A stretch of 64,000 bases of DNA from Myxococcus stipitatus DSM 14675 (lineage in GTDB: Bacteria; Myxococcota; Myxococcia; Myxococcales; Myxococcaceae). Shown here piece after piece: positions 1-64,000 of this stretch (the stretch's first letter is position 1; each line of letters opens with the position of its first letter). Below the pieces are notes generated by a model, which saw only the letters and a program-made list of their open reading frames with translations, did no database searches and was not told the origin of the DNA. The stretch is from positions 868,001-932,000 of the forward strand of contig NC_020126.1 in assembly GCF_000331735.1 (NCBI RefSeq). Reading direction: 5' to 3'. The position numbers and the translations under genes are program-made.

Positions 1-581
1 GGCTGGAGCCGCCCACGCCGCCGCCGTCCTCCCTGCGCGAGGACGCCGTGGCGGAGCGCGTGCTGCTGGGCTTCCGGGCCCGGCTCGCGGGGGACCACTA
101 CGCGGTGCTGGAGGTGCCTCGGGACGCGACGGCGGAGACGCTGCGCGCGGGCGGCCACCGGGCTCGCGCGGCGCTGGAGCCGCTCAAGTCGCGGAGCCTG
201 TCCCAGGGCCAGCGCGCCCAACTGGAGCGGGCGGAGGAGCGGGTGACCTCCGCGCTGCACGTGCTGGGGCAGGTGGAGCGGCGCGCGGAGTACGACGCGG
301 GCCTGGGCAACGTGGAGGGGGTGGAGCGCTGCCTCGCCGCGGGGCTCACCGTCACCGCGCTGGAGAACTGCCGCCGCCGCTTCCTCGCGGAGAACCCCGG
401 GCGGGATGGCCGCGCGGTGGTGCAGCGGCTGTCGGGGGATGCGCTCGCCTCGGTGGGACGGCTCGAGGAGGCGCTCGCCGCCTACGAGCAGGCGGTGCGG
501 ATGGACCCGCTGGACCTGGAGGGGCTCAAGCGCTGGCGCTCGCTCCGCGTCCGCATCCGCAACACGCCCCCGCCCCGCTAG
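1..581 (+). CDS. C-terminal part of a J-domain-like/TPR protein (5' end outside window)
   Basis: The reading frame is open from the left edge, so the true start lies upstream; the GTG at 48 is only an internal candidate. The visible part begins with a proline-rich linker, then a J-domain-like segment (DHYAVLEVPRDATAET, later RRAEYDAG), then a TPR-like helix pair (GRLEEALAAYEQAVRMDP) at the C-terminus. The HPD tripeptide that J domains use to stimulate DnaK ATPase is absent: the expected position reads RARAALEP. It is therefore probably a protein-interaction module rather than a working DnaK co-chaperone. Myxobacteria have large proteins of this build with upstream regulatory domains; what lies upstream cannot be seen. 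Confidence 0.75.
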   Translation, partial: LEPPTPPPSSLREDAVAERVLLGFRARLAGDHYAVLEVPRDATAETLRAGGHRARAALEPLKSRSLSQGQRAQLERAEERVTSALHVLGQVERRAEYDAGLGNVEGVERCLAAGLTVTALENCRRRFLAENPGRDGRAVVQRLSGDALASVGRLEEALAAYEQAVRMDPLDLEGLKRWRSLRVRIRNTPPPR

Positions 582-667
582 TCGGGGGCGGACGGCCAGG
601 CGGGGCGCGACGGATGGTCGTTCCTTGCGTCCCAGGGGTGGCTCCTCGTTAATCCACCCGGACCCCC

Positions 668-1972
668 ATGGCCTCCGACTCCGACGACTCGCTTCCTCCC
701 TCAGGCCGCTTCACCCGCTTCCGCAAGCTGGCGGGCCTCTCCATGCAGGTGGGCACGGACGTGCTCAAGAGCGGGGCGAAGCGCCTGACGGGCAGCTCGT
801 CGGAGATGCTCAGCAAGGGGGCCGCGGAGAAGCTGGTCTCCACCCTGGGCGAGCTCAAGGGCGCGGCGATGAAGCTGGGGCAGGTCCTCTCCATGGACCC
901 GGACCTGGTCACCCCCGAGGTGCGGCAGGTGCTGGCGCGGCTGCAGAACCAGGCGCCCTCCATGTCCTATGAGCGCGTGGCCCGCGTGGTGCGCGAGGAG
1001 CTGGGCGCGCCCCCGGAGGAGGTCTTCCGCGAGTTCAGCCGCCAGCCCCTGGCCGCCGCGTCGCTGGGCCAGGTCCACGGCGCGGTGCTCCAGGACGGCG
1101 GCGGCGCGGCGGTGAAGGTGCAGTACCCCGGCATCGCCGAGTCCCTCTCGCACGACATGGAGAACCTGGGCCTCGTCGTGAAGACGGTGTCCAAGGCGTC
1201 GCGGCTGATGGATGGCTCGGCCTACTTCCAGGAGTTCAAGGACGAGCTGCTGCTGGAGCTGGACTACCGCCGGGAGGCGGCGCTGGCGGAGGAGTTCGCG
1301 CGCGCGGTGGCCCCGCTGGAGGACCTGTGCGTGCCGGCCATCCGCGCCCCGTGGAGCACCGGGCGCGTGCTGACGATGGAGCTGCTCCCGGGGCTCCCGC
1401 TCAAGGACTGGGTGACGACGCAGCCCTCCAACGCGGAGCGCTTCCGCGTGGCGCGCCAGCTCATCCGCGCGACGTACGGGCCCTTCTTCGGCGCGGAGCG
1501 GATTCACGCGGACCCGCACCCGGGCAACTTCATGGTGATGCCGGACGGGCGGCTGGGGGTGCTCGACTTCGGCTCCATCAAGCGCTTCAGCCCGCGCTTC
1601 GTGGAGGCCAACCGGCGCATGCTCCTGCAGGCCCTGCGCAGGGAGCCCATGGACGTGCTGGGGCTGAGCCTGGAGGCGGGCTTCACGGTGGAGCTGCCGG
1701 GCGCGGAGGCCGACGCGCTCATCCGCGAGGTGTTCCACATCGCCGGCAGGCCCATGCGGCAGTCGCCTTACGACTACGCCACCTGCGAAATCCCCCGGGA
1801 CATGCGCAACCACTTCAGCCGCAACGCGGCGCGCTTCCTCAAGGTGAAGCCCCCACCGGAGGCGGTGATGTTCTTCCGCGCGACGGGCGGCCTGGCGCAG
1901 AACCTGCGGCTCATCGGCGCCCACGGGGACTTCCGGGGCGTCTACCTGGAGATGGCGGAGCGCTTCGGCTGA
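668..1972 (+). CDS. ABC1/AarF/UbiB-family atypical protein kinase
   Basis: A 434-residue member of the ABC1 (AarF/UbiB/ADCK) kinase-like family. Family hallmarks are present in order: KLGQ (residues 69-72), the alanine-rich nucleotide loop AAASLGQVH (129-137) replacing a glycine-rich loop, the lysine in AVKVQYP (K150), the ELD motif (197-199), the catalytic-loop HADPHPGN (280-287) and DFG (300-302). Family members support ubiquinone or other isoprenoid-lipid metabolism, probably as small-molecule kinases or ATPases at the membrane. No C-terminal hydrophobic anchor is evident. ATG at 668 is preceded by no clear Shine-Dalgarno. It stands alone, converging on the receiver gene 4 bases downstream. 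The substrate is unknown. Confidence 0.9.
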   Translation: MASDSDDSLPPSGRFTRFRKLAGLSMQVGTDVLKSGAKRLTGSSSEMLSKGAAEKLVSTLGELKGAAMKLGQVLSMDPDLVTPEVRQVLARLQNQAPSMSYERVARVVREELGAPPEEVFREFSRQPLAAASLGQVHGAVLQDGGGAAVKVQYPGIAESLSHDMENLGLVVKTVSKASRLMDGSAYFQEFKDELLLELDYRREAALAEEFARAVAPLEDLCVPAIRAPWSTGRVLTMELLPGLPLKDWVTTQPSNAERFRVARQLIRATYGPFFGAERIHADPHPGNFMVMPDGRLGVLDFGSIKRFSPRFVEANRRMLLQALRREPMDVLGLSLEAGFTVELPGAEADALIREVFHIAGRPMRQSPYDYATCEIPRDMRNHFSRNAARFLKVKPPPEAVMFFRATGGLAQNLRLIGAHGDFRGVYLEMAERFG

Positions 1973-1976
1973 GGGC

Positions 1977-2381
1977 TCACGGCGCGGAGGAGGCGAGGGT
2001 GCCTCGCGCCTTCGCGTGGATGGCGTGGAGCTTCTTGGCCAGGTCCTCGCCCTGGGTGCTCTTGGTGATGTAGCCGTCCGCGCCAGAGTCCTTCGCCAGC
2101 TTGCGCAGCGTGGACTCGTCCGACGCGGAGAAGAGCACGAAGAGCGTGCCCGCCGGGGCCTGCCCTCGCGCCAGCGTCAGCACCTTGTCCCCGGTGAGCG
2201 CGGGGATGTTCACGTCCAGCAACACCAGGTCCGGCATCGTCGAACGCACCAGGTTCGACACGCCCAACGAGGAGCGGTGGGTCCGCACGTCGAACCCGTA
2301 CGCCGACAACGAGCGCTCCGCCAACGTGAGTTGCTCCTGGTCGTCGTCCACCACCAGCACGCGGATCTTCATCTCCGACAT
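1977..2381 (-). CDS. Single-domain response regulator (CheY-like)
   Basis: A 134-residue stand-alone receiver. The acidic pair and triad (LVVDDD), the phospho-acceptor Asp in LLDVN and the conserved Lys in ITKS are present; the usual Pro after that Lys is Ser. The start at 2381 is chosen because an AGGAG lies just upstream and the receiver fold begins immediately after; a longer in-frame extension to 2465 looks non-coding. It has no output domain, so it would act by protein contact or as a phosphorelay intermediate. It is a close paralogue of the receiver at 7040-7435, sharing GVSNLV, PALxGDKV and QGEDLA. The adjacent kinase gene (2593-3819, same strand) is a possible partner. Confidence 0.88.
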   Translation of the reverse strand: MSEMKIRVLVVDDDQEQLTLAERSLSAYGFDVRTHRSSLGVSNLVRSTMPDLVLLDVNIPALTGDKVLTLARGQAPAGTLFVLFSASDESTLRKLAKDSGADGYITKSTQGEDLAKKLHAIHAKARGTLASSAP

Positions 2382-2457
2382 GACTCCTCCCCCAAAGGGA
2401 GCGCGGACTGAGTGCCGCGGCCCACCGGAAGTCGCCACCGGGCCGGGTGGCCTACGA

Positions 2458-2487
2458 ATTATCACCTAGGCACAGGCTTGCTGTCGC
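2458..2487 (-). promoter_or_regulatory. Possible sigma-70-type promoter for the receiver at 1977-2381
   Basis: Read on the minus strand there is GCGACA (2487-2482), an 18-base spacer and GATAAT (2463-2458). The -10 matches the consensus at five of six positions and the -35 at four. It would give a leader of about 70 bases to the ATG at 2381. It is one of few AT-rich spots here; the call is sequence resemblance only. Confidence 0.3.
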
Positions 2488-2592
2488 CACCTGTTGTCGC
2501 GGCAGGGCCCCGCCCAGCGTGAGGCATTGGCCCATAGCGGGCCGTCAGGGTGCTTGTCCACCCGCCCCATCCCCTGGGGGCGGCGTGGGTTC

Positions 2593-3819
2593 TCAACTTG
2601 AACGGTACTCCGTCGGAGGGACCCGGGGGGACAACTTCCCGGGCAGCAGGGGGAAGGTGAGGGTGAAGATGGCGCCCCCTTCCGGGCGGTTGGCGGCGAC
2701 CAGCGTGCCGCGCGCACGGCTCACCACGTCGTGGGCCATGGACAGGCCCAGGCCCGTGCCGTGGCGCCCCTTGGTGGTGAAGAAGGGCTGGAAGATGGAG
2801 CGGAGGTTCTCCTCGGGGATGCCCGTGCCCTCGTCCTCCACGGTGATGACGGCCTGGCCCGACAGGCGCCGGCCTCGCACCCGCACGGTGCCTCCGTGCG
2901 GCATGGCGTCGCGCGCGTTGCGCAGCAGGTTGAGGAAGACGCAGCGCAGGTCCGCCGACGAGCTCTCCACCAGCGGCAGCCGGGGCACGTCCACCTCCAG
3001 GCTCAGGCTGAGCCCCTCCTTCGCCGCGCGGCTCTCCAGCTCCCCCCGCGCGATCTCCACCGCGTCGTTCACCACCTCCGCCAGCTGCACCGGCTCCATG
3101 GGGGACTCCGGCTGCTGCCGCGCGTAGTCCCGGAGGCGCGACAGCCGCGTGCTCGCGTCCGCGACGATGCGCAAGAGCGTGTCCACGTGCGCGGGAGGCT
3201 CCGGCATCTTCGCCTTGGCGCTGTTCATCTGGAGCAGCTCCAGGCGCAGCTTCATCGCGACCAGGAGGCTGCTCAGGTCATGTGCGATTCCGGACGCCTG
3301 CTCGCTCAACGTGCGCAGGTGCTCGCGCTCCGCCAGCGCGCGGCGCTCCTTCGTGAGGGACTCCTCCGTGAGGGACTCCTCCGTGATGTCCCGCGCCAGC
3401 ACCAGCACCACCGGCGGCGTCAGGCCGGGGCTCACCCGCCGCACCCGCACCTCCAGGCGCTGATGGCCTCCGGCGTAGGTGTAGCGGGCGGTGTGCTCGT
3501 CGTCGTCCTCCAGGTGCTCCAGCGCGCGTGCCTCGGCGGCCACGGCGCTGCGCAGCGTGAGCAGCTCCGGGCCGGCCTCGTGGCCAGTGTCCGCCAGGTG
3601 ACGCCAGGGCCCCCGTGCCAGCGTCAGCGATTGCCAGCGATGGTTGACCAGCAACACCTCGTCGCCGCGCAGCACCGCGAGCGCGCCCGCAAGGCCCTCC
3701 AGCGCCCAGGTATGGCGGGCGGGCTCGCGGGGTTCATGCAGGAAGTCCGGCCCATGTGTCTTCCTCACCTTCTCGAGGATGGCCATGAGCTCATTCTCAG
3801 ACGAAGAATCGGGTGACAT
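2593..3819 (-). CDS. Soluble PAS-like sensor histidine kinase
   Basis: A 408-residue kinase with no membrane segment. The N-terminal ~150 residues look like a degenerate PAS sensor, followed by a short helical linker containing a tandem repeat (TEESLTEESL), then the phospho-acceptor H-box (SGIAHDLSSLL), N-box (NLLRNARDAM), G1 (DEGTGI), F-box (FQPFFTTK) and G2 (GTGLGL). The ATG at 3819 (MSPDSSS) is preferred over the longer frame to 3996, which reads as non-coding; the local RBS is weak, so the start is uncertain. It is divergent from the LuxR-type regulator at 4095 across 275 bases that contain phased repeats, and could phosphorylate that regulator or the receiver at 1977-2381. The signal sensed is unknown. 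Confidence 0.88.
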   Translation of the reverse strand: MSPDSSSENELMAILEKVRKTHGPDFLHEPREPARHTWALEGLAGALAVLRGDEVLLVNHRWQSLTLARGPWRHLADTGHEAGPELLTLRSAVAAEARALEHLEDDDEHTARYTYAGGHQRLEVRVRRVSPGLTPPVVLVLARDITEESLTEESLTKERRALAEREHLRTLSEQASGIAHDLSSLLVAMKLRLELLQMNSAKAKMPEPPAHVDTLLRIVADASTRLSRLRDYARQQPESPMEPVQLAEVVNDAVEIARGELESRAAKEGLSLSLEVDVPRLPLVESSSADLRCVFLNLLRNARDAMPHGGTVRVRGRRLSGQAVITVEDEGTGIPEENLRSIFQPFFTTKGRHGTGLGLSMAHDVVSRARGTLVAANRPEGGAIFTLTFPLLPGKLSPRVPPTEYRSS

Positions 3820-3988
3820 GACTTGAGCAGTAACCCAGGCCGCGAGACGCGGCAAGCGCGGGGCACTCTCGTGAGGACAGGGGGCCCGCAAAGGTGTTGT
3901 GTTGTGTGGACCGCGTGTCCTTTCCCCGCGGCATGGAGTCTTGATGTCTGAGCTACGCACGGCGGCCCGGCCTGGATTCATCCCAGCT

Positions 3989-4031
3989 TTGAACATTTCT
4001 TGAACACGGTTTGAACATCACCTGATGAACA
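3989..4031. promoter_or_regulatory. Phased TTGAACA direct repeats, likely operator
   Basis: TTGAACA occurs at 3989-3995, 4000-4006 and 4011-4017, an exact 11-base period or about one helical turn, and the core TGAACA recurs at 4026-4031. The array lies in the divergent intergenic region between the histidine kinase (start 3819) and the LuxR-type regulator (start about 4095). Same-face phased repeats of this kind are typical binding sites for an oligomeric regulator. The obvious candidate is the neighbouring LuxR-type protein itself, but that is inference. Confidence 0.55.
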
Positions 4032-4094
4032 CGCGAGAACCCATGCCGCTCGTCACGATGAATCGCGAGAGCTTTGATTGCATCTGGAGTGATG

Positions 4095-4796
4095 ATGACG
4101 ACAGACATTTCCAATGAGCGAATCCGAGTGGCCCTCCTGGAGGACCAGCAGGTCTTCAGGGAGAGTCTGGTGTTGGTCCTGGAGAACGCGGGGATGGATG
4201 TGGTGGCGCGCTGCTCGCAGACGCCGCCCTTCCTGGCGCGGGTGCGGGAGCACATGCCGCATGTCGCCGTGCTGGACCTGAGGCTGGTGCCTCCGGACCA
4301 GGATGGGACGGAGACGGGGCTGACGGTGCTGCAGTGCCTGCACGACTTCTACCCGTCGGTGAAGGCCCTGGTGTTGTCGAGTCATCACGAGCAGGACGTG
4401 GTGGAGCAGTGTCTCCACGCGGGCGCGGCGGGCTACCTGTGGAAACACAACGTGGGCTGCGCGGACGTGGTGGAGGCCGTCACCCGGGTGGCGCGGGGAG
4501 AGCGGCTGATGCCCACCGGGCTGTCCTGGGGCCCGTCCGTGCCGGGCTTCCTGCCGCAGGAGGAGGTGCCCCTGGGCGGCGTGGAGCTGGGGCTGCTCAC
4601 GCCCCGCGAGCGCGAGGTGCTGGGGTACGTGGCGGCGGGCGCGGACAACCTCAAGATCGCCGCGTGCCTGAGCATCACCGAGCGCACGGTGAAGGCGCAC
4701 ATCACCAGCATCTACAAGAAGCTGGGCTCGGAGAACCGCACGCAGCTGGCCGTCCTGGCGTGCCAGCTGGGCGTTCACCGCCCGGCAGGGGTGTGA
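4095..4796 (+). CDS. LuxR/NarL-type response regulator
   Basis: About 233 residues: a receiver domain (ALLEDQQ acidic pair; phospho-acceptor Asp in VLDLRL; conserved Lys in YLWKHN), a linker, and a C-terminal GerE/LuxR helix-turn-helix (LTPREREVLGYVAAG, then NLKIAACLSITERTVKAH). Adjacent ATGs lie at 4092 and 4095; TGGAG at 4085-4089 is better spaced for 4095. The receiver has an unusual insertion after its Asp (LVPPDQDGTETG). It probably controls transcription from phased repeats just upstream, and its partner kinase may be the divergent gene at 2593-3819. The regulon is unknown; the dioxygenase/methyltransferase pair immediately beyond is a candidate. Confidence 0.9.
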   Translation: MTTDISNERIRVALLEDQQVFRESLVLVLENAGMDVVARCSQTPPFLARVREHMPHVAVLDLRLVPPDQDGTETGLTVLQCLHDFYPSVKALVLSSHHEQDVVEQCLHAGAAGYLWKHNVGCADVVEAVTRVARGERLMPTGLSWGPSVPGFLPQEEVPLGGVELGLLTPREREVLGYVAAGADNLKIAACLSITERTVKAHITSIYKKLGSENRTQLAVLACQLGVHRPAGV

Positions 4797-4915
4797 GACT
4801 CCAGGGTCGGCACTTGCAGGCAATGGGAAGGAAACGGCGGGCGTGGCAGGGTGTGAAAGCCCGTGGCGCTCCTCCCCTCCCCCCGCGCCAGGGGCGTGAC
4901 GTGACAGGACTCCGG

Positions 4916-4954
4916 CGGGCCAGGGCAGTGTCACGCAGCGCCTGCCCTGGCCCG
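4916..4954. terminator. Perfect 13-bp inverted repeat between convergent genes
   Basis: The arms at 4916-4928 and 4942-4954 pair perfectly over 13 bases around a 13-base loop. The hairpin sits between the convergent ends of the LuxR-type regulator (4796) and the methyltransferase (4973), where a bidirectional terminator is expected. There is only a weak T tract on either side, so it could be Rho-assisted or an mRNA-stabilising structure. Confidence 0.6.
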
Positions 4955-4972
4955 TTGCTGTCGTGAGCGGCG

Positions 4973-5995
4973 TCAGGGCTTGACGGCGGTCACCAGCTCG
5001 AAGGGCCCACCGCCGAGCACCCGCGTCTGCTCGAAGCCCGCCTCCTGGAGCATCCGCTGGTAGAGCTCCACCTCGCGCAGCCGGCTGACGCACGAGTCCA
5101 CGCCGATGAGGAAGTACGTCCAGAAGAACTGCGCGGCCAGCCGCTCCCCCGTGCGGAACTCCTCGCAGATGATGACGCGTCCGCCCGACGGCAGCGCCGC
5201 CCACGCGGACTTCAGCAGGTGCTGCGCCGTCTGCGCGGACCAGTCGTGCAGCACGCGCACGAACATCAGCACGTCATAGCCGCCGGGCAGCGGCTCCCGC
5301 AGGAAGTCCCCAGGCACGAAGCCCAGCCGGGCGGGCCCCAGGTCGAAGCGCTCCCGCGTGCGCTCCACCAGCGGCTGGGTGGCGGGCAGGTTGTAGACGT
5401 CCACGCGCGCGGTGGGGTGCTCGCGCGTCAGGTGCGCCGCGAGGCTGCCATCGCCTCCGCCCACGTCGAGTACGCGCATGCCGTCGCGCCACAGGTGCCG
5501 GGCGTGCTGCCGCAGCGACTCCAGGATGGGCGGCAGGCCCACGGCCATGCTCGTCTCGAAGCCCTCCAATTGCTCGGGCGTGCGCAAGGGCCAGTCGAAG
5601 TCGTCGGGCGAGATGGAGTGCTGGCCGCGCAGCACCTCGGGCAGGCGCCCGTGCAGCTTGCGCCAGGCGAACTTCTCCCGGTCTCTCTCCCGCGACTGAG
5701 GCCCGAGGACGGCCTGGGCCGCCTCGCGCAGCCCTGGCACCGCGCTGTAGCGCGCCGACGCGAGCGCGTCCGTGTCCTGCTCGCGCTTCACCAGCCCCAG
5801 GCTCTCCAGGCAGTCCAGCAGCTTGTAGAGCCGGCCCGGCACCAGCGAGTGCCTCGCGGACAGCTCCGCGAGCGTGATGGGGGCGGGCCCCTCCAGCGAG
5901 TCGAGCAGCCCCAGCTGGAGCGACGCCTCCACCACGTCCACCGCCTTCGCGCCATTGTAGAGCAGGTGCAACAGCGCTCGCGGCGACTCCGTCAC
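4973..5995 (-). CDS. SAM-dependent O-methyltransferase (plant-type OMT fold)
   Basis: A 340-residue methyltransferase. The N-terminal ~100 residues form the winged-helix dimerisation domain; the AdoMet motif I VLDVGGGDG is at 176-184 and the catalytic HDW, whose His acts as the base in this family, is at 250-252. The family methylates phenolic hydroxyls or, less often, N or C atoms of small molecules in secondary metabolism. The GTG start at 5995 overlaps the stop of the upstream dioxygenase homologue by four bases (GTGA), implying translational coupling and a shared pathway. Frame upstream of 5995 is only antisense-type shadow sequence. The most plausible substrate is a tryptophan-derived aromatic compound; that is inference. 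Confidence 0.88.
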   Translation of the reverse strand: MTESPRALLHLLYNGAKAVDVVEASLQLGLLDSLEGPAPITLAELSARHSLVPGRLYKLLDCLESLGLVKREQDTDALASARYSAVPGLREAAQAVLGPQSRERDREKFAWRKLHGRLPEVLRGQHSISPDDFDWPLRTPEQLEGFETSMAVGLPPILESLRQHARHLWRDGMRVLDVGGGDGSLAAHLTREHPTARVDVYNLPATQPLVERTRERFDLGPARLGFVPGDFLREPLPGGYDVLMFVRVLHDWSAQTAQHLLKSAWAALPSGGRVIICEEFRTGERLAAQFFWTYFLIGVDSCVSRLREVELYQRMLQEAGFEQTRVLGGGPFELVTAVKP

Positions 5996-6879
5996 GAGTC
6001 GCCCCGCGGCGCGGAGGACAGGCCCGCGTGCATGGGGCAGGCGCCGCTCACCATGGGAGGGGCGTAGGCGCTCATGGCGCCCTCCATGCAACCCTCGCGG
6101 CTCGCGCCGGGGGCATGGCCGCCCTCGCGCCGCCAGCTGGCCGTGAGCTCCACGCGCGCGTCCCAGAGGCTGCGGAACAGGGGCAGCGTCATGCGCCCCG
6201 CCAGCACCTGCGTGGGCAGGCCGTCCAGCGCCTTCACGGAGCGGTCCACGCCGATGGTGCGCCGCACCAACTGGAAGTGCGCGTGCAGCCAGCCCTGGAA
6301 CGCCTCGTCGACGTCCAGCAGCTGCTCGCACAGGCGCTTCAGGTCATCCGGTCCGCCCCGGTAGATGCCGAGCACCGTCTGGCCGCGCCGCGCGAGCAGT
6401 CGCTCGAACGCCAGCGCCAGGCCCTCCGCCGCCTTGCGGAACATGTTGTAACCCGGTGACTCCTGTCCGCTGCCATTGCCCAGGCTGCGGCGGATGACCT
6501 GGTAGGTGTCGGGCGTCATCGTCTCCAGCACTCCCAGCTCGCTGGACAGGCCGCGGACGATGCGCACGACGCGCTCCAGCCGGGCGGACGCCGCCCACAG
6601 CGCGTCCCGGTCCAGCTCCGCCACGAGCTCGACGGTCTCCCGCGAGGCCAGCTTCAGCCACAGCTCCTGCGCCTGATGCACCACCTGAAACATCAGCTCG
6701 TCGTGGGCGACGCGCTCCGTCTCCCCCGACTGCAAGGACAAGAGCTGGGGGGTCTTCAGATAGACCTCGTAGTCCAGCTCTCCTCGGCCCACCCACTTCT
6801 TCAAGAGGGGGTTGAAGAGGGGGGTATCCAATTCTTGCCGCAATTTTTCCGCGAAACTGTAACCGGGTGACGTGTGCAT
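5992..6879 (-). CDS. Tryptophan 2,3-dioxygenase-superfamily haem protein, atypical
   Basis: A 295-residue protein with the TDO core: YLKTPQLLSLQ (40-50), HDELMFQVVHQAQELWLKL (59-77) with the distal His59, and WLHAHFQLVRRTIG (197-210), where His201 aligns with the axial haem ligand. The loop that follows in true TDOs, GTGGSSG, which binds the amino-acid substrate, is missing and reads DRSVKALDGLP. A C-terminal tail of about 40 residues (with CPMH) is extra. It therefore keeps haem binding but probably not canonical kynurenine-forming chemistry; superfamily members in natural-product pathways include monooxygenases such as MarE. RBS GGAGGG precedes ATG 6879. It is coupled to the downstream methyltransferase; no kynureninase or formamidase is nearby. 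Confidence 0.82.
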   Translation of the reverse strand: MHTSPGYSFAEKLRQELDTPLFNPLLKKWVGRGELDYEVYLKTPQLLSLQSGETERVAHDELMFQVVHQAQELWLKLASRETVELVAELDRDALWAASARLERVVRIVRGLSSELGVLETMTPDTYQVIRRSLGNGSGQESPGYNMFRKAAEGLALAFERLLARRGQTVLGIYRGGPDDLKRLCEQLLDVDEAFQGWLHAHFQLVRRTIGVDRSVKALDGLPTQVLAGRMTLPLFRSLWDARVELTASWRREGGHAPGASREGCMEGAMSAYAPPMVSGACPMHAGLSSAPRGDS

Positions 6880-7039
6880 GGGGCCCTCCAGAAGGGATGG
6901 GTGGGCACTCAGAGATGAGAACGCGAAGGAGTTGTGCCTGTCGGTGACGGCGGACGTGACTCGCTACGGGATGCAGCGAGGAGGTGCGCCGAGCCTGGGA
7001 CGGACAAGGGCTCCCAGGCCCGGGAAGGACACAGCGACT

Positions 7040-7435
7040 TCAGGGGACTGCGGGTGGTCGAGGCTTGAGTCGGAAGGTGCGCAGCCGGTTGGCGAGGTCC
7101 TCTCCCTGGACGCTCTTGGAGATGTATCCATCCGCGCCGGAGGCCAGTGCGAGCGAGCGCAGCTTGGACTCATCCGAGGCGGAATAGAGGATGAACTTCG
7201 TCTTGGCGGAGGCGTACTGCCGGGCCAGGTTGACGACCTTGTCGCCCTTGAGGGCGGGGAAGTTGACGTCGATGAGGACGAAGTCCGGCTCCGATGCGCT
7301 GACCAGGTTGGAGACACCCAGGGCCGACGTGTGCGTCAGCACCTCGAAGCCGTAGCTGCTCAGCGAGCGCTGAACGAGGTCGAGCAGGTCCGGGTCATCG
7401 TCCACCACCAGGACGCGTGCTTTTTCTTCAGCCAT
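7040..7435 (-). CDS. Single-domain response regulator (CheY-like)
   Basis: A 131-residue receiver without an output domain. LVVDDD, the phospho-acceptor Asp in LIDVN and the Lys in ISKS (Ser instead of Pro after Lys) are visible. The start at 7435 overlaps the stop end of the hybrid kinase gene (7428) by eight bases, so the two are co-translated and the receiver is the likely terminal acceptor or competitor in that kinase's relay. It is closely similar to the receiver at 1977-2381 across the whole domain, suggesting a duplication. A proline-rich C-terminal tail follows the receiver. Confidence 0.9.
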   Translation of the reverse strand: MAEEKARVLVVDDDPDLLDLVQRSLSSYGFEVLTHTSALGVSNLVSASEPDFVLIDVNFPALKGDKVVNLARQYASAKTKFILYSASDESKLRSLALASGADGYISKSVQGEDLANRLRTFRLKPRPPAVP

Positions 7436-10370
7436 GGCTTCTCCCTAGATGCTTGCGAATCATCTCGAGCAACTGGTCACGATCAAGGGGCTTGGTGAGG
7501 TACGCGGTGCAGCCCGCCGCGTGTGCTTTGTCTTGATACTCCCGCCCCGCATGCGCCGTCACCGCGATGACCGGCACGTTGGCCACGGAGGGCACCGCAC
7601 GCAAGCGGCGTGTTGCCTCCCAACCATCCAGGCGCGGCAGGGACAGGTCCATCAAAATGAGGTCTGGATTGTCGCGCGTCGCGCGCTCCAGACCGTGTTC
7701 TCCATCCTCCGCCTCGATGACCTCGAACAATCCACCGAGGTATCGCCGGACGATGTCCCGATTCTGGGCACTGTCTTCCACATACAAGATGCGCGGCAGC
7801 CTTCCCGCGGTCGCCGCGCGCTGTGACAACAAGAGGCCCTTGGCTTGAGCGATGACATCCTCGAGCGCGTGGCCTCCCTTCTTCACGAAGCCCGCGAAGC
7901 CGTCTCGCAGGAGTGCTTCCTCATCGGACGTGAGCGACTTGCCGGTGAGCACCACGACAGGGACCTGGAGCTTCTCGGCGCGCAGGCGCCGCAGCACCTC
8001 GAAGCCATCCAGGTTGGGCATCATCAAGTCCAGCACGACGAGCGACGGCGGAGACACGCGCGCCTTGAGCAGCGCGTCCTCGCCGTTGCGCGCCTCGGCG
8101 GTGCTGAAGCCGGCGCGGCGCAGGTTGCGGCTGACGAGCTCGCGCGTGGCCGCGTCGTCATCCACCACCAGCACCTCGCCCACGCCGGCCGCGGTGCCGT
8201 TGGTGGGACCCAGGCAGCGCTGCACCACCTCCACCAGCCGCTCCGGCTCCACGGGCTTGACCAGGTACTCGCACGCGCCCAGCGAGAAGCCGCGCGCGCG
8301 CTGCTCCTCCACGGAGATGAGGATGACGGGGATGCCCGCCAGCGCCGGCTCGCTCTTGAGCTGGCTGAGCACGGACCAGCCGTCCAGCTTGGGCAGGTGG
8401 ATGTCCAGGAGGATGGCCTGGGGCTTGAGCTCGCGGGCGCGCTTGAGCGCGGCGATGCCGTCCTCGGCCACGACGACCTTGAAGCCCGCGGGCGCGAGCT
8501 GGCCGGTGACGAGCTGCTGGATGAGCGGGTCGTCATCCACCACCAGCACGGTGCTGCCCGGCTGGGCGACGGCGTGGAGGTGGTGGGCCACCTCCGCCAC
8601 CGGCACCGCGCGCTCCACGCTGGTGGGGCCGTCGGAGGGCGCGTCCGTCATGTTGGGCAGGCGCACGGTGAAGGTGGTGCCGCGGCCCAGCGTGGACGTC
8701 ACGGTGACGTTGCCGCCCAGCACGCGCGACAGCTCCCGGACGATGGCCAGGCCCAGGCCCGTGCCGCCCACCTTGCGCGTGGTGGAGCCGTCCACCTGGC
8801 GGAACTTCTCGAAGATGAAGGGCAGCTGGTCGGAGGGGATGCCGACGCCGGTGTCCTCCACCGTCATCACCACCTCCTCGCCCGCGGGCACCACGCTCAG
8901 CGCCACCTCGCCCGTCTCGGTGAACTTGGCGGCGTTGCTCAAGAGGTTGAGCATGATTTGCCGCAGCTTCAGCGCGTCGGTGCGGAGGATGCCCGCGGCC
9001 ACGTCGATGTGCGTGGTGAGGGCCACGTCCTTGCCCTTGAGGTACTCCTTCACCGTGGCCATGCACTCGTCGGCCAGCTCGCGCACGTCCACGGCCTCGC
9101 TGACGACCTCCACCCGGCCCGCTTCGATCTTGGACAGGTCCAGGATGTCGTTGATGAGCGCCAGCAGCGTCTTGGCGTTCGTCTTCACGACGTTGAGGTC
9201 GCGCCGGCCGTGGGCCGTCAGGCGCGAGCCCTCCTCGCGCATCAGCAGGTCGCAGTAGCCGATGATGCCGTTGAGGGGCGTGCGGATCTCGTGGCTGAAG
9301 TTGGCCAGGAACTCGCTCTTGAGGCGGGCGGCGGCCTCGGCCTCGCGGGCGCGCTCCTCCTCGTTGCGCTTGGCCACCGCCAGCTCCTGGGCCAGCCGGT
9401 CCAGGTCCTCGTTCTGCTGGCGGATGATCTCCATCTGCAGCGCGCGCTGCTGATAGGACGCCAGCGAGCGGGCGGACACCGCGCGCGTGCGCTTGATCTC
9501 CTCCAGGCTCGCGGCCAGCTGCTTGTTGGCCGCCTCCAGCTCCGCCTTGGACGCGCGCAGCATCTCCTCGTTCTGCTTGCGCTCGGTGATGTCCTCGGTG
9601 ACGCCGAGCAGGTAGCTGGCGTCGCCGGAGCCGTCCATGAGCGGCAGCTTGCGCGTGGCGAAGATGCGGTCCACGCCGCCGGCGCGCGCGACCTCCTCGA
9701 AGGCCCGCATCTTCTTGGAGGCGAGAATCTCCGAGTCGATGGTGATGAACGAGTCGGCCTGCTCCGGCGGGAAGTAGTCGTGGTCCAGCTTGCCGAGCAG
9801 CCACTCCTTGGTGACGTTGAACGCGTCGGCGAAGGTCTTGTTGACCACCACCAGCCGGCGCGTCTTCGCGTCCTTCACGAAGAGGACGAAGGGCAGCGCG
9901 TCCAGGATGTTGCCCAGGATCCAGTTGGTGCGCAGCAGCTCTTCCGTGGTGGCGTCGTGGCGCAGCTGCGCGCCCGCCAGCGGCAGCTCGCGGCGCAGCA
10001 CGGGCGCCAGGCGGTTGAAGTGGTCCTCGCTGACGTAGTCGCGCGCGCCAGCGCGGGTGCTGGCCTCCAGCGTGTCGTCACTCCACTCGCGCGACAGCAC
10101 CACGAAGGGCAGCTCGCGCTGCTGCTTGCGCCACAGCCCCTGCGCCTCGGCGAAGCCCAGGCCCGGCACCTCCGAGCCACAGACGACCAGCGACCAGGAG
10201 CGCGCCAGCGCGGCCTCCAGCGCGGGGAGCGTGGTGGCGCGCTCCGCGCTGGCGGTGACACCCGCGTGGCCGAGCGCCTCTTCCACGCGCTGGCACTCGC
10301 GCTCGCTGCCCACCACCAGGAGGGTGGCGGTGTCCGTCGGCGGGACGAGGGGAGAGAGGGTGTTGACCAT
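7428..10370 (-). CDS. Hybrid sensor histidine kinase with three C-terminal receivers
   Basis: A 980-residue cytoplasmic hybrid kinase. In order: an N-terminal receiver-like domain (about 15-130) that lacks the phospho-acceptor Asp (LVVCGSE, Cys64 in its place); PAS (150-265); a long coiled coil (265-350); HisKA with His360 (NFSHEIRTPLNG); HATPase with N479, DTGVGIP (507-512) and GTGLGL (537-542); then receivers with Asp656, Asp781 and Asp908. There is no membrane segment. It lies between the FIST gene upstream (stop 10374, three bases away) and a one-domain receiver downstream (8-base overlap), forming a compact relay. Three receivers with no visible HPt domain imply either phosphate sinks or an HPt encoded elsewhere. 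The ATG at 10370 follows directly from the FIST stop. Confidence 0.95.
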   Translation of the reverse strand: MVNTLSPLVPPTDTATLLVVGSERECQRVEEALGHAGVTASAERATTLPALEAALARSWSLVVCGSEVPGLGFAEAQGLWRKQQRELPFVVLSREWSDDTLEASTRAGARDYVSEDHFNRLAPVLRRELPLAGAQLRHDATTEELLRTNWILGNILDALPFVLFVKDAKTRRLVVVNKTFADAFNVTKEWLLGKLDHDYFPPEQADSFITIDSEILASKKMRAFEEVARAGGVDRIFATRKLPLMDGSGDASYLLGVTEDITERKQNEEMLRASKAELEAANKQLAASLEEIKRTRAVSARSLASYQQRALQMEIIRQQNEDLDRLAQELAVAKRNEEERAREAEAAARLKSEFLANFSHEIRTPLNGIIGYCDLLMREEGSRLTAHGRRDLNVVKTNAKTLLALINDILDLSKIEAGRVEVVSEAVDVRELADECMATVKEYLKGKDVALTTHIDVAAGILRTDALKLRQIMLNLLSNAAKFTETGEVALSVVPAGEEVVMTVEDTGVGIPSDQLPFIFEKFRQVDGSTTRKVGGTGLGLAIVRELSRVLGGNVTVTSTLGRGTTFTVRLPNMTDAPSDGPTSVERAVPVAEVAHHLHAVAQPGSTVLVVDDDPLIQQLVTGQLAPAGFKVVVAEDGIAALKRARELKPQAILLDIHLPKLDGWSVLSQLKSEPALAGIPVILISVEEQRARGFSLGACEYLVKPVEPERLVEVVQRCLGPTNGTAAGVGEVLVVDDDAATRELVSRNLRRAGFSTAEARNGEDALLKARVSPPSLVVLDLMMPNLDGFEVLRRLRAEKLQVPVVVLTGKSLTSDEEALLRDGFAGFVKKGGHALEDVIAQAKGLLLSQRAATAGRLPRILYVEDSAQNRDIVRRYLGGLFEVIEAEDGEHGLERATRDNPDLILMDLSLPRLDGWEATRRLRAVPSVANVPVIAVTAHAGREYQDKAHAAGCTAYLTKPLDRDQLLEMIRKHLGRSHG

Positions 10371-10373
10371 GGT

Positions 10374-11534
10374 TCAGTTCGCCCCGAACACCAGCGTGGT
10401 GAGCGTGGTGTTGATGTGGAACCCTGAATAAATCTCGAAGTGCACGTTCATCCCCGCGGCGGTGGGCGCGGCCTTCAGGGTCTCCGCGAGCTGGGACACC
10501 GTGTTCGTCGCGTGCGCGTACCACATGCGCCCGCCGCAGTGGAACAGGAGCGCGGCCTGCGGGTTCTGGACGCGCCGGGGCAGCTCGTCCGTGAAGAAGC
10601 CGCGCGTCATGCCGGCCATGTCGCCCAGCCGCATCAGCTCCAGCTCCGTGCCCTCCTCCAGCAGGTTGGCGAAGAGGATGGAGCCGTCCTCATTGGGCCG
10701 CCACGCGGCGCGGATGAAGTACTCGCGGCCCACGCGCAGCGCGGTGGGGCGCACCGCGAAGCCCTGTGGCGTGCCGAACTCCAGGTCCGGCACGTCCACG
10801 CCCAGGATCTCCGCGTAGCGCTTGGCGGCGGGCCGACCGTCGATCTCCAGCGCGCGCGTGTGGCTGTCATCCACCTTGGTGATGGTGAGCCGCTCCCCGG
10901 TGGGCACGTACCAGTGCGAGCGCAGCGCGGCCCAGGGCGCGTTGGTGCGGAACAGCGCCACCAGCACCGCGTCGGTGGCCACCTCTCCGTCCACGTGCAC
11001 CAGCGCGGACTGGCGCGCCGGGTCCCGGTTGTGGTCGCTGGCGCCGCCGCCCACGAGCACCAGCGTCTGGTTCTTCTCGAGGATGCCCAGCAGCAGCTCC
11101 TCTTTCTTGTAGCGGAAGCCATCGTCGATGACGAGGCCCACGCAGCGGCGCGAGTCCAGGTCCTGCTGACGCACGCCCAGCTCCTCGCACGCGCGCTTGA
11201 TGGCCATCTGCCCCGCGTTGATGGCGTCCACGGACAGCCCGGTGCCCAGGCCCAGGCCGACCTCCAGGTCGCCGGTGAGCGCGGCCATCACCACGCTGCC
11301 CTCGTGGATGCCGGTGTTGTCCAGCTCGCCCGCCGTCGTCGCGCCCACCAGCCGGGTACCCTTGGGCAGCCGCTCGCGCACGGCGCGGTTGAGCGCGTAC
11401 TGGTCGCGCTCCCGTGAGGCGAACATCGTCACCAGCACGGGAGGGGTGGGGCCCAGTTGGCGAAGCAGGTCCTCCGCGGCCGCAGCCGGCTCCTGGAGCG
11501 TGGTGCGAGCCGTCTGCATCTTCACTTGGGCCAT
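10374..11534 (-). CDS. FIST-domain sensory protein
   Basis: 386 residues comprising FIST_N (about 30-230; VLVTMFASRERD, GTRLVGATTAGEL, ALTGDLEVGLGLGTG) and FIST_C (about 235-375), ending in a family-like GFHINTTLTTLVFG. FIST domains are ligand-sensing modules, thought to bind small molecules such as amino acids, and are usually fused to or encoded beside signalling proteins. Here the gene is separate but immediately precedes the hybrid kinase, with a three-base gap, so the protein probably supplies the input for that kinase. ATG 11534 is preceded by a GGAGG-type RBS; the in-frame extension to 11891 lies antisense inside the cytochrome gene and is not coding. Confidence 0.92.
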   Translation of the reverse strand: MAQVKMQTARTTLQEPAAAAEDLLRQLGPTPPVLVTMFASRERDQYALNRAVRERLPKGTRLVGATTAGELDNTGIHEGSVVMAALTGDLEVGLGLGTGLSVDAINAGQMAIKRACEELGVRQQDLDSRRCVGLVIDDGFRYKKEELLLGILEKNQTLVLVGGGASDHNRDPARQSALVHVDGEVATDAVLVALFRTNAPWAALRSHWYVPTGERLTITKVDDSHTRALEIDGRPAAKRYAEILGVDVPDLEFGTPQGFAVRPTALRVGREYFIRAAWRPNEDGSILFANLLEEGTELELMRLGDMAGMTRGFFTDELPRRVQNPQAALLFHCGGRMWYAHATNTVSQLAETLKAAPTAAGMNVHFEIYSGFHINTTLTTLVFGAN

Positions 11535-11562
11535 GGAGGTCCTCCAGAGGTGGAGCGGCGGC

Positions 11563-13404
11563 TTAGAGGCCGCTCTTCGGGTGCCGGGTGTGACACGAGT
11601 CGGTGCACTGCTTGAAGGACTCTCGTCCTCCGCCGACGTACATGCTTTCGATGGGGCCGAACTTCGCGACGTGGCTGTCCGGATAGCTCTTGTGGCACGA
11701 CAGGCACGCGGCCTGGCTGGTGCGCTGGATGCTTTCCTTCGTGAGGTGACAGGACGCGCACTTCTCCAGCGGCGCGCCAAAGCGGTTGGAGCGCGAGTGC
11801 ACGAAGTGCGTGCGCACGAAGATGGGGCCTTCCAGCTCGAAGCCCAGCGGCGTGTGGCAGCCGGCGCACGCGGCGCGGTTGTCGTTGCCATGCAGCACCT
11901 GGGACAGCTCCCCGCCCTGGCTGTGGCACGTGTTGCACGGGCCCGTGGTGAGCTTGGCCTCCGTGCGCTGCTTGGTGCCCACCTGGATTTCGATGGTGCG
12001 CGAGGCCGGCAGGTCCTCGCCCAGGTACACGCGGCGGCCCTTCACCGTCACCAGGTACGTGCCCGGCGTGGCGTTGGCGGGAACCTTGTACTGCCACGTG
12101 TCCGTGTTGGGCCGGTCCCACAAGCCCTCTTCGGGGAAGAAGGCGCCGCGGAAGACGATGTTGGCGTAGGGCAGGATGGAGAACTGGGAGTACACCCCGT
12201 CCTCCTTCTCCGTCGCCACGGTCTGCTCGTTGACCTTCGGGTCCAGGAACGCTTCCAGGTCGATGACGGAGCGGATGGGTTGGATGTTCTGTGCGGGCCC
12301 AATGATTTGGGTCATCAACATCCGCTCCCGGTGCTTGCGGCGGTAGTACGTCGTCGTCGCATCGAAGAAGGCCCGATAGTACTGAATGCCCGCCGCGTTG
12401 AAGCCTCGGACGACGTCATTGTAGGACGGTAGACTTCCCTGGGGATGGAGCCTTTTGCCTTCCCCATCGCGAAGCGTGACTTGGAAGGTGATTTCTGACC
12501 CAGGGGCGTAGGTGCCATCCTGGCGGGGTGGGGTGCGGGCCTCCACGTCGATGCCGAAGCCGTAGGCGAACTCGGGGGCGCTCACCTGCTGCACGGGGAT
12601 GGAGTAGGGCGCGAAGGGGCGCAGGCTCCAGCGCAGGCGCAGGGAGGTGGTGCGCGGGCTCAGGCTGAACGTGCGCTTCTGCGCATGCTGGTACGCGTTG
12701 CGCACCTCCAGCAGGGCCTCCTCCTCGTAGTCCCGGGCGCTGTTGCAGTCGCGGGGCGTGGTGCAGTCGTACGCCGTCTGGATGGCGCGCAGGCGGCGCA
12801 CGAAGAAGTCGTCGGTGGTGCGGCGCTGGTGCTCGGCGCCGATGTTCAGCACCACGGGGGGGCCGGTGAGCACCCCGCGCGAGTCCACCGGCTCCACGAT
12901 GAAGAAGCTGGGGAGGTCCATCCAGGCGGCGCCCCGGTAGAAGCGCCGGCGCGTGTAGCGGCCGGGGCCGCCCAGCAGCACGGGCTCCTCGTCCACGGGA
13001 CGCAGCCCCACCCAGCCCACGCCCGCGAAGTCGCTGGTCGTGCGCAGGGCCCACATGCCGGTGTCGAACGTGGACCGCACCGACGCGCGGAGATCAATCT
13101 GGTTGATGTAGAAGGTGGAGCCCGCCCGCACGCTCAGCGGCTTGCCCTCGCCGTTGTCGACCTCCAGGGCCAGTCCAATGGGCTTGGGCGACACGGGGCG
13201 GCGCGCTGCTTCCACGTCCAGGTGCGCCGGGTCCGCCGTGGCCAGGGCGTCGTCGCCGGGTGAGCCGGCGTCCTCCGGCCCCCCGCACGCCGACAGCAAC
13301 GCGGCCAGCGCGACGGTGAGCAAGGCCCGACGGGCCGTCGGGCAGCCGAGCGAGCGGGGGGTACACGCTGCGCGCTGAGACCAGGGGGCTCCAAGTCCGC
13401 CCAT
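11563..13404 (-). CDS. Multihaem c-type cytochrome lipoprotein
   Basis: A 613-residue lipoprotein with a signal peptide and lipobox LLSAC (Cys40). Residues ~45-480 are beta-rich, Ig-like and haem-free; the last 125 residues hold CNTCH (490), CAGCH (513), CASCH (549) and CLSCH (567), plus CTDSCH (600), a non-canonical CxxxCH. This predicts four or five covalent haems on an outer-membrane or periplasmic face, of the OmcA/MtrC-like or decahaem-related class but shorter. Its role would be extracytoplasmic electron transfer; no partner porin or reductase is adjacent. It precedes the FIST-kinase operon by 28 bases and may be co-transcribed with it. A GAGGAGAG RBS supports ATG 13404. Confidence 0.85.
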   Translation of the reverse strand: MGGLGAPWSQRAACTPRSLGCPTARRALLTVALAALLSACGGPEDAGSPGDDALATADPAHLDVEAARRPVSPKPIGLALEVDNGEGKPLSVRAGSTFYINQIDLRASVRSTFDTGMWALRTTSDFAGVGWVGLRPVDEEPVLLGGPGRYTRRRFYRGAAWMDLPSFFIVEPVDSRGVLTGPPVVLNIGAEHQRRTTDDFFVRRLRAIQTAYDCTTPRDCNSARDYEEEALLEVRNAYQHAQKRTFSLSPRTTSLRLRWSLRPFAPYSIPVQQVSAPEFAYGFGIDVEARTPPRQDGTYAPGSEITFQVTLRDGEGKRLHPQGSLPSYNDVVRGFNAAGIQYYRAFFDATTTYYRRKHRERMLMTQIIGPAQNIQPIRSVIDLEAFLDPKVNEQTVATEKEDGVYSQFSILPYANIVFRGAFFPEEGLWDRPNTDTWQYKVPANATPGTYLVTVKGRRVYLGEDLPASRTIEIQVGTKQRTEAKLTTGPCNTCHSQGGELSQVLHGNDNRAACAGCHTPLGFELEGPIFVRTHFVHSRSNRFGAPLEKCASCHLTKESIQRTSQAACLSCHKSYPDSHVAKFGPIESMYVGGGRESFKQCTDSCHTRHPKSGL

Positions 13405-13553
13405 GGGTGACTCTCCTCGTACGTGTGGTTTCGGGCACCGCCATTGGCGCCCCGGCCAGCGAACCCTGTAGCCCGTCGTCTGGGGGGACGATGTGGGCCG
13501 GGTCTCTCCCGGTTCCGGGTTTCCCCGGTTCGAGCCTTTTTAGCCGTACGAAG

Positions 13554-13581
13554 AATATCTGGATTGAACAGATGCCTTCAA
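13554..13581 (-). promoter_or_regulatory. Possible promoter for the cytochrome gene
   Basis: On the minus strand TTGAAG (13581-13576), a 16-base spacer and GATATT (13559-13554) resemble a sigma-70 promoter with four of six matches in each box. It lies in an AT-rich patch of the 264-base gap upstream of the cytochrome and would give a leader of about 140 bases. A single TTGAACA (plus strand, 13564-13570), as in the array at 3989-4031, falls inside the spacer. Weak evidence. Confidence 0.3.
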
Positions 13582-13668
13582 CTTCTGGGAAAATAATCCA
13601 ACATACCCATACCCGTGAAGTCTTTCTTTGTCTGGTTTCTAGCAAAATGTCGCTGGAATGACAGGGGT

Positions 13669-15519
13669 TTAGGCGCTCACGTGGAGGGAGATGTGGCCCC
13701 TGTCCTGGAGGGTGCGGGGAAGTTCAATCGTGAATTCCGCACCTTCCCCGATTCGGCTGTGGACCTGGATGGCGCCGCCGTGCGCTTCGATGAGCTGGCG
13801 GACGATGTAGAGGCCCAGGCCGGTGCCGGGGAGATGGCCGTCGTGGCCGTGGACGCGCTCGAAGCGGTGGAACAGGCGCTGCTGGTCCGTGGGGGCGATG
13901 CCCAGGCCGGAGTCCTTCACGGTGAGCCGGACGCGGGTGTCATCGCCGTGGACGCGCAGCTCCACGGGGTGGCCGTGGCCGAACTTGAGGGCGTTGTTCA
14001 GGAGGTTGGTCACCACGCGGTCCAGGCGGAGCCGGTCCCACGTCCCGGTGGTGTCGTCCTCCTGGACGCGGACGGTGAGGGTGCAGCCGGCGGCCAGGGC
14101 CTGGTCCACGTGGCGCTCGGTGACTTCCCGGACCAGCGCGGCCAGGTCCACCTTCTCGCGGTCCAGCCGGAGGTGGCCCGCGGAGAGGAGGGACAGGTCC
14201 AGCAGGTTGTGCAGCAGCCGGCCCATCCGCCGGGTCTCGCTCTCCGCGCCCACCAGCCCGTCGCGCAACCGGGGCTCGTGGGTGCAGATGTCCATGAGGC
14301 GAAGGCGCCGCAGCCGCAGCTGGAGCGAGCTGAGCGGGTTGCCCAGGTCATGCGCGGCGACGCCGATGAGCTCCAGCGCGCCCTGGGCCTCCGTCAGCAA
14401 GCGCGCGTTGTCCAGGGCCAGGGCGGCGCGGCTGGCCAGCTCCTCCATGAAGGCCCGGTCCACCTCGCCGTAGCGGCGGGGGCCGGTGGACAGCAGGCAC
14501 AGCGCGCCCAGGACGCGCGGGCCCACCGCCAGCGGCACGGTGAGGGCGGAGGTGACGCCCATCACCCGGAGCAGCTCGCCGTGGGCGCTGGCCTCGAGCG
14601 CCTGGGGCAGGCGCTCCGCGTCCAGCTCCGGCAGCAGCTCCGCGCGGCCGGTGCACACCACGTGGCTGGGGCCCACCTCGTCGGCGTTGGGGCAGCGCAA
14701 CAGCGGCTCCCACATGCGGGTGGCGGCCTGGGCGTCCGCGCAGGCCACGGCCTGGGGGCGCACCTGGCCGTCCGAGGAGGGCAGGAAGAGGATGCAGGCG
14801 TCGGCCACCTCCGGCACACACAGCCGGGTGAGGGCTTCGCCCACCTCGCGCGCGCCGGAGAGGGGCTGGAGGACGCGGCCGGCCTCGGCGAAGAGGGCCT
14901 GGGCGCGCTCCATGCGGCGGCGCTCGGTGATGTCGCGCGTCACCTTGGCGAAGCCCCGCAGGCTCCCGTGGGAGTCCTGGAGCGCGGTGAGCAGCGTCTC
15001 CGCCCAGAAGCGGGTGCCGTCGCGGCGCACCTGCCAGCCTTCGGACAACAGGCGTCCCTCCCGCGCGGCGCGCTCCAGGTGGGCCTGGGGGACCCCCGCG
15101 GCCACCGCGTCCTCGGGGTGGAGGCGCTCCAGCGCGCAGCCCGTGACTTCCGTCGCGGTCCACCCGGTGAGGCGCTCGGCTCCGGCGTTCCAGGCCGTGA
15201 CCCGGCCCTGCCTGTCCAGGAAACACAGTGCGTAATCAGTGACGGCTTCCATCAGCAGGCTCAAACGCTGCTCACTGTGTTCGTTTCGCGCGTGGAGGGG
15301 GCGCAGTGCATGGTGGAGCACACATGCCAGCGCGCCCACGCCCGCAAGGCCCAGACAACCGGCCAGGAGCGCCTGTTGCAGCGCGGCCCGGGAGGTCTCT
15401 GGATGTGTCAACAATCCGTGCACCGCGGACAGGAGTGTCGCGAGGAGCAACAGACCGGCGAGCATGCAGGCGGAGACACCAGCCGCCACTCGCTGAGCGA
15501 ACGTCCAACGTCGCATCAT
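13669..15519 (-). CDS. Membrane PAS-GAF sensor histidine kinase
   Basis: 616 residues: two N-terminal membrane helices (about 13-35 and 50-70), a PAS domain with PAC tail (about 85-205, ending FAKVTRDITERR), a GAF domain (about 215-370), HisKA (GVAAHDLGNPLSSL) and a complete HATPase (NLLNNALKF, DSGLGI, GTGLGLYIV). There is no receiver domain. It would sense an envelope or redox/ligand signal through PAS/GAF and phosphorylate a separate regulator that is not adjacent; the cytochrome gene downstream lies 264 bases away. ATG 15519 is the first of two consecutive Met codons. It is divergent from the SNF2-type ATPase gene across about 216 bases. Confidence 0.92.
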   Translation of the reverse strand: MMRRWTFAQRVAAGVSACMLAGLLLLATLLSAVHGLLTHPETSRAALQQALLAGCLGLAGVGALACVLHHALRPLHARNEHSEQRLSLLMEAVTDYALCFLDRQGRVTAWNAGAERLTGWTATEVTGCALERLHPEDAVAAGVPQAHLERAAREGRLLSEGWQVRRDGTRFWAETLLTALQDSHGSLRGFAKVTRDITERRRMERAQALFAEAGRVLQPLSGAREVGEALTRLCVPEVADACILFLPSSDGQVRPQAVACADAQAATRMWEPLLRCPNADEVGPSHVVCTGRAELLPELDAERLPQALEASAHGELLRVMGVTSALTVPLAVGPRVLGALCLLSTGPRRYGEVDRAFMEELASRAALALDNARLLTEAQGALELIGVAAHDLGNPLSSLQLRLRRLRLMDICTHEPRLRDGLVGAESETRRMGRLLHNLLDLSLLSAGHLRLDREKVDLAALVREVTERHVDQALAAGCTLTVRVQEDDTTGTWDRLRLDRVVTNLLNNALKFGHGHPVELRVHGDDTRVRLTVKDSGLGIAPTDQQRLFHRFERVHGHDGHLPGTGLGLYIVRQLIEAHGGAIQVHSRIGEGAEFTIELPRTLQDRGHISLHVSA

Positions 15520-15735
15520 GTGGCACTCCCCCCCATCCCATAGTGGGAAACCGCATCAGGAAGGCAACGGCCAGCATCCCTGATGCGAGGGAAGTCGAAC
15601 ATTGCCCGGTTGGACAAAGTCGGAGTCACCCCAGGGGGCGTCAGGACTCGCCCAGGTGCATCTCGAATAGCCATCGCCAGGGCGGGGGGTTATGAGGCGA
15701 GCCCCCTCACTTCATCAGGTTGTCCCGCATTGCAT

Positions 15736-18700
15736 ATGCCTCTCGTTGAAGGTCTGAAGGTCCGCTACCTCCCGCAGCCCGAATGGGGTGTGGGGCACCT
15801 GTTGTCGCTCCAGGAAGACGGCGCCAAGGCGCTGGTGGCCTTCCCCGCACGGGAGGATGCCCCGGTGCTGGTGTCCACCAAGGGCGGGGCCCTGGTGTCC
15901 TACCCGCTCCCCGCGGGCGAGCCGGTGGTGACGTACAAGGGGCGGTTGGCGTTGGTGGTGGCGGAGGAGCCGGGGGCGCGGGGCCTGCGCCGCTACGTGC
16001 TGCGTTACGCGGACACGGGCGAGGAGGACGAGCTGCCGGAGTCGGAGGTGCGCGCGCTGCCGCCCCGGTTGGATCTGCTCTCCACGCTGCGCGAGGGCCG
16101 CGTGGGGGATGCCCGCGCCTTCACGCTGCGCAAGCAGGCGCTGGTGCTGGACGACGAGCGCCGGTGCGACGCGCTGGGCGCGCTGTTCGCCAGCCGCATC
16201 ATGGTGAAGCCGCACCAGGTGGGCGTGGTGCAGCGGGTGCTGTCCGCGCGCCGTCCGCGCTTCGTGCTCGCGGATGAAGTGGGCCTGGGCAAGACGATCG
16301 AAGCGGGCATGGTGTTCAGCGCGCTGCGCCTGTCGGGGCTCGCGCGGCGCTGCCTGGTCGTGGCGCCCAGCCACCTGACGGTGCAGTGGCTGGTGGAGCT
16401 GTTCCACAAGTTCAACCAGCTCTTCACGCTGATGGACTCGGACCGCTATGCGCAGTCGCTCAAGGAGGCGCCGGGCGTCTCCCCGTGGGCGCGCTTCCCG
16501 CTGGTGGTGACCAGCCTGGAGTTGCTCGCGCGCAGCGAGGAGCACCGCCAGGAGCTCGCCGGCGAGGACGCCTTCTGGGACCTGGTCATCATCGACGAGG
16601 CGCACCACCTCAAGGGCGAGCGCGCCTTCGAGGCGGCCAGCGTGCTGGCGAAGAACTCCTGGGGCCTGCTGCTGCTCACCGCCACGCCCATGCAGCTGGA
16701 CCCCGCCGAGTACCACGGGCTGCTCACGCTGATTGACGCGGCCACCGCGCCCAGCGTGAAGGGCTTCGAGGAGCGGCTGTCGCGCCAGGAGGAGCTGTCC
16801 ACCGCGGTGCGCGCGCTGATGGAGGGCGGCAAGGGCAAGGCGGACGCGGCGGTGAAGGCACTCTCCCGCCGCTTCCCCGAGGACGCCCGCCTCAAGACGC
16901 TGAAGGAGCCGGAGGCCCTGCTGCAGCACCTGGCGGAGACGTACAGCCTGAGCGACCGGCTGGTGCGCAACCGGCGTGCGGTGGTGGGTGGTTTCTCCAC
17001 GCGACGGCTGCACCGGCACCCGGTGACGCTGCCCGCGGAGGAGCTGAAGGTGCGGGACGCGGCGCTGGCGACGCTGGCGGAGGGCTCGCTGCGAGGCGCG
17101 CCCCTGGGCAACGTGCTGCGCCGGCTGGAGTCCAGCTCCGCGGCGTTCTCCGGCGCGGTGAAGTCCAACCCCTCGCTGAAGGCGAAGGCGGACGTGCTGA
17201 GGCTGCCCTCGCGCGACGCGAAGTTCAGCGCCTTCGTGGGCGTGCTGCGCGGCGTGTGGCAGGCGGAGCCGGCGGCGAAGGTGCTCGTCTTCACCGAGAG
17301 CCGGGACACGCTGGAGATGCTCCAGGCGGAGCTGTCCCGGGAGAACGTGGAGGCGCTGGGCTACCACGGCGACCTGCCGCTGGTGGAGCGGGACCGGCAG
17401 GTGGCGCGCTTCAGGGACCCGGAGGGGCCTCGGGTGTTGCTGTGCACGGAGGTGGGCGGCGAGGGCCGCAACTTCCAGTTCGCGCACCACCTGGTCCACT
17501 ACGACCTGCCCTGGAGTCCGGCCACGGTGGAGCAGCGCATCGGCCGCCTGGACCGCATCGGGCAGAACCACCCGGTGGAGATCCACGTCTTCGACGTGGC
17601 GGGCACGCTGGCGTCGGACGTGCTGTCGCTGCTGGCGGACGCGGTGGGCGTCTTCGGCGAGACGGTGGGCGGCCTGGACGCGGTGCTGGAGGAGGTGGAG
17701 ACGCGGCTCGCGGAGCTGGCGCTCCTGCCTCGCGAGGCCCGCGTGTCCTATGGCGCCGAGCTGAAGCAGAAGGTGGAGGCGGCGCGCGAGCAGGTGAAGC
17801 GCGCGTATGACCCGCTGCTCGACGTGCGCAGCTTCGACCGGCCCGCGGTGGAGCGGCTGGTGAAGCGCGCCCAGGCGCGCATGGGCATCGAGTCCGACGA
17901 CGAGGACGAGGACGCCGAGGCGCCGGGCCTGGAGGACGGCCTGTGGAGCGTCGCCCGGGACTTGGACGAGCGGCTGGAGGAGACCGTCACGGAGCTGGCG
18001 CGCCGGGTGGGCATCGGCGTGGACACCGACGAGCAGGTGGAGGCGTTCCAGGTGGCCTTCCAGTTCGGCCACGCGCTGAAGGTGGACGGCCTGCCGGGGC
18101 TGGACGTGATGGAGGACCGCACGCAGCTGGGGACCTTCTGGCGCGACACGGCGGTGGAGGCGGAGGAGCTGGAGTACTTCGCCACCGGCAACCCGCTGGT
18201 GGAGGCCCTCTTCGGCTTCCTGCGCGACGGCCCCTACGGGCGCAGCGCCTTCCGCTTCATCGAGAAGCGCGGGCCGCTCAAGGCGCGGGGCGTGGAGCTG
18301 CTGTACCACGTGCAGCTGCCGGAGCCGGAGGACACCTCTCCCGGGGCCCGCGTGCCCAGCCGTCAGCTCGCGCGCTTCCTGGAGCGCACCCTCGTGCACG
18401 TGGCCGTGGTGGACGGCGGCGCGGCGGGGCCCAAGGCGGATGACTCCGTGCGCTCCTCGCTCGACGCCGAGGGCAAGACGCTCAAGGGCGACGAGGTGTC
18501 CCGCGCGTTCCCGGGCTTCGACACCTTCCTGGACGACGCGGTGCCCGTGGGGCAGCGCGCCGCCGAGGCCGCGCTCGAGAAGCTCGCCACCTCCGCCCGC
18601 CAGGCCATCGAGTCCGAGCGCGACGGCGCCATGGAGCGCCTGCGCCTGTCCCTGGACCACCAGGGCCTGTCGGACGAGGCCCTCGCCGCCCAGCTGGGCG

Positions 18701-18792
18701 CGGAGCATGTTCACTATGAGCGCCTCCTTCAGGCCCTGGGTGGGGCAAAGGTGACTCTCGACTCCGCCTGTGGCTTCGTCATCAACCGATGA
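15736..18792 (+). CDS. SNF2/RapA-like superfamily 2 DNA translocase
   Basis: 1018 residues with a complete SWI2/SNF2 motor: motif I LADEVGLGKT (about 176-186), DEAH (about 288-291), the TATP-type motif III, and the C-terminal lobe motif VI QRIGRLDRIGQ (about 599-609). The order and the phrase LADEVGLGKTIEAG match RapA (HepA), which remodels stalled RNA polymerase, and the N-terminal ~100 residues are beta-rich as in RapA's Tudor-like domains. The C-terminal ~370 residues are helical and acidic in part. ATG 15736 is chosen because the domain starts there; the upstream frame from 15583 reads as non-coding. No methylase, nuclease or other defence gene adjoins it, so a housekeeping RNAP-recycling role is preferred. 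Confidence 0.85.
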   Translation: MPLVEGLKVRYLPQPEWGVGHLLSLQEDGAKALVAFPAREDAPVLVSTKGGALVSYPLPAGEPVVTYKGRLALVVAEEPGARGLRRYVLRYADTGEEDELPESEVRALPPRLDLLSTLREGRVGDARAFTLRKQALVLDDERRCDALGALFASRIMVKPHQVGVVQRVLSARRPRFVLADEVGLGKTIEAGMVFSALRLSGLARRCLVVAPSHLTVQWLVELFHKFNQLFTLMDSDRYAQSLKEAPGVSPWARFPLVVTSLELLARSEEHRQELAGEDAFWDLVIIDEAHHLKGERAFEAASVLAKNSWGLLLLTATPMQLDPAEYHGLLTLIDAATAPSVKGFEERLSRQEELSTAVRALMEGGKGKADAAVKALSRRFPEDARLKTLKEPEALLQHLAETYSLSDRLVRNRRAVVGGFSTRRLHRHPVTLPAEELKVRDAALATLAEGSLRGAPLGNVLRRLESSSAAFSGAVKSNPSLKAKADVLRLPSRDAKFSAFVGVLRGVWQAEPAAKVLVFTESRDTLEMLQAELSRENVEALGYHGDLPLVERDRQVARFRDPEGPRVLLCTEVGGEGRNFQFAHHLVHYDLPWSPATVEQRIGRLDRIGQNHPVEIHVFDVAGTLASDVLSLLADAVGVFGETVGGLDAVLEEVETRLAELALLPREARVSYGAELKQKVEAAREQVKRAYDPLLDVRSFDRPAVERLVKRAQARMGIESDDEDEDAEAPGLEDGLWSVARDLDERLEETVTELARRVGIGVDTDEQVEAFQVAFQFGHALKVDGLPGLDVMEDRTQLGTFWRDTAVEAEELEYFATGNPLVEALFGFLRDGPYGRSAFRFIEKRGPLKARGVELLYHVQLPEPEDTSPGARVPSRQLARFLERTLVHVAVVDGGAAGPKADDSVRSSLDAEGKTLKGDEVSRAFPGFDTFLDDAVPVGQRAAEAALEKLATSARQAIESERDGAMERLRLSLDHQGLSDEALAAQLGAEHVHYERLLQALGGAKVTLDSACGFVINR

Positions 18793-18953
18793 GGCGAGCG
18801 GCGCAGGCGCGCCAGGTCATGACGTGAAGTGTCATGACTTGGGAGGGCGGGTGGCTCCACTGTGTCGTGGGCAGTGGGGCTGTGTGCTGTCTTTGAGCAC
18901 CAGTCCAGTTGACCGATTCCTTAATCAACAAGAATTAGTGAATTGAGTCATGT

Positions 18954-19748
18954 ATGGTCCCTTCCGCCACGATTCCCACATCCAGGCAAAGCGGACAGGC
19001 AGCGGTGGAAGCGGCGTTGACGCTCCCGCTGGTGGTGTTCCTGGTGTTGGGGACGCTGCAGCTCTTCATGATGTTGCAGGCGCGCATCCTGGCCCAGGTG
19101 GCGGTGTACCGGGCGGTGCGGGCGGGCAGCCTCAACCACGGTGACTGCCTGCCGATGATGCACGCGGCGATGGTGACGATGCTGCCATCGGTGGTGCGCA
19201 CGGACAGCTCCGCGGCGCTGGCGGACGCGTTCCGGCTGCGGCGGGACAACCAGTACCGGGTGATGAGCTCCTACGGGAACGTCTTCATGGGGCCGCTGGT
19301 GGAGATCGTCCGCGACTCGCCGGACCCCGCGTGGGTGAGGGGGCTGGCGGGGGACGAGGACCTGCTCTTCGACCAGCCGTCGAACCAGGACGCGGTGCTG
19401 GACACGCGCACCCTCGAGATACGCATGGTGGCCTGGTACTACATGCGCATCCCCTTCGCGAACTGGGTGATGAGCCGGATGTTCCTGGCCCACTTCGGTC
19501 TGCGCTCGTACACGGCCACCAATCCGCTGATGCCGGCGCAGAAGCGCTCGGACTGGTGGAACGACGAGCCCGTGCCCCTGGGGCCGGATGACTGGCCGGG
19601 CGGGGCGCTGGATGACCGCATGGTGGCGTGGAGCGCGGCGGGGCACTTCGTCTTCCCCATCCAGGTCCACGCGGCGATGCGGATGATGACGCCGGTGATG
19701 GCCGAGAACTTCCAGCGAGGCGCCGAATGTCCCGTCAACGGCTTCTGA
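18954..19748 (+). CDS. TadE-like pseudopilin, first gene of a Tad-type operon
   Basis: A 264-residue protein with a short basic leader, a prepilin-like segment SGQAAVEAALTLPLVVFLVL (Gly followed by Glu five residues on) and one hydrophobic helix, as in TadE minor pilins processed by a prepilin peptidase. The exported remainder (about 220 residues) is much larger than a typical TadE and has no recognised domain. ATG 18954 is preferred over the out-of-frame ATG at 18950. The gene overlaps the next by 22 bases and begins a four-gene co-directional operon (18954-23035). The 157 bases upstream turn AT-rich just before the start, the likely promoter region, although no clean consensus is visible. 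Confidence 0.8.
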   Translation: MVPSATIPTSRQSGQAAVEAALTLPLVVFLVLGTLQLFMMLQARILAQVAVYRAVRAGSLNHGDCLPMMHAAMVTMLPSVVRTDSSAALADAFRLRRDNQYRVMSSYGNVFMGPLVEIVRDSPDPAWVRGLAGDEDLLFDQPSNQDAVLDTRTLEIRMVAWYYMRIPFANWVMSRMFLAHFGLRSYTATNPLMPAQKRSDWWNDEPVPLGPDDWPGGALDDRMVAWSAAGHFVFPIQVHAAMRMMTPVMAENFQRGAECPVNGF

Positions 19749-21259
19749 GTCCCTCGCGAGGGCAGGCGCTGGTCATCTTCGCGCTGACGCTGCTGTTGTT
19801 GGCGTTGATGGTGCTGATGACGCTGGGCTTCGGCATGCGCGCGAAGGAGCGCGTGGAAATCCAGATGGCCGCGGACGCGGCGGCCTACAGCCAGGCCGTG
19901 GCGACGGCGCGGACCTTCAACGCGATTTCGGTGATGAACCGCGCGCAGGTGGCCCACATGGTGGCCATGGCCGGCACGCAGGCGCTCATCAGCCGCAGCA
20001 GCCAGGTCTACGCGGCCCACATGGTCTGCACGCCCGCCTTCACGCCCGCGCAGTGGGGCCTGGGGGATGGCGCCGCCGCGACGCAGGTGAAGGAGCTGCA
20101 AGGGCGCGCGGGCAGCCTCTACCGGGCGGGGTTGAACCTCTACGCTCATCTGCTGCGCGAGCACATCGCGGACCAGCGGCTGGCGTACCGCATCGCGCGG
20201 GGCGCCAATCCGGAGCTGCTGGCGACGCCCGAGGGTGCGGCGAAGAGCTTCATGGAGCTCAACGGCGACAACGACGTGCCCAACCATGAGGACTTGATGA
20301 ACGCCGTGCGGCGCGGCGGCGTGGCGTGTGGCGCGGGCGCGGTGTGCGCGGTGGGGGGCAGCACGTCCGCGCACCTCAACGCGACGATGGGGAGCCTGGG
20401 GTGGACGTGGGTCCACAACCGGGCCACGGGCAGCGCGGGGTTCGGCACGGGAGGCGCGGCCCGGTCCACGGCCTTCCGTCGCTACGGCGCGGCGGCGGAG
20501 ATGGACCCTTCGACGTACAACACGGTGTCCGGCCGCAACGCCACGGGGCATGACCACGCCACGGTGGTGGTGCCCACGCGGTGCACGAATCCGCCGCCCA
20601 TTCCGGTGCCGGTGACGGATGCGTGGGTGATGTCCGACGAGCAGCAGACGCCGGAGGACCAGCACGTCTACGGCGTGCGCTTGCCGCCGGGCCAGGCGCC
20701 CGAGGATGGCGAGCCGCTCTACGAGCGCCACACGTTGGGCGCGTGTGTGTCGTGCCCGGGCATCTGGCCGTTCGCCATGGGCTACAACGTGGACGAGCTG
20801 CGGCGGGGGCAGGCCAACCACTACGGGCAGCCGAAGCTGTACACCGTCTTGCATCGCGATTACGGCAGTGACGCGCGCCGCAGGAGCCCGGACCCGTGGA
20901 ATCTCTTCTTCCGCTTCCCGTTCTCGGCGGAGAACACGACGGAGTTCGACTTGTCGATTCCGCTGGGCCGCTCGCGTCCCACGGGTCGCGAGGGGATTCA
21001 GCGCAACCAGGTGGCGCTGTCCGCGGGCATCATCTACTACCACCGGCCTCGCGCGGCGGGGCAGGGCGGGGGTTGGCGCGAGCCGCCCAACTTCTTGAAT
21101 CCCTTCTGGCGCGCGACGCTGGTGAGTCCGGAGGGCTCCATCGACGACAAGCCCGCGGCGAGCCTGGAGGCGGCGGGCTTCACGGAGCATGGCCAGGTGC
21201 TGCGCGCGCTGGAGCAGGTGGGCTATCGCGGCGGCAGCCGGCGGGGAGCGGGGTACTGA
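19727..21259 (+). CDS. TadG-like pilus assembly protein with large exported domain
   Basis: 510 residues: N-terminal TadG-like segment RGQALVIFALTLLLLALMV followed by GMRAKERVEIQMAADAAAY, the usual pattern of TadG/Flp-associated proteins, then a long helical region (about 45-160) and a ~330-residue exported domain with paired cysteines (CGAGAVC, CVSC) suggesting periplasmic disulfides. The ATG at 19727 lies inside the previous gene, so translation is coupled. It belongs with the flanking TadE-like genes; such pseudopilins build or cap Tad machines. The large globular part recalls the oversized pseudopilins of the Myxococcus Kil contact-killing apparatus; that link is inference. Confidence 0.78.
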   Translation: MSRQRLLSPSRGQALVIFALTLLLLALMVLMTLGFGMRAKERVEIQMAADAAAYSQAVATARTFNAISVMNRAQVAHMVAMAGTQALISRSSQVYAAHMVCTPAFTPAQWGLGDGAAATQVKELQGRAGSLYRAGLNLYAHLLREHIADQRLAYRIARGANPELLATPEGAAKSFMELNGDNDVPNHEDLMNAVRRGGVACGAGAVCAVGGSTSAHLNATMGSLGWTWVHNRATGSAGFGTGGAARSTAFRRYGAAAEMDPSTYNTVSGRNATGHDHATVVVPTRCTNPPPIPVPVTDAWVMSDEQQTPEDQHVYGVRLPPGQAPEDGEPLYERHTLGACVSCPGIWPFAMGYNVDELRRGQANHYGQPKLYTVLHRDYGSDARRRSPDPWNLFFRFPFSAENTTEFDLSIPLGRSRPTGREGIQRNQVALSAGIIYYHRPRAAGQGGGWREPPNFLNPFWRATLVSPEGSIDDKPAASLEAAGFTEHGQVLRALEQVGYRGGSRRGAGY

Positions 21260-21260
21260 C

Positions 21261-22211
21261 ATGCGCTCGAGGACCGCACGAGGCCAGTCGCTGGTGGAGA
21301 CCGCGCTGGGGTTGATGGTGTTCATCACCATCCTCCTGTTCGGCATCTACTTCGCGGAGGTGGGCGCGCTGACGTTGAAGGTGCAGGAGGCCGCCAACTT
21401 CGCGCTGTGGGATGCGACGGGCCGCGTGGTGCATGACCCGGAGGTGCAGGAGTGGCAGCGCACGTCGGCGGTGACGGGTGCGCTGGCGGAGGCGAACGGG
21501 CGCTACGTGGACTTCGACGGGCGCGCTCGGGTGGATGGGCGGGGTGGGGTGGAGATTCAGCAGGCGATTGCGCGCGCGCGGCCCATCCGGGTGGAGTGTG
21601 AGCCGGAGCTTCCCAACGGCGTGCCCACGCTGGGGCCGGAGCATGCGGGAGGGCCGCTCGCGGCGATGTCGGTCCAGTCGCCGGGGATGCGGTGCACGGC
21701 GTCCACGCAGCTGCGCGCCGAGCGCATCGGCCGCTTCATGGAGCCGGACACCTTCCGGACCTCGCATCGCCTGGCGGGCGCGGCCTTCCGGCTGTGCGCG
21801 GCGGGGCGTGCGACGAACGGCGTGTGTGAGGGGCGCTTTGGTTTGTTCCTGGATGACTGGGGCTTGTCGACGGTGGCGGAGGGTCGGGCCTGTGCGCTGA
21901 GCATGAACACCGGGGCGGTCTGCGCCAATCGCGACTACTACCTGTGGGCGGAGCGGGTGTACCGGACGAATGGCGGCGGCGGCGGCGCGGGCTCCGCGCT
22001 GGCGGCGCTGGTGGGGGCGGAGTCGGTCCCGGAGGACCAGTTCTTCATGAGCTTCCGGGGCGAGGAGGACCGCTACCAGGAGAACATCGGCCCGACGCAC
22101 GCGGGAGGACAGTCGGTCTGGGAGACGACGCCGTTTCGCGCGTCGAACCTGTCGCGCACGTATGACGTGCCCCGGGAGAACCGGTGGCTCGGTGGGGTGA
22201 GGGTGCGATGA
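21261..22211 (+). CDS. TadE-like pseudopilin, third gene of the operon
   Basis: 316 residues. The N-terminal RGQSLVETALGLMVFITILLFGIY is a classic TadE signature (Gly, then Glu at +5, then a membrane helix). The exported domain contains six or more cysteines (VECEPELP, MRCTAS, LCAAG, GVCEG, ACALS, VCANR), consistent with disulfide bonds outside the cytoplasm. It starts one base after the TadG-like stop and overlaps the next start (ATGA), so all three are co-translated. No tad secretion-platform, secretin or peptidase gene is adjacent; a CpaF-type ATPase lies 20 kb away at 41429-43144. Confidence 0.8.
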   Translation: MRSRTARGQSLVETALGLMVFITILLFGIYFAEVGALTLKVQEAANFALWDATGRVVHDPEVQEWQRTSAVTGALAEANGRYVDFDGRARVDGRGGVEIQQAIARARPIRVECEPELPNGVPTLGPEHAGGPLAAMSVQSPGMRCTASTQLRAERIGRFMEPDTFRTSHRLAGAAFRLCAAGRATNGVCEGRFGLFLDDWGLSTVAEGRACALSMNTGAVCANRDYYLWAERVYRTNGGGGGAGSALAALVGAESVPEDQFFMSFRGEEDRYQENIGPTHAGGQSVWETTPFRASNLSRTYDVPRENRWLGGVRVR

Positions 22212-23035
22212 AGCGCGGGAGTGCCGCGTGGGGGCTGGGCTGTGCGGTGTTGTTGGCCGTGCCCGGCGTCGCGCTCGCACAATCAAAGCCCGTGGGCGCT
22301 GCCGAAGGTGCTCGTCCGAGTGCCCCGGCGAAGCCCCCCTCCGCGCCCAAGTCGAAGGCCGGCGCTCCCAACAAGCCCCCGGCGCGGACGGAAGCGCCGA
22401 GCGCACCGCGCTTCGTGTGGCCCTCGCTGCGAGTCCTCGAGCAGGTGGACGCGAGCGAGGTGGTGGAAGCCGGCGGCGTCCCCGTGGTCCTCCGCGCGGT
22501 CGTGGTGAAGGACAGCGTGCAGGACCTGGTGCAGCGCTTCGCGGATGCCTTCCGCGCGGGAGGACTGCACGTCCCGCCCGGCAACGAGCAACCCCAGCTC
22601 GCCAGCGGCGCGGCCATGCTCACCGCCGTCGACATGTACAGAGGGCTGACCTTCACCGTCATCCTCCAGCCGCAGGATGGCGGCGTCACCCTCGTCTACC
22701 TGGGCGAGGCCAATCACACACTCCGCCGGGAGCCGAGCGCCGAAGGTGACGTCGCGACACTCCCTCCCGGCGCGCACCAGGTCTTGCGCGTGAATGACGA
22801 GGGCTCGCGGACGATGTCCTTCCTCGCCCCCATGTCCGCGAGCGAAGTGGACGCGTTCTACGCCCAGGTCCTCGGCCGCGAGGGCTGGCGCCGCGCCGAA
22901 GGTGATGCCTCCAGCTACACCCGCGCGAGCGAGGAACTGCGCGTCATGCACGAGCCCGCGGAAGGAGGACTGCGCTCGGTGGTCCTCATCCTCCGAGGCC
23001 GTGCTCGCGCCGCGCAGGGCTCCTCGGTGCCCTGA
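22208..23035 (+). CDS. Exported hypothetical protein of the Tad-type operon
   Basis: 275 residues with a Sec signal peptide (cleavage after VALA), a Pro/Ala/Lys-rich linker to about residue 70 and a globular alpha/beta domain. The later part (SASEVDAFYAQVLGREGW) looks like a repeated small alpha/beta unit seen in other myxobacterial exported proteins. I do not recognise the family. Its start overlaps the stop of the preceding TadE-like gene by four bases (ATGA), so it is produced with the pseudopilins and probably works with them in the periplasm. Confidence 0.75.
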   Translation: MKRGSAAWGLGCAVLLAVPGVALAQSKPVGAAEGARPSAPAKPPSAPKSKAGAPNKPPARTEAPSAPRFVWPSLRVLEQVDASEVVEAGGVPVVLRAVVVKDSVQDLVQRFADAFRAGGLHVPPGNEQPQLASGAAMLTAVDMYRGLTFTVILQPQDGGVTLVYLGEANHTLRREPSAEGDVATLPPGAHQVLRVNDEGSRTMSFLAPMSASEVDAFYAQVLGREGWRRAEGDASSYTRASEELRVMHEPAEGGLRSVVLILRGRARAAQGSSVP

Positions 23036-23048
23036 GCACGCCCCGCCG

Positions 23049-23426
23049 TCAGCGCGGGCTCGCATGCGCATGCAGCGCCACCGCGTTGCCCTCCGTGTCC
23101 TGGAACACGGCGAACGAACCCATCGGCCCCACCGACGTCTTCTCCACCAGCACCTTGCCGCCCGCCTTCGCGACGCGCCCCAGGGCCCCGTCCAAGTCCG
23201 CCCCCGCGTCCAGGAACACCCGGCTGCCCTCCAGCGAGGGCTTCGCGTACGGCGCCTGTACGAGCGCCCCCGTCACGTCTCCCTCCTGCTTCCGGGTGAA
23301 GACGGCGATGCGCGTGCCGTGGAAGTCCTCCACCTTGAGGGTGGTGCTCAGCACGCTCTCGTAGAAGCGCGTCGCACGCGCCAGATCCACGACGGGAATC
23401 TCGAACCAGTTCACTCGGTGGGCCAT
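23049..23426 (-). CDS. VOC-superfamily (glyoxalase/bleomycin-resistance-like) protein
   Basis: A 125-residue protein with the paired beta-alpha-beta-beta-beta units of the vicinal oxygen chelate fold: WFEIPVVDLARATRFYESVL opens the first and a second begins around GSRVFLDAGADLDGAL; FAVFQDTEGNAVALH closes it. Family members include metal-dependent lyases, dioxygenases and antibiotic-binding proteins. His3, Glu9 and His121 are candidate metal ligands, but the activity cannot be deduced. AGGAG before ATG 23426 supports the start. It is a monocistronic gene, convergent with the Tad-type operon. Confidence 0.88.
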   Translation of the reverse strand: MAHRVNWFEIPVVDLARATRFYESVLSTTLKVEDFHGTRIAVFTRKQEGDVTGALVQAPYAKPSLEGSRVFLDAGADLDGALGRVAKAGGKVLVEKTSVGPMGSFAVFQDTEGNAVALHAHASPR

Positions 23427-23515
23427 GACCTGTCTCCTGTTCGGCGTTCATCGCCGAGGGACACCATCCTGGCCCTTCCACCTGTCAGCCTTGTGTCAGG
23501 TTTGTCTTTCGAGGC

Positions 23516-24073
23516 TCAGGCGCGCAGCTTCTCGCGCAGCGCCTTGGCGCGGCCCTGCATGTCCGGGTCCATGCTGGTCAGCTCCACCGACTTCAGGCGC
23601 TGGTCCAGGCTCTGGGGCTTCTTCTGCAGCTTGCCCTCGTCGGCGAGCACCTCCAGCCGGGCCAGGGCCTTGTCGACGATGCGCTCGCGCGGATGGTCCA
23701 GCAGGCTGTCGAGGAAGTAGGCGTCCTCGGGCAGCTCCGGATACTTCTCCAGGTAGTCCACCACGGCCTTCACCCAGTCGGCGCGGGACTCGGACTCCGT
23801 CACCTTCTGCATGGCCTGCTTCTGGGCCTTGCGCTTGCCCTCGGGGTCGAACGTCTTCGCGAGGCCCTCGGGGAGCTCGCCGCCGGTGAAGAGTGCGTCC
23901 GCCGCGGCCTTGTACTTCTGGTAGCTCGCGCTGCGCTCGATCTTCTGCTGCGCGGGGTCATCCTGCCGCGAGTGGTACTTGCTGCCCTTGGCGCGCCCCG
24001 CGTCGATTTCGCGCCACGACTTGTTGCGCTTCCCGGAGAAGCCGCCGCCGTTGTCGTCCTTGTCCTTCGCCAT
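23516..24073 (-). CDS. Conserved-looking charged hypothetical protein
   Basis: 185 residues, hydrophilic and highly charged, with a glycine/lysine-rich N-terminus (GGGFSGKRNKSW) and a helical C-terminal half that looks like short HEAT-type repeats (WVKAVVDYLEKYPELPEDAYFLDSLLDHP). There is no signal peptide, membrane segment or recognised catalytic motif. Its GGGGAG RBS sits inside the last codons of the upstream gene (stop 24077), so the two are probably translated together. The basic N-terminus might bind nucleic acid. Family not recognised. Confidence 0.75.
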   Translation of the reverse strand: MAKDKDDNGGGFSGKRNKSWREIDAGRAKGSKYHSRQDDPAQQKIERSASYQKYKAAADALFTGGELPEGLAKTFDPEGKRKAQKQAMQKVTESESRADWVKAVVDYLEKYPELPEDAYFLDSLLDHPRERIVDKALARLEVLADEGKLQKKPQSLDQRLKSVELTSMDPDMQGRAKALREKLRA

Positions 24074-24076
24074 CCT

Positions 24077-24841
24077 TCATCTCCCCTTGCGTGCGCTCCA
24101 GAGCGCCGCGAGTCCGCGTTGGACGAGGGCGCGCACCGCCTCCAGCTCCTGTGCTTCCAGGGGCTGCTCCTCGTCCTGCTCCGCCTCGAAGAGCACCTCG
24201 TCCACGTACGTTCGCAGGGACTCGGGCATGGGTGGAGCCGTCGTGTCCGCCACCAGCGCCGCCGAGCGCACCGAAGCGACTCCCGGCGGCCAACCCAGCT
24301 CCAGCATGGCGTACAGCTCGAAGAGCAGGTGGCGGGCGACCCCATATCCTTCGTCCGTGAGCCCAGCGCCGTCAAGCTCGCCCAGCAAGGTGTCCTGCCG
24401 GTTCTCGAAGGAGTGTGACAGCCGCGTGCGCGCCTTCTCGTCGTCCTCCAGGTAACGCCAGGCCGCCTCGACGAATTCGCCGGTGGGCTCGCCCGGGTGG
24501 AAGGCCGGGGGCGCTACGGGCTTCACCTTCTTGGGCCGGGGCGGCCGGGGCCCGTCGTCCAGGCGCACCGTCTGCCCCGTCTCCACGCAATCCCAGAGGC
24601 CGAGCAGGTTCTGGTACAGCCGCCGGGCGATGTCCGGCGAGGGAAAGCGCGGCTCACCGTCGAACAGCGAGGGAATGACGTCCGTGTGCGGGCGGCCCTG
24701 GCCGTGGGCCTCCTGCATGCGGGCGAGCACCTGGGCGCTGTCCAGCGTGCTGCCGGACAGCTCCAGCAATCCATCGAGTGTCGGCGCGCCCTCGAACTGG
24801 CGCTGGAAGTCGTCGCTGTCTCGGTTCTTGGAGCGGCTCAT
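24077..24841 (-). CDS. Hypothetical protein coupled to the 23516-24073 gene
   Basis: 254 residues, soluble, predicted mostly helical. It begins MSRSKNRDSDDFQRQFEG and carries LYQNLLGLWDCVETG around a third of the way in, a basic proline-rich stretch (RPPRPKKVKPVAPP) and a helical end. No family is recognised. ATG 24841 is chosen because the frame upstream to 24880 is basic shadow sequence. It probably forms an operon with the gene at 23516-24073 (three-base gap) and perhaps with the small gene at 24887-25111. Confidence 0.72.
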   Translation of the reverse strand: MSRSKNRDSDDFQRQFEGAPTLDGLLELSGSTLDSAQVLARMQEAHGQGRPHTDVIPSLFDGEPRFPSPDIARRLYQNLLGLWDCVETGQTVRLDDGPRPPRPKKVKPVAPPAFHPGEPTGEFVEAAWRYLEDDEKARTRLSHSFENRQDTLLGELDGAGLTDEGYGVARHLLFELYAMLELGWPPGVASVRSAALVADTTAPPMPESLRTYVDEVLFEAEQDEEQPLEAQELEAVRALVQRGLAALWSARKGR

Positions 24842-24886
24842 GGCGGCGGGACGCTTACCCCGGCGGGCAGCCGAGCGCACGCGGCA

Positions 24887-25111
24887 TCAGTGCTCCCGAG
24901 GCCACTCGCCCATGAGCGCGTCCTGTTCCTCCTTGGGGTTGGACGTCCATTCGAAGTCCTCGGGGACATGGCCGCCGCCGTGCTGGCGCTCGCCATCCCA
25001 GCTCACCTGTCCCATGAGAAAGCGCTCATCGGGCTCTTCCGTCACTTCGCCTCGGTTGGCGGGGACGGTGAAGGGGGTGTCCAAGGGTTTGTCGGGGATG
25101 ATGACGGCCAT
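24887..25111 (-). CDS. Small hypothetical protein (74 aa)
   Basis: A 74-residue acidic, hydrophilic protein rich in Asp, Glu, Pro and His. A GGAGG lies seven bases before ATG 25111, which supports it as a real gene despite its size. It begins MAVIIPDKPLDTPFTVP; there are no cysteines, membrane segments or known motifs. It lies 45 bases upstream of the gene at 24077-24841 on the same strand and may lead that operon. Function unknown. Confidence 0.55.
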   Translation of the reverse strand: MAVIIPDKPLDTPFTVPANRGEVTEEPDERFLMGQVSWDGERQHGGGHVPEDFEWTSNPKEEQDALMGEWPREH

Positions 25112-25303
25112 GGCGCGACCTCCGCGAGAGGCGCGTCCCGGCGTGCCTCACCGGATGTCCGTTGGCGCACGTGCCCGCGTGGGCCTCCCGTTCAACGTGG
25201 AACCTGGGCAGGCGGCGTCCCGCGCGGGAGCGGTGGGAAGCGGGCGGACGGGGGCACGGCCGTCTTCCGTTTCCCCGTCTTCGCACCTAGTCTCGGACGC
25301 CTG

Positions 25304-25972
25304 ATGTCTGAGTCCTCGCCAGAGACGTTGAAGACCGCGGTGCAGGCCCTCTCCCGCGTGCACGCGGTGGAGGGCCCGCCGGGTGAGAACGGACTGCGCA
25401 CCGTCTGGCACATGGGCACGGATGGCGCGGAGCTGATGTCCCAGGTGGACGCCGAAGGCCGGGTGCGGCGCCAGGAATTGACGCTGCTGGAGGACCACTA
25501 CATGTGGGCCAGCGGCGAGGGCGTGCGCACCGGCCGCGTGGAGTCCGACGGCGAGCGCGCCCGGCCCGCGGCCTCCGTGGTGAAGGAGGACCCGCAGCTG
25601 GTCCCGCACCGGCTGGTGCGGGCGGCGCAAGCCCTGGGCACGTACACGGGACAGGACCGCTACATCCTCCACATGCAGCGCGTGCTGGCGCTGGCCCGCG
25701 AGGGCCTGGAGATGGCGGGCGCGGGAGTCATCGCGCGCGACACGCACCGTCCCCCGTCCGAGCCCACGCTGCCCTCGCTCGAGACGACGGCGCCCACGAC
25801 GCCTTCCGTGGTGGAGCCCGTCGAGGCGCCCCTGCCCCAGTACCAGTACGGCAAGCCTCACCCGGAGGAGGTGACGCCTCCGGTGTCGCGCGGCTCCGAG
25901 GGACTGGTGATGCTCGCCGTGTTCGGCGTGGGCGTGGTGGTGGGCCTCCTCCTGCTCATCTGGCTGCTCTGA
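25304..25972 (+). CDS. Tail-anchored hypothetical membrane protein
   Basis: 222 residues: a cytoplasmic N-terminal domain of about 130 residues (beta-rich, then the helical LVRAAQALGTYTGQDRYILHMQRVLAL), a Pro/Thr/Glu-rich linker (about 140-195) and one C-terminal membrane helix (LVMLAVFGVGVVVGLLLLIW) ending three residues from the stop. This is a tail-anchor arrangement. ATG 25304 is the first Met of the domain; the long frame upstream is antisense shadow. Its last 115 bases overlap the 3' end of the convergent gene 25858-26916. Function not recognised. Confidence 0.72.
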   Translation: MSESSPETLKTAVQALSRVHAVEGPPGENGLRTVWHMGTDGAELMSQVDAEGRVRRQELTLLEDHYMWASGEGVRTGRVESDGERARPAASVVKEDPQLVPHRLVRAAQALGTYTGQDRYILHMQRVLALAREGLEMAGAGVIARDTHRPPSEPTLPSLETTAPTTPSVVEPVEAPLPQYQYGKPHPEEVTPPVSRGSEGLVMLAVFGVGVVVGLLLLIWLL

Positions 25973-26916
25973 GCGGGAGCGACGTCCAGGCCCAGCAGCC
26001 GCAGCATGTCCAGGGTGGTGGGCACCGCGTCCTGGTCTCGCGGCAGGGCCAGGTTCGTGTTGCCGGCGATGGACTGCACCGGGTGCAGGTCCATGATGAG
26101 CAACGCCACCACGGCGGCCGCGGGCACCAGCTTGGGCATCCAGCGCGGCGCGGGGCGTGACACGTCCCAGCGCAGGCCCCGGACCAACAGCATGAGGCCC
26201 AGCACCACCAGCACGGAGGTGCACAGCCAGCGCACGTCACGCAGCGACGCCGCCGCCTCCATGCCGGAGACGACCCACTCCTGACGCTTCGCCACGGGCA
26301 CCTGGCCCAGGCGGGTGAGCATCAGCAGGAAGTGCCGGGCCTCCAGTGCACCCGCGGCCGCCACCGACGCCAGCGCCGCCGTCACGCCACTGGCCAGCAA
26401 CAGCCCCTGCGCCCGCCGGGGCCCGAAGATGGCGTCCTCACACGAGCGCCCGAAGCGCGCCAGGAGCAGCCCCAGGGACAGCCCCAACAGCAGCGCCGCG
26501 CTCGTCCACGCGCCCAGGAGCCGCGGCGCCATGGCCTCGCCCGTGCGCGCGGCGACCACCAGCGCCGTGTCCTGCGTGGACAGCCGCGTGAGCCCCGCCA
26601 TCGCGCGGCCCACCAGCACCTCCGTGCCCAGCAGCCCCACCATCCACGGCAGCGTGGCCATGCCCAGCATCACCGCCAGCGGCACGCGGCGACCCATGCC
26701 CGTGCCCGCGAGCGCCAACGCCAGCAGCGGCAGCTCCACCAGCAGCGCGATGGCCACCACCGCGGCGAACGGACCCGCCGCGTCCACCGTTCCCGCAAGC
26801 GCCTCCGGACCGTGCATCAGGGGTGCGAGTGTGAAGCACCACAAGAACACGGTGATGGGCACGGTGGAGGCCACCGACAGCCCTGGAGCGAAACGGAGTC
26901 GCAGAGGAACAAGCAT
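25858..26916 (-). CDS. Polytopic membrane protein of unknown function
   Basis: 352 residues with about seven hydrophobic helices (starting VASTVPITVFLWCFTLAP and ending LVPAAAVVALLIMDLHP), short loops and a hydrophilic C-terminal tail of about 70 residues. The tail is Thr/Pro/Ser-rich (RRRPTTTPTPNTASITSPSE). No transporter or enzyme signature is visible. The tail region overlaps the convergent gene's membrane-anchor codons by 115 bases, so its final ~38 residues may be simple read-through rather than selected sequence. ATG 26916 is the first Met before the first helix; the RBS is weak. Confidence 0.7.
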   Translation of the reverse strand: MLVPLRLRFAPGLSVASTVPITVFLWCFTLAPLMHGPEALAGTVDAAGPFAAVVAIALLVELPLLALALAGTGMGRRVPLAVMLGMATLPWMVGLLGTEVLVGRAMAGLTRLSTQDTALVVAARTGEAMAPRLLGAWTSAALLLGLSLGLLLARFGRSCEDAIFGPRRAQGLLLASGVTAALASVAAAGALEARHFLLMLTRLGQVPVAKRQEWVVSGMEAAASLRDVRWLCTSVLVVLGLMLLVRGLRWDVSRPAPRWMPKLVPAAAVVALLIMDLHPVQSIAGNTNLALPRDQDAVPTTLDMLRLLGLDVAPAQSSQMSRRRPTTTPTPNTASITSPSEPRDTGGVTSSG

Positions 26917-26954
26917 TCCACGACAGGCTAGTCTCTCCGGGTAATTCTTGGAAT

Positions 26955-27332
26955 TCAGACTGGGGGACGACCGACCAGCCAGTACACGACGCTGGAGAGC
27001 GTGCCGACGATGGGCGACACGAGCACACCCAGGAGGTAGAGCCTGGGACACCCACCTTCGGCGCAGCCGATTCGGCTGTAGGCGAGTGCTCCACCCAACA
27101 GCAGCGGGACGTGCATTCCCACCAGGAACACGCCCACGCCGCGCAGGACGAGTCCTCGGTACCAGGTGCGTGTCCACAACCGGAAGACGACCGGGAGCAG
27201 AACGAGCGTTCCGGTGGCCGCCGCGGCGAGCGTCGGTTGCCGGGCCGACACGGCCACGCACGCGAGGGCCGCGAGCGCGAGTGCGGGCACCAACAGCAAC
27301 GCGGTGAAGGACAGGGGCTCCCGAAGACGCAT
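26955..27332 (-). CDS. Small membrane protein (about four helices)
   Basis: About 125 residues, almost entirely hydrophobic: four predicted membrane helices (FTALLLVPALALAALACVAV; AAAATGTLVLLPVVF; LRGVGVFLVGMHVPLLLGG; LYLLGVLVSPIVGTLSSVVYW) with a cysteine pair (GCAEGGC) in one loop. The start is placed at the Met of MRLREPLSF (27332); a Met at 27374 is also in frame. It probably shares a transcript with the membrane protein gene 38 bases downstream. Function unknown. Confidence 0.65.
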   Translation of the reverse strand: MRLREPLSFTALLLVPALALAALACVAVSARQPTLAAAATGTLVLLPVVFRLWTRTWYRGLVLRGVGVFLVGMHVPLLLGGALAYSRIGCAEGGCPRLYLLGVLVSPIVGTLSSVVYWLVGRPPV

Positions 27333-27416
27333 GATGCGAGGAGGGACGCTCGCAGAGCCGCCCCGTCGAGGCAAGCGCGTGCCCGGACGGGGTTCTTCCG
27401 GAGACGTTTCACCCGA

Positions 27417-29186
27417 CTACGCCGCGACGGAACCTTCTCCCAGCAGACGTGTGTAGCGTCCACGCAACGCGAGCAGCTCCGCGTGCGTGCCCGCTTCCAC
27501 CACCCGGCCCTCCTCCACGACGGCAATCAGGTCCGCGTCGCGCACGGTGGACAGCCGGTGGGCAATCACCAGCACGGTGCGCCCGCGCATGAGGCTCTCC
27601 AGCCCCGCGCCCACCGCCGCCTCGCTGGCCGCGTCCAGCGCGCTGGTGGGCTCATCCAGCAGCAGCACGGACGGCTTGCACAGGAACGCGCGCGCCAGCG
27701 CCAGCCGCTGCCGCTGCCCGCCCGACAGCCGGCTGCCTCGCTCGCCCACGGACTCGTCCAACCCCTGGGGCAGCGAGCGCACGAAGTCCTCCGCGTGCGC
27801 CAGCGCGAGCGCCTCCCACAGCTCCGCGTCCGTGGCCTCCGGACGGCCCAGCCGCAGGTTGTGGCGCACCGTCCCGGAGAACAGCACGGGCTCTTGCGGC
27901 ACCCACGCGACCTGGGCGCGCACGCTTGACGGCTTGAGCGACGACAGCGGCTCGCCGTCCCACAGCACGCGGCCACCCGACGCGGGCAGGAAGCCCAGCA
28001 GCACGGAGAACAGCGTCGTCTTCCCCGCGCCCGAAGGGCCCACCACCGCCACGCGCTTGCCCGCGGGCACGACCAGGTCCACGCCGCGCAGCGCCTCGCG
28101 TCCGTCCTGATACGTGGCCTTGAGGCCCTCCAGCACCAGCGCCTGCGACAGCGGCCGCGCCGTGTCTCCGGTGTCGGGAGGCGAGGGCTCGTCCGCGATG
28201 GCGAACAGCCGCTCCGCCGCCGCCAGCCCCGTGAGCACCTGCGACAGCGTGCCGCTCAGCGACTTCACCGGCTGGTACAGCAGCATCGCCGCGGCCAGGA
28301 AGGACAGCAGCCGCCCGGCGAGCTCGGGGTCCGCGGACACGGCGCGCGCGCCCCAGGCCACCGCCATCGCCACGCCCGCGATGCCCATCAGCTCCACCGT
28401 GGGGCTCACCGCGCCGCGCAGGAACAGCGAGCGGCGCATCTCCCCCATATACTTGTCCGCCTCCGCGTCGAAGCTCTCGAGCGCCCGAGGCTGTCCGCCA
28501 AAGGCCTGCACCACGGGCAGGTTCTGCAACTGCTCGGCCGTCAGCGACGTCAGCGCGCCCAGGCTCTGCAGCGAGCGCGCGGCCACCTTCTTCAGGGAGC
28601 GGGCGAAGCGGTTGATGGGCAGGACGGTGACGGGCACCACGATGAACGTGAAGAGGAAGAGCTTCGCGTCGATGAGGAAGCACGTCGCCAGCAGGGCCAG
28701 CGCCTGCAGCCCGTCCTTCACGTACGAGGACAGCGCCTGCGTGATGGAGAACTCCACCAGCGGCACGTCCGACGTGAAGCGCGCGAGCAGCTCTCCGGAG
28801 TGGCGCCGCTCGAAGAACGCGGGGGGCTGGCCCAGCAGCCGTCCGTACAGGAAGCCGCGCAGGTCCGCCATGACGCGCTGGCCCAGCCGCTGCATGAGTC
28901 CGCCCTGGAGGAACTGGGCCAGGGCCTTGGTCAGCGCGAGCGCGACGACGACCAGCGGCAGCTTCCGCAGCAGCTCATCGCCCGGCAGCGACACGCCCGC
29001 CACGGTGACGGGCTGGTTCGTGAGCACCGCGCGCAGGAGCGGGCCCACCACCCAGGCATACGCGGAGGTGGCCGCCGCGGCGACCAGTGACGCGCCGACT
29101 CCCGCCGCGAGCAGCGGGCGGTAGGGGCGCAGGTAGCCGAGGAGCCGGCGATAGACTTGTGCGGAGGGACGAGGACGAGGAGCCAC
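27417..29186 (-). CDS. MsbA-type ABC exporter (fused permease and ATPase)
   Basis: About 589 residues: an N-terminal six-helix ABC type I exporter domain (about 15-310) and a C-terminal nucleotide-binding domain with Walker A GPSGAGKTT, Q-loop WVPQEP, signature LSGGQRQR, Walker B VLLLDEPTSALD and H-loop AHRLS. This build fits a homodimeric lipid, peptide or drug exporter of the MsbA/LmrA class; the substrate is unknown. A GTG at 29186 is the likeliest start (VAPRPRPSAQVYRRLL), because the frame further upstream is arginine-rich shadow sequence; its RBS is weak. It is divergent from the PD-(D/E)XK-like gene at 29345 across 158 bases. Confidence 0.9.
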   Translation of the reverse strand: MAPRPRPSAQVYRRLLGYLRPYRPLLAAGVGASLVAAAATSAYAWVVGPLLRAVLTNQPVTVAGVSLPGDELLRKLPLVVVALALTKALAQFLQGGLMQRLGQRVMADLRGFLYGRLLGQPPAFFERRHSGELLARFTSDVPLVEFSITQALSSYVKDGLQALALLATCFLIDAKLFLFTFIVVPVTVLPINRFARSLKKVAARSLQSLGALTSLTAEQLQNLPVVQAFGGQPRALESFDAEADKYMGEMRRSLFLRGAVSPTVELMGIAGVAMAVAWGARAVSADPELAGRLLSFLAAAMLLYQPVKSLSGTLSQVLTGLAAAERLFAIADEPSPPDTGDTARPLSQALVLEGLKATYQDGREALRGVDLVVPAGKRVAVVGPSGAGKTTLFSVLLGFLPASGGRVLWDGEPLSSLKPSSVRAQVAWVPQEPVLFSGTVRHNLRLGRPEATDAELWEALALAHAEDFVRSLPQGLDESVGERGSRLSGGQRQRLALARAFLCKPSVLLLDEPTSALDAASEAAVGAGLESLMRGRTVLVIAHRLSTVRDADLIAVVEEGRVVEAGTHAELLALRGRYTRLLGEGSVAA

Positions 29187-29344
29187 TGTTTGGCGGCGGA
29201 CTCTGTCACCGAGTCGCCGGCACGTCCAAGTCCAGAGGTGTGGGGCCCGCCGAGCCTTGCTGCTCGCCCTGCCACCGGCCGTGCGCGGCAAGCAGGCCGG
29301 TTCCGTTGCCCCCCTCCGTCGCTGCGGACAGGTTCAGGGGAGCC

Positions 29345-29785
29345 ATGGACACCAATAACGAAAAAGAGGTCCTTTTCAATCCGGGCTGTGAGCCGGTCGT
29401 TGAAGACGAGGAGCGCCGTCGGCTCCTGTGGCTCATGGCCGAGTACTTCCGCACCATCGGGTACACGGACATCAAGGCGCGGCTCCCGGGTTTCATGCCG
29501 CCCCCCATCCTGTCGGGCACCATCGAGGACCATCGGCCCGACTTCACCTGCCGCCAGTCGGACTCGGCACGCACGCCCATCATCCTCGAGATTGTCACTC
29601 CTGGCATGGTGGAGGAGCCCACCGCGGAGAACCGCTGGAGCCTGCTGGCCAGCGCCGCCAAGCTCTACAACGCGGAGCTGCACTTCGTGGTGCCCAAGTG
29701 GGCCGCCAATGGCCCCGTGGACCCCGCGCTCAAACGCCGGTTGGCCCGCATGGAGCTGACCGCCAACCGCGTGTGGACCGTCTAG
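29345..29785 (+). CDS. Small PD-(D/E)XK-like fold protein, active site incomplete
   Basis: 146 residues preceded by a good AGGGGAG RBS. The order of elements resembles the PD-(D/E)XK nuclease fold: an N-terminal helix (RRRLLWLMAEYFRTIGY), then HRPDFTC (Asp66), a strand IILEIV (Glu82), a helix (RWSLLASAAKLYNA) and a strand ELHFVVPK. The lysine of the (D/E)XK motif is replaced by valine (E-I-V), so catalysis is doubtful. This is a fold suggestion from pattern reading; the protein may be a DNA-binding or purely structural relative. It is a single gene, divergent from the ABC exporter and followed by a hairpin terminator. Confidence 0.6.
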   Translation: MDTNNEKEVLFNPGCEPVVEDEERRRLLWLMAEYFRTIGYTDIKARLPGFMPPPILSGTIEDHRPDFTCRQSDSARTPIILEIVTPGMVEEPTAENRWSLLASAAKLYNAELHFVVPKWAANGPVDPALKRRLARMELTANRVWTV

Positions 29786-29824
29786 GCCCCAGGGGCCTGC
29801 CTCACGCCTCCCCAAAGCCCTCGA

Positions 29825-29857
29825 GCCGCCCGGTGGCCTCCCAGGTCCCCGGGCGGC
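29825..29857 (+). terminator. Hairpin terminator after the 29345-29785 gene
   Basis: The arms at 29825-29833 and 29849-29857 pair over nine GC-rich bases with a 15-base loop, and the following bases include CTTCGTTCTT, a broken T tract. It lies 40 bases after the stop and just ahead of the dnaJ promoter, as expected for an intrinsic terminator. Confidence 0.55.
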
Positions 29858-29877
29858 CTTCGTTCTTCCCCCGCGGA

Positions 29878-29905
29878 TTGCTGGCGCGTTCCGCTGCGTT
29901 ATAGT
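29878..29905 (+). promoter_or_regulatory. Sigma-70-like promoter for dnaJ
   Basis: TTGCTG (29878-29883) and TATAGT (29900-29905) are separated by 16 bases; the -10 matches the consensus at five of six positions and the -35 at four. It predicts a transcription start near 29912 and a ~50-base leader to the ATG at 29962. No CIRCE-type inverted repeat is visible, so heat control, if any, would go through the sigma factor. Confidence 0.45.
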
Positions 29906-29961
29906 GACTCAGAGTTTTTGTCTGCGTCAAAAAGTCCAGCAATTTCCAGGGGTTGAAGCGA

Positions 29962-31089
29962 ATGCCAGCGGCGGCGGGTCAGAAGCGCGACTACTACGAG
30001 ATTTTGGGGGTCACCAAGACCGTCTCCGCGCAGGAGCTCAAGAGCGCGTTTCGCAAGGTGGCGCTGCAGTACCACCCGGACCGGAACCCGGGGAACAACG
30101 AGGCGGAGGAGAAGTTCAAGGAAGCCTCGGAAGCCTACGAAGTGCTGAGCGACCCTGACCGGCGGGCGAAGTACGACCGCTTCGGGCACGCGGGTAATCC
30201 GTTCGATGGGTTTGGTGGCGCCGGGGGCGGGTTCCAGGGCGTCAACATCAACGACATCTTCGGCGAGATTTTCGGCGACATCTTCGGCGGTGGCCGAGGG
30301 GGACGCCGCACCAGCTCGCGCGGCGCGGACCTGCGCTACAACCTGGAGATCACCTTCGAGGAAGCCGCCTTCGGCAGCCGTCCCAAGGTGACGATTCCCC
30401 GGCCCAAGAAGTGCGAGACGTGCAGCGGCTCCGGCAGCAAGAGCGGCGCGGGTCCTCGGGCGTGCGGCACGTGCGGCGGCAGCGGTGAGCTGCGCTACAC
30501 GCAGGGCTTCTTCGCGGTGTCGCGGCCCTGTGGGGATTGCAGTGGCTCCGGCTCCGTGGTTCCGGACCCGTGCACCCGCTGCAAGGGCTCCGGGAAGACG
30601 CCGTCGGAGGAGGTCATCGAGGTGGCCATCCCCGGAGGCGTGGACAACGGCACGCGCGTGCGGCTGTCCGGCATGGGCGAGCCTGGAGACCGGGGCGGTC
30701 CTCCCGGAGACCTCTACGTCACCGTCATCGTCAAGGAGCACCCGCTCTTCCAGCGCGAGGAGTACGAGGTCTTCTGCGAGGTGCCCATCTCCTTCACGCA
30801 CGCGGCGCTGGGCGCGAAGATCGACGTCCCCACGCTCGACGGGAAGGTGAAGATGACCATCCCCCCGGGCACGCAGTCCGGGAAGGTGTTCCGCCTGAAG
30901 AGCAAGGGCATCCCCCACCTGCACAGCCAGCAGCGCGGAGACCAGCACGTGCGCGTGGTGGTGGAGACGCCCACGGAGCTGTCCTCCAAGCAGCGGGAGC
31001 TCCTGGAGAAGCTCGCGGAGCTGTCCGGCGAGGAGTCCCATCCTCAGTCCAAGAGCTTCTTCGCCAAGGTGAAGGAGCTGTTCGGTTGA
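29962..31089 (+). CDS. dnaJ: DnaJ-type Hsp40 co-chaperone with zinc finger
   Basis: 375 residues in the full type I arrangement: J domain (9-75) with an intact HPD at 38-40, a Gly/Phe-rich region (about 76-115), four CxxCxGxG zinc motifs (Cys151/154, 168/171, 190/193, 204/207) and the two C-terminal substrate-binding domains ([20 protein letters not shown]). It stimulates DnaK ATPase and delivers unfolded clients. ATG 29962 fits the family start, whereas an in-frame TTG at 29953 is poorer. It is not next to dnaK or grpE, so it may be one of several DnaJ paralogues in the genome; the symbol names the family type rather than a proven sole copy. Confidence 0.93.
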
Positions 31090-31115
31090 AGCCGGGCTGA
31101 AGTCCCTGGCCGCCT

Positions 31116-31141
31116 GCCCGCTCCCACTCGGGGGGGCGGGC
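31116..31141 (+). terminator. GC-rich hairpin after dnaJ
   Basis: The arms at 31116-31125 and 31132-31141 pair over ten bases (one G-T pair) with a six-base loop, 27 bases after the dnaJ stop. There is no T tract afterwards, so it is a terminator-like hairpin rather than a textbook intrinsic terminator. Confidence 0.4.
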
Positions 31142-31341
31142 CCGGGGTGGCCAGGCGGTGGTCGTGGCCTGGAGACCACACGCGCGTGGTCCAGGCGCCA
31201 CGGTTGCGTGAGGTAGTGGACGTCTCTCCGGTGGTGAGGGGTCGGGCACGCGAGGTGCACTGGGGGTGGGGTTCCTCTCGGAATCTTCCCCTGCTCCGTT
31301 GTCGACGGAGGCGCGTCGCCGCTGCTATGCACCCCACTGCC

Positions 31342-33504
31342 ATGGAAGTCCTGCCCACCTTGCGCCGCTCGCTCCTCGTCGCGCTGGCCCTGCTGCTGAC
31401 CGCCTGTCCCCGTCCCTCGCGCATCCCCGCTGGAGGGACGACGGGGGAGGATGTCCCCACGGGTGACCCGTTCCCCAAGCGGCCCGCCGTGGAGGCCCGG
31501 AAGGACGCCTCCGCGGACGCGGCGCTCGCCGAGGCCCGGCGCACGGCCCAGTCCTCGCCCGACAAGAAGAAGGCCGCGGAGGCCTACCTGTCGGTGCGCA
31601 AGACGTACCCCGCCACGACGGCGGGCCAGGACGCCCTGTACCAGGCCGGTGTCCTCTTCTTCGAGTCGAGGGACTACGCCAACGCGCGCAAGTCCTTCAA
31701 CGAGCTGCTCTTCGAGAACCCCCTGTACGGCAAGGCCGACGACGCCAAGCGCAAGCTGGCGCTGGCCGCCATGGAAGTGGGGGCGTACCGCGACGCGTAC
31801 CAGACGCTGTCCAGCCTGGCCGAGCACGCCGAGGGCGCGGAGCGTGAGCAGCTCCTGCGCGACGCCGCGCGGGCCGCCGAGGGCGCGGGCCTGTATGGCC
31901 AGTCGCTGACGATGGCGGTGGAGGAGGCGGGCAAGGCGCGCACGGAGGCGGAGCGCGAGGCGGCGGTGGCTCGGGTGGAGGCGCTGGTGGAGGGGCGCGC
32001 GGACTTCGTGGACATCGCCCGCGTGGCGGAGGGGCTGCCCCCGTCCAACCCCGCGTGGCCGGTGCTCACCTTCAAGCTGGCGCGCGTCTACTACCACCTG
32101 CGGGAGTGGACGCGGCTGGAGGAGACGCTGAACCGCTTCCTCGCGGAGGCGCCCCAGAGTCCGTTCGCGCCCCAGGCGCGGGAGCTGCTGGCGCGGGCGA
32201 CGCGGCGGGTGGAGGCGAAGCCGAAGACGGTGGGGGTGCTGCTGCCCATGACGGGCCGCTACCAGCCCATCGGCGAGGCGGTGCTGCGCGGCATCCAGCT
32301 GGGGTTGGAGGGCAGCGACATCGAGCTGGTGGTGAAGGACACGCAGGGCGACGTCAACAAGACGGGCCAGGCGATGGAGCAGCTCGCGTTCGACGACGGC
32401 GCCATCGCGGTGCTGGGGCCGCTGCTCGGGGATGACTCCAAGCGCGCGGCGCTGGTGGCCGAGGAGCTCCAGGTTCCGCTGCTCACGATGACGCGCCAGG
32501 AGGGTGTCACGGAGCTGGGCTCGTACGTGTTCCGCAACATGCTGACGAACGCGGCGCAGGCGGACGCCATCGCGGACTACGCCATCAACGTGAAGGGCTA
32601 CAAGCGCTTCGCCCTGCTGTACCCGAACATCCCGTACGGCGTGGAGCTGGCGGACTCGTTCTGGGACCAGGTCGTGGAGCGCGGCGGCATGGTGCGCGGC
32701 GCGGAGCGCTACTCGCATGACCAGACGACCTTCACCACCGAGGCGAAGAAGCTGGTGGGCCGCTACTACCTGGAGGACCGCGGCGACTACGTGGAGGGCG
32801 TGCGCGACCTGCAGGGGGAGAACCTGGACGCGTTCCGCCGCCGCAAGGCGCTGGAGAAGGTGAAGAGCAACGTCGAGCCCATCGTCGACTTCGACGCCAT
32901 CTTCATGCCGGATGACTGGCGGCGGGTGAGCCTGGTGGCCCCGGCGCTGGCGGTGGAGGACATCGTCACCAACGCGTGTGACCCGCGCGACCTGGAGCGC
33001 ATCCGCAAGACGACGGGCAAGAAGGAGCTGAAGACGGTGACGCTCTTCGGCGCCAACCAGTGGAGCAGCCCGAAGGGGCGCTCGGGGTTGCCGGAGCTGA
33101 TTGAGCGCGGCGGCAAGTTCGTCACCTGCTCGGTGTACGTGGATGGCTTCTTCGTGGACTCGCAGCGGCCGGCCACGCGCAACTTCGTGCGCAAGTATCG
33201 CGAGTCGTACAAGCAGGAGACGGGCAAGGACCCGGGGCTGTTGGAGGCCATCGGCTACGACTCCGGGCGCATGCTGCGCCAGCTCGTGGACAAGAAGGAG
33301 GGGGCGCCTCGCACGCGCGCGCAGATGCGTGAGTCGCTGGCCAACCTGAAGGACTTCGATGGCGCCACGGGGCGCACCTCGTTCAACGAGAAGCGCGAGG
33401 CGGTGAAGCAGCTGTTCCTGCTCTCCATCGACAACAAGGGCGTCACCGAAATCAACGTGGACCAGGAGCGCGAGAAGGCCGCCACGGGAGGCTCCGGTTC
33501 ATGA
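31342..33504 (+). CDS. LpoA-like penicillin-binding-protein activator (TPR + type 1 periplasmic-binding fold) lipoprotein
   Basis: About 720 residues. A signal peptide ends in lipobox LLTAC. Residues ~45-280 are TPR-like helical repeats (AAEAYLSVRKTYPATTAGQDALYQAG; DYANARKSFNELL), followed by a type 1 periplasmic-binding fold starting KTVGVLLPMTGRYQPIGEAV. TPR plus this fold is the build of LpoA/LppC, the outer-membrane lipoprotein that activates the class A penicillin-binding protein PBP1A in Gammaproteobacteria; an amino-acid ABC receptor would lack the TPR part. In-frame ATGs lie at 31327 and 31342; neither has a good RBS. The stop overlaps the next start (ATGA at 33501), so it is coupled to the WD40 lipoprotein. 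Confidence 0.82.
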   Translation: MEVLPTLRRSLLVALALLLTACPRPSRIPAGGTTGEDVPTGDPFPKRPAVEARKDASADAALAEARRTAQSSPDKKKAAEAYLSVRKTYPATTAGQDALYQAGVLFFESRDYANARKSFNELLFENPLYGKADDAKRKLALAAMEVGAYRDAYQTLSSLAEHAEGAEREQLLRDAARAAEGAGLYGQSLTMAVEEAGKARTEAEREAAVARVEALVEGRADFVDIARVAEGLPPSNPAWPVLTFKLARVYYHLREWTRLEETLNRFLAEAPQSPFAPQARELLARATRRVEAKPKTVGVLLPMTGRYQPIGEAVLRGIQLGLEGSDIELVVKDTQGDVNKTGQAMEQLAFDDGAIAVLGPLLGDDSKRAALVAEELQVPLLTMTRQEGVTELGSYVFRNMLTNAAQADAIADYAINVKGYKRFALLYPNIPYGVELADSFWDQVVERGGMVRGAERYSHDQTTFTTEAKKLVGRYYLEDRGDYVEGVRDLQGENLDAFRRRKALEKVKSNVEPIVDFDAIFMPDDWRRVSLVAPALAVEDIVTNACDPRDLERIRKTTGKKELKTVTLFGANQWSSPKGRSGLPELIERGGKFVTCSVYVDGFFVDSQRPATRNFVRKYRESYKQETGKDPGLLEAIGYDSGRMLRQLVDKKEGAPRTRAQMRESLANLKDFDGATGRTSFNEKREAVKQLFLLSIDNKGVTEINVDQEREKAATGGSGS

Positions 33505-41428: not shown

Positions 41429-43144
41429 TCAGCGGCGAGGGCGCTCCGACGGGGCGGGGCGGATTTGGGTCTTCTCCGGGCTCCCGGTGTCCCCGTCCTC
41501 ATCCTCATCGGCGGGCGCGGGGGGCGGCCTCCGGGGAGGCGCGGCGGTGGGACGCGCGGCGGCGGGTGCTGGACGCGCCGGAGGAGGCCCCGGGCGCCGA
41601 GGCGGGGGAGGACGGCCCGCGTCGGTGAGCAACTCCTCGTCCACCTCCACCTTGGCCTCGGACGGCATGCCGTCGGCGCCCCCCGCGAAGGGGCTGCGCG
41701 TGGGCGGCGGCGTCATGTCGTCATCGCGTGACTCGGGAGGAGGCGGCGGCCGCTGGGTGATGGCGGGACGCGCCGCGGCGTGGCCGGCGGGGGGCGTCGC
41801 CGTCGCGGCGGGCCGTGCGGCCGGCGTCGCGGTGGGCTTGGACGAGGGGAGGCTCGCGGGCACCTGCACCGGGGCGGCCTTGGCGACCTTGGCGTCGCGG
41901 GCGTCCTGCTTCAGCTTCTGCTCGAACTGGGCCCACTCCTGCTTGAAGTGCTCGGGGTCGGGGCGTCCTTCCTCGCGGTGCTTGAGCGAGGGGGCCCAGC
42001 GCACGGTGTACGACTCACCGGCGTGGAACGTGGGCGGCGGCGGCAGGCCGTAGGTGGCCGGGTCGAAGAACGAGTCGTCCAGGTCGGTGAAGCCGTACGC
42101 CTTCGCCTTGGAGACGAAGTTGGGAACGATGCCCGTGGGCGCGTGGTAGCCGAGGATGTGGCCGTCCTCGTCCTTGGTGACGGGCGTGAAGACGAAGATG
42201 TCCTGGGTGCGGTAGTCGCCCTTCTCGTTGAGGGGCAGCACCTCCGAGAGGGCAATCGTCTTGCGGCTGCCGTCGTGGAGGCGCTCGCAGCAGATGATGA
42301 AGTTGATGGCGCTGGCCACCTGGGCGCGGATGGCGACCATGGGCAGCTCGATGCCGGACATGAGGCACAAGGACTCGATGCGGCGCAGCGTGTCCGTGGG
42401 CGTGTTGGCGTGGGTCGTGGCCAGCGAGCCGCCGTGGCCCGTGTTCATGGCCTGCATGAGGTGGAAGGCCTCGCCGCCGCGCACCTCGCCGACCACGATT
42501 CGGTCCGGACGCAGACGCAGCGCGGAGTGCAGCAGGTCTCCCATGTCCACGCCGCCCTTGCCGAACTTGTCGGGCGGACGGCTCTCGAAGGCGACGATGT
42601 GCGTCTGGTTGAGCTGGAGCTCCGCGGAGTCCTCGATGGTGAGGATGCGCTCCTCGTCGGGGATGAGCGACGAGACGATGTTGAGCAGCGTCGTCTTGCC
42701 GGAGCCCGTGCCGCCGGCCACCAGCATGTTGAGCTTGGTGGCGATGCCCGCCTCGATGAGCCGGGCCATCTGCGGCGTCAGCGAGCCGAACTTCAGCAGG
42801 GACTGGACGGTCAGCTTCTCCCTGAAGAATTTGCGGATGGAGATGGTGGTGCCGCGCCGGGCGATGGGCGGAATCACCACGTGGATACGACTGCCATCCG
42901 GAAGCCGGGCGTCCAGGCGCGGGCGCTCGTCGGTGAGCATGCGGCCGACGAACTGGGCCATGTTGCGCGCGGCGCCGATGAGCCCTTCCTCGGTGAAGGC
43001 CGCGTCCGTCTTCGTCAGACGGCCCTTGCGCTCGATCCACACGTCCGTGGGACCGTTGATCATGATCTCCGACACCGACTCGTCGTCCAGATAGGGCAGG
43101 ACGGGCTTGAGGAAGGCGCGGAGTGACTCGGTGTACATCGTCAT
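41429..43144 (-). CDS. CpaF/TadA-type secretion ATPase with long proline-rich tail
   Basis: 571 residues. The N-terminal domain starts LPYLDDESVSEIMINGP, typical of CpaF/TadA, and the ATPase has Walker A GGTGSGKTT (144-152), Walker B DRIVVGEVRGGEA (214-226) and the HANTP His-box. It powers a type II/IV-like or Tad pilus secretion machine at the cytoplasmic membrane. From about residue 415 a ~155-residue Pro/Ala/acidic tail (PPPPESRDDDMTPPPTRSPF) follows, absent from standard CpaF. No other secretion gene adjoins; the Tad-type pseudopilins at 18954-23035 are the nearest candidates for partners. Two Met codons (43144, 43138) could start; the frame further upstream is not coding. Confidence 0.9.
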   Translation of the reverse strand: MTMYTESLRAFLKPVLPYLDDESVSEIMINGPTDVWIERKGRLTKTDAAFTEEGLIGAARNMAQFVGRMLTDERPRLDARLPDGSRIHVVIPPIARRGTTISIRKFFREKLTVQSLLKFGSLTPQMARLIEAGIATKLNMLVAGGTGSGKTTLLNIVSSLIPDEERILTIEDSAELQLNQTHIVAFESRPPDKFGKGGVDMGDLLHSALRLRPDRIVVGEVRGGEAFHLMQAMNTGHGGSLATTHANTPTDTLRRIESLCLMSGIELPMVAIRAQVASAINFIICCERLHDGSRKTIALSEVLPLNEKGDYRTQDIFVFTPVTKDEDGHILGYHAPTGIVPNFVSKAKAYGFTDLDDSFFDPATYGLPPPPTFHAGESYTVRWAPSLKHREEGRPDPEHFKQEWAQFEQKLKQDARDAKVAKAAPVQVPASLPSSKPTATPAARPAATATPPAGHAAARPAITQRPPPPPESRDDDMTPPPTRSPFAGGADGMPSEAKVEVDEELLTDAGRPPPPRRPGPPPARPAPAAARPTAAPPRRPPPAPADEDEDGDTGSPEKTQIRPAPSERPRR

Positions 43145-43307
43145 GGCGCCGCACAGGCTAGCGCGGCCGGTGCCTTCTCCCCAAGAACCCGTCCCACCTG
43201 AGTGCTTCCCGAGGGCCGCTGCCCCCTGGGCAGACAGGTGAAAGAGGTGGGCCACACGCGCGGGGAGTGTTTCAATGCGCCCGGTTTTCAGGCCGGGGAG
43301 GGACGCC

Positions 43308-43985
43308 ATGTTGCAGGACGGGTTGCCGAAGGATTGGAGACAGGCGCTGGGCGCCGCGCTGGACTCGCCGTCGTTCCAGGAGCTGGAGCGCTTCGTGGAG
43401 GCCGAGCGCAAGTCCGCCACCGTCTTCCCCTCGGAGCAGGACCTGTTCTCCGCCTTCCGCCTCACGCCCTATGCCGACGTGAAGGTGCTCCTCTTGGGAC
43501 AGGACCCGTACCACGGGCCCGGACAGGCCCATGGCCTGGCGTTCTCGGTGCAGCCCGGGGTGACGCCGCCGCCCTCGCTGGTGAACATCTTCAAGGAACT
43601 GGAGACGGACGTGAAGGAGCCCCGTCCCAAGACGGGCTCGCTGATTGCGTGGGCGGAGCAGGGCGTGCTGCTGCTCAACGCGGTGCTGACGGTGCGTCAG
43701 GCGGAGCCCAACAGCCACGCGGGGCACGGCTGGGAGGACTTCACGGACGCGGTCATCCGCGCGGTGAGCGCCAAGGAGGACCCCGTGGTGTTCCTCCTGT
43801 GGGGCAAGTACGCGCAGAAGAAGAAGAAGCTCATCGATGCGAAGCGCCACGTCGTCATCGAGGGCACGCACCCGTCGCCGTTGTCCGCCAAGAGCGGCTT
43901 CTTCGGCAGCCGGCCGTTCAGCACGGTGAACCAGGCCCTGGAGTCGAAGGGCCGCGCGCCGGTGGACTGGCGCCTGTCGCGGTGA
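43308..43985 (+). CDS. ung: Uracil-DNA glycosylase (family 1)
   Basis: 225 residues matching family 1 UDG: water-activating motif GQDPYHGPGQAHGLAFS with catalytic Asp66, the VLLLNAVLTVR strand, and the uracil/leucine loop HPSPLSAKSGFFG. The enzyme excises uracil from DNA to start base-excision repair in the cytoplasm. ATG 43308 is supported by GGGGAGGG at the right distance and by the family start (LPKDWRQAL); an in-frame ATG at 43275 would add 11 residues. Monocistronic, facing away from the CpaF-type gene. Confidence 0.95.
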   Translation: MLQDGLPKDWRQALGAALDSPSFQELERFVEAERKSATVFPSEQDLFSAFRLTPYADVKVLLLGQDPYHGPGQAHGLAFSVQPGVTPPPSLVNIFKELETDVKEPRPKTGSLIAWAEQGVLLLNAVLTVRQAEPNSHAGHGWEDFTDAVIRAVSAKEDPVVFLLWGKYAQKKKKLIDAKRHVVIEGTHPSPLSAKSGFFGSRPFSTVNQALESKGRAPVDWRLSR

Positions 43986-44057
43986 CACGCGGTCGCCGGG
44001 CTGGCCGCTTCGGACCGCCCCCCGCTCACGGGGCGGCTTGATACGGTGCGGCGCGAC

Positions 44058-44861
44058 ATGACCGCCGCCTTCCTCGCCGCCACCACGCCCGAACCGCTCG
44101 AACCCCATCGCTACCGCATCCGCTTCACCGCCCCCTGGTATCAGGGGCGCGGGGCCTACGGGGGCGTCGTCGCGGGCACCGCCCTGCGCGCGCTGGAGCA
44201 CACGCTGGGGGATGCGTCGCGGCCGGTGCGCTCCTTCACGATGCACTTCTGCTCCCCCGCGGTGGAGGGGGACGCGCACGTGGTGACGCGCATCGAGCGG
44301 GCGGGGAAGCTGGTGACCCACGCCACGGTGCGCGTGGAGAACGAGTCAGGCGTGGTGGCGCTCGGAAGCGCGACGTTCGGCGCCGCGCGAGGAGGCGCCA
44401 TCGAGTACCAGGAGATGACGCCTCCGCCCGTGCCGCGTCCGCACGAGGTGCCCATGATTCCGGACGACGTGCCCATGCCGGACTTCTGTCGCTTCTTCGA
44501 GTACCGCTACTGCCTGGGCTCGGCGCCGTACTCGGGCGCGGACCTCGCGGAGACGGGCGGCTGGCTGCGCCCTCGCGACGCCACGGTGATGGACGCGCCG
44601 CTGTGCGTGGGGATGATGGATGCGTATCCGCCCTCGGTGCTGTCGCGGGTGGATGGCTTCCGCCCGGCCGCCACCGTGGACTTCACGCTCCACTTCTTCC
44701 ACGCGTTTCCTCAGGCGGGCCTCGCGCCGGATGCACAGTTCCTTCGCACGGGCCGCTCGCGTCAGGCGGGGCAGGGGTACGCGGAGGATTACCAGCAGCT
44801 CTGGACGGAGGACGGCGTGTTGCTGGCGCAGTGCCGGCAGCTCTTCGCGGTGATGGGCTGA
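44058..44861 (+). CDS. Acyl-CoA thioesterase family protein (double hotdog)
   Basis: 267 residues with two hotdog halves, as in TesB/4HBT_3 thioesterases: YRIRFTAPWYQGRGAYGGVV with ALRALEHTL and FTMHFCSPAVEGDA in the first half; FRPAATVDFTLHFFHAF and YAEDYQQLWTEDGVLLAQCRQLF in the second. Such enzymes hydrolyse acyl-CoA thioesters. The conserved catalytic residues of TesB cannot be assigned with confidence. ATG 44058 is chosen over a GTG at 44046. It ends three bases from the convergent receiver gene. Confidence 0.85.
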   Translation: MTAAFLAATTPEPLEPHRYRIRFTAPWYQGRGAYGGVVAGTALRALEHTLGDASRPVRSFTMHFCSPAVEGDAHVVTRIERAGKLVTHATVRVENESGVVALGSATFGAARGGAIEYQEMTPPPVPRPHEVPMIPDDVPMPDFCRFFEYRYCLGSAPYSGADLAETGGWLRPRDATVMDAPLCVGMMDAYPPSVLSRVDGFRPAATVDFTLHFFHAFPQAGLAPDAQFLRTGRSRQAGQGYAEDYQQLWTEDGVLLAQCRQLFAVMG

Positions 44862-44864
44862 CGC

Positions 44865-45233
44865 TCACGCCGCCGCGGTGGCGAGCTGCTTCACCAGCAA
44901 CCGAATCAGCTCCACCGGATGGATGGGCTTGGGCAGGAGCTCCGCGCCGTAGCGGATGGCGACGGAGAGCAGGTCATCCAACTGCTCATGCCCCGTGAGG
45001 AAGATGAAGGGCGCGTTGCACTCCTTCAGCTCGCGCATGGCGATGAGCACGTCGGCGCCGTTCATCTGCGGCATGTTGTAGTCGCAGAGGATGGCGGAGA
45101 TTTGCGCCAGGTCGAGCTTGAAGGCGTCATCCGGCGACTGCACCTTCACCACCGCGTAGCCCGCGCTGTGCAGGATGTCCGTCACCATCGAGAGCACGAA
45201 CACGTCGTCGTCAATCACCAGCACCGTCTGCAT
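44865..45233 (-). CDS. Single-domain response regulator (CheY-like)
   Basis: 122 residues: IDDD acidic cluster, phospho-acceptor Asp in ILCDYNMPQMNG, Thr in FLTGHE and the canonical Lys-Pro in LLPKPIHP. It has no output domain. GGGAGC before ATG 45233 supports the start. It is less similar to the other two stand-alone receivers in the window, which lack the Lys-Pro. No kinase is adjacent, so its partner is unknown. Confidence 0.92.
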   Translation of the reverse strand: MQTVLVIDDDVFVLSMVTDILHSAGYAVVKVQSPDDAFKLDLAQISAILCDYNMPQMNGADVLIAMRELKECNAPFIFLTGHEQLDDLLSVAIRYGAELLPKPIHPVELIRLLVKQLATAAA

Positions 45234-45311
45234 CGCGAGCGCTCCCGGTTGGCTGGACGCATTCTACGAGTCCGGCCCACCGGGAGAGTAGAGCGTGAAA
45301 CATCTGTCACA

Positions 45312-46670
45312 TCAGCGCGGCGCGGGGGCCACGGGTCGTGCGGGCCCCTGGGTGCTCGGTGACGGAATCAAGACGAGGTCTTCCTGAGGAGGAATCAGGT
45401 ACTCGGCGCCCGTCTCCGTGACGACGGCCATCTCCTCCACGGAGATGACGCGCAGCGAGTCCGGCCCACCGTCCTTCCACGCGAAGAAGCCATCGAACGC
45501 GAACACCTGTCCGGGCCGCACGATGCGCGCGGACTGCCCCTGCGCGGGCTTCTCCTTCATGCCGCCGGAGAGCGCGGGCCCCACGTCGTGGGCCCAGTAG
45601 CCCACGGGGTGGCCGGTGCCGAACATGGACATGGGCTCGGAGCCCGCCTCCTGCATCCAGACGCGCTGGGCCTTGTCCACGTCCCACCCGCTGACGCCGG
45701 GCTCGAGCGCGGCCAGCGCGACGCGGTTGCCTTTCTTGCCCTTCTCCCAGCGCTCCAGGGCCTCGGGGGGCGGCTGCGTCTGACCTGGGGCCAGCACGTA
45801 GGCGAAGCGCTGGATGTCGGTGACCCACATGCCGCCCACGCGGATGCCGAAGTCCGTCTGGATGAAGTCTCCCGGCTGAATCACGCGCTCGGTGGCGTGC
45901 GTGTGTCCCCGGAGCGGGCCGCTGTTGACGGCGGGGTTCTGGTCCGGCGCCCACGCATCCCCCACGCCCAGCTCCGCCATGCGCTTCTTGAGGAACCTCG
46001 CCACGTCCGAGTCCCGCGTCTTGCCCGGCACCACCGTGGCATACGCCTCGACCTCCAGCCGCGCGGTGATGGCGGCGGCCTCGCGCAGGATGTCCACCTC
46101 CTCGGGCAGCTTCACGGACAGCCACTCGGAGACGACGTCCTCGGACGACACCAGCTTCTTGCGCAGCGACGGCGGCAGCGCCTTCTCCAGCGCGGTGCGC
46201 TGCGAGGAGGACAGCCCGTCCGCCACGGTCACGGCCGATGACGCGTTGATGGCGATGCGCGCGGGCTTCGCGGCGGCGAGCCTGGACGCCACCTGCGCGT
46301 AGAGGTCCTGGCCTCGCTCCAGCGCGACGACTTCATCCAGGGGAGCGACTTCGCGCAGTGCGGTGGCCTCGCTCACCGGGGACAGCGCGAGGGAGCGCAG
46401 CGCGCCGTCCTTCTGACGCAGGAACAGGAAGGCCGCGGTGCCGCCCGCGTTCTCACCGCCGACGTGCTGCGCCAGCGGGTCGTTGTCGTTCTCCCGGCAG
46501 AACACCACCCAGGCATCCACATGGGCGCGAGCCATGGCCTGGGGCAGCAGCTTCTGGATGCGCTCCTTGCGGATGCGGGGCCAGGGGTTGCCGGTGACGA
46601 CGGGGTCCGCGCTCACCAGGGGGGCGGCGAGGAGCAGGGTGGCGAGGAGGGCGGGCCGGGCGCGTCTCAT
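45312..46670 (-). CDS. Exported M24 (Xaa-Pro aminopeptidase-like) metallopeptidase
   Basis: 452 residues with a signal peptide (cleavage near VSADP), an N-terminal creatinase-like domain (about 30-185) and a C-terminal pita-bread domain. Metal-ligand candidates are Asp273 (QTDFG), Asp285 (VTDIQ), His354 (GTGHPVG), Asp393 (FAFDGFF, where family members normally have Glu) and Glu412 (VEEMAVVT). Aminopeptidase P cleaves the N-terminal residue before proline; this homologue would act in the periplasm or outside. The Glu-to-Asp change keeps a carboxylate but could alter activity. ATG 46670 has only a short GGA-type RBS. Monocistronic, divergent from the TPR gene. Confidence 0.88.
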
Positions 46671-46839
46671 GCGTCGGAGGTCCTTTCGAGGGGGGGAACC
46701 CCATCATCCCCGAGCCCCCGGCCGTCGAGGACCGCCCCCGTGTGAAGTCCTGTCGAGCCCTCGTGAAGAAGCCCCCGGCCAGTCCCGACAGCCCGGCGGA
46801 CGCAAGCGTCGGCCCCGTGGCTCGTTTAAGGTGATGACC

Positions 46840-47559
46840 ATGGCCAAGAGCAGCCCCCGGAAGCCCGCCACGAAGGTGAAGGTGAAGAAGACCGCCGCCC
46901 GCTCCGCCGCTCCCAGGAAGAGCCCGGCGAAGCCCACCCGCGCCGAGCCGCCGATTCCCGTCCTGGAGGCCGAGCCCGTCTTCGACGACGAGCCCCTGGA
47001 CACGGCGCCCAAGGCGCTCCCCGCGGGGGAGGAGGGCACGGGCCGGGTGCTCCCGTTCGAAATCGACCCCAAGCGCATGGAAGAAGGGCTGCGCAAGCTC
47101 CAGGGGGAGGTGGTGCACTGGGCCAACAAGGGCCGCTACACCCGCGTGCGCTTCAAGTTCCGGGGCAAGCAACTGCTGCCCGACCTCCCGCTCGCGGCGG
47201 TGGTGGCGGCGGAGGGCCTCACGTTCTACTGGGGCGGCATCCTGCGCGTGCTCATCGCCAACGTGGTGGGCGGCAGCGTCTTCCAGGTGGAGCTGGTGAA
47301 CGACGCGGAGAAGCGCGTCCAGGCCGGCAAGGAGGCCCTGCTGTCGGGCGACGTGGACCAGGCCCTGGAGCTGTTCCGCGAGGCTGTCTCCATGGACCGC
47401 GACCTGGCCTCCGCGCACATCAACGTGGGCGTGGCGCTCAAGCTCAAGGGCGACCGCGCGGGGGCGCTCGCGGCCTTCGAGAAGGCCCGGGCCAAGGACG
47501 CCAACGGCCCCATCGGCGCCGAGGCCGAGCGCCTGGCCGCCCCCCTGCGACCCACCTGA
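46840..47559 (+). CDS. TPR protein with basic N-terminus
   Basis: 239 residues: a Lys/Ala/Pro-rich N-terminus like histone H1 tails (KKTAARSAAPRKSPAKP), an acidic stretch, a central beta/alpha region (TRVRFKFRGKQLLPDLPLAA) resembling a DUF4388/small-domain core, and two C-terminal TPR units (AGKEALLSGDVDQALELFREAV; AHINVGVALKLKGDRAGALAAF). TAAGGTG five bases before ATG 46840 favours that start over the ATG at 46834. The basic tail suggests possible nucleic-acid contact. Monocistronic, ending in a hairpin terminator ahead of gyrA. Function unknown. Confidence 0.78.
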   Translation: MAKSSPRKPATKVKVKKTAARSAAPRKSPAKPTRAEPPIPVLEAEPVFDDEPLDTAPKALPAGEEGTGRVLPFEIDPKRMEEGLRKLQGEVVHWANKGRYTRVRFKFRGKQLLPDLPLAAVVAAEGLTFYWGGILRVLIANVVGGSVFQVELVNDAEKRVQAGKEALLSGDVDQALELFREAVSMDRDLASAHINVGVALKLKGDRAGALAAFEKARAKDANGPIGAEAERLAAPLRPT

Positions 47560-47644
47560 GAATCAGCCCTCCGTCCGGGCTCGCCGGAGCACGGTTTTTC
47601 GGGCCCGGAAACGGGCTGAAAACAGGGTGTTCGAGCGTTCAGTA

Positions 47645-47666
47645 TGGGGCGCTTCTTCGCGCCCCA
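47645..47666 (+). terminator. Intrinsic terminator between the TPR gene and gyrA
   Basis: A perfect eight-base GC-rich stem (47645-47652 with 47659-47666) with a six-base loop is followed a few bases later by TTGTTTTTG. It lies 86 bases past the TPR gene stop and upstream of the gyrA promoter-like elements. Confidence 0.6.
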
Positions 47667-47722
47667 CCGAATTGTTTTTGAGTCACTTCGACCTTGGGGC
47701 CTTCCCCCGGGCGTTTCCCTTG

Positions 47723-47751
47723 TTGACGTAGGGAAATCCGGGGGTTACGAA
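47723..47751 (+). promoter_or_regulatory. Sigma-70-like promoter for gyrA
   Basis: TTGACG (47723-47728) and TACGAA (47746-47751) are 17 bases apart; the -35 matches five of six consensus positions and the -10 three. It predicts a transcript start near 47758 and a ~50-base leader. The gyrA promoter is often supercoiling-sensitive in bacteria; nothing here proves that. Confidence 0.45.
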
Positions 47752-47809
47752 CGCTCCCTCACTGGATGGCGGTCCTTCGCGGGGCCCCTCCACGACACCT
47801 TCAGAGCTC

Positions 47810-50611
47810 ATGGCTGACGACACCACCGACAAGCCGGCATCGCCCTCCGCGCCCCCGCCTCCTGACGGCGCCGGAGAGCTCATTCCCGTGAACATCGAAG
47901 ACGAGATGCGGCGCTCGTATCTCGACTACTCGATGTCCGTCATCATCGGTCGCGCGCTGCCTGATGTCCGCGACGGCCTCAAGCCCGTGCATCGCCGCGT
48001 GCTGTTCGCGATGAACGACCTGGCGAACTACCACAACCGCCCCTACAAGAAGAGCGCGCGCGTGGTCGGTGACGTCATCGGCAAGTATCACCCGCACGGT
48101 GACTCGTCGGTGTACGACGCCATGGTGCGCCTGGCGCAGCCGTGGAGCCTTCGCTACCTCCTGGTGGATGGCCAGGGCAACTTCGGCTCGGTCGACGGCG
48201 ATATGCCCGCCGCCATGCGCTACACGGAAGCGCGCATGGACCGGCTGGCGGAGGAGCTCCTGTCGGACATCGACAAGGAGACCGTCGACTTCGGCCCCAA
48301 CTACGACGACTCCCTCGAGGAGCCGCTCGTGTTGCCGGCGCGCTTCCCCAACCTCCTCGTCAACGGCAGCAGCGGCATCGCGGTGGGCATGACCACCAAC
48401 ATCCCGCCGCACAACATGACGGAGGTCATCAACGGGACGCTGCACCTCATCGACCACCCGACGTGCACCGTCCGGGACTTGATGGAGTTCATCACCGGCC
48501 CGGACTTCCCCACCGGCGCGTTCATCACCGGCCGCGAGGGCATCCTTCGCGCGTACGAGACGGGCCGCGGGCAGATCACCGTGCGGGCGCGCTCGGAAAT
48601 CGAGACGTCGAAGAAGGGGGACCGCGAGTCCATCATCTTCACGGAGATTCCGTACCAGGTGAACAAGGCCCGGCTCATCGAGAAGATCGCCGAGCTGGTT
48701 CGCGAGAAGAAGCTGGAGGGCATCAGCGACATCCGTGACGAGAGCGACCGTCAGGGCATGCGCATCGTCATCGAGCTCAAGCGCGACGCGATCTCGCAGG
48801 TGGTGCTCAACAACCTGTACCAGTCCACGGCGCTGGAGACGACGTTCGGCGCGGTGATGCTGGCCATCGACGGCGGGCAGCCGCGCACGCTGAACCTGAA
48901 GGAGCTGCTGGACCGCTTCGTCGCCCACCGCCGCGACGTGGTGACGCGCCGCAGCCGCTTCGAGCTGCGCAAGGCGCTGGCGCGCATGCACATCGTCGAG
49001 GGCCTGCTCGTCGCGCAGGACCTCATCGACCTGGTCGTCAGCCTCATCCGCGCGTCGAAGGACCCGGACGAAGCGCGCTGGGGCCTGATGAACATCCTGT
49101 CGCCCACGCTGTACGAGCACGAGCGCTTCGCCAACCTCCAGCGCATCGACTACGCGAAGGCGAAGGCGCAGATGGAGCTGCTCGTCTCGCGCGCGCGCAA
49201 CGAGGAGCCGGCGTACCAGGGCCTGGCGCACAAGTACGAGGGCTCCGGCTTCAGCCAGGAGCAGGCGCAGAACATCCTCGAGATGCGGCTGCAGCGCCTC
49301 ACCGGCCTCCAGCGCGAGGAGCTGTTCCGCGAGCTCATCGGCCTGGTGCGCGACGTGATTCGCCTCCAGGACATCCTCGGCAACGAGAGCAGCCTGCTCA
49401 ACGTCATCAAGACGGAGCTGATGGAGATCCGCCAGCGCTACGGCGACGAGCGCCGGACGCAGATCATCGGCGCGGTGGACGACATCACCAGCGAGGACCT
49501 CATCGCCGAGGAGACGATGGTGGTCACGCTGTCGCACACCGGCTACGTGAAGCGCTCGCCGCTGTCGGAGTACCGGGCGCAGAAGCGCGGTGGGCGCGGC
49601 AAGACGGGCGCGGCGACGAAGGAAGATGACTTCGTCAGCAAGCTGTTCGTGGCCAGCACCCACGCGTACCTGATGCCGATTACGACCAAGGGCAAGCTGT
49701 ACTCGCTCAAGGTGCATCAGATTCCGCAGGCCAGCCGCACGTCGCGCGGCAAGGCCATGGTGAACCTGGTGCAGTTCGGCGAGGGCGAGCGGCTGGCGCA
49801 GATTCTCGTGACCAGGGACTTCCCCGAGAACCGCTACGTCTTCTTCGTGACGAAGAAGGGTGTGGTGAAGCGCACGGACCTGAGCGCGTTCGAGAACGTT
49901 CGCTCCAGCGGCATCATCGCGTTGGGCATCGACGAGGGTGACGAGCTGGTGGCGGTGATGATCACCGACGGCACGAAGGACATCCTGCTGTCGACCGCGT
50001 CGGGCATGAGCATCCGCTTCCTGGAGTCGGAGGTCCGGTCCATGGGCCGTCAGGCCTTCGGCGTGAAGGGAATCACGCTGGAGGACGGCGACGAGGTGGT
50101 GGGCGCCGACCTGGTGGAGCAGGGCTCCGCCATCCTCACGGTGACGGAGAACGGCTACGGCAAGCGGACCGAAGAGACCGAGTACCGGCAGCAGGGCCGT
50201 GGCGGCAAGGGCATCATCGACATCAAGACCACCGAGCGGAACGGCAAGGTGGTGGGCGTGGTGGAGGTGAAGGAGTCGGACGAGGTGATGCTCGTCACCA
50301 ACGGCGGCATGCTCATCCGCATGAAGGTGAAGGAGATCTCCGTCATCGGTCGCAACACGCAGGGCGTGCGGCTCATCGCGCTGGAGAATGACCAGGAGAA
50401 GGTCATGGCCCTCTCCAAGCTGCCCGAGGGTGAGGAGTCCGAGGAGGAGCCGACGGAAGGGGAGGGGTCCGCCGCCGAGGTCGGTGCCACGGACGTGGCC
50501 GCCGCGGAGTCCACCGAAGGCTCCGCCGAGTCCACCGAAGCCCCGGCCGACGCGCCTGAGTCCACCGAGGCTCTGGCCGAGGGCGGTGGCTCCGAGGAGC
50601 CGCAGGCCTGA
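47810..50611 (+). CDS. gyrA: DNA gyrase subunit A
   Basis: 933 residues. The breakage-reunion domain carries the catalytic tyrosine Tyr138 (AMRYTE) and the quinolone-pocket residues [10 protein letters not shown] with Ser99 and Asp103, the positions corresponding to E. coli Ser83 and Asp87, in their sensitive form. The C-terminal beta-pinwheel has a GyrA box QKRGGRG (about 591-597), which marks it as gyrase rather than ParC. Residues ~870-933 form an acidic Glu/Ser/Thr/Ala-rich tail longer than usual. With GyrB (not here) it introduces negative supercoils. It is not adjacent to gyrB or dnaA. ATG 47810 fits the family start; the RBS is weak. Confidence 0.97.
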
Positions 50612-50636
50612 CGTCGTCCTGAGTGGATGAAGTTCC

Positions 50637-50669
50637 AGCCCCTCTTCCCTGTCTCGGGGAGAGGGGCTT
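50637..50669 (+). terminator. Strong hairpin terminator after gyrA
   Basis: A 13-base stem (50637-50649 with 50656-50669; one T-G pair) and six-base loop lie 26 bases past the gyrA stop, followed by TCTTCGTG. The length and GC content make it the strongest intrinsic-type terminator in the window. Confidence 0.7.
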
Positions 50670-50842
50670 CTTCGTGTCCAGGGGGCTCCGGGCGGTCCGC
50701 CGCACAACCGGCTTCGCACCTCGAGCGAGATTGTGCAGGGCGCTGCACAGGCATGCACACACGTCCCGTGCTTGCGCGACGCATCCGCTGGAAACGTCTC
50801 GAGCCAGAGGAACGGGCGCCTGGTTTGCAGTGGCGCGCGCAC

Positions 50843-51505
50843 ATGAAAGCAATCAGGGCCGGGGTCTCACGGATGTTGCCGTTGTTGTTCTCGTTGTGGT
50901 CCTTCACCCCGGGCTTCGCGCTCGCGAACAGCGACGTCCCCGTTCCCGAGGGGGCACTCCCGGTCGAGCCGCGAAGCGCCTCGTCCCAGGAAGTGGAGCC
51001 CTCCTCCGAGTCAGCGGTGCTCACGGTGCTTCACACGAGCGCTCGCATCCTCGTGGAGCTCGGCGCCATGTCGGTGACCTCTCTCGGCGTGGGGGCCCCT
51101 GGGGCCTATATCGGGGGCGTGGCGTGTTCGGACTACTCGGGGATGATCTCTTGCCTCGATGAGGGGCTTGCGGGCTTCTTCACGGGCGCCACGGTGGGGG
51201 CGCCCATCGGCATCATGTGGGGTGCGCGTCTGCTGGGGGGAAAGGGGACGTGGGGTGGAACGCTCCTCGGCTCGGGGATTGGCGCGGGGACTGGCGCCGT
51301 GACAGCGCTGTTCCTGGTGAAGAAGGGCGATGAGGCCCTCATCCCCGTGGCCGCCTTCGCGGGTTCCTTCCTGGGCTCCCTCGTGGGGTATGAGGTGTCT
51401 CATTCCATCAACAGCAAGCCTCCGGACCCGGCGGACACCCACGTGCAGCCGTTGGTGTCGGTGACCCAAGGCGGAATGACGTTGGGACTCGGCGGCGTTT
51501 TCTAG
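50843..51505 (+). CDS. Exported glycine-zipper membrane protein
   Basis: 220 residues with a signal peptide (RMLPLLFSLWSFTPGFALA), a short acidic linker and three or four glycine-rich hydrophobic segments (LGVGAPGAYIGGVA; GFFTGATVGAPIGIMWGARLL; GTLLGSGIGAGTGAVTALFL; AFAGSFLGSLVGYEV). Repeated small-residue spacing is typical of glycine zippers that pack helices in outer- or inner-membrane proteins. There is one cysteine pair (CSDYSGMISC). A polytopic protein of similar glycine-rich character lies at 63141-64000. ATG 50843 and an internal Met are both possible. Function unknown. Confidence 0.7.
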   Translation: MKAIRAGVSRMLPLLFSLWSFTPGFALANSDVPVPEGALPVEPRSASSQEVEPSSESAVLTVLHTSARILVELGAMSVTSLGVGAPGAYIGGVACSDYSGMISCLDEGLAGFFTGATVGAPIGIMWGARLLGGKGTWGGTLLGSGIGAGTGAVTALFLVKKGDEALIPVAAFAGSFLGSLVGYEVSHSINSKPPDPADTHVQPLVSVTQGGMTLGLGGVF

Positions 51506-51529
51506 GCTCCGCGCGGACCGTGCGCGACG

Positions 51530-52366
51530 TCAGCGCAGCGAGACGGGGAGCTTCGACAGGTCGAGCGTCGGCACCCCGACCTGGGTCACCGCCTGCGCAC
51601 CGAACCAGTTCGCCAGCTCCGCGCAGCGCCGCAGCGGCCATGCGCGCAGCAGGCCCAGCGTGAAGCCCGCGAGGAAGCAGTCTCCCGCGCCCGTGGGGTC
51701 CACTTCCTCCACGGGCCAGGCGGGCACTTGAAACGTCTCCCGCGCGGTGAGCACGGTGCAGCCCGCGCGGCCTCGCGTGATGACCAGACACGTCTTCGCG
51801 CGGACGGCGGAGACGTCGAAGGACTCGGCTTCGTCCTCGCTCGCCTTGAGCACGGACAGGTGACGCAGGAGCGGCGCGAAGGGCGTGTCCGCCAACAACT
51901 GGTTCTTCACGAGACCGTGTGCATCCACCGTCCGCAGCAGACACTGCGCATCCGCCAGCACCTGTCCCGCGTGCTGCGACATCCGGATGAGCGTCTCCGG
52001 CAGCACCTCCGCCATCACCCCGCACGCGAGCGCCACGCGGGCATCGAAGATGATGTCCTCGGGGCGGATGGTCGCGGAGCGAGCACCGACGCGCAGCACG
52101 CGCTCCACGGAGGTGAACTCCGCGATGAACCGCGTGGTGCGGGTCCCCGGGATGATGAGCGGGGGATACCGGACGCGGTCCGCGTAGGCGAAGTCCTCGC
52201 CCGCGACGGACACGACGGCGTGGTCCACCCCCGTGGCATCGAACACGGAGGAGATGTACGCCGCCGAGCCCCCGAGCGTGTGCACCACGCCGCCCGACGC
52301 GCGGGACAGCTCGTCATGGCAGTAGTTGCCCACCACCAGCGCATCGCACGAGGACCGGGCTGGCAC
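51530..52366 (-). CDS. PfkB-family carbohydrate/nucleoside kinase
   Basis: 278 residues of the ribokinase/PfkB fold: N-terminal glycine pair GGSAAY, and the C-terminal PfkB signature DPTGAGDCFLAGF, with the catalytic Asp in GAGD (about 227-230). The family phosphorylates sugars, nucleosides or related alcohols; the substrate is not evident. The GTG at 52366 begins seven bases after the stop of the upstream SnoaL-like gene with TAGGT as a weak RBS; the frame beyond is inside that gene. The N-terminal lid strands seem shortened compared with ribokinase (about 300 residues). Confidence 0.85.
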   Translation of the reverse strand: MPARSSCDALVVGNYCHDELSRASGGVVHTLGGSAAYISSVFDATGVDHAVVSVAGEDFAYADRVRYPPLIIPGTRTTRFIAEFTSVERVLRVGARSATIRPEDIIFDARVALACGVMAEVLPETLIRMSQHAGQVLADAQCLLRTVDAHGLVKNQLLADTPFAPLLRHLSVLKASEDEAESFDVSAVRAKTCLVITRGRAGCTVLTARETFQVPAWPVEEVDPTGAGDCFLAGFTLGLLRAWPLRRCAELANWFGAQAVTQVGVPTLDLSKLPVSLR

Positions 52367-52373
52367 GGCGGAC

Positions 52374-53009
52374 CTACTTCCGGGTGAACGCGGTGGGCAC
52401 CGGTGCTCCCGCCGCCTTCTCATCCGTCCACGAGATGTGCAGCACCCACCAGCGCTGGCCGTCGAACGAGAGCTGGATGTTGTTGACGCCTCGCAGGAGC
52501 GGAGCGGCCTCGGGCGAGGTGCGAATCTCGTAGGCGCTCAGCACGTTGACCAGGTCGCCGTAACCGGAGACCTGCCGGTGCGTCTCCCGCTCGAAGAAGC
52601 CGTGCGCCTTGAAGTACTCCTCGCCCCACGTCACGTAGTCCTCTGGCGTGACGGGCGCGACGCCCGGGCGACCATCGGGCCTGGGGCGCTGCACGGAGGC
52701 CATCTGCGCGCCGGGATAGAAGAGCGAGCGGAAGCGCTGCCAGTCGCGAGCCTTGCCCGCGGGGCCGCTGATGACGTCGTAGAGCGCGGTCACCACGTCC
52801 TCGACGGACTTCACGTCCGTGGGGCGCCCGGGCGGCACCTGCTTGAGCGCGGCCTGGGTCCTCTCGGCCGCGAGCTTCATGGGCGAGGGAGGCGCGGGTG
52901 GGGTGGGCGCACTCTTGGCGGTCGGCGCGGGGGGAGCCGCGGTCTGGGCGAACGCGGAGGAGGTGACGAGCAGGGCGGTGACGCGGACGGCGGTGAGGAG
53001 TCTGGGCAT
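52374..53009 (-). CDS. Exported SnoaL/NTF2-like domain protein
   Basis: 211 residues with a signal peptide (VTALLVTSSAFAQ), an Ala/Pro linker and a SnoaL/NTF2-like cone fold: VEDVVTALYDVISG, then DWQRFRSLFYPGAQMASV, and VSGYGDLVNVLSAYEIRT and WWVLHISWTDE. Such domains are small enzymes, binding or scaffold units; no catalytic residue can be assigned. GGAGGG before ATG 53009 is a good RBS. It is followed seven bases on by the PfkB gene, so they probably share an operon. Confidence 0.82.
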   Translation of the reverse strand: MPRLLTAVRVTALLVTSSAFAQTAAPPAPTAKSAPTPPAPPSPMKLAAERTQAALKQVPPGRPTDVKSVEDVVTALYDVISGPAGKARDWQRFRSLFYPGAQMASVQRPRPDGRPGVAPVTPEDYVTWGEEYFKAHGFFERETHRQVSGYGDLVNVLSAYEIRTSPEAAPLLRGVNNIQLSFDGQRWWVLHISWTDEKAAGAPVPTAFTRK

Positions 53010-53233
53010 GAGCTGGCCCTCCAGGACGTCGAGGAAGCACCGGGCGACAGGTTAACCCGGCCTCCTCGGGACTGTCCGACGGGGCTTGCTGGCGCGGGAG
53101 TCGGAGCGAGGCTCGATGTCCTGGCTTCGACGCTCTCGCCGGGACATGAGGACTGGGCACCCCAGGGCGCGATGGGCTCACGAGAAATGTCTACGGGTGG
53201 AACCCCAGGGGCCTGTCCGTTAGGGTGCCCGCC

Positions 53234-54217
53234 ATGATTCGCCAACTCCTGCTGACCCTGTTGTTGACCCTGTCCACCACTGCGACGGCGGCGGAGACGC
53301 TCACCGTCTACTCCGGCCGCAACGAGAAGCTGGTGGGCCCGCTGCTCAAGAAGTTCACCGAGAAGACCGGCATCGAGGTGAAGGTGCGCTACGGCGAGAC
53401 GCCGCAGCTGGCCGCCACGCTGCTGGAAGAGGGCGACAAGACGCCCGCCGATGTCTTCTTCGCGCAGGACGCGGGAGCGCTGGGCGCCCTGTCGAACGCG
53501 GGCCGCCTCCAGGCGCTGCCGAAGGAGTCGCTGGACAAGGTGGACGCGCGCTTCCGCTCGCCGACGGGCATGTGGGTGGGCACCAGCGGCCGGGCGCGCG
53601 TGGTGGCGTACAACACGAAGAAGGTGAAGGCCGCGGACCTGCCCAAGAGCATCCTCGAGTTCACCGATGCGAAGTGGAAGGGCCGGCTGGGCTGGGCGCC
53701 CACCAACGCGTCGTTCCAGGCGTTCGTCACCGCGCTGCGCCTGCTCAAGGGCGAGGAGGCCGCGTCGAACTGGCTCAAGGGCATCCAGGCCAACGGCGTG
53801 CGTGTCTACAAGAACAACGCGGCCATCATCGAGGCGCTGGGCCGCGGTGAGATCGACGCGGGCTTCGTCAACCACTACTACCTGTACGCCGCGAAGAAGA
53901 GCAACGCGGCGCTCCCCGTGGACAACTACTTCGTCGCGGCCGGGGACCCGGGCGCGCTCGTGAACGTCGCGGGGGTCGCTATCCTCCAGGGCACGAAGAA
54001 GGCGGAGGCGGCGCACAAGTTCGCCGCGTTCCTGCTGGAGCCGCAGGCGCAGGAGTACTTCGCGAAGGAGACGTACGAGTACCCGCTGGTGGCGGGCGTG
54101 AAGACGGCCGCGTCGCTGCCCGCGCTGTCGAAGGTGGGCTCGCCGGACCTGGACCTGTCGAAGCTCGATGACCTGCGCGGCACCGTGAAGCTGCTCCAGG
54201 ACACGGGCGTCCTCTGA
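53234..54217 (+). CDS. fbpA: Ferric-iron ABC transporter, periplasmic binding protein
   Basis: 327 residues with a signal peptide (TLSTTATAAE) and a type II solute-binding fold. ETLTVYSGRNEKLVGPLL at the mature N-terminus and the adjacent tyrosines in FVNHYYLY (Tyr215/Tyr216), which coordinate Fe(III) in FbpA/FutA proteins, identify it as the iron-binding subunit. It hands Fe3+ to the permease encoded seven bases downstream. ATG 53234 is used; a GTG at 53225 is less likely. No clear Fur box is visible in the upstream region, which does not exclude one. Confidence 0.9.
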   Translation: MIRQLLLTLLLTLSTTATAAETLTVYSGRNEKLVGPLLKKFTEKTGIEVKVRYGETPQLAATLLEEGDKTPADVFFAQDAGALGALSNAGRLQALPKESLDKVDARFRSPTGMWVGTSGRARVVAYNTKKVKAADLPKSILEFTDAKWKGRLGWAPTNASFQAFVTALRLLKGEEAASNWLKGIQANGVRVYKNNAAIIEALGRGEIDAGFVNHYYLYAAKKSNAALPVDNYFVAAGDPGALVNVAGVAILQGTKKAEAAHKFAAFLLEPQAQEYFAKETYEYPLVAGVKTAASLPALSKVGSPDLDLSKLDDLRGTVKLLQDTGVL

Positions 54218-54224
54218 GGTTGAA

Positions 54225-55790
54225 GTGACGCGACGTCCTCCCGTGGGGTTGTGGGTGTCGGGGTGGGTGGTGGCCGCGCTCGCGGTGCTGCCGGCGGTGT
54301 ACCTGGTGGTTCGCGCGGCGGAGGCCGACGCGAGCACCTGGGGCTTGCTGCTGCGCGACCGCACGTGGGGACTGTTGTGGCGCACGCTGGGGCTCGCGGC
54401 GGCGGTGACGGTGCTCGCCGCCGCGGTCTCGTTGCCCTTGGCGTGGCTCACCACGCGCAGTGACCTGCCGGGTCGGCGCGTGTGGACGGTGCTGTTGTGC
54501 GTGCCGCTCGCGGTGCCCACCTTCGTCAGCGGCTACGTGCTGCTGGCGGCCTTCGGCACGGGCGGCGTGCTCGAGGAAGCACTGACACGTTGGGGGCTGC
54601 CGGTGCCGCCGGTGTATGGCTTTCCCGGCGCGCTGCTGGCGCTGACGGTGTCCACGTATCCGTACTTCTTCCTCGCGCTCAGGGCCGGGCTGCTCTCGCA
54701 GGACCCCGCGTGGCTGGAGGGGGCGCGCAGCCTGGGCCTGAGTCCGGCGCGTGCGTTCTGGAAGGTGACGGCGCCGCTCCTGCGTCCGGCGTTCGTCTCC
54801 GGTGCGCTGCTCGTGGGCTTGTATGTGCTGTCGGACTTCGGCGCGGTGGCGCTGCTCCAGTACGACGCGTTCTCCCGCGCCATCTACGTCCAGTACGAAG
54901 GGGCGTATGACCGCGCCTATGCCGCGCTCCTGGGCCTGGCGCTGGTGGCGGTGACGGTGGTGGTGCTGGTGTTCGAGGTGTGGCTGCGCGGACGCGCGGG
55001 CTACCACCGCAGCTCGAAGGGCGCGGCGCGTGCTGTCGCGCCCGTGGTGCTGGGCCGCTGGCGTGTGCCGGCGCTCCTGCTCTGTGGCGCGGTGGTGCTG
55101 GCGGGAGTGGTGTTGCCCGTGGGCGTGCTCCTCTACTGGGGGGCGCGCGGGCTGGCGGAGGAGGGGGGCTCGCTGCTGGCGCCGGCGCTGGGCTCGGTGC
55201 TCGCGTCGGTGCTGGGCGCGGTGACGTCGGTGGTGGGGGCGCTGCCGCTGGCCTTCCTCGCGGTGCGCTACCCGAGCCGCCTCACGCTGGCGATGGAGCG
55301 AGTGTCCTACGCGGGCTACGCGCTGCCGCCCATCGTCCTGGCGTTGTCGCTGGTGTTCCTGGGCGTGCAGGTGGTGCCCTTCTTCTACGGCACGCTGGTC
55401 ATGTTGGTGTTGGCCTACGTGGTGCGCTTCCTGCCGCAGGCGGTGGGGACGGTGCGCTCGTCGCTGCTCCAGCTCAACCCGCACCTGGGCGAGGCCGCGG
55501 CGTCACTCGGGCAGACACGTTCCTCGGTGTTCCGTCGCGTCACCTTGCCGCTCTTGCGTCCCGGCCTGCTGGCGGGCGCGGCGCTGGTGTTCCTCACGGC
55601 GATGAAGGAATTGCCGGCCACGTTGTTGCTCGCGCCCATCGGCTTCGAGACCCTGGCGACGCGCGTCTGGAGCGCCACCGCCGAGGGCCGCTTCGCCGAG
55701 GCCGCGCTGCCCGCGCTCGTGTTGATGGCGGTCTCCACCTTGGGCGTGGGGCTGCTCGTGTCTCAGGAGGGAGATGCGCCTCGGGGGTGA
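54225..55790 (+). CDS. fbpB: Ferric-iron ABC transporter permease (fused two-domain)
   Basis: 521 residues, about twelve membrane helices in two homologous halves, each with a cytoplasmic coupling motif: EGARSLGLSPARAFWKV in the first and EAAASLGQTRSSVFRRV in the second. This is the FbpB/SfuB arrangement, in which one polypeptide supplies both permease domains. GTG 54225 is preceded by GAGG. It is in an operon with the binding protein; the ATPase gene follows only after an unrelated gene (55871-56620). Confidence 0.92.
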   Translation: MTRRPPVGLWVSGWVVAALAVLPAVYLVVRAAEADASTWGLLLRDRTWGLLWRTLGLAAAVTVLAAAVSLPLAWLTTRSDLPGRRVWTVLLCVPLAVPTFVSGYVLLAAFGTGGVLEEALTRWGLPVPPVYGFPGALLALTVSTYPYFFLALRAGLLSQDPAWLEGARSLGLSPARAFWKVTAPLLRPAFVSGALLVGLYVLSDFGAVALLQYDAFSRAIYVQYEGAYDRAYAALLGLALVAVTVVVLVFEVWLRGRAGYHRSSKGAARAVAPVVLGRWRVPALLLCGAVVLAGVVLPVGVLLYWGARGLAEEGGSLLAPALGSVLASVLGAVTSVVGALPLAFLAVRYPSRLTLAMERVSYAGYALPPIVLALSLVFLGVQVVPFFYGTLVMLVLAYVVRFLPQAVGTVRSSLLQLNPHLGEAAASLGQTRSSVFRRVTLPLLRPGLLAGAALVFLTAMKELPATLLLAPIGFETLATRVWSATAEGRFAEAALPALVLMAVSTLGVGLLVSQEGDAPRG

Positions 55791-55870
55791 TGCGAGGTCC
55801 GAGAACCGCGAGTGTCGAAGCGGCTCCCATGTGCTCGCGGTCCCTCGAGTGAGCTATCACGGAGGGCTTC

Positions 55871-56620
55871 ATGTCCTTCCCCGACTCTGTTCTTCCTCCG
55901 CTCGCTCCGGACGCACTCTCCCTCACGGCCACGGCCCTGGGAGAGCTCCCCGTGGGACCGTCGTACTCACCCGCCTGGTTCCAGTCGGCCCTCGACGAGC
56001 GGAAGCCCACCACCTTCGATGGGCTGGTGAAGGCGTTCGGCGGCTCGAGCAGCTCCACGCTGGCGCTCGCGGCCTCGCTCTACAAGGACGCGCCGCGCAC
56101 GGCCGCCACGGTGGAGGGCACCCTCACCCTCACGGAGCCCACGGGGCTGTTGGGTGACCTGCATGTGAAGGGGGACCTGAACCTCCAGGCATCGCTCGTG
56201 GTGGTGGGCACGCTCACCGTGGACGGCGTGCTGACGGACGGGCCGGAGACGAAGCTCGTGGTGCTGGGACAGGTGCGCTGCCGCGCGCTGAACACCTCCG
56301 GCTGGATGACGCTCCTCGGGGGGCTGGCGGTGGAGCATGCGCTCTACGGCCGCTTCAACGACGACTCGCTGGAGGTGCCAGGCACGCTCACCGCGGGCAT
56401 CATCTTGAGCAACGACCACCTCATCTACGGCAAGCCGAAGACGGCGGCGCACAAGCCGTCGGAGAGCGGGCCGTGGGGCCCGGAGGTCTTCGACGTCCGG
56501 TGGGCCGCGCACAAGGCGGAGCTGTCCAAGGTCCTCGCGGACGGAATCGTCTCCATCGTCGACGAGGACCCGGTGGTGGACGTCGCGAAGCTGATGGCCG
56601 CTCGGCCGCCCTGGAAGTAG
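55871..56620 (+). CDS. Hypothetical beta-solenoid-like protein inside the iron-transport operon
   Basis: 249 residues without signal peptide or membrane helix. The middle reads as short repeated beta strands (GLLGDLHVKGDLNLQASLVV, GTLTVDGVLTDGPETKLVVLG) of bactofilin or left-handed beta-helix type; bactofilins share such a turn repeat, but the flanks do not match. It has a good GGAGGG RBS at ATG 55871. It lies between the permease and ATPase genes on the same strand with short gaps, so it is co-transcribed with the iron transporter. Its role there is unknown. Confidence 0.65.
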   Translation: MSFPDSVLPPLAPDALSLTATALGELPVGPSYSPAWFQSALDERKPTTFDGLVKAFGGSSSSTLALAASLYKDAPRTAATVEGTLTLTEPTGLLGDLHVKGDLNLQASLVVVGTLTVDGVLTDGPETKLVVLGQVRCRALNTSGWMTLLGGLAVEHALYGRFNDDSLEVPGTLTAGIILSNDHLIYGKPKTAAHKPSESGPWGPEVFDVRWAAHKAELSKVLADGIVSIVDEDPVVDVAKLMAARPPWK

Positions 56621-56655
56621 CGGCGGAACGCGGTAGGGTGCGTGGCGCTTTCGCC

Positions 56656-57711
56656 ATGCCCCTGCTCTCGCTCGACGCCTTGTCCCTTCGCTATGCCACC
56701 GGTGGCTCCGCCGCCGTGGATGGTCTGTCGTTGTCCGTGGAGCCCGGTGAGGTCGTGGCCCTCCTGGGCCCCTCGGGGTGCGGCAAGACGACGACCCTGC
56801 GGCTGGTGGCGGGCTTCGAGCGTCCCGCCGCGGGCACCATCACCCTCGACGGCCGGGTGCTCGTGGGGCCTGGGACCTTCGTCGCCCCGGAGCAGCGCAG
56901 CGTGGGCATGGTGTTCCAGGACTACGCCCTCTTCCCGCACCTGTCCGTGCTCGACAACGTGACGTTCGGCCTGTCGAGCCTCTCGCGTCGCGACGCCGAG
57001 GAGAAGGCGCGCGCCATGCTGACGCTGTTCGGCCTGGGCGACTTCGCCGCGCGCATGCCGCATGCCCTCTCCGGAGGACAGCAGCAGCGCGTCGCGCTGG
57101 CGCGCGCGCTGGCGCCGGGGCCGCGCGTGTTGCTCCTGGACGAGCCCTTCTCCAGCCTGGACAGCGCGCTGCGAGCCTCCACGCGCATCGAGGTGCGGCG
57201 GGTGCTCAAGTCGCTCGGCGCCACGGTGTTGCTCGTCACGCATGACCAGGCGGAGGCGATGGCCTTCGCGGACCGCATGGCGGTGATGCGCTCGGGCAAG
57301 GTGGAGCAGGTGGGCGCGCCCGAGTCCGTCTATTCCTCGCCGCGCACCGCCTTCGTGGCGTACTTCCTGGGCGGGACGAACCTCCTGCCGGGCGTGGGCT
57401 TCGGCGGAGGCGCGCGCACGATGCTCGGCAACCTGCCGGTGTCCGGGAGCGCGAAGGGCAAGGTGCTCCTCTCGCTGCGTCCGGAGGCGCTGAAGCTGGT
57501 GCCCGACACGGACGCGGTGGCGGTGGGCGGCGCCCTGCGCGCGGAGGTGCTGTCGCGCGAGTTCCAGGGCGCCTTCGCCGAGTTCACCGTGGCCTGTGGG
57601 GGCCTGGAGTTGGTGGTGCGCGGCGTGGCGGAGCTTCCGCTGCGGCCCGGAGACAGGGCGCGGCTGGAAGTGGTGGGGCGCGCGGGCGTGCTGGAAGACA
57701 CTCCCGACTAG
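56656..57711 (+). CDS. fbpC: Ferric-iron ABC transporter ATPase
   Basis: 351 residues: Walker A GPSGCGKTT (38-46), Q-loop VFQDYALFPH, signature LSGGQQQRVA, Walker B LLLDEPFSSLD and H-loop VTHDQAEAMA, followed by a TOBE-type C-terminal domain (about 260-345). This matches FbpC/PotA-type ATPases. It drives iron uptake with the binding protein and permease encoded upstream. ATG 56656 fits the family start (PLLSLDALSLRY); no strong RBS is visible. Confidence 0.9.
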   Translation: MPLLSLDALSLRYATGGSAAVDGLSLSVEPGEVVALLGPSGCGKTTTLRLVAGFERPAAGTITLDGRVLVGPGTFVAPEQRSVGMVFQDYALFPHLSVLDNVTFGLSSLSRRDAEEKARAMLTLFGLGDFAARMPHALSGGQQQRVALARALAPGPRVLLLDEPFSSLDSALRASTRIEVRRVLKSLGATVLLVTHDQAEAMAFADRMAVMRSGKVEQVGAPESVYSSPRTAFVAYFLGGTNLLPGVGFGGGARTMLGNLPVSGSAKGKVLLSLRPEALKLVPDTDAVAVGGALRAEVLSREFQGAFAEFTVACGGLELVVRGVAELPLRPGDRARLEVVGRAGVLEDTPD

Positions 57712-57800
57712 GTCGCCTGTCCTCCGAGCGTGCGGACGGCGTACTCTATGGGTGGCGGCCGAGGCGCAATCGCCGGGGCTGCTCACGCGTAGAGGTGGGT

Positions 57801-58106
57801 ATGAACATCGCAGGTCTTCGTGGCATGGGCACCCGCTTCATCCGGTACGTGAGAGACCCTCGCGTGGCGCTCTGGCGCAAGCTGGCCGGAGTGCTGGCGG
57901 TGCTCTACTTCCTGTCGCCCGTGGACGCGGTGCCGGACTTCATCCCGGTGCTCGGGTGGCTGGACGACCTGGGCATGCTGTCGGCGGCGGCGTTCTTCAT
58001 GGTGCGCGAGGTGCAGCGCCACCGGCCGGACGAGCCCCTGGATGGTCTCCCGCGCGACGCCGAGGGGCGCGAGCGCATCCCCGAGGCCGTTCGCAAGCAC
58101 GTCTGA
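57801..58106 (+). CDS. YkvA/DUF1232-family small membrane protein
   Basis: 101 residues. The core LAGVLAVLYFLSPVDAVPDFIPVLGWLDDLGML is the DUF1232 (YkvA) hallmark, with two membrane or hairpin helices joined by the SPVDxxPDFIPVLG turn; the C-terminus is basic and charged. The biochemical role of the family is unknown. ATG 57801 is chosen over a GTG at 57795 because AGAGGTGG sits directly upstream. It may be co-transcribed with the iron-transport operon 89 bases before it. Confidence 0.85.
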   Translation: MNIAGLRGMGTRFIRYVRDPRVALWRKLAGVLAVLYFLSPVDAVPDFIPVLGWLDDLGMLSAAAFFMVREVQRHRPDEPLDGLPRDAEGRERIPEAVRKHV

Positions 58107-58208
58107 CGCCGGAAGCTCCACCCGGAATTCCTGACTCCAGCGCCGTGACGTCGCATGCCCGCGAGTTCTCGTGGTGCGCGTGGCGAGGACGCGGAATCAT
58201 GGGCGGGC

Positions 58209-59039
58209 ATGAGCACGTCGCAGGGAAGCAAGGTGGTCCTCGTCACGGGCGCATCGTCGGGGATTGGCGAGGCGTGTGCGGAGCTGTTGTCGGTGCGCGG
58301 GCACATCGTCTACGGCACCAGCCGCCAGCTTCAGGTGAAGCCGTCCGTGGGCTACCGGATGTTGGAGCTGGACGTGACGCGCGACGAGTCCGTGCGCGCC
58401 GCGGTGCGCACGGTGCTGGAGCGTGAGGGCCGCATCGACGTCGTGGTGAACAACGCGGGCCACGCGTTGGCGGGCGCGGTGGAGGACACCTCCGACGAAG
58501 AGGCCTGGCGGCAGCTCGACACCAACGTGATGGGCGTGCTGCGCGTCTGCAGGGCGGTGTTGCCGTCGATGCGGGAGCGGCGCACGGGCCGCATCATCAA
58601 CATCGGCTCGCTGGGCGGCGTGGTGGGGCTGCCCTTCCAAGGCTTCTACAGCGCCAGCAAGTTCGCGCTGGAGGGGCTGACGGAGAGCCTGCGCCAGGAG
58701 GTGGAGGCGTTCGGCATCCAGGCCACGCTGGTGCAGCCCGGGGACGTGCGCACGGGCCTGACGCGGAGCCGGGTGCGGGCGGCCGCCGCGGGCGAGTCCT
58801 CCGCGTACCGCGAGTCCTTCGAGAAGGTGCTGTCCATCATCGAGAAGGAGGAGGGTGATGGGGTGGCCGCGGAGGTCGTGGCGCGCAAGGTGGCGGAGGT
58901 GATGGAGGAGGAGGACCCGCGCGTGCGCTACTCGGTGGGGAAGTGGATGCAGCGCGCGGCGGTGGTGGCGAAACCACTCCTGCCCTCGCAGACCTTCGAG
59001 GGCATCCTGATGTCCATGTTTGGATTGAAGCGGCGCTGA
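58209..59039 (+). CDS. Short-chain dehydrogenase/reductase
   Basis: 276 residues of the classical SDR family: cofactor motif TGASSGIG (13-20), NNAG (81-84), catalytic Ser134, Tyr147 and Lys151 (YSASK). Asp or acidic residues at the end of the second strand are absent (TSRQ), which favours NADP(H). It would oxidise or reduce an alcohol/ketone substrate that the sequence does not reveal. ATG 58209 has a weak RBS; the frame upstream to 58155 is not convincing. It is followed by a short inverted repeat. Confidence 0.92.
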   Translation: MSTSQGSKVVLVTGASSGIGEACAELLSVRGHIVYGTSRQLQVKPSVGYRMLELDVTRDESVRAAVRTVLEREGRIDVVVNNAGHALAGAVEDTSDEEAWRQLDTNVMGVLRVCRAVLPSMRERRTGRIINIGSLGGVVGLPFQGFYSASKFALEGLTESLRQEVEAFGIQATLVQPGDVRTGLTRSRVRAAAAGESSAYRESFEKVLSIIEKEEGDGVAAEVVARKVAEVMEEEDPRVRYSVGKWMQRAAVVAKPLLPSQTFEGILMSMFGLKRR

Positions 59040-59057
59040 GCGCGTGTCTGGGATTGT

Positions 59058-59076
59058 CAACCCCTGACAGGGGTTG
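59058..59076 (+). terminator. Perfect short hairpin after the SDR gene
   Basis: Arms 59058-59065 and 59069-59076 pair perfectly over eight bases with a three-base loop, 19 bases after the SDR stop, followed by a GT-rich stretch (GTGGTT). It could terminate the SDR transcript or act as an operator ahead of the metalloprotease gene at 59184. Confidence 0.5.
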
Positions 59077-59183
59077 TGGTTCAAGGTGCAAGTATTCCCG
59101 GGCCCGCCCAGGGTCCGATGGTCTTCCAAAGCAGCCTTGTGTGACTTTCCAGGATTCCTAGTTCAGAGCCTGGAGGTTTGCGC

Positions 59184-62100
59184 ATGACGAGTGGGTTCCG
59201 TCTCCTCGCCAGTCTGGTCCTCGCGGCAATGGCAGTCCCCACGCCAGCTCGGTCCCGAGAGCGATTGCCGACGGTGGACGCCTTCTCCTCCGCGCCGTCG
59301 CCGGCCCGGGGGCGCCCGACGCGGCCTGTGGTGCCGGGGTTGACCGTGGCGCACGCGCAGGAGCGCTTGGGGGTTCCGAGCTTCGCCTGGGTGGAGACCT
59401 CCCCGGGAGCGGCTTCGCTTCGGACGGTGTCCCGGTCCCCGGAGCAGGCCGCGCGGGAGGTGCTGGAGCGATACGCGCCGGCCTATGGGCTGGAGCGCAC
59501 GGACGCGGAGCACGCGCCGGTGTCGGGCAAGCACCGGCTGCGAGAGGGCGGGGGCATCATCACCTTCGGCCAGCAGGTGGACGGCGTCGAGGTCTTCGGC
59601 CAGTCGATGAAGGTGCTGCTGGATGCGAGGCAGCTGCCCGTGGCGGTGTCGGGACACCTGAGCCCGGTGGCGTCGAGCGCGAGGTACGCGAGGGGCGCGG
59701 TGTTCCGGCTGGAGCCCCGGGAGGCCATCGCGGCGGCCTATCGGGACCTGGAGGGCCATGTGCTGCCCATCCAGGGGCTCGTGGACACAGGACAGGTCCA
59801 GGGGCGCTACCGCTCCTTCGTGCTGTCCCCGGGCCCTCGCACGGTGACGCTGGCCCGGCCCACGAGGACGAAGCCCATCTACTACGCGATGCCGGACGCG
59901 CTGGTTCCGGCGTACTACGTGGAGCTGAGCACGGTGCCCATGGAGGGCGAGCCGAGCGGCCTGTATGCCTATGCCATCGCGGCGGATGACGGGCGCCTGT
60001 TGTACCGGCACTCGCTGGTCCAGGACTCGGGAGCCTTCACCTACAAGGTCTGGGCGGACGCCGAGGCACCCTACCTCCCGTGGGATGGGCCCCAGGGCCT
60101 CACGGCGACGCCGCACCCCACGGGACTGCCGGATGGATATCAGGCGCCCTTCGTCGAGCCGAACCGGGTGACGCTGCGCAACGCGCCGTTCAGCCGGAAT
60201 GACCCGTGGCTGCCGCCGGACGCCACGCGGACCCAGGGCAACAACGTGGAGGCCTTCGCGGACCTGGTGGAGCCGGACGGCTACAGCGAAGGGGACCTGC
60301 ACGCGACGGTCACGCAGGCGGCGACCTTCGACCACGGCTATGACCATCGCTATTCGCCCACCGTCACGGATGAGCAGGTGATGGCGACAGTCACGCACGC
60401 CTTCTACGTCACCAACTTCCTGCACGACTGGTACTACGACTCGGGCTTCGACGAGGCGGCGGGGAACGCGCAGGGAGCGAACTTCGGGCGAGGCGGATTG
60501 GAGGGGGACTCCATGCTCGTGGAGGCGCAGAACCCCTTCGAGATGCGGAACAACGCCTGGATGGAGACGCCCGCGGATGGAGCACGGCCTCGGATGACGG
60601 TGCTCCTCAATGACTACCGGGGCGAGAACGCGCTCACGGTGACGACGGCCGCGGGGACCCAGGAGTCCTTCGCGTTGGGCTATGCGGACTTCGGCCCGCA
60701 GACCTTCGACCTCACCCGGGTCGCGGTGATGGGAGTGGATGGCGTGACGGGACCCGAAGGCACCCCGACCGATGGGTGTGAGCCGCTGGTGAACGGAGCG
60801 GAGGTTCAAGGGAAGGTCGTGTTGCTGGACGCTTCGAGGACGTGTGGCAGGGCGCTCAAGGCCCTTCATGCCCAGCAGGCGGGAGCCGCGGGGGTTCTGG
60901 TGTTGACGCCTTGGAGAAGGAACGGCTCGGAAGGCACTCCCGGGCGCATGTCCACCCTCGCCATTCCCCTGGTCTCCGTGAATGTCGACGCGACCCGGCG
61001 GCTTCGCGCGGCGCTGTCCGAGGGGGAGACGACGCTGCGGCTGTTCCGAGGGGGGCCCGCACGGGATATCGCGCTCGACACGGGAATCCTGACCCATGAG
61101 TGGATGCACTACCTGAGCAACCGGCTCATCGGTAATGGCAACGGACTCAACAACAACCAGGGGCGGAGCATGGGCGAGGGCTGGTCCGACTTCGGCGCGA
61201 TGATGCTGCTGGCACGCGAGGAGGATGCTCAGCTCCCGTCGAACCCGTCCTTCTCCGGGGCCTATGCCGTGGCCGGCTACGCGCTCGGCGGAGTGGCGCA
61301 GAGCTACTACTGGGGATGGCGTCGCTATCCGTACTCGACGAACCCGAGCAAGAACCCGCTGACCTTCCGCCACATCCAGTTTGGAGTTCCCTTGCCGGAG
61401 GGCATCCCCATCAATCCAGAGGCCCTCGAGTTTCCGATCAACTCGGAGGCCCATTCCTCCGGCGAGGTCTGGGCGAGCCTGCTGTGGGAGTGCTTCGTGG
61501 CGCTCGTCCGGGACTCGGAGCGACTGAGCTTCGAGCAGGCCCGGACGCGGATGAAGGACTACCTGGTGGCCTCGCTCGAGCTGACACCTCATGCGCCGAC
61601 CTTCCTGGAGGCCCGGGACGCGTTGCTGGCGGTGGCTCGCGTGAGGGACTCACGGGACTTCGAGCTCTTCGCACAGGCGTTCGCGAAGCGGGGCGCGGGT
61701 CTGCGCGCGGTGGCTCCTCATCGCGACTCCCTCGACCACGTCGGGGTGGTGGAGAGCTTCGACTCGGGCAAGGACCTGTCCTTCGTCCGTGCCGAGCTGC
61801 TTCCGGGGGCGCGGAGCTGTGACGACGACGGGGTGCTGGACCCGGGTGAGCAAGCCCTCGTTCGCATCACGCTTCGCAACAGCGGGACGGCGCGGCTCCA
61901 GCGGTCTTCCGTGCGTGTCGCGAGCGAGCCCGAGGGGCTCGTGTTTCCCTCGGGAACGCAGTGGACGATTCCTCCCTCGGAGCCGTTCCAGCAGGTGAGC
62001 GTGGAGGTGCCCGTGAGCATGGCGGGAGGGACGTCGCCGCGACGCTACTTCCTGAAGATGGCCTTCAAGGACGAAGACCAGACGCTGCCGGGGGAGCAGC

Positions 62101-63140
62101 TGGCTTCATTGCCTTTGTGGGTGAGTCAGGACGAGTCACCCGCCACGAGCAGGACCGAGACGGTGGAGACAGACACCCTCCCCTGGAGCTTCGAGCAGTC
62201 CCCGCCGGGCTTGGAGTACCCGTGGCGTCGTGAGCTTCGCTCGGAGGAAGGCAACCACCTCTTCCATGCTCCCAACCTGGGGATGGGGCCCGGACTTCGG
62301 ATGCTCGTCTCTCCACCGCTCCAGGTGGCCACCGACCAGCCGTTTCGTTTCGCGTTCCGGCATCGCCACGACCTCGAGATGCTCGAGGACGAGCTCACGC
62401 CCCGCATGTACATGGATGGCGCGGTGCTCGAGCTGAGCGCGGATGATGGGCGGACCTGGACGGACATCGGCGAGTGGGCCACGCCGACGTACAACGCGGT
62501 CATCGAAGACGAGTGGGAGTACGAGAACCCGCTCGCGCACCGTCCCGTGTATGGCGGGAAGAACCACGCGTACCCTGCGCTGGAACCCGTGAGCGTGGAC
62601 CTGGGGATGCGGTACGCGGGCCAGACGGTGCGCGTGCGCTTCGTCTACGGCTCGGACTGGATAGACAGCTACTTCATCACGCCGAACGGCTGGGACGTCG
62701 ACGACCTCCAGTTCGAGGGGATTGTGAACACGCCCTTCACGGCGGTGGTGGCGGATGCGGGGCTGTGTCTGAACCACGCGCCCACGGCGGAGGCGAAGGC
62801 CCGCGAGTCCGTGCCCGAGGGCCACCCCGTGACGCTGAGAGGCGAAGGCCACGACGCGGACGGTGACGCGCTGACCTACGCGTGGACGCAGACGGCGGGG
62901 CCCTCGGTGACGTTGAGCGACGCGGCGGCCTCGAGCCCCCGCTTCACCGCGCCGCGAGTGAGCAAGGACACGACACTCACCTTCCAGTTGGTGGTGAGCG
63001 ACGGCAAGGCGGCGAGCCCACCCGCGACAGTCTCGGTGCGCGTGCGCAACCTGGGACCGGAGGGCTGCGCGGACGGAGGCGCATGGATGTGGCTCGCCGC
63101 GGCGCTGGGGCTCGCGTTCCAGCGCCGGCGGCCCGGGTGA
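59184..63140 (+). CDS. Secreted M36 (fungalysin-type) metalloprotease with PA insert and MYXO-CTERM-like tail
   Basis: 1318 residues. Signal peptide; FTP/PepSY-like propeptide (about 50-260, GGIITFGQQVDGVEVFGQS); catalytic domain with zinc site HEWMH (638-642) and third ligand Glu665 in EGWSD, the M36 pattern; a PA domain (about 519-625) inserted just before the zinc motif; Ig/CARDB-like domain and jelly-roll-like domain (about 860-1190); PKD-like domain (about 1205-1285); and a C-terminal Cys1295 plus hydrophobic helix and Arg cluster (QRRR), typical of MYXO-CTERM anchors processed by a myxosortase. It is secreted, probably surface-tethered, and likely digests prey proteins. TGGAGG seven bases before ATG 59184 fixes the start. 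Confidence 0.9.
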   Translation: MTSGFRLLASLVLAAMAVPTPARSRERLPTVDAFSSAPSPARGRPTRPVVPGLTVAHAQERLGVPSFAWVETSPGAASLRTVSRSPEQAAREVLERYAPAYGLERTDAEHAPVSGKHRLREGGGIITFGQQVDGVEVFGQSMKVLLDARQLPVAVSGHLSPVASSARYARGAVFRLEPREAIAAAYRDLEGHVLPIQGLVDTGQVQGRYRSFVLSPGPRTVTLARPTRTKPIYYAMPDALVPAYYVELSTVPMEGEPSGLYAYAIAADDGRLLYRHSLVQDSGAFTYKVWADAEAPYLPWDGPQGLTATPHPTGLPDGYQAPFVEPNRVTLRNAPFSRNDPWLPPDATRTQGNNVEAFADLVEPDGYSEGDLHATVTQAATFDHGYDHRYSPTVTDEQVMATVTHAFYVTNFLHDWYYDSGFDEAAGNAQGANFGRGGLEGDSMLVEAQNPFEMRNNAWMETPADGARPRMTVLLNDYRGENALTVTTAAGTQESFALGYADFGPQTFDLTRVAVMGVDGVTGPEGTPTDGCEPLVNGAEVQGKVVLLDASRTCGRALKALHAQQAGAAGVLVLTPWRRNGSEGTPGRMSTLAIPLVSVNVDATRRLRAALSEGETTLRLFRGGPARDIALDTGILTHEWMHYLSNRLIGNGNGLNNNQGRSMGEGWSDFGAMMLLAREEDAQLPSNPSFSGAYAVAGYALGGVAQSYYWGWRRYPYSTNPSKNPLTFRHIQFGVPLPEGIPINPEALEFPINSEAHSSGEVWASLLWECFVALVRDSERLSFEQARTRMKDYLVASLELTPHAPTFLEARDALLAVARVRDSRDFELFAQAFAKRGAGLRAVAPHRDSLDHVGVVESFDSGKDLSFVRAELLPGARSCDDDGVLDPGEQALVRITLRNSGTARLQRSSVRVASEPEGLVFPSGTQWTIPPSEPFQQVSVEVPVSMAGGTSPRRYFLKMAFKDEDQTLPGEQLASLPLWVSQDESPATSRTETVETDTLPWSFEQSPPGLEYPWRRELRSEEGNHLFHAPNLGMGPGLRMLVSPPLQVATDQPFRFAFRHRHDLEMLEDELTPRMYMDGAVLELSADDGRTWTDIGEWATPTYNAVIEDEWEYENPLAHRPVYGGKNHAYPALEPVSVDLGMRYAGQTVRVRFVYGSDWIDSYFITPNGWDVDDLQFEGIVNTPFTAVVADAGLCLNHAPTAEAKARESVPEGHPVTLRGEGHDADGDALTYAWTQTAGPSVTLSDAAASSPRFTAPRVSKDTTLTFQLVVSDGKAASPPATVSVRVRNLGPEGCADGGAWMWLAAALGLAFQRRRPG

Positions 63141-64000
63141 CTAGAACCGCCCGGCCATGGCCAGACCCGCGCCATTGCGTCCCATGATGGCGGGGGTCAA
63201 CACGGCCTGGGGCAGTCTGGGGCCGTCGAAGTTGCGCGTGAGATAGGTGACCAACGCCAGTCCGCCCACGGCGCCGAGCCCCGCGCTGAACACGATGGCG
63301 TCCTCGTCGTTCTGGGTGAACATGAACATGGTGGTGGCCCCCAGCAGGCCACCGAGGACGCCGCCCGCGTCGATGAGCAGGATGCGTCCCCGTGACACCG
63401 GCAGGTCCTGGGCCAGGAAGGAGAGGCCGAGGATGCCCGCGGAGCTCGCCGCCATCCCGGCGATGAACATCTTCTCGGTGTCCACGTCGTTGAACGAGCT
63501 GATGAACAGGGCCGTCACAATCCCGGCCCACAGCCCGCCCGAGTTGACCATGGAGACCTGCCCCGAGGTCGGCTGGACGGTGGACGCGACCAGGGCTCCT
63601 ACGCCCGTGAACGCCAGGCCCCCAATCATGGCGGTGGCGAGCGCGCGCTCATCGCTCATGTTGAACCCGTAGATGGACGAGAGGCCGAACCAGAGGCCCC
63701 ACACGGTGCCGGAGTTGACGGCCGCCGCCTGTCCGGAGGTGATGCCGCCTTGCGCGAGCAGCGCCGAGCTCGTCGCTCCAAGTCCCGCCGCCAGCATGGC
63801 CGAGGTGGCGTAGCCCTGGCTCGAGCACTCCGCGATGGCGCACAGCAGGATGCCCTGGGTGGCTCCGTGCAGCGTCTGCACCACCATCAACGAGGCGGTG
63901 GCGCCGCCCGAGCGCCGCTCTCCATTCTCGGCCACGGGCGCGGCGGCTCGCGCGAGCTTCGCGCCGGGAACGAGCCGGGCCTGCGTGAGCCTCGCGAGCT
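63141..64000 (-). CDS. Polytopic glycine-rich membrane protein, 5' end outside window
   Basis: The frame is open to the right edge (the visible part starts LARLTQARLVPGAKL), so the start lies beyond 64000; GTG 63935 is only an internal candidate. About 286 residues are visible, with six or more hydrophobic segments rich in Gly, Ala and Ser. Two or three near-repeats are evident: ITSGQAAAVNSGTVWGLWFGL and TSGQVSMVNSGGLWAGIVTALF, and again LIDAGGVLGGLLGATTMFMF. This suggests tandem duplication of a two-helix unit. No family recognised. It begins one base from the stop of the convergent M36 protease. Confidence 0.75.
   Translation of the reverse strand, partial: LARLTQARLVPGAKLARAAAPVAENGERRSGGATASLMVVQTLHGATQGILLCAIAECSSQGYATSAMLAAGLGATSSALLAQGGITSGQAAAVNSGTVWGLWFGLSSIYGFNMSDERALATAMIGGLAFTGVGALVASTVQPTSGQVSMVNSGGLWAGIVTALFISSFNDVDTEKMFIAGMAASSAGILGLSFLAQDLPVSRGRILLIDAGGVLGGLLGATTMFMFTQNDEDAIVFSAGLGAVGGLALVTYLTRNFDGPRLPQAVLTPAIMGRNGAGLAMAGRF

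Follow-up and report, generated by a model that had tools for sequence, protein, structure and literature searches.

The window, as we call the whole 64-kb stretch of DNA analysed here, spans positions 868001–932000 of the Myxococcus stipitatus genome, a single contig of 10,350,586 bases. On its reverse strand it carries a gene for a tryptophan 2,3-dioxygenase (TDO)-like haem oxygenase (5992–6879, 295 aa), recognised by Pfam family PF03301 and by its predicted structure, followed by a gene for an O-methyltransferase (OMT; 4973–5995, 340 aa with a GTG start). The two genes share a GTGA sequence of 4 nt (5992–5995, reverse strand) in which the TDO-like stop codon overlaps the OMT start codon. 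Within the window genus, 22 of 27 genomes have a start codon at this position (21 read from start lists and one, L013, from its junction sequence), which bears out the translational coupling to a small-molecule OMT proposed in the preliminary description.

The OMT matches Pfam Methyltransf_2 (79.6 bits) and the Dimerisation domain. It carries VLDVGGGDG, which we take to be the SAM motif, and LHDW, whose His is presumably of the catalytic type; across 97 aligned sequences, one of which is the window OMT itself, the glycines and this His are at least 97% conserved. For two close pairs of genomes within the genus, dN/dS was 0.066 and 0.073 for the TDO-like gene and 0.127 and 0.180 for the OMT gene, and both genes are under purifying selection in these pairs. 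Values for distant pairs (up to 0.57) were set aside because we take the dS estimates for this GC-rich set to be too low.

The genes upstream of the pair, all on the reverse strand and with conserved synteny, encode a multihaem c-type cytochrome (11563–13404, the first gene of the block), a FIST sensor-domain protein (10374–11570, start approximate; FIST 107.9 bits, FIST_C 51.2 bits), a hybrid histidine kinase with PAS_4, HisKA, HATPase_c and three receiver domains (7428–10370) and a single-domain response regulator (7040–7435; Pfam Response_reg). Four CxxCH motifs and one CxxxCH can be read in the cytochrome, for which a Pfam search yielded no family at E 1e-5. Downstream lies a convergent gene for a LuxR-type response regulator identified by Pfam (4074–4796, forward strand), also present in many Myxococcaceae loci. 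Neither a kynureninase nor a second TDO was found within the 64-kb window. Elsewhere, the genome encodes a canonical TDO with a GTGGS loop (10248781–10249563) and a canonical kynureninase (position 1158856, 468 bits).

A diverged member of the TDO superfamily

The TDO-like protein scores 89.4 bits against Pfam Trp_dioxygenase (cut-off 34.9), yet only 114.6 bits against NCBIfam trp_2_3_diox (TIGR03036), far from the equivalog cut-off of 390.7. It is distinct from the canonical TDO of the same genome, with which it shares 29% identity over an alignment with 54 gap columns, and was thus rightly described as an atypical homologue. Positions 135–261 of the 346 in the Pfam profile are unmatched, corresponding to an absent αF/αG insert.

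An AlphaFold2 (AF2) model (pLDDT 87.6; helices at residues 142–164, 169–173 and 178–208), a check put forward in the preliminary description, returned the TDO/MarE fold. Foldseek placed MarE first (E 1.3e-10) with XcTDO nearly level (2.3e-10), and the structural matches listed, which share a TDO/MarE-type helical core, include MarE, TDO, IDO and PrnB. Structural alignment gave Z 24.3 and rmsd 3.0 over 238 residues with MarE (9CA3/8VYY; 23% identity) and Z 21.9 and rmsd 1.4 over 203 core residues with XcTDO (3bk9_F; 36% identity). MarE is also among the entries listed by PDB searches, and the comparison with it here is by structure only. On the basis of the model, the protein is predicted to belong, as a diverged member, to the haem-dependent aromatic oxygenase (HDAO/TDO) superfamily, with a trimmed, MarE-like architecture.

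Residue conservation was assessed in an alignment of 142 sequences from 63 loci of the order and 79 loci of named genomes, in which certain organisms occur in both sets and one sequence is a canonical TDO. His68 (codon 6676–6678), Tyr37 and the axial His201 (codon 6277–6279) are invariant, all codons given here being on the reverse strand. XcTDO H55, in the sequence HQ..ELW, pairs with His68; the distal histidine had been placed at His59, which is present in only 81 of the 142 sequences, while the assignment of His201 was correct. Arg130 (codon 6490–6492; 141/142) lies at the position of MarE R118, the substrate carboxylate Arg in the available part of PMC11904535, so that distal His, carboxylate Arg and axial His of the TDO set are all present. 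Tyr126 is found in 132 sequences and replaced by Phe in 10. A GNGSG loop (6466–6480) at the position of TDO PASG and MarE DATG retains the PASG Ser as Ser137 (142/142). The GTGGS loop is absent, as had been noted: at this site the protein reads V-K-A-L-D-G-L-P, an ALDGL loop (A-L-D-G at 6220–6231), the Thr position being filled by Leu in 121 of the aligned sequences and by Thr in 20. The conserved histidines suggest that the protein binds haem.

A C-terminal CPMH sequence was considered as a haem-attachment motif and rejected, being confined to some myxobacterial lineages and missing from others. The C-terminal tails vary in general: in the Corallococcus-type loci of genus g6 (L038–L048) they are low-complexity, rich in His, Ala and Pro and very variable in length, extending to about 300 residues past the conserved domain, and in other lineages they are different or short.

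Distribution of the gene pair and of a three-gene cassette

A search of the order gave a match at E <= 1e-10 in 109 of 145 genomes, many of which hold the canonical TDO only. We read all loci of the 57 window-type orthologues (at least 48% identity), and cassette genes were counted by tblastn. The OMT lies within 4 kb downstream of the TDO-like gene in 53 of the 57. Of the remaining four, two (L032 and L033) stop short of the OMT position, one (Pyxidicoccus fallax, L018/L081) has the OMT 5.5 kb away and one (L056) has a kynureninase-like gene and lacks an OMT over the 4 kb read. In the window genus, all 27 genomes have the TDO-like gene and 26 have the OMT within 4 kb. Loss of linkage in all relatives had been named as an outcome that would refute the proposed small biosynthetic unit, and this is not what is seen. 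The 5.5-kb stretch in P. fallax (L081:7880-13400) holds genes that appear protein-kinase-like by eye.

In many relatives a third gene, encoding a kynureninase-like protein of about 380 aa, lies between the other two; at L035, assigned to Corallococcus by its match to L088, the gene begins with a GTG that overlaps the stop codon of the TDO-like gene. The earlier statement that no kynurenine pathway genes lie beside the pair holds for the window itself as regards kynureninase and a second TDO, although not for the cassette in these relatives. The full cassette of TDO-like, kynureninase-like and OMT genes is present in 22 of the 57 orthologues of the order, and three more have the middle gene with no OMT visible. 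A scan of named genomes, overlapping the order set in organisms and so not independent of it, gave 79 loci among the 184 relatives found; the nearest named relatives of the window locus were Myxococcus. Among the 44 of these loci listed with at least 48% identity, 31 have the full cassette, 11 the TDO-like gene and OMT only, one a kynureninase-like neighbour only (the contig ends) and one neither nearby. The 35 more distant loci listed comprise at least 15 with a kynureninase-like gene and no OMT, at least one with both (Catenuloplanes) and 19 in which neither was seen, counts that are lower bounds since certain contigs are short. The contig of the Labilithrix locus (L113) ends inside the kynureninase-like gene.

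The full cassettes among the loci listed span two phyla. In the Myxococcota they occur in Corallococcus, Citreicoccus, Hyalangium, Sorangium, Nannocystis and two Myxococcales MAGs, and in the Actinomycetota (15 loci) in eight Nocardia, two Micromonospora, Kribbella, Microlunatus, Jiangella, Acrocarpospora and Rhizohabitans. Next to the cassette, eight of 20 loci examined outside the Myxococcaceae encode an amine-oxidase-type flavoprotein of about 530 aa, located after the OMT in seven Nocardia (L099, L102, L103, L105, L106, L110 and L119) and before the TDO-like gene in Jiangella (L104); it was left out as a pathway member as it is not general. In Streptomyces griseus BIG105 (L152:5649-10117), short TDO-like and kynureninase-like genes stand between an upstream gene whose product appears ATP-grasp-like by eye and a downstream gene for a second, more distant protein matching Trp_dioxygenase (46.5 bits). 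A record labelled Comamonas sp. KCTC 72670 (L083) falls within Myxococcus on the tree, close to M. xanthus, and its synteny is that of Myxococcus, so the record is probably mislabelled or contaminated.

The middle protein is predicted, from sequence and model, to be a class-V PLP protein with kynureninase as its nearest relative. A PDB sequence search returned Pseudomonas fluorescens kynureninase (PfKynU, 1QZ9) at E 3.1e-33, followed by a cysteine desulfurase at 6.9e-22; the AF2 model (pLDDT 93.9) matched 1qz9 at Z 45.5, with a cysteine desulfurase next at 42.2. Two middle proteins scored 46.9 and 44.2 bits against Pfam KYNU_C (cut-off 27), and 103.1 and 85.0 bits against the NCBIfam kynureninase model TIGR01814, under its cut-off of 246.4; the SufS model, at 113 bits, is likewise far under its own cut-off of 475. 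As in PfKynU, the PLP Lys (K213 in the middle protein) and Asp are present in all 73 middle proteins, and the counterparts of S36, W256 and T282 in 71, 73 and 66 of them. Unlike PfKynU, the H204 site is Gln in 72 of 73 and the Y226 site His in 50, residues that we take to be mostly desulfurase-like. By its sequence, the protein departs from a standard kynureninase.

A quick tree of 98 rows, with SH-aLRT supports only and long branches flagged, was built from 96 of the 141 TDO-like sequences (leaving out L124 and most of the near-copies that the order search had given) and two canonical TDOs as outgroup. Rows with an OMT and no middle gene form two clusters: one holds Myxococcus/Pyxidicoccus (support 94), the other Archangium lansinium and genus g7 (96, flagged). 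The cassette-state label changes three times, the third change being P. fallax with its displaced OMT, which sits inside the Myxococcus/Pyxidicoccus group. Two losses, with transfer as an alternative, would be the simplest history given that the middle gene occurs in Actinomycetota, Sorangium, Nannocystis and Corallococcus.

Where the middle gene is absent, conserved sites of the OMT and TDO-like proteins (95 sequences each) show only minor changes, none of them at a catalytic position named here: OMT 19, OMT 110 and TDO-like 115 are shared by both lineages, and OMT 25 and TDO-like 41 are confined to one. No close copy of the middle gene was found elsewhere in any of the 27 window-genus genomes, as the best matches are only 30–33% identical (E 1.1e-40 at best). 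Kynureninase-like copies at 39–44% identity to the cassette one occur elsewhere in three genomes of genus g3 (G043, G044 and G046; that in the Archangium genome G044 is 42% identical and lies at another site) and in G042, G092 and G137. A canonical kynureninase is encoded elsewhere in all 32 order genomes that have the TDO-like gene but lack the middle one (27 of the window genus, one Archangium and four g7). Replacement in trans by this enzyme is not singled out, because a canonical kynureninase is also encoded by 24 of the 25 order genomes in which the middle gene occurs (all but G143).

The tree also bears on the idea that the protein is a plain second TDO for tryptophan catabolism, lying beside an OMT by accident. 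Its TDO fold and residues, along with the canonical kynureninase of the genome, are what such an enzyme would be expected to have. Against this, the 96 TDO-like rows form a branch separate from the two canonical outgroup TDOs (support 100, flagged), the linkage to an OMT spans two phyla, the loop is altered and the insert is missing; we regard this explanation as very improbable.

Where long flanks are available for Myxococcaceae and Archangiaceae loci, the cytochrome, FIST, hybrid kinase and receiver genes precede the cassette on the same strand, and the same order is seen in two distant Myxococcales MAGs (L116 and L118; TDO-like protein at 50%). Genes of this upstream block were unmatched at E 1e-10 in the flanks of the Sorangium, Nannocystis, Labilithrix and actinobacterial loci. 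The Myxococcaceae cassette is part of a FIST/histidine-kinase locus, and a functional tie to signalling may exist.

Proposed ring cleavage and its alternatives

We lean, by a modest degree, towards the TDO-like protein being a ring-cleaving, tryptophan-type dioxygenase, the first enzyme of a cassette that continues with kynureninase-like and methylation steps. A tryptophan-type amino acid would be bound via His68 and Arg130 over a His201-ligated haem, and its indole C2–C3 bond cut to give an N-formylkynurenine-type product. The kynureninase-like PLP enzyme would then carry out C–C cleavage to an anthranilate-type acid and alanine, with an O/N-methyltransferase acting last in the full cassette. 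Myxococcus and Pyxidicoccus would have lost the middle gene and retained the outer two, mostly translationally coupled, and the Myxococcus OMT might methylate the ring-opened product directly or an anthranilate-type acid from the separate canonical kynureninase. The Myxococcus pair thus appears to be what is left of a small pathway for tryptophan breakdown, and not a wholly new chemistry. The substrate, the ring cleavage and the methyl acceptor are all inferred. The acceptor is unexplained because the cassette lacks a formamidase or hydroxylase; it could be a carboxyl or an amine, or else a hydroxyl already present on the substrate.

Several observations run against this proposal. The TDO-like protein is not a TDO equivalog, and it is MarE rather than TDO that tops the structural lists. 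A kynureninase-like neighbour is missing from 19 of the 35 distant loci listed and from the whole window genus, and where present the protein falls under its NCBIfam cut-off and has what we take to be mostly desulfurase-like residues at two PfKynU sites. A second tryptophan-cleaving enzyme also needs a reason, because the genome already holds a canonical TDO.

The main competitor is a MarE-like monooxygenase, which would insert one oxygen into an indole amino acid, giving a 2-oxindole or C3-hydroxyl for the OMT to methylate. MarE is the top structural match, the αF/αG insert is absent and Leu replaces the loop Thr, as it does in the SLGGR of MarE (available part of PMC11904535); the OMT would find an acceptor in a hydroxylated product, and in Myxococcus the pair exists without the middle gene. 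An oxindole, however, would give a kynureninase nothing to cleave and be of no obvious use to the kynureninase-like partner in relatives, whereas an N-formylkynurenine-type product would provide a substrate; together with the weakness of the loop argument discussed below, this leads us to favour ring cleavage. In addition, over the core the protein is closer in identity to XcTDO (36% over 203 residues) than to MarE (23% over 238) with Foldseek E-values nearly level, and the PASG-loop Ser is present, unlike MarE DATG. The preliminary description had argued from the lost GTGGS loop and the absence of kynurenine genes to MarE-like, different chemistry. In many relatives, however, a kynureninase-like gene lies within the cassette. 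The loop argument is weak because human TDO with a MarE-like SLGGS loop still gives approximately 95% N-formylkynurenine from Trp, and MarE itself is reported to be primarily a dioxygenase in which monooxygenation is driven mainly by ascorbate (available part of PMC12312684). What stands of that proposal is a small unit of a TDO-fold protein and an OMT, with MarE as top match; different chemistry is not supported. We consider single-oxygen insertion unlikely, though the strongest of the alternatives.

Hydroxylation of another aromatic substrate, in the manner of TyrH/LmbB2 or SfmD, with the OMT methylating the new phenol, would account for the methyltransferase, and a haem hydroxylase of this type, LmbB2, is on record (available part of PMC3851162). 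The second Trp_dioxygenase-matching protein after the gene pair of S. griseus BIG105 also fits. Nevertheless, the protein has the distal His and the carboxylate Arg seen in Trp-binding enzymes, and the kynureninase-like gene suggests a Trp-derived substrate, making this explanation improbable.

Building on ring cleavage, the cassette could conceivably make a methylated kynurenine- or anthranilate-type signal that is sensed or controlled by the linked FIST protein, hybrid kinase and response regulators, although we would put the chances of this at little better than slight. In such a scheme the methyltransferase would cap the product of indole opening, following the kynureninase-like step or, in Myxococcus, with that step skipped. 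If true, it would represent an undescribed tryptophan-derived signalling module common to predatory myxobacteria, the biosynthetic part of which is also found in actinomycetes. More broadly, an odd TDO and OMT pair becomes a defined and testable three-gene pathway in two phyla, with natural variants lacking the middle enzyme. Natural TDO-superfamily loops (ALDGL, SLKG) beside a kynureninase-type partner bear on the question of one- versus two-oxygen insertion.

Comparison with known systems

The proteins of the cassette all fall into known superfamilies. No description of the cassette was found by word searches of the literature, whose coverage leaves out most subscription papers; PMC12633357 was dropped as a comparison as its oxygenase, in the part available, is a Rieske enzyme. 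The OMT resembles RedM, HIOMT/ASMT, CrtF-related (BchU-like) proteins and SibL, all two-domain SAM methyltransferases matched by phmmer at E 9e-22 to 2e-13, with 22ow the best match overall (E 1.4e-23). As judged from these sequences, its substrate is not readable from its homologues.

The TDO-like protein shares the distal His, Arg, axial His and PASG-loop Ser with bacterial TDOs (XcTDO, 2NW8 and others), and differs from them in lacking the αF/αG insert and GTGGS and in falling under the TIGR03036 cut-off. With MarE, which forms a 2-oxindole from β-methyl-Trp, it is predicted to share the HDAO fold and a single helix replacing TDO αE–H; distal His, Arg and axial His are all present, as is Leu at the loop Thr position. 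Both lack the αF/αG region, a trimmed α6 architecture described for MarE in the available part of PMC11904535. The loops set the two apart, SLGGR and DATG in MarE according to the same source and ALDGL and GNGSG here, and so do the cassette partners of the TDO-like gene, a kynureninase-like gene and an OMT.
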